DNA of 6,257 nucleotides from Pseudomonadota bacterium (GTDB taxonomy: Bacteria; Pseudomonadota; Alphaproteobacteria; Rhizobiales; Hyphomicrobiaceae). Shown here piece by piece: positions 1 through 6,257 of this stretch; within the stretch, counting starts at the first letter, position 1, and each line of letters opens with the position of its first letter. A program made the translations under genes and the position numbers. The stretch spans positions 1-6,257 of the forward strand of contig JAKALI010000258.1 in NCBI GenBank assembly GCA_021813195.1, given 5' to 3'. The notes below the pieces were generated by a model that worked only from the letters and a program-made list of their open reading frames with translations, did no database searches and had not been told where the DNA came from.

Positions 1-469
1 GCGCGGTCGGCGAGGCCATTTCGACCGGATTGACGATCGGCCCGCCGGCCTGTTCTTCCAGATCCTTGGCACGGCCGTCCCAGAATTGGGCCTTGTCATA
101 GACGGCGTTCAGGACTGTCGGCGCATTACGGCCACCGTGTTGCCAGCGATGGCCGAGAGAGGTGGGCTCGGCATCGACGCCGCCAAGCCCGACGTTGTGG
201 CAGGAATTACAGCTGATGGCATGACTCGCGGAAAGGCGCGGATCAAAGAACAGCATCTTTCCCAACTCGATCTTTGCCGGCGTCGACGCATTTCCCGGCA
301 GGCTTGGCGGCGCAGCGGGAATGGCCTGGAACTGCAAGCGTGCGCGCGCCATAAGGCTCGGCTGGGCGTCCGTTGGCGCAGCCAGCGCGATGCCGACCGA
401 CACGGCCAAGTTGCCGAGGCACGCAGCAGAGACGATCCCGATGCCCGGAATTCTTTTCAGCGCCAGCAT
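1..469 (-). CDS. Di-haem cytochrome c peroxidase (CcP/MauG family), N-terminal part, runs off the left edge
   Basis: Periplasmic bacterial di-haem peroxidases reduce H2O2 to water with electrons from small c-type cytochromes or quinol. The 156 visible codons begin with a signal peptide (MLALKR, then a hydrophobic stretch to about residue 31, likely cleaved near ALAAPTDA). The mature N-terminus follows: ELGKMLFFDPRLS (68-80), the first haem c-binding motif CNSCH (87-91), then NAPTVLNAVY (115-124) and QFWDGRAKDLEEQAGGP (128-144), all typical of CcP/MauG proteins. The second haem motif should lie beyond the window. The start is well fixed by AGGAG at 482-478, 8 nt upstream of ATG. Family members usually have 320-400 residues, so less than half is present. 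MauG-type maturation enzymes share this N-terminus and cannot be excluded. The gene lies outside the tRNA-flanked island and points away from it. Confidence 0.93.
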   Translation of the reverse strand, partial: MLALKRIPGIGIVSAACLGNLAVSVGIALAAPTDAQPSLMARARLQFQAIPAAPPSLPGNASTPAKIELGKMLFFDPRLSASHAISCNSCHNVGLGGVDAEPTSLGHRWQHGGRNAPTVLNAVYDKAQFWDGRAKDLEEQAGGPIVNPVEMASPTA

Positions 470-579
470 GATACCTGCTCCTTTGTTCAGACGGCGCCCG
501 CCGCTTCACGCCGCGGCGCCCATGAAAACCCGAAGCTGCCGTGTCTTCGGATCGGAACCCGGTCATTGCCGATTGACGC

Positions 580-599
580 GCCGTGTGAACTCGCACGGC
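580..599. promoter_or_regulatory. Imperfect 20-bp palindrome, possible operator for the peroxidase gene
   Basis: GCCGTG and CACGGC form perfect 6-bp arms around an 8-nt centre that is itself partly symmetrical; 8 of 10 position pairs are complementary across the 20 bp. It lies about 110 bp upstream of the peroxidase ATG, a suitable place for a regulator. No known binding motif is recognised. Confidence 0.25.
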
Positions 600-619
600 C
601 TTGTTCAACACAACAGCCG

Positions 620-638
620 CAGAAGGATTCGCCTTCTG
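620..638. other. Perfect stem-loop, 7-bp stem and 5-nt loop
   Basis: CAGAAGG at 620-626 pairs exactly with CCTTCTG at 632-638 around ATTCG. On the plus strand the stem is followed by TTGTTT, which makes it weakly terminator-like for rightward transcription. No rightward gene ends here. It may instead be a structure in a long peroxidase leader or a remnant. Confidence 0.3.
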
Positions 639-807
639 TTGTTTGCCGCAATGCTGCGCCGGACTGCGGCGAGAACATTGACCAGCATCAAGTCGTCTCA
701 AGGATGTGACCCGCACGCAAACAGCCAGCTCGAAGGCGAACCGGCGCGCGGCCGTCAGCTGCAGCGCCATCAGAAAAACGAGGGTCCGATCCGAATATTG
801 TCAACGC

Positions 808-821
808 TGGAGCGGGCGAAG
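808..821 (-). repeat. Left copy of a 14-bp direct repeat of the tRNA-Gly 3' end (putative att site)
   Basis: TGGAGCGGGCGAAG is identical, in the same orientation, to 4744-4757. On the minus strand it reads CTTCGCCCGCTCCA: the last two T-stem bases, the acceptor 3' strand, the discriminator and the encoded CCA of tRNA-Gly. The match stops at both ends (C versus T at 807/4743, C versus G at 822/4758). There is no further tRNA sequence here, so this is an isolated 3'-end copy, as left by site-specific integration into a tRNA gene. Confidence 0.65.
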
Positions 822-1194
822 CGCTTTAAGGCATTGATATTATACGCAATTCAGGAAACAAAACACGACTCTAGTTTCACCCTCAAAATTTGAGGTTGGA
901 CATTCCGTTGTCTGGCCGTTGGTCGTTTCAGTGCGCGATGAACCGATCAAGCGGACGCATCAGACTTCCGGCGTTACCAACCATTCCCATCTGAGGCGTT
1001 TCTATCGATGGCGATCATGTGTGCTCACCTTCGGGCATCCGGCTGATGGTCGTGGACTGATCCTTGGTCGAGAGAAGAACTTCCGACAGCGTTTTTTTCT
1101 TTTAGCCATGAGGGCAGCGCACATCGTGAAGCTGCAAACTTTTTCACTGCAAGCGCTCAGATTCGTCGATATTTTTATTTTAGGGTTTGCCAAC
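822..1194. other. Island left end downstream of fic, no intact gene; possible decayed coding sequence
   Basis: This 373-bp stretch lies between the left repeat and the fic stop codon. It contains a TATAAT-like hexamer on the minus strand (844-839) without a clear -35, and a 15-bp palindrome at 881-895. On the minus strand, one frame from 1101 to 928 is interrupted by a single TGA (1017-1015). Its second half ends in VGNAGSLMRPLDRFIAH before TGA at 930-928. This reads like protein but matches no family I recognise, so I treat it as a possible remnant only. No strong terminator for fic is visible; after the fic stop there is a weak GGTT-GGCA-AACC hairpin without a T-run. Confidence 0.4.
881..895. 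repeat. 15-bp palindrome CCTCAAA-A-TTTGAGG
   Basis: Two perfect 7-bp arms lie around a single A, in an A/T-rich stretch. It is 37 bp upstream (minus-strand sense) of a TATAAT hexamer at 844-839. It could be an operator or part of an element terminus. No adjacent intact gene explains it. Confidence 0.3.
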
Positions 1195-2388
1195 CTATGT
1201 CTCGGGGAACAGGGTCGGAAACAGTATATCGGCGGTGTCGAGCGTGAAGCGAAGAGATACCGGCCCTTTCGGCGTATCGGAGTCCAAAATCCCATCATTG
1301 GTCAGCGATGCCAACAGATCACGTGCCGAGCGTTCCTTGAGCCCTGTGACGCGCGCGGCCTCGCCACGCGGAATTTCTCCGCGATGGAGAACCTGTTCGA
1401 GCAGCGGCACCGCTTCGGGCTTCAGGTCGTGTCTTTCGACATAAATCCGGAGGCGGCGCGCCAGCGTATCGAGTTCGAACAGGCTGCTCATGAATGCGAC
1501 CTGATCGACACAGATTTTCAGGAACCACTCGGTAAATTCCGCCAGCGCGCGGCGCGAAAGATTGCCACGTCCATCAAGATCGCCCTGCCGCGGCGTGTCG
1601 GCATGATCCATCATGCGTTTGTAGTCGCCGCGGCTTTCGAGGCCGCGCGCCATACCCCGCGAAATCGACCAAAGACCATGCGCGCCAATACCGGCCTTGA
1701 GCGCCATCGCGTGGCTCATCAGGCGACTGACGCGGCCGTTGCCATCCGGAAAGGGGTGAATGTAATTGAGCCGATGGTGGGCGGCCGGAATGGCCATGAT
1801 GCGCGAACCTGCGCCAAGCCGGTCGAAGCGATAGGCTTGAGCGAAATGCTCCATGAAGGCGGGCACGCATGCCGAGGACGGCGGAATATGCCGCCCGACC
1901 GCAACGTCTTCTTCCGGGCGGCTTCGAAACGCGCCCGGCTGCATCAGGAAGTCATGGTTCTGCGATTTGATGCGAAGCATCTTTTCGGATGCGCCTTCGT
2001 AGAAGGCACCATGCAGCCAGAGAATGAATTCGGTCGAAGTCGGTTCGGGCAAGGTTCCAGCTGCGAAAAGGCGGTCGATTTCGCGCTGCACCCGGATATG
2101 GGCGCGGGCTTCGATCTGCAGATCGCGGCGATCCTGGTCTGCATCGAGCTGGTCGTTGAGAGCGCGCTCAATTTCGCGCGGCGTCGTGTTGTGCCCCTCG
2201 ATCAAGTTCGAGTAATAGCAATTCATAATGCGAACGAGTTCGGCCAGGTTCGCGGCCGATCGCGGATGGAGCTTCGCATCGAGCGAACCGGATGCGCGCG
2301 ATAGCTCGGCTACGAGATCGAGGATCGCGGGCGAGGCCTCGTCAAGCAGACAAGGCTCAATACGGGTCGGAGTTTCGATAAGCGCCAT
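1195..2388 (-). CDS. Fic-family protein adenylyltransferase (class II, self-inhibited)
   Basis: Fic enzymes transfer AMP, or another nucleotide moiety, from ATP to a hydroxyl of a target protein. The 397-residue product carries the full catalytic motif [12 protein letters not shown] at 211-222: catalytic His211, Asp215 for the metal, the GNGR phosphate anchor and Arg222. An N-terminal inhibitory-helix motif S60-NLI-E64-G65 fits (S/T)xxxE(G/N) and makes it class II, in which Glu64 blocks ATP binding in cis. That explains the absence of a separate Fic antitoxin gene. The C-terminal part (about 325-385, with [20 protein letters not shown]) looks like a winged helix, common in this Fic subgroup and possibly DNA-binding. 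ATG at 2388 gives a normal N-terminus; AAGG about 6 nt upstream is a weak ribosome binding site. The stop is TAG. It lies 295 bp downstream of hipA on the same strand, with its own promoter-like element. The target protein is unknown. Confidence 0.93.
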
Positions 2389-2434
2389 GGAAGCCTTAAG
2401 TTCTGCCGATCTCTGTTTTTCATAAGGGACTGTA

Positions 2435-2443
2435 TCTATAGCA
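2435..2443 (-). promoter_or_regulatory. Extended -10-like element upstream of fic
   Basis: The minus strand reads TGCTATAGA, a TGn extension joined to a TATAGA hexamer, 46 bp upstream of the fic ATG. A good -35 at 16-18 bp is missing (TGCGTT is the nearest at 16 bp). An extended -10 or activator-dependent promoter is the most that can be proposed. Confidence 0.35.
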
Positions 2444-2597
2444 CAATTTTCAATCTAACGCACGTATTTTGCCGATCTTCATGCCGGTCATTGAAATCGA
2501 ACCAATCGATTGAAATATATGAGTTTATCCCAATCGTCAGGCGTTCTTTCTGCCGATGGTGTCCCAACCGTTGGCGAACGGCACACTTGGCGGCCTC

Positions 2598-2642
2598 TAT
2601 ACGGAAAACCGCATAAATCCGGGATATACGGAAATCCGTATA
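2598..2642. promoter_or_regulatory. Tandem near-identical 18-bp palindromes (putative operators) between hipA and fic
   Basis: Site 1 (2598-2615) reads TATACGGAAAACCGCATA and site 2 (2625-2642) reads TATACGGAAATCCGTATA; 16 of 18 positions agree and starts are 27 bp apart. Site 2 is a perfect 8-2-8 palindrome, and site 1 has one mismatch in its outer 7-bp arms. A small ATCC-G-GGAT palindrome (2617-2625) lies between them. Repetition of the same dyad indicates protein binding rather than one RNA hairpin. They lie 210-254 bp upstream of the fic start and just after the hipA stop. The motif differs from the hipB-promoter half-sites, so another regulator, perhaps the Fic C-terminal winged helix, is expected. 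Confidence 0.55.
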
Positions 2643-2683
2643 AGTGAATTGGCCGAAGTCTTTTCTGCTCGTCCGATGCGTAA

Positions 2684-3979
2684 TCAGCCGGACGTGGATG
2701 ACCGGTTCAAGTTGTTCAGGCACGCCGTCATCCGGTTCGTAAGCCGCTCGGCCAGCCGGTCTACGGCCTCGCCTGCGAGACCGTCTTTGGCCGCATGTGC
2801 TTTTACCTCGCCGATCTGTGCGAGAATACCTGCCGCCATTTCGCGCAACGATACGATCACGGCATCGGCGTCGAGCCGAAGCTCGCGCGCGAGCTTTTGC
2901 CACTGCCGGATGCCGACAAGATACAGCTCGTATTCGCCGCCGATCTTCATCGCCAGCTTGACGCGACGCAGATCGAAATCGTCGTAGGGAAGAATGCTGG
3001 CAATGTCGTAGAGCGGCGCCAGGCGGATGCGCAGACCGGCGCCGATCAGCAGTGAATAATTCTTGGCGTGGGCATCGGTGCCGGCAATGAGCCAGTTGAA
3101 GCCGAGAGCCCGTACAAAGGTGTCGAGGTCGGTACGATGTTCGCTCGAATGCGTGCGGATCAGTTCGGCAATATCGGTGACGCCAGGTCCGCCTTCGTTC
3201 TGATACTTGCGCGTCGGCATGACGGCGAGCGCCTGGCACATATCTTCCTGATGGACGCGGACGATCTTGTTGCCACTTCTGTGCCGGTCGTAGCGCTCGA
3301 CGGCGATAGCGATCTCGTCTCCGAATCGCATGACGCGCGACGAAGCGGCAGGCAATCCGGCCGCGCGTGCAAGCGCAAGGCAGATGTGCTCATTCTCGGC
3401 ATGTCCGTCAAAATGCCCGGTAGGCGGCTTTAGAATGTGCGTGGTCGGGATGCGTCCCGAGGGGATGCCCCATTTGCCATCCTGATAGAGCAAAGCGGTC
3501 TTCGGCTGTGCTCCCGCAAGGCTGAACTGTCCGGTATCGCGCGGCAGGCGCCATGCGGCATGATCTTCCCGGAGCGCGCGAAGCCGTTCGGCGACCCCAT
3601 CCTCGTCGAGCCATTCGATTCCGTCGCCCGCTTTGCTTTGCAGACTTTCCATTCTTTCGGGCGGCACGACCTGAACCGCGCCGGCGCAGTCTTCGCCGAC
3701 ATGACCGATGAGCGCGAAGACATTGCGCGCCGACACCTGGAATTTCCGGGCCCAGCGTTCGAGCACGAGCTCGTTGTCCGGAAGCAGGCCCCAGAGAAAA
3801 GCTTCGATGCTGGCGGGCCCATGCTCTTTGGCCGCGAGCGGCATCGAAAGCGATAGAGGAAATGCGTTCGAAGCGTTCCGCCACGCCTCGTCGTAGACGA
3901 AGGTCAGGCGGTCGCGCAGTCCGCGGCGGACGCGTCCGACTTCATTGCCTCCGAGCAAGACGACAAGCTCCTTGCTCAT
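2684..3979 (-). CDS. hipA: HipA-family serine/threonine kinase toxin
   Basis: HipA kinases phosphorylate translation factors; E. coli HipA inactivates glutamyl-tRNA synthetase, and related kinases hit other aminoacyl-tRNA synthetases, leading to growth arrest. The 431 residues match the usual 430-440. The N-terminal subdomain (1 to about 105, with FLWGLLPDNE at 61-70) precedes the kinase core. Visible motifs are the loop FSLAGAQPKTALL (152-164; Ser153 corresponds to the autophosphorylated Ser150 of E. coli), the ATP-binding Lys184 in THILKPP, the catalytic Asp302 and Asn307 in TDAHAKN, and metal-binding Asp325 in PLYD. All key residues are intact, so it should be active. ATG at 3979 overlaps the hipB stop (ATGA), with AGAGG at 3989-3985 as ribosome binding site inside hipB, so the two are translationally coupled. 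The target of this HipA cannot be inferred from sequence. Confidence 0.96.
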   Translation of the reverse strand: MSKELVVLLGGNEVGRVRRGLRDRLTFVYDEAWRNASNAFPLSLSMPLAAKEHGPASIEAFLWGLLPDNELVLERWARKFQVSARNVFALIGHVGEDCAGAVQVVPPERMESLQSKAGDGIEWLDEDGVAERLRALREDHAAWRLPRDTGQFSLAGAQPKTALLYQDGKWGIPSGRIPTTHILKPPTGHFDGHAENEHICLALARAAGLPAASSRVMRFGDEIAIAVERYDRHRSGNKIVRVHQEDMCQALAVMPTRKYQNEGGPGVTDIAELIRTHSSEHRTDLDTFVRALGFNWLIAGTDAHAKNYSLLIGAGLRIRLAPLYDIASILPYDDFDLRRVKLAMKIGGEYELYLVGIRQWQKLARELRLDADAVIVSLREMAAGILAQIGEVKAHAAKDGLAGEAVDRLAERLTNRMTACLNNLNRSSTSG

Positions 3980-4269
3980 GGCCGCCTCTTGTTACGTGCG
4001 GCATCGACAATAGCGTCGATATCGACATCGGGTAGCGCGGCCGGTTTCGTCTTCGGCTTCGTTCCGGCATCCACGCTGAGAGGGATGTCGAGAATGTCGA
4101 GCGCACGAAGAACGAGACCCAGTTCGGCACGCGCGCGGCCGCGCTCGACACCGATCACCCATTGGCGGCTCGCGCCGATACTCTTGGCGAGCGCAGCCTG
4201 ATCGAGGCCCAGTTCCCTGCGGCGGTTCCGGATGGCAGCTCCGAGATCGGATGGCGTACGTATCAGCAT
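3976..4269 (-). CDS. hipB: HipB-like XRE-family antitoxin and autorepressor
   Basis: HipB proteins bind and neutralise HipA and repress the operon as dimers. The 97-residue product has an XRE helix-turn-helix at about 7-63 (LGLDQAALAKSIGASRQWV, then GVERGRARAELGLVLRALDIL). A flexible Lys/Pro-rich linker (70-80) leads to a charged tail DVDIDAIVDAARNKRRP. The length is close to E. coli HipB (88). It is the first gene of the operon; its stop overlaps the hipA start by 4 nt. ATG at 4269 is chosen because it gives a complete helix-turn-helix, and an upstream ATG on the same transcript meets a stop before it. The ribosome binding site is weak (AGAG close to the ATG). A promoter and inverted half-sites lie directly upstream, consistent with autorepression. 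Confidence 0.93.
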   Translation of the reverse strand: MLIRTPSDLGAAIRNRRRELGLDQAALAKSIGASRQWVIGVERGRARAELGLVLRALDILDIPLSVDAGTKPKTKPAALPDVDIDAIVDAARNKRRP

Positions 4270-4280
4270 GGCTCTATCTG

Positions 4281-4300
4281 ATGTTAGCGATAGCTGACAT
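4281..4300. promoter_or_regulatory. Probable HipB operator, ATGTTA-N8-TGACAT
   Basis: A 20-bp dyad: ATGTTAGC (4281-4288) and GCTGACAT (4293-4300) match as inverted arms at 7 of 8 positions. Half-sites are separated by 8 bp, the same geometry as the TATCC-N8-GGATA operators of E. coli HipB, though with different bases. It overlaps the predicted start of transcription and the edge of the -10 hexamer, where bound HipB would block RNA polymerase. Confidence 0.6.
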
Positions 4301-4353
4301 TATATATATGTCATCGTTCGATTACAATCATAAAAGTACACGATCGATGACAT
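4295..4353. promoter_or_regulatory. Further TGACAT/ATGTCA half-sites around the hipB promoter
   Basis: TGACAT (4295-4300) and ATGTCA (4308-4313) form a perfect inverted pair around a TATATAT spacer that contains the -10. ATGTCATCG (4308-4316) and CGATGACAT (4345-4353) form a perfect 9-bp inverted pair enclosing 28 bp that include the -35. Together with 4281-4286 this gives four related half-sites across 73 bp, suggesting cooperative or looped binding of HipB or HipBA. Confidence 0.45.
4299..4327 (-). promoter_or_regulatory. Sigma70-type promoter of hipBA
   Basis: On the minus strand a perfect TATAAT (4304-4299) lies 17 bp downstream of TTGTAA (4327-4322, 4 of 6 matches to TTGACA). Transcription would start near 4292, leaving a leader of roughly 20 nt before the hipB ATG. 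The -10 is embedded in the palindromic half-sites, so repression by occlusion is expected. Confidence 0.6.
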
Positions 4354-4691
4354 TGAGTGCCGAGGATAAGCCACTGATCTGGAGGCCAAAAGCCACTTTT
4401 CTCATGACAGCGGCCGGAAGAATGCGGTTTTTCCGATCATAAGAAGGCAACCTTGAAAATCTCAGGAGCGAAGCGGACCTGGCACAGTCAACAACCCAGG
4501 AGACGCTTAGTGGGGAGAGGCGAGCGCTCGCAATCCGAATGAGACTGACATCGATAATCTCTCCATCCGGCGGGCAGGCCATTGCTGCCGCTTGCTCAAC
4601 TTCGTCGTCTTGCCATAGTCGGTGAACGCCATGCGAACTCGCGCGCGAATCTCAGAGAACAGAACAATAACAGAACTGGAAAAACTATGGA

Positions 4692-4716
4692 AAAACTGCT
4701 CCGTCTACTGACGGAA
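4692..4716 (-). terminator. Possible weak Rho-independent terminator for tRNA-Gly
   Basis: Reading the minus strand, TCCGTC-AGTA-GACGGA (4716-4701) is a perfect 6-bp stem with a 4-nt loop, followed after GCAG by five T (4696-4692). It lies 28 nt downstream of the tRNA 3' end. The gap between stem and T-run makes it weak. Confidence 0.35.
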
Positions 4717-4743
4717 AATCTCACGTAAGACATTGAAATTGTT

Positions 4744-4757
4744 TGGAGCGGGCGAAG
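4744..4757 (-). repeat. Right copy of the 14-bp direct repeat (3' end of tRNA-Gly, putative att site)
   Basis: TGGAGCGGGCGAAG covers the CCA end, discriminator, acceptor 3' strand and last two T-stem bases of the intact tRNA gene, and is repeated exactly at 808-821. Integration here leaves the tRNA functional because the incoming copy restores its 3' end. Confidence 0.65.
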
Positions 4758-4817
4758 GGAATCGAACCCTCGTATGCAGCTTGGGAAGCTGCCGTTCTAC
4801 CATTGAACTACGCCCGC
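4744..4817 (-). tRNA. tRNA-Gly (anticodon CCC), CCA encoded
   Basis: The 74-nt minus-strand gene folds into a full cloverleaf. It has a perfect 7-bp acceptor stem (GCGGGCG at 4817-4811 with CGCCCGC at 4754-4748) and a D arm GTTC/GAAC with a GG-containing loop. The anticodon arm is GCAGC-TTCCCAA-GCTGC with anticodon CCC at 4785-4783, the variable loop is short, and the T arm is GAGGG-TTCGATT-CCCTT. The discriminator is T, and CCA is encoded at 4746-4744. It decodes GGG. Its 5' boundary lies in a 12-bp palindrome GCCCGCGCGGGC (4812-4823). Its 3' end is the proposed island insertion site. Confidence 0.95.
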
Positions 4818-5027
4818 GCGGGCAGCCTCTCTAGCACCCCCCGCCGGCTGGCGGAAGGGCCGACCCGGCCGGTCCGGCTCCACCCTCGCTGCGCCCGGCG
4901 GCCCGCTGCCCGGCCTGCCGGATTGCCGATTGTCAACGGCCCGGCCCCACGCGGCCTGGCGCGGAAGACTACTCGGCCGGACCGAACTGTGGTTCATAGG
5001 GGCCGTTTGCTGCACGGATCCTCCCGC

Positions 5028-6170
5028 ATGCCCCTGTCCGCCGTCCCCACGCCCGCCAGCCCGGCCGCGACCCCCGCCACGGGCCCCGGGCCGGTGCTGT
5101 CGGTCGTGATTCCCACGCTCAACGAGGCCGGCAACGTGGCCGAGTTGGTGTCGCGCATCGAGCGGGCGCTGAGCGGCGTGGCCTGGGAAGTGATCTTCGT
5201 GGACGACAATTCGCCCGATGGCACCGCCGCCGTCGCCAAGCGCCTCAGCCTTTCGGACCGGCGCGTGCGCTGCATCCGGCGGGTGGAGCGCCGGGGGCTG
5301 GCCGGGGCCTGCATCGAGGGCATCCTGTCCTCGGCCGCGCCCTTCGTGGCGGTGATGGACGCCGATTTGCAGCACGACGAAGCCATCCTGCCCCGGATGC
5401 TGGCGCGGCTGGAACGGGGCGACACCGACCTGGTGGTCGGCACGCGCTATGTCGAGGGCGGCAGCGCCGAAGCCTTCGACGCCAAGCGCGGCGCGCTCAG
5501 CCGCATCGCCACCAGGGCGGCGCAGCGTTTCCTCGGCACTCAGCTCAGCGATCCGATGAGCGGCTTCTTCATGCTCCGCCGCGAAGTGGTGGAGGCGATG
5601 GCGGGCGATCTCACGGCCGAAGGCTTCAAGATCCTGCTCGACATCGTCACCACGGCGGGCGGCAAGCTGCGTATCGCCGAGGAGCCCTTCGTTTTCCGTA
5701 CCCGCTTCAGCGGCGAGAGCAAGTTCGACAGCCGCGTCGGCATCGAGTTCCTCGGCCTCTTGCTGGGCAAGATGACTTTCGGCGTGGTCAATCCGCGCTT
5801 CCTGCTGTTTGCGCTGGTGGGCACGGCCGGGCTCGGCGTGCATCTGATCGTGCTGAAGGCGAGCCTCATCTATGCCGGCGCCGTCTTTCCGGCGGCCCAG
5901 TCGCTCGCCACCTTCACGGCGATGGGCAATAACTTCGTGCTCAACAATTTCCTCACCTATCGCGACCGGCGGCTGAAGGGGCTCGGGATGCTCAAGGGCT
6001 TCGCCGGCTTCTGCCTGATCGGCGCGGCGGGGGCGCTCACCAATGTCGGCATCGCCTCCTATTTCTACGTCGAGCGGCCGGTGTGGTGGCTGGCCGGCCT
6101 GACCGGCGCTTTGGTGGGCCTGTTGTGGAACTACACGATGTCGAGCCGGTTCGTTTGGCACACGCGGTGA
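5028..6170 (+). CDS. Polyprenyl-phosphate glycosyltransferase (DPM1-like GT2) fused to a GtrA membrane domain
   Basis: The protein should transfer a sugar from a nucleotide sugar to polyprenyl phosphate at the cytoplasmic face of the inner membrane, with GtrA helping to anchor or flip the product. The GT2 domain spans about 24-250: LSVVIPTLNEAGNV (24-37), VDDNSPDGT (58-66), the metal-binding DADLQH (111-116), GTRYVEGG (138-145) and SDPMSGFFMLRR (174-185), which resemble dolichyl-phosphate mannose synthase. GtrA covers about 257-377 with some four membrane helices and NNFVLNNFLTYRDRR (301-315). I choose ATG 5028 (380 residues). The frame stays open upstream to 4743, but that part runs antisense through tRNA-Gly and a non-protein-like stretch. 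The ribosome binding site at 5028 is weak, and GTG 4989 or TTG 5007 are alternatives. The sugar is unknown. The stop overlaps the next start (GTGA), indicating an operon. Confidence 0.92.
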   Translation: MPLSAVPTPASPAATPATGPGPVLSVVIPTLNEAGNVAELVSRIERALSGVAWEVIFVDDNSPDGTAAVAKRLSLSDRRVRCIRRVERRGLAGACIEGILSSAAPFVAVMDADLQHDEAILPRMLARLERGDTDLVVGTRYVEGGSAEAFDAKRGALSRIATRAAQRFLGTQLSDPMSGFFMLRREVVEAMAGDLTAEGFKILLDIVTTAGGKLRIAEEPFVFRTRFSGESKFDSRVGIEFLGLLLGKMTFGVVNPRFLLFALVGTAGLGVHLIVLKASLIYAGAVFPAAQSLATFTAMGNNFVLNNFLTYRDRRLKGLGMLKGFAGFCLIGAAGALTNVGIASYFYVERPVWWLAGLTGALVGLLWNYTMSSRFVWHTR

Positions 6171-6257
6171 GCCCGCCATCGGCCACGCAAAACCTGCGCG
6201 CGCTGCTGGTCGCGGTGGCGTTGCTGGTCGTCGCGCGCGTGGTGGTGGCGGCGGTGC
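6167..6257 (+). CDS. Membrane protein, N-terminal fragment; probably a polytopic glycosyltransferase
   Basis: GTG at 6167 overlaps the preceding TGA by 4 nt, the usual sign of translational coupling. The 30 visible codons give a short polar start (SPPSATQNLR) and then a strongly hydrophobic segment (ALLVAVALLVVARVVVAAV) typical of a first transmembrane helix. No catalytic motif is within the window. Genes coupled to polyprenyl-phosphate-sugar synthases of this kind are often GT39/ArnT-like membrane glycosyltransferases that use the lipid-linked sugar. That is inferred from context only. Confidence 0.65.
   Translation, partial: MSPPSATQNLRALLVAVALLVVARVVVAAV

Follow-up and report, generated by a model that had tools for sequence, protein, structure and literature searches.

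Positions 808-4757 of the window, the whole 6,257-nucleotide stretch of Hyphomicrobiaceae DNA analysed here, are probably a CIME-like genomic island at a tRNA-Gly(CCC) gene. The island has no integrase, carries toxin-antitoxin and defence-type cargo, and either relies on mobilisation in trans or has become a relic. Its clean borders, the passage of its genes between species and the lack of its own recombinase suggest that it probably owes its movement to the enzyme of another element, or that it is a leftover still swapping genes. A first-pass annotation had described a minimal integrated element with a copy of the tRNA-Gly 3' end at each border, and this description stands. The borders recur in other species, and the 14-mer TGGAGCGGGCGAAG is unique to the site, with only two copies, both at tRNA-Gly, in the 3.7-Mb same-species MAG G001 (REEB62). 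As the annotation had claimed, exact copies lie at 808-821 and 4744-4757, and the second is the encoded 3' end of an intact tRNA-Gly(CCC), CCA included (ARAGORN coordinates). Comparison with other genomes shows that the two copies are the borders of the element. The features of the site and of the two ends are as follows.

808-821, plus strand: distal core copy, the attachment-site half far from the tRNA; exact match, where the homology to G006 starts; site-unique in G001
808-949, no strand: distal element end; 88% identity over 142 bp in G006, 77% over 118 in G025
827-837, minus strand: TCAATGCCTTA, adjoining the distal core, direct-repeat partner of 4726-4736; candidate recombinase site, found by reading
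4677-4685 and 4688-4696: direct repeats TGGAAAAAC in the tRNA-side end; candidate arm sites
4679-4743, no strand: tRNA-side element end; 79% identity in G006, 83% over 64 nt in G027 (contig C163)
4726-4736, minus strand: TCAATGTCTTA, adjoining the proximal core, partner of 827-837; candidate recombinase site, found by reading
4744-4757, plus strand: proximal core copy, the tRNA-Gly 3' end with CCA; exact match (ARAGORN)
4744-4817, minus strand: tRNA-Gly(CCC), intact (ARAGORN; Rfam 4747-4817, 72.2 bits)

Contig C54 of G001 is 98.5% identical to positions 1-6226 of the window. The reversed 14-mer, used as a control pattern, has no match in G001. A further copy with two mismatches occurs in the window at 3570-3583; shuffling gives an expectation of 0.15 matches (sd 0.39) with up to two mismatches, and three were reached in none of 200 shuffles. 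It is exceedingly improbable that the repeat arose by chance beside an ordinary chromosomal hipBA-fic locus. The repeat is only 14 bp long and the G+C content of the cargo genes (about 0.59-0.64) is close to that of the left flank, both of which would fit such an origin, but a given 14-mer from upstream of these tRNAs recurs within 5 kb downstream at a rate of about 2e-4 (4 of 22,800 random 14-mers). This explanation is in substance refuted by the homologous borders in other species and by cargo exchange faster than that of core genes.

The island would have arisen when a site-specific recombinase, probably of the tyrosine class, integrated it across the 14-bp core with which the tRNA gene ends. 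Both attL- and attR-like ends are kept at the target gene, as in CIMEs. The borders in two further species, G006 and G025, are homologous to those of the window and end at the core, and the distal end was present in 3 of 96 family genomes. For the tRNA-side end, the alignments to G006 and G027 score 26 and 28, where shuffled sequences reach 14 at most. Those of G054 and G052, at 13, exceed 99.9% of shuffles and stay below their maximum. The tRNA-side end of G047 resembles the window's on inspection, with a match of 106 nt that includes the tRNA; it was left uncounted because its end score of 9 falls inside the shuffle range. A match in G024, internal to the query rather than at its end, was dropped. 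In a class-level pattern search, G001 was the sole match among 385 sampled genomes; this says little because G006 and G027, the expected matches, lay outside the sample.

HipBA and Fic were confirmed as the sole confident cargo of 808-4757 by Pfam searches of the window ORFs.

1195-2388, minus strand: fic, Fic-domain adenylyltransferase, 397 aa; Pfam Fic 4.4e-13, PADLOC SoFic 1.6e-24, PDB Fido 1.8e-14
2598-2643, no strand: two 19-mers, both near-palindromic, in the hipA-fic interval; candidate operator
2684-3979, minus strand: hipA, kinase toxin, 431 aa, overlapping hipB; HipA_C 1.7e-52, Couple_hipA 1.1e-24, PDB HipA 3.5e-53
3976-4269, minus strand: hipB, HTH antitoxin, 97 aa; Pfam HTH_31 2.1e-9, NCBIfam couple_hipB 59 bits, under the cut-off of 71.65
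4308-4353, no strand: 18-nt inverted repeat upstream of hipB; candidate operator

The HTH antitoxin gene overlaps that of a HipA kinase in which both the N and the C domain are present, the layout of a HipBA type II toxin-antitoxin system. The motifs HPFPDGNGR and SNLIEG were found by reading the Fic protein. Despite its PADLOC match, the protein scores 18.8 bits with the NCBIfam SoFic model against a curated cut-off of 550, and it is therefore assigned to the Fic family and not to SoFic. Plasmids also carry Fic, in 258 records of which 12 show 60-80% identity and the closest 68%; this is read as the general spread of Fic rather than as a trace of the islet. The interval between hipA and fic (2591-2643) is 92% conserved in G006.

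Presence at this tRNA is patchy. In G006, a second species, this tRNA likewise has fic and hipBA beside it, framed by two copies of the same 14-mer; AbiE and a further Fic gene are extra cargo. A further element end abuts the distal 14-mer copy of G006, a case of tandem accretion, and profile searches found no integrase on the contig that carries the tandem. The match to the window's tRNA-side end adjoins this distal 14-mer. The tRNA-side end of G006 itself is unlike the window's, and the two islets are therefore not one unit end to end. In G025, a third species, a 340-bp remnant of the element at the tRNA is followed by GDT1. In G021, a fourth species with matching downstream genes, no match to the element was found in the 1.34 kb from tRNA to GDT1. 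These last two are the nearest approach to the exact empty site that had been predicted, tRNA-Gly joined to the DNA left of 808, which was not found. The DNA left of 808 is variable. In G001 it holds a nos/CCP cluster (CCP, cytochrome b561, ApbE, NosZ and a Crp-type regulator), which separates the element from the DEAD-box helicase found after this tRNA in G006, G021 and G025. In those three genomes the relatives of CCP are on contigs other than that of the tRNA. Several points weigh against the preferred reading: neither the exact empty site nor an excised circle was seen, no helper integrase could be linked to the ends, the repeat measures just 14 bp, the window and G006 islets differ on the tRNA side, hipBA and fic are not of one age, and the MAG contigs are short.

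The cargo has passed between species. Between G001 and G006, fourfold-site identity is 90.9% for fic and 66.2% for hipA, compared with 35.3% for valS and 46.7% for a partial DEAD helicase; such low divergence relative to core genes indicates exchange after the species diverged. Aminoacyl-tRNA synthetase genes were the core reference (rpoB is missing from G001), and the names valS, leuS and ileS were assigned from a PF00133 match and length. The same identities show that fic and hipBA differ in age, for which homologous exchange alone could be explanation enough.

No recombinase was found in the element, in agreement with the annotation: contig C54 has no PF00589 match, and Pfam searches of the main ORFs gave no other recombinase. 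The absence of integration genes, as in CIMEs, is based on dedicated searches for tyrosine recombinases and on Pfam for other classes in the main ORFs. Nor were transfer genes found among the window ORFs scanned with Pfam. The island would thus behave like a cis-mobilizable element that keeps both attachment ends and encodes neither integration nor transfer. One quite conceivable explanation, if short of probable, is a pure relic, in which a deletion removed the integrase that the island once had. The block would now be immobile, and its genes would cross species only by homologous recombination at the tRNA and the old ends. The missing integrase and the age difference between fic and hipBA fit a relic, as do the replaced tRNA-side end of G006 and the reduction of G025 to its remnant. 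Against it, 26 integrases compared with the window by tblastn revealed no integrase remnant (best E = 0.033), and the tRNA-side end recurs with different cargo in G027, where it fronts Olokun and IetAS genes. A diverged remnant could be missed, since the G033 integrase is poorly detected with single sequences (5e-7 at best, its own match excluded).

If the island still moves, a foreign element's integrase may act on its ends (trans-mobilisation); alternatively, it would pass by homologous exchange, with the common tRNA and end sequences as anchors. PF00589 matches were found in 14 of 14 genomes searched. The 10 in G001 include several tyrosine recombinases encoded away from the element, one adjoining tRNA-Phe and another about 3.5 kb from tRNA-Glu. 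The survey for helper integrases covered 26 integrases from 23 loci, six of them with a tRNA. Among tRNA-Gly loci with downstream sequence, 2 of 57 have an integrase. The tRNA-Gly(CCC) gene hosts other islands, one of them, in G033, with an integrase. Of the 26 integrases, that of the G033 island shares its locus with tRNA-Gly(CCC); none could be tied to the window's ends. The integrase of G059 lies on the same contig as tRNA-Gly(CCC), 16.7 kb away. The integrase HMM included both of these proteins, and each was still detected when left out in turn.

A tentative explanation is that of a non-autonomous cassette without integrase that regularly uses integrases belonging to other residents of tRNA-Gly(CCC). 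The recombinases elsewhere in G001 are consistent with it, as are ends common to islands with different cargo and the recurrence of short integrase-free islands at this tRNA (2.4 and 3.7 kb, in G031 and G004). Against it, no autonomous element with window-type ends was found among the genomes compared, and the islands of G031 and G033 have a 47-bp repeat versus 14 bp here. HipA and the two end patterns also lack relatives in the viral contigs searched, and Fic has just three, distant ones at 55-56%. A phage or satellite origin was rejected on this comparison; by phage-related genes or viral relatives, there is no positive evidence for the satellite-type island that had been suggested. An obligately non-autonomous family of defence cassettes at tRNA-Gly(CCC) is rather unlikely. 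Its members would share att ends, carry HipBA-Fic, AbiE-Fic or Olokun-IetAS, lack a recombinase throughout, rely on the integrases of unrelated residents and grow in tandem into a defence array.

The preferred CIME-like island has several known counterparts, and its site is a hot spot with tandem stacking of elements. CIMEs with tandem accretion (PMC5704250) likewise keep both attachment ends, lack integration and transfer genes and stack at the 3' end of the target gene; host group and cargo differ, and for the window islet mobility and descent from an ICE or IME are putative. The Dehalococcoides ssrA islands are tandem and bounded by copies of the tmRNA 3' end, and 15 without an integration module were suggested to be cis-mobilizable (PMC3146451). 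Those islands involve a serine recombinase and reductive dehalogenases, in contrast to tRNA-Gly and toxin-antitoxin/defence genes here. In Shewanella, GI21 within the composite island CGI48 carries HipAB, shown to help maintain the island (PMC8978831). This too is HipAB on an island within a tRNA-gene island, and in the window HipBA may help to retain the islet through growth arrest of cells from which it is lost. CGI48 and GI21 excise when integrase and excisionase are expressed, whereas the window islet encodes neither. E. coli defence hot spots similarly hold defence cargo at fixed chromosomal sites with no detectable mobile-element class, but many keep integrase or recombinase genes (PMC10121019); none was found in the window islet.

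A literature search found no paper on this islet. It bears on an open question posed by many defence hot spots, namely how defence and toxin-antitoxin genes move without an island-borne recombinase. That fic and hipBA differ in age within one islet shows that such cassettes get remodelled. With 3.9 kb, base-exact borders and a single tRNA gene, mobilisation in trans is testable with a small attP/attB assay.

Both 14-mers and the intact tRNA-Gly(CCC) gene of the first-pass annotation are present where it placed them, the distal copy at 808-821 and the proximal copy, the tRNA 3' end with CCA, at 4744-4757. The genome-wide count that it called for gives exactly two copies in the 3.7-Mb genome of REEB62 (G001), a MAG of an uncultured alphaproteobacterium of the same species, both at the tRNA-Gly(CCC) site. 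Window 1-6226 is 98.5% identical to contig C54 of this MAG, with differences lying mostly past 5250, a pattern that suggests mixed strains. Segment 5250-6226 differs from C54 by ~11% and matches contig C92 at 99.8%, as either strain mixing or a recombination joint within the glycosyltransferase gene right of the tRNA might produce.

With the element segment as query (E ≤ 1e-20), matches were found in 7 of 69 genus genomes. In only two of these, G001 and the more distant G006, is the tRNA-Gly(CCC) site occupied by hipBA and fic; a fragment of fic in G059 lies 13.8 kb from that genome's tRNA. The G006 locus (tRNA at 12753, second exact 14-mer at 5067) contains between the 14-mers an HNH gene, hipB, hipA, AbiEi, AbiEii, fic and a gene for a 531-aa Fic protein. 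At this locus the distal end of the window element is matched over 142 bp at 88% identity, up to the 14-mer. Directly past the 14-mer, the window's tRNA-side end (4679-4757) has a 79% identical counterpart, followed outward by a second Fic gene, GDT1 (named from Pfam), a DoxX-like gene, a 96-aa ORF and a DEAD-box helicase gene (DoxX and helicase assigned by reading). G006 thus holds two elements in tandem; no far core is visible for the outer one, and the tRNA-side end of G006's own islet is unlike that of the window. In G025, 66 bp of fic (92%) are joined to the distal end (75-77%) less than 340 bp from the tRNA; the core has drifted, and GDT1 comes after the remnant. G021 has the same downstream genes as G025, with no element match at E ≤ 1e-8. 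Overall, the distal end occurs in 3/96 family genomes and the tRNA-side end in 3/69 genus genomes (G001, G006 and G027); a fourth match to the latter, in G024, is internal.

The same end can border other cargo. Contig C163 of G027 begins with a tRNA-Gly 3' fragment, then directly the window's tRNA-side end (alignment score 28 vs a shuffle maximum of 14). Behind it are OloA/OloB (6.8e-68, 3.4e-190) and IetA/IetS (1.9e-64, 1e-33). No integrase was found on C163, which stops at 10.6 kb, short of the element's far end. Olokun (OloA/OloB) adjoins IetA/IetS at 2760-10493 of this contig.

Fourfold-site identity between G001 and G006 is 90.9% for fic (209 sites), 66.2% for hipA (219) and 66.7% for hipB (54), far above valS (35.3%, 348 sites) and the partial DEAD helicase gene (46.7%, 90); the cargo therefore passed between the two species after they had diverged, fic later than hipBA. 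Nucleotide identities of 73% for leuS and 71-76% for ileS pieces fit a distant pair. The islet may be an exchanging relic or may be mobilised in trans, readings of similar plausibility.

Left of the element, G001 has genes for CCP/MauG, cytochrome b561, ApbE, a NosR-like protein (named by reading; Pfam gives Fer4_5 and FMN_bind) and NosZ, more genes and a Crp-type regulator, occupying ~20 kb ahead of the DEAD-box helicase gene at +24.6 kb. Elsewhere the helicase gene lies at 12.1 kb (G006), 5.5 kb (G021) and 3.2 kb (G025). The left flank is thus variable DNA, and a clean empty site is unreadable in these genomes. The CCP-to-NosZ genes between islet and helicase (5758-14125 of the REEB62 locus) are possibly an acquired nitrous-oxide-reduction cluster.

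Among 58 tRNA-Gly loci from the genus, the anticodon is CCC in 56 (not in G032 and one G059 locus). Downstream sequence is available for 57 of them (595 kb within 15 kb; 31 reach about 15 kb, 16 fall under 5 kb). An integrase HMM finds two matches downstream of these, in G033 (6.5 kb) and G059 (16.7 kb), each recovered with its own sequence left out of the HMM. An integrase at this tRNA elsewhere, as the first-pass annotation had proposed to look for, is seen in G033, between the tRNA and a 47-bp tRNA copy at 21 kb. The 3' 12-mer of the tRNA is repeated within 15 kb in 4/57 loci (window, G006, G031 and G060, the last with a 23-nt copy just 90 nt off). The tRNA 5' 12-mer, reversed and complemented controls give 0/57 each, and of 11,400 trials with random 12-mers taken from upstream, 45 gave a recurrence. 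G031 has a 3.7-kb island with a 47-bp repeat and LysR, 2Fe-2S and molybdopterin-binding genes. The island in G004 measures 2.4 kb and has an imperfect tRNA copy; no integrase was seen in either. The G004 island (3093-5551 of its locus) lies at the same tRNA, and the adjoining tRNA copy is without encoded CCA. Since the window repeat is 14 bp vs 47 bp in G031 and G033, crossover of the window element would fall within the last 14 bases of the tRNA. CTTA[GC] lies ≤22 nt from the tRNA end at 16/59 ends vs 70/10,569 background windows, an enrichment that is descriptive only because the genomes are related. Its usual offset is 3; the window, G047 and G027 have it at 14. These are candidate recombinase sites, or may be a tRNA-trailer signal.

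On the best reading, a recombinase now absent from the element integrated it at the 3' end of the tRNA; HipBA may then have stabilised the islet, as HipAB is reported to do for an island in Shewanella (PMC8978831), and stacking or exchange would have come afterwards. The islet has the CIME features open to testing (attachment-like ends kept, no integration or transfer genes found in it), and may descend from an integrative element. Tandem-array members that lack an integrase (PMC5704250, PMC3146451) and defence islands of unclear mobility (PMC10121019) are already published; new here are the host group, the site, an element so small and so exactly bordered, and the sharing of ends around differing defence cargo.

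HipA matches the sequence of a solved HipA structure at 3.5e-53, and Fic matches a solved Fido protein at 1.8e-14 and PADLOC SoFic at 1.6e-24, falling far under the NCBIfam SoFic cut-off. The active-site motifs read as intact. Between hipA and fic (2598-2643) are two near-palindromic 19-mers, 92% conserved in G006, a candidate operator. Contig C30 of G001 carries three consecutive tyrosine recombinase genes (257-3464), an arrangement like that of recombinase-trio elements.
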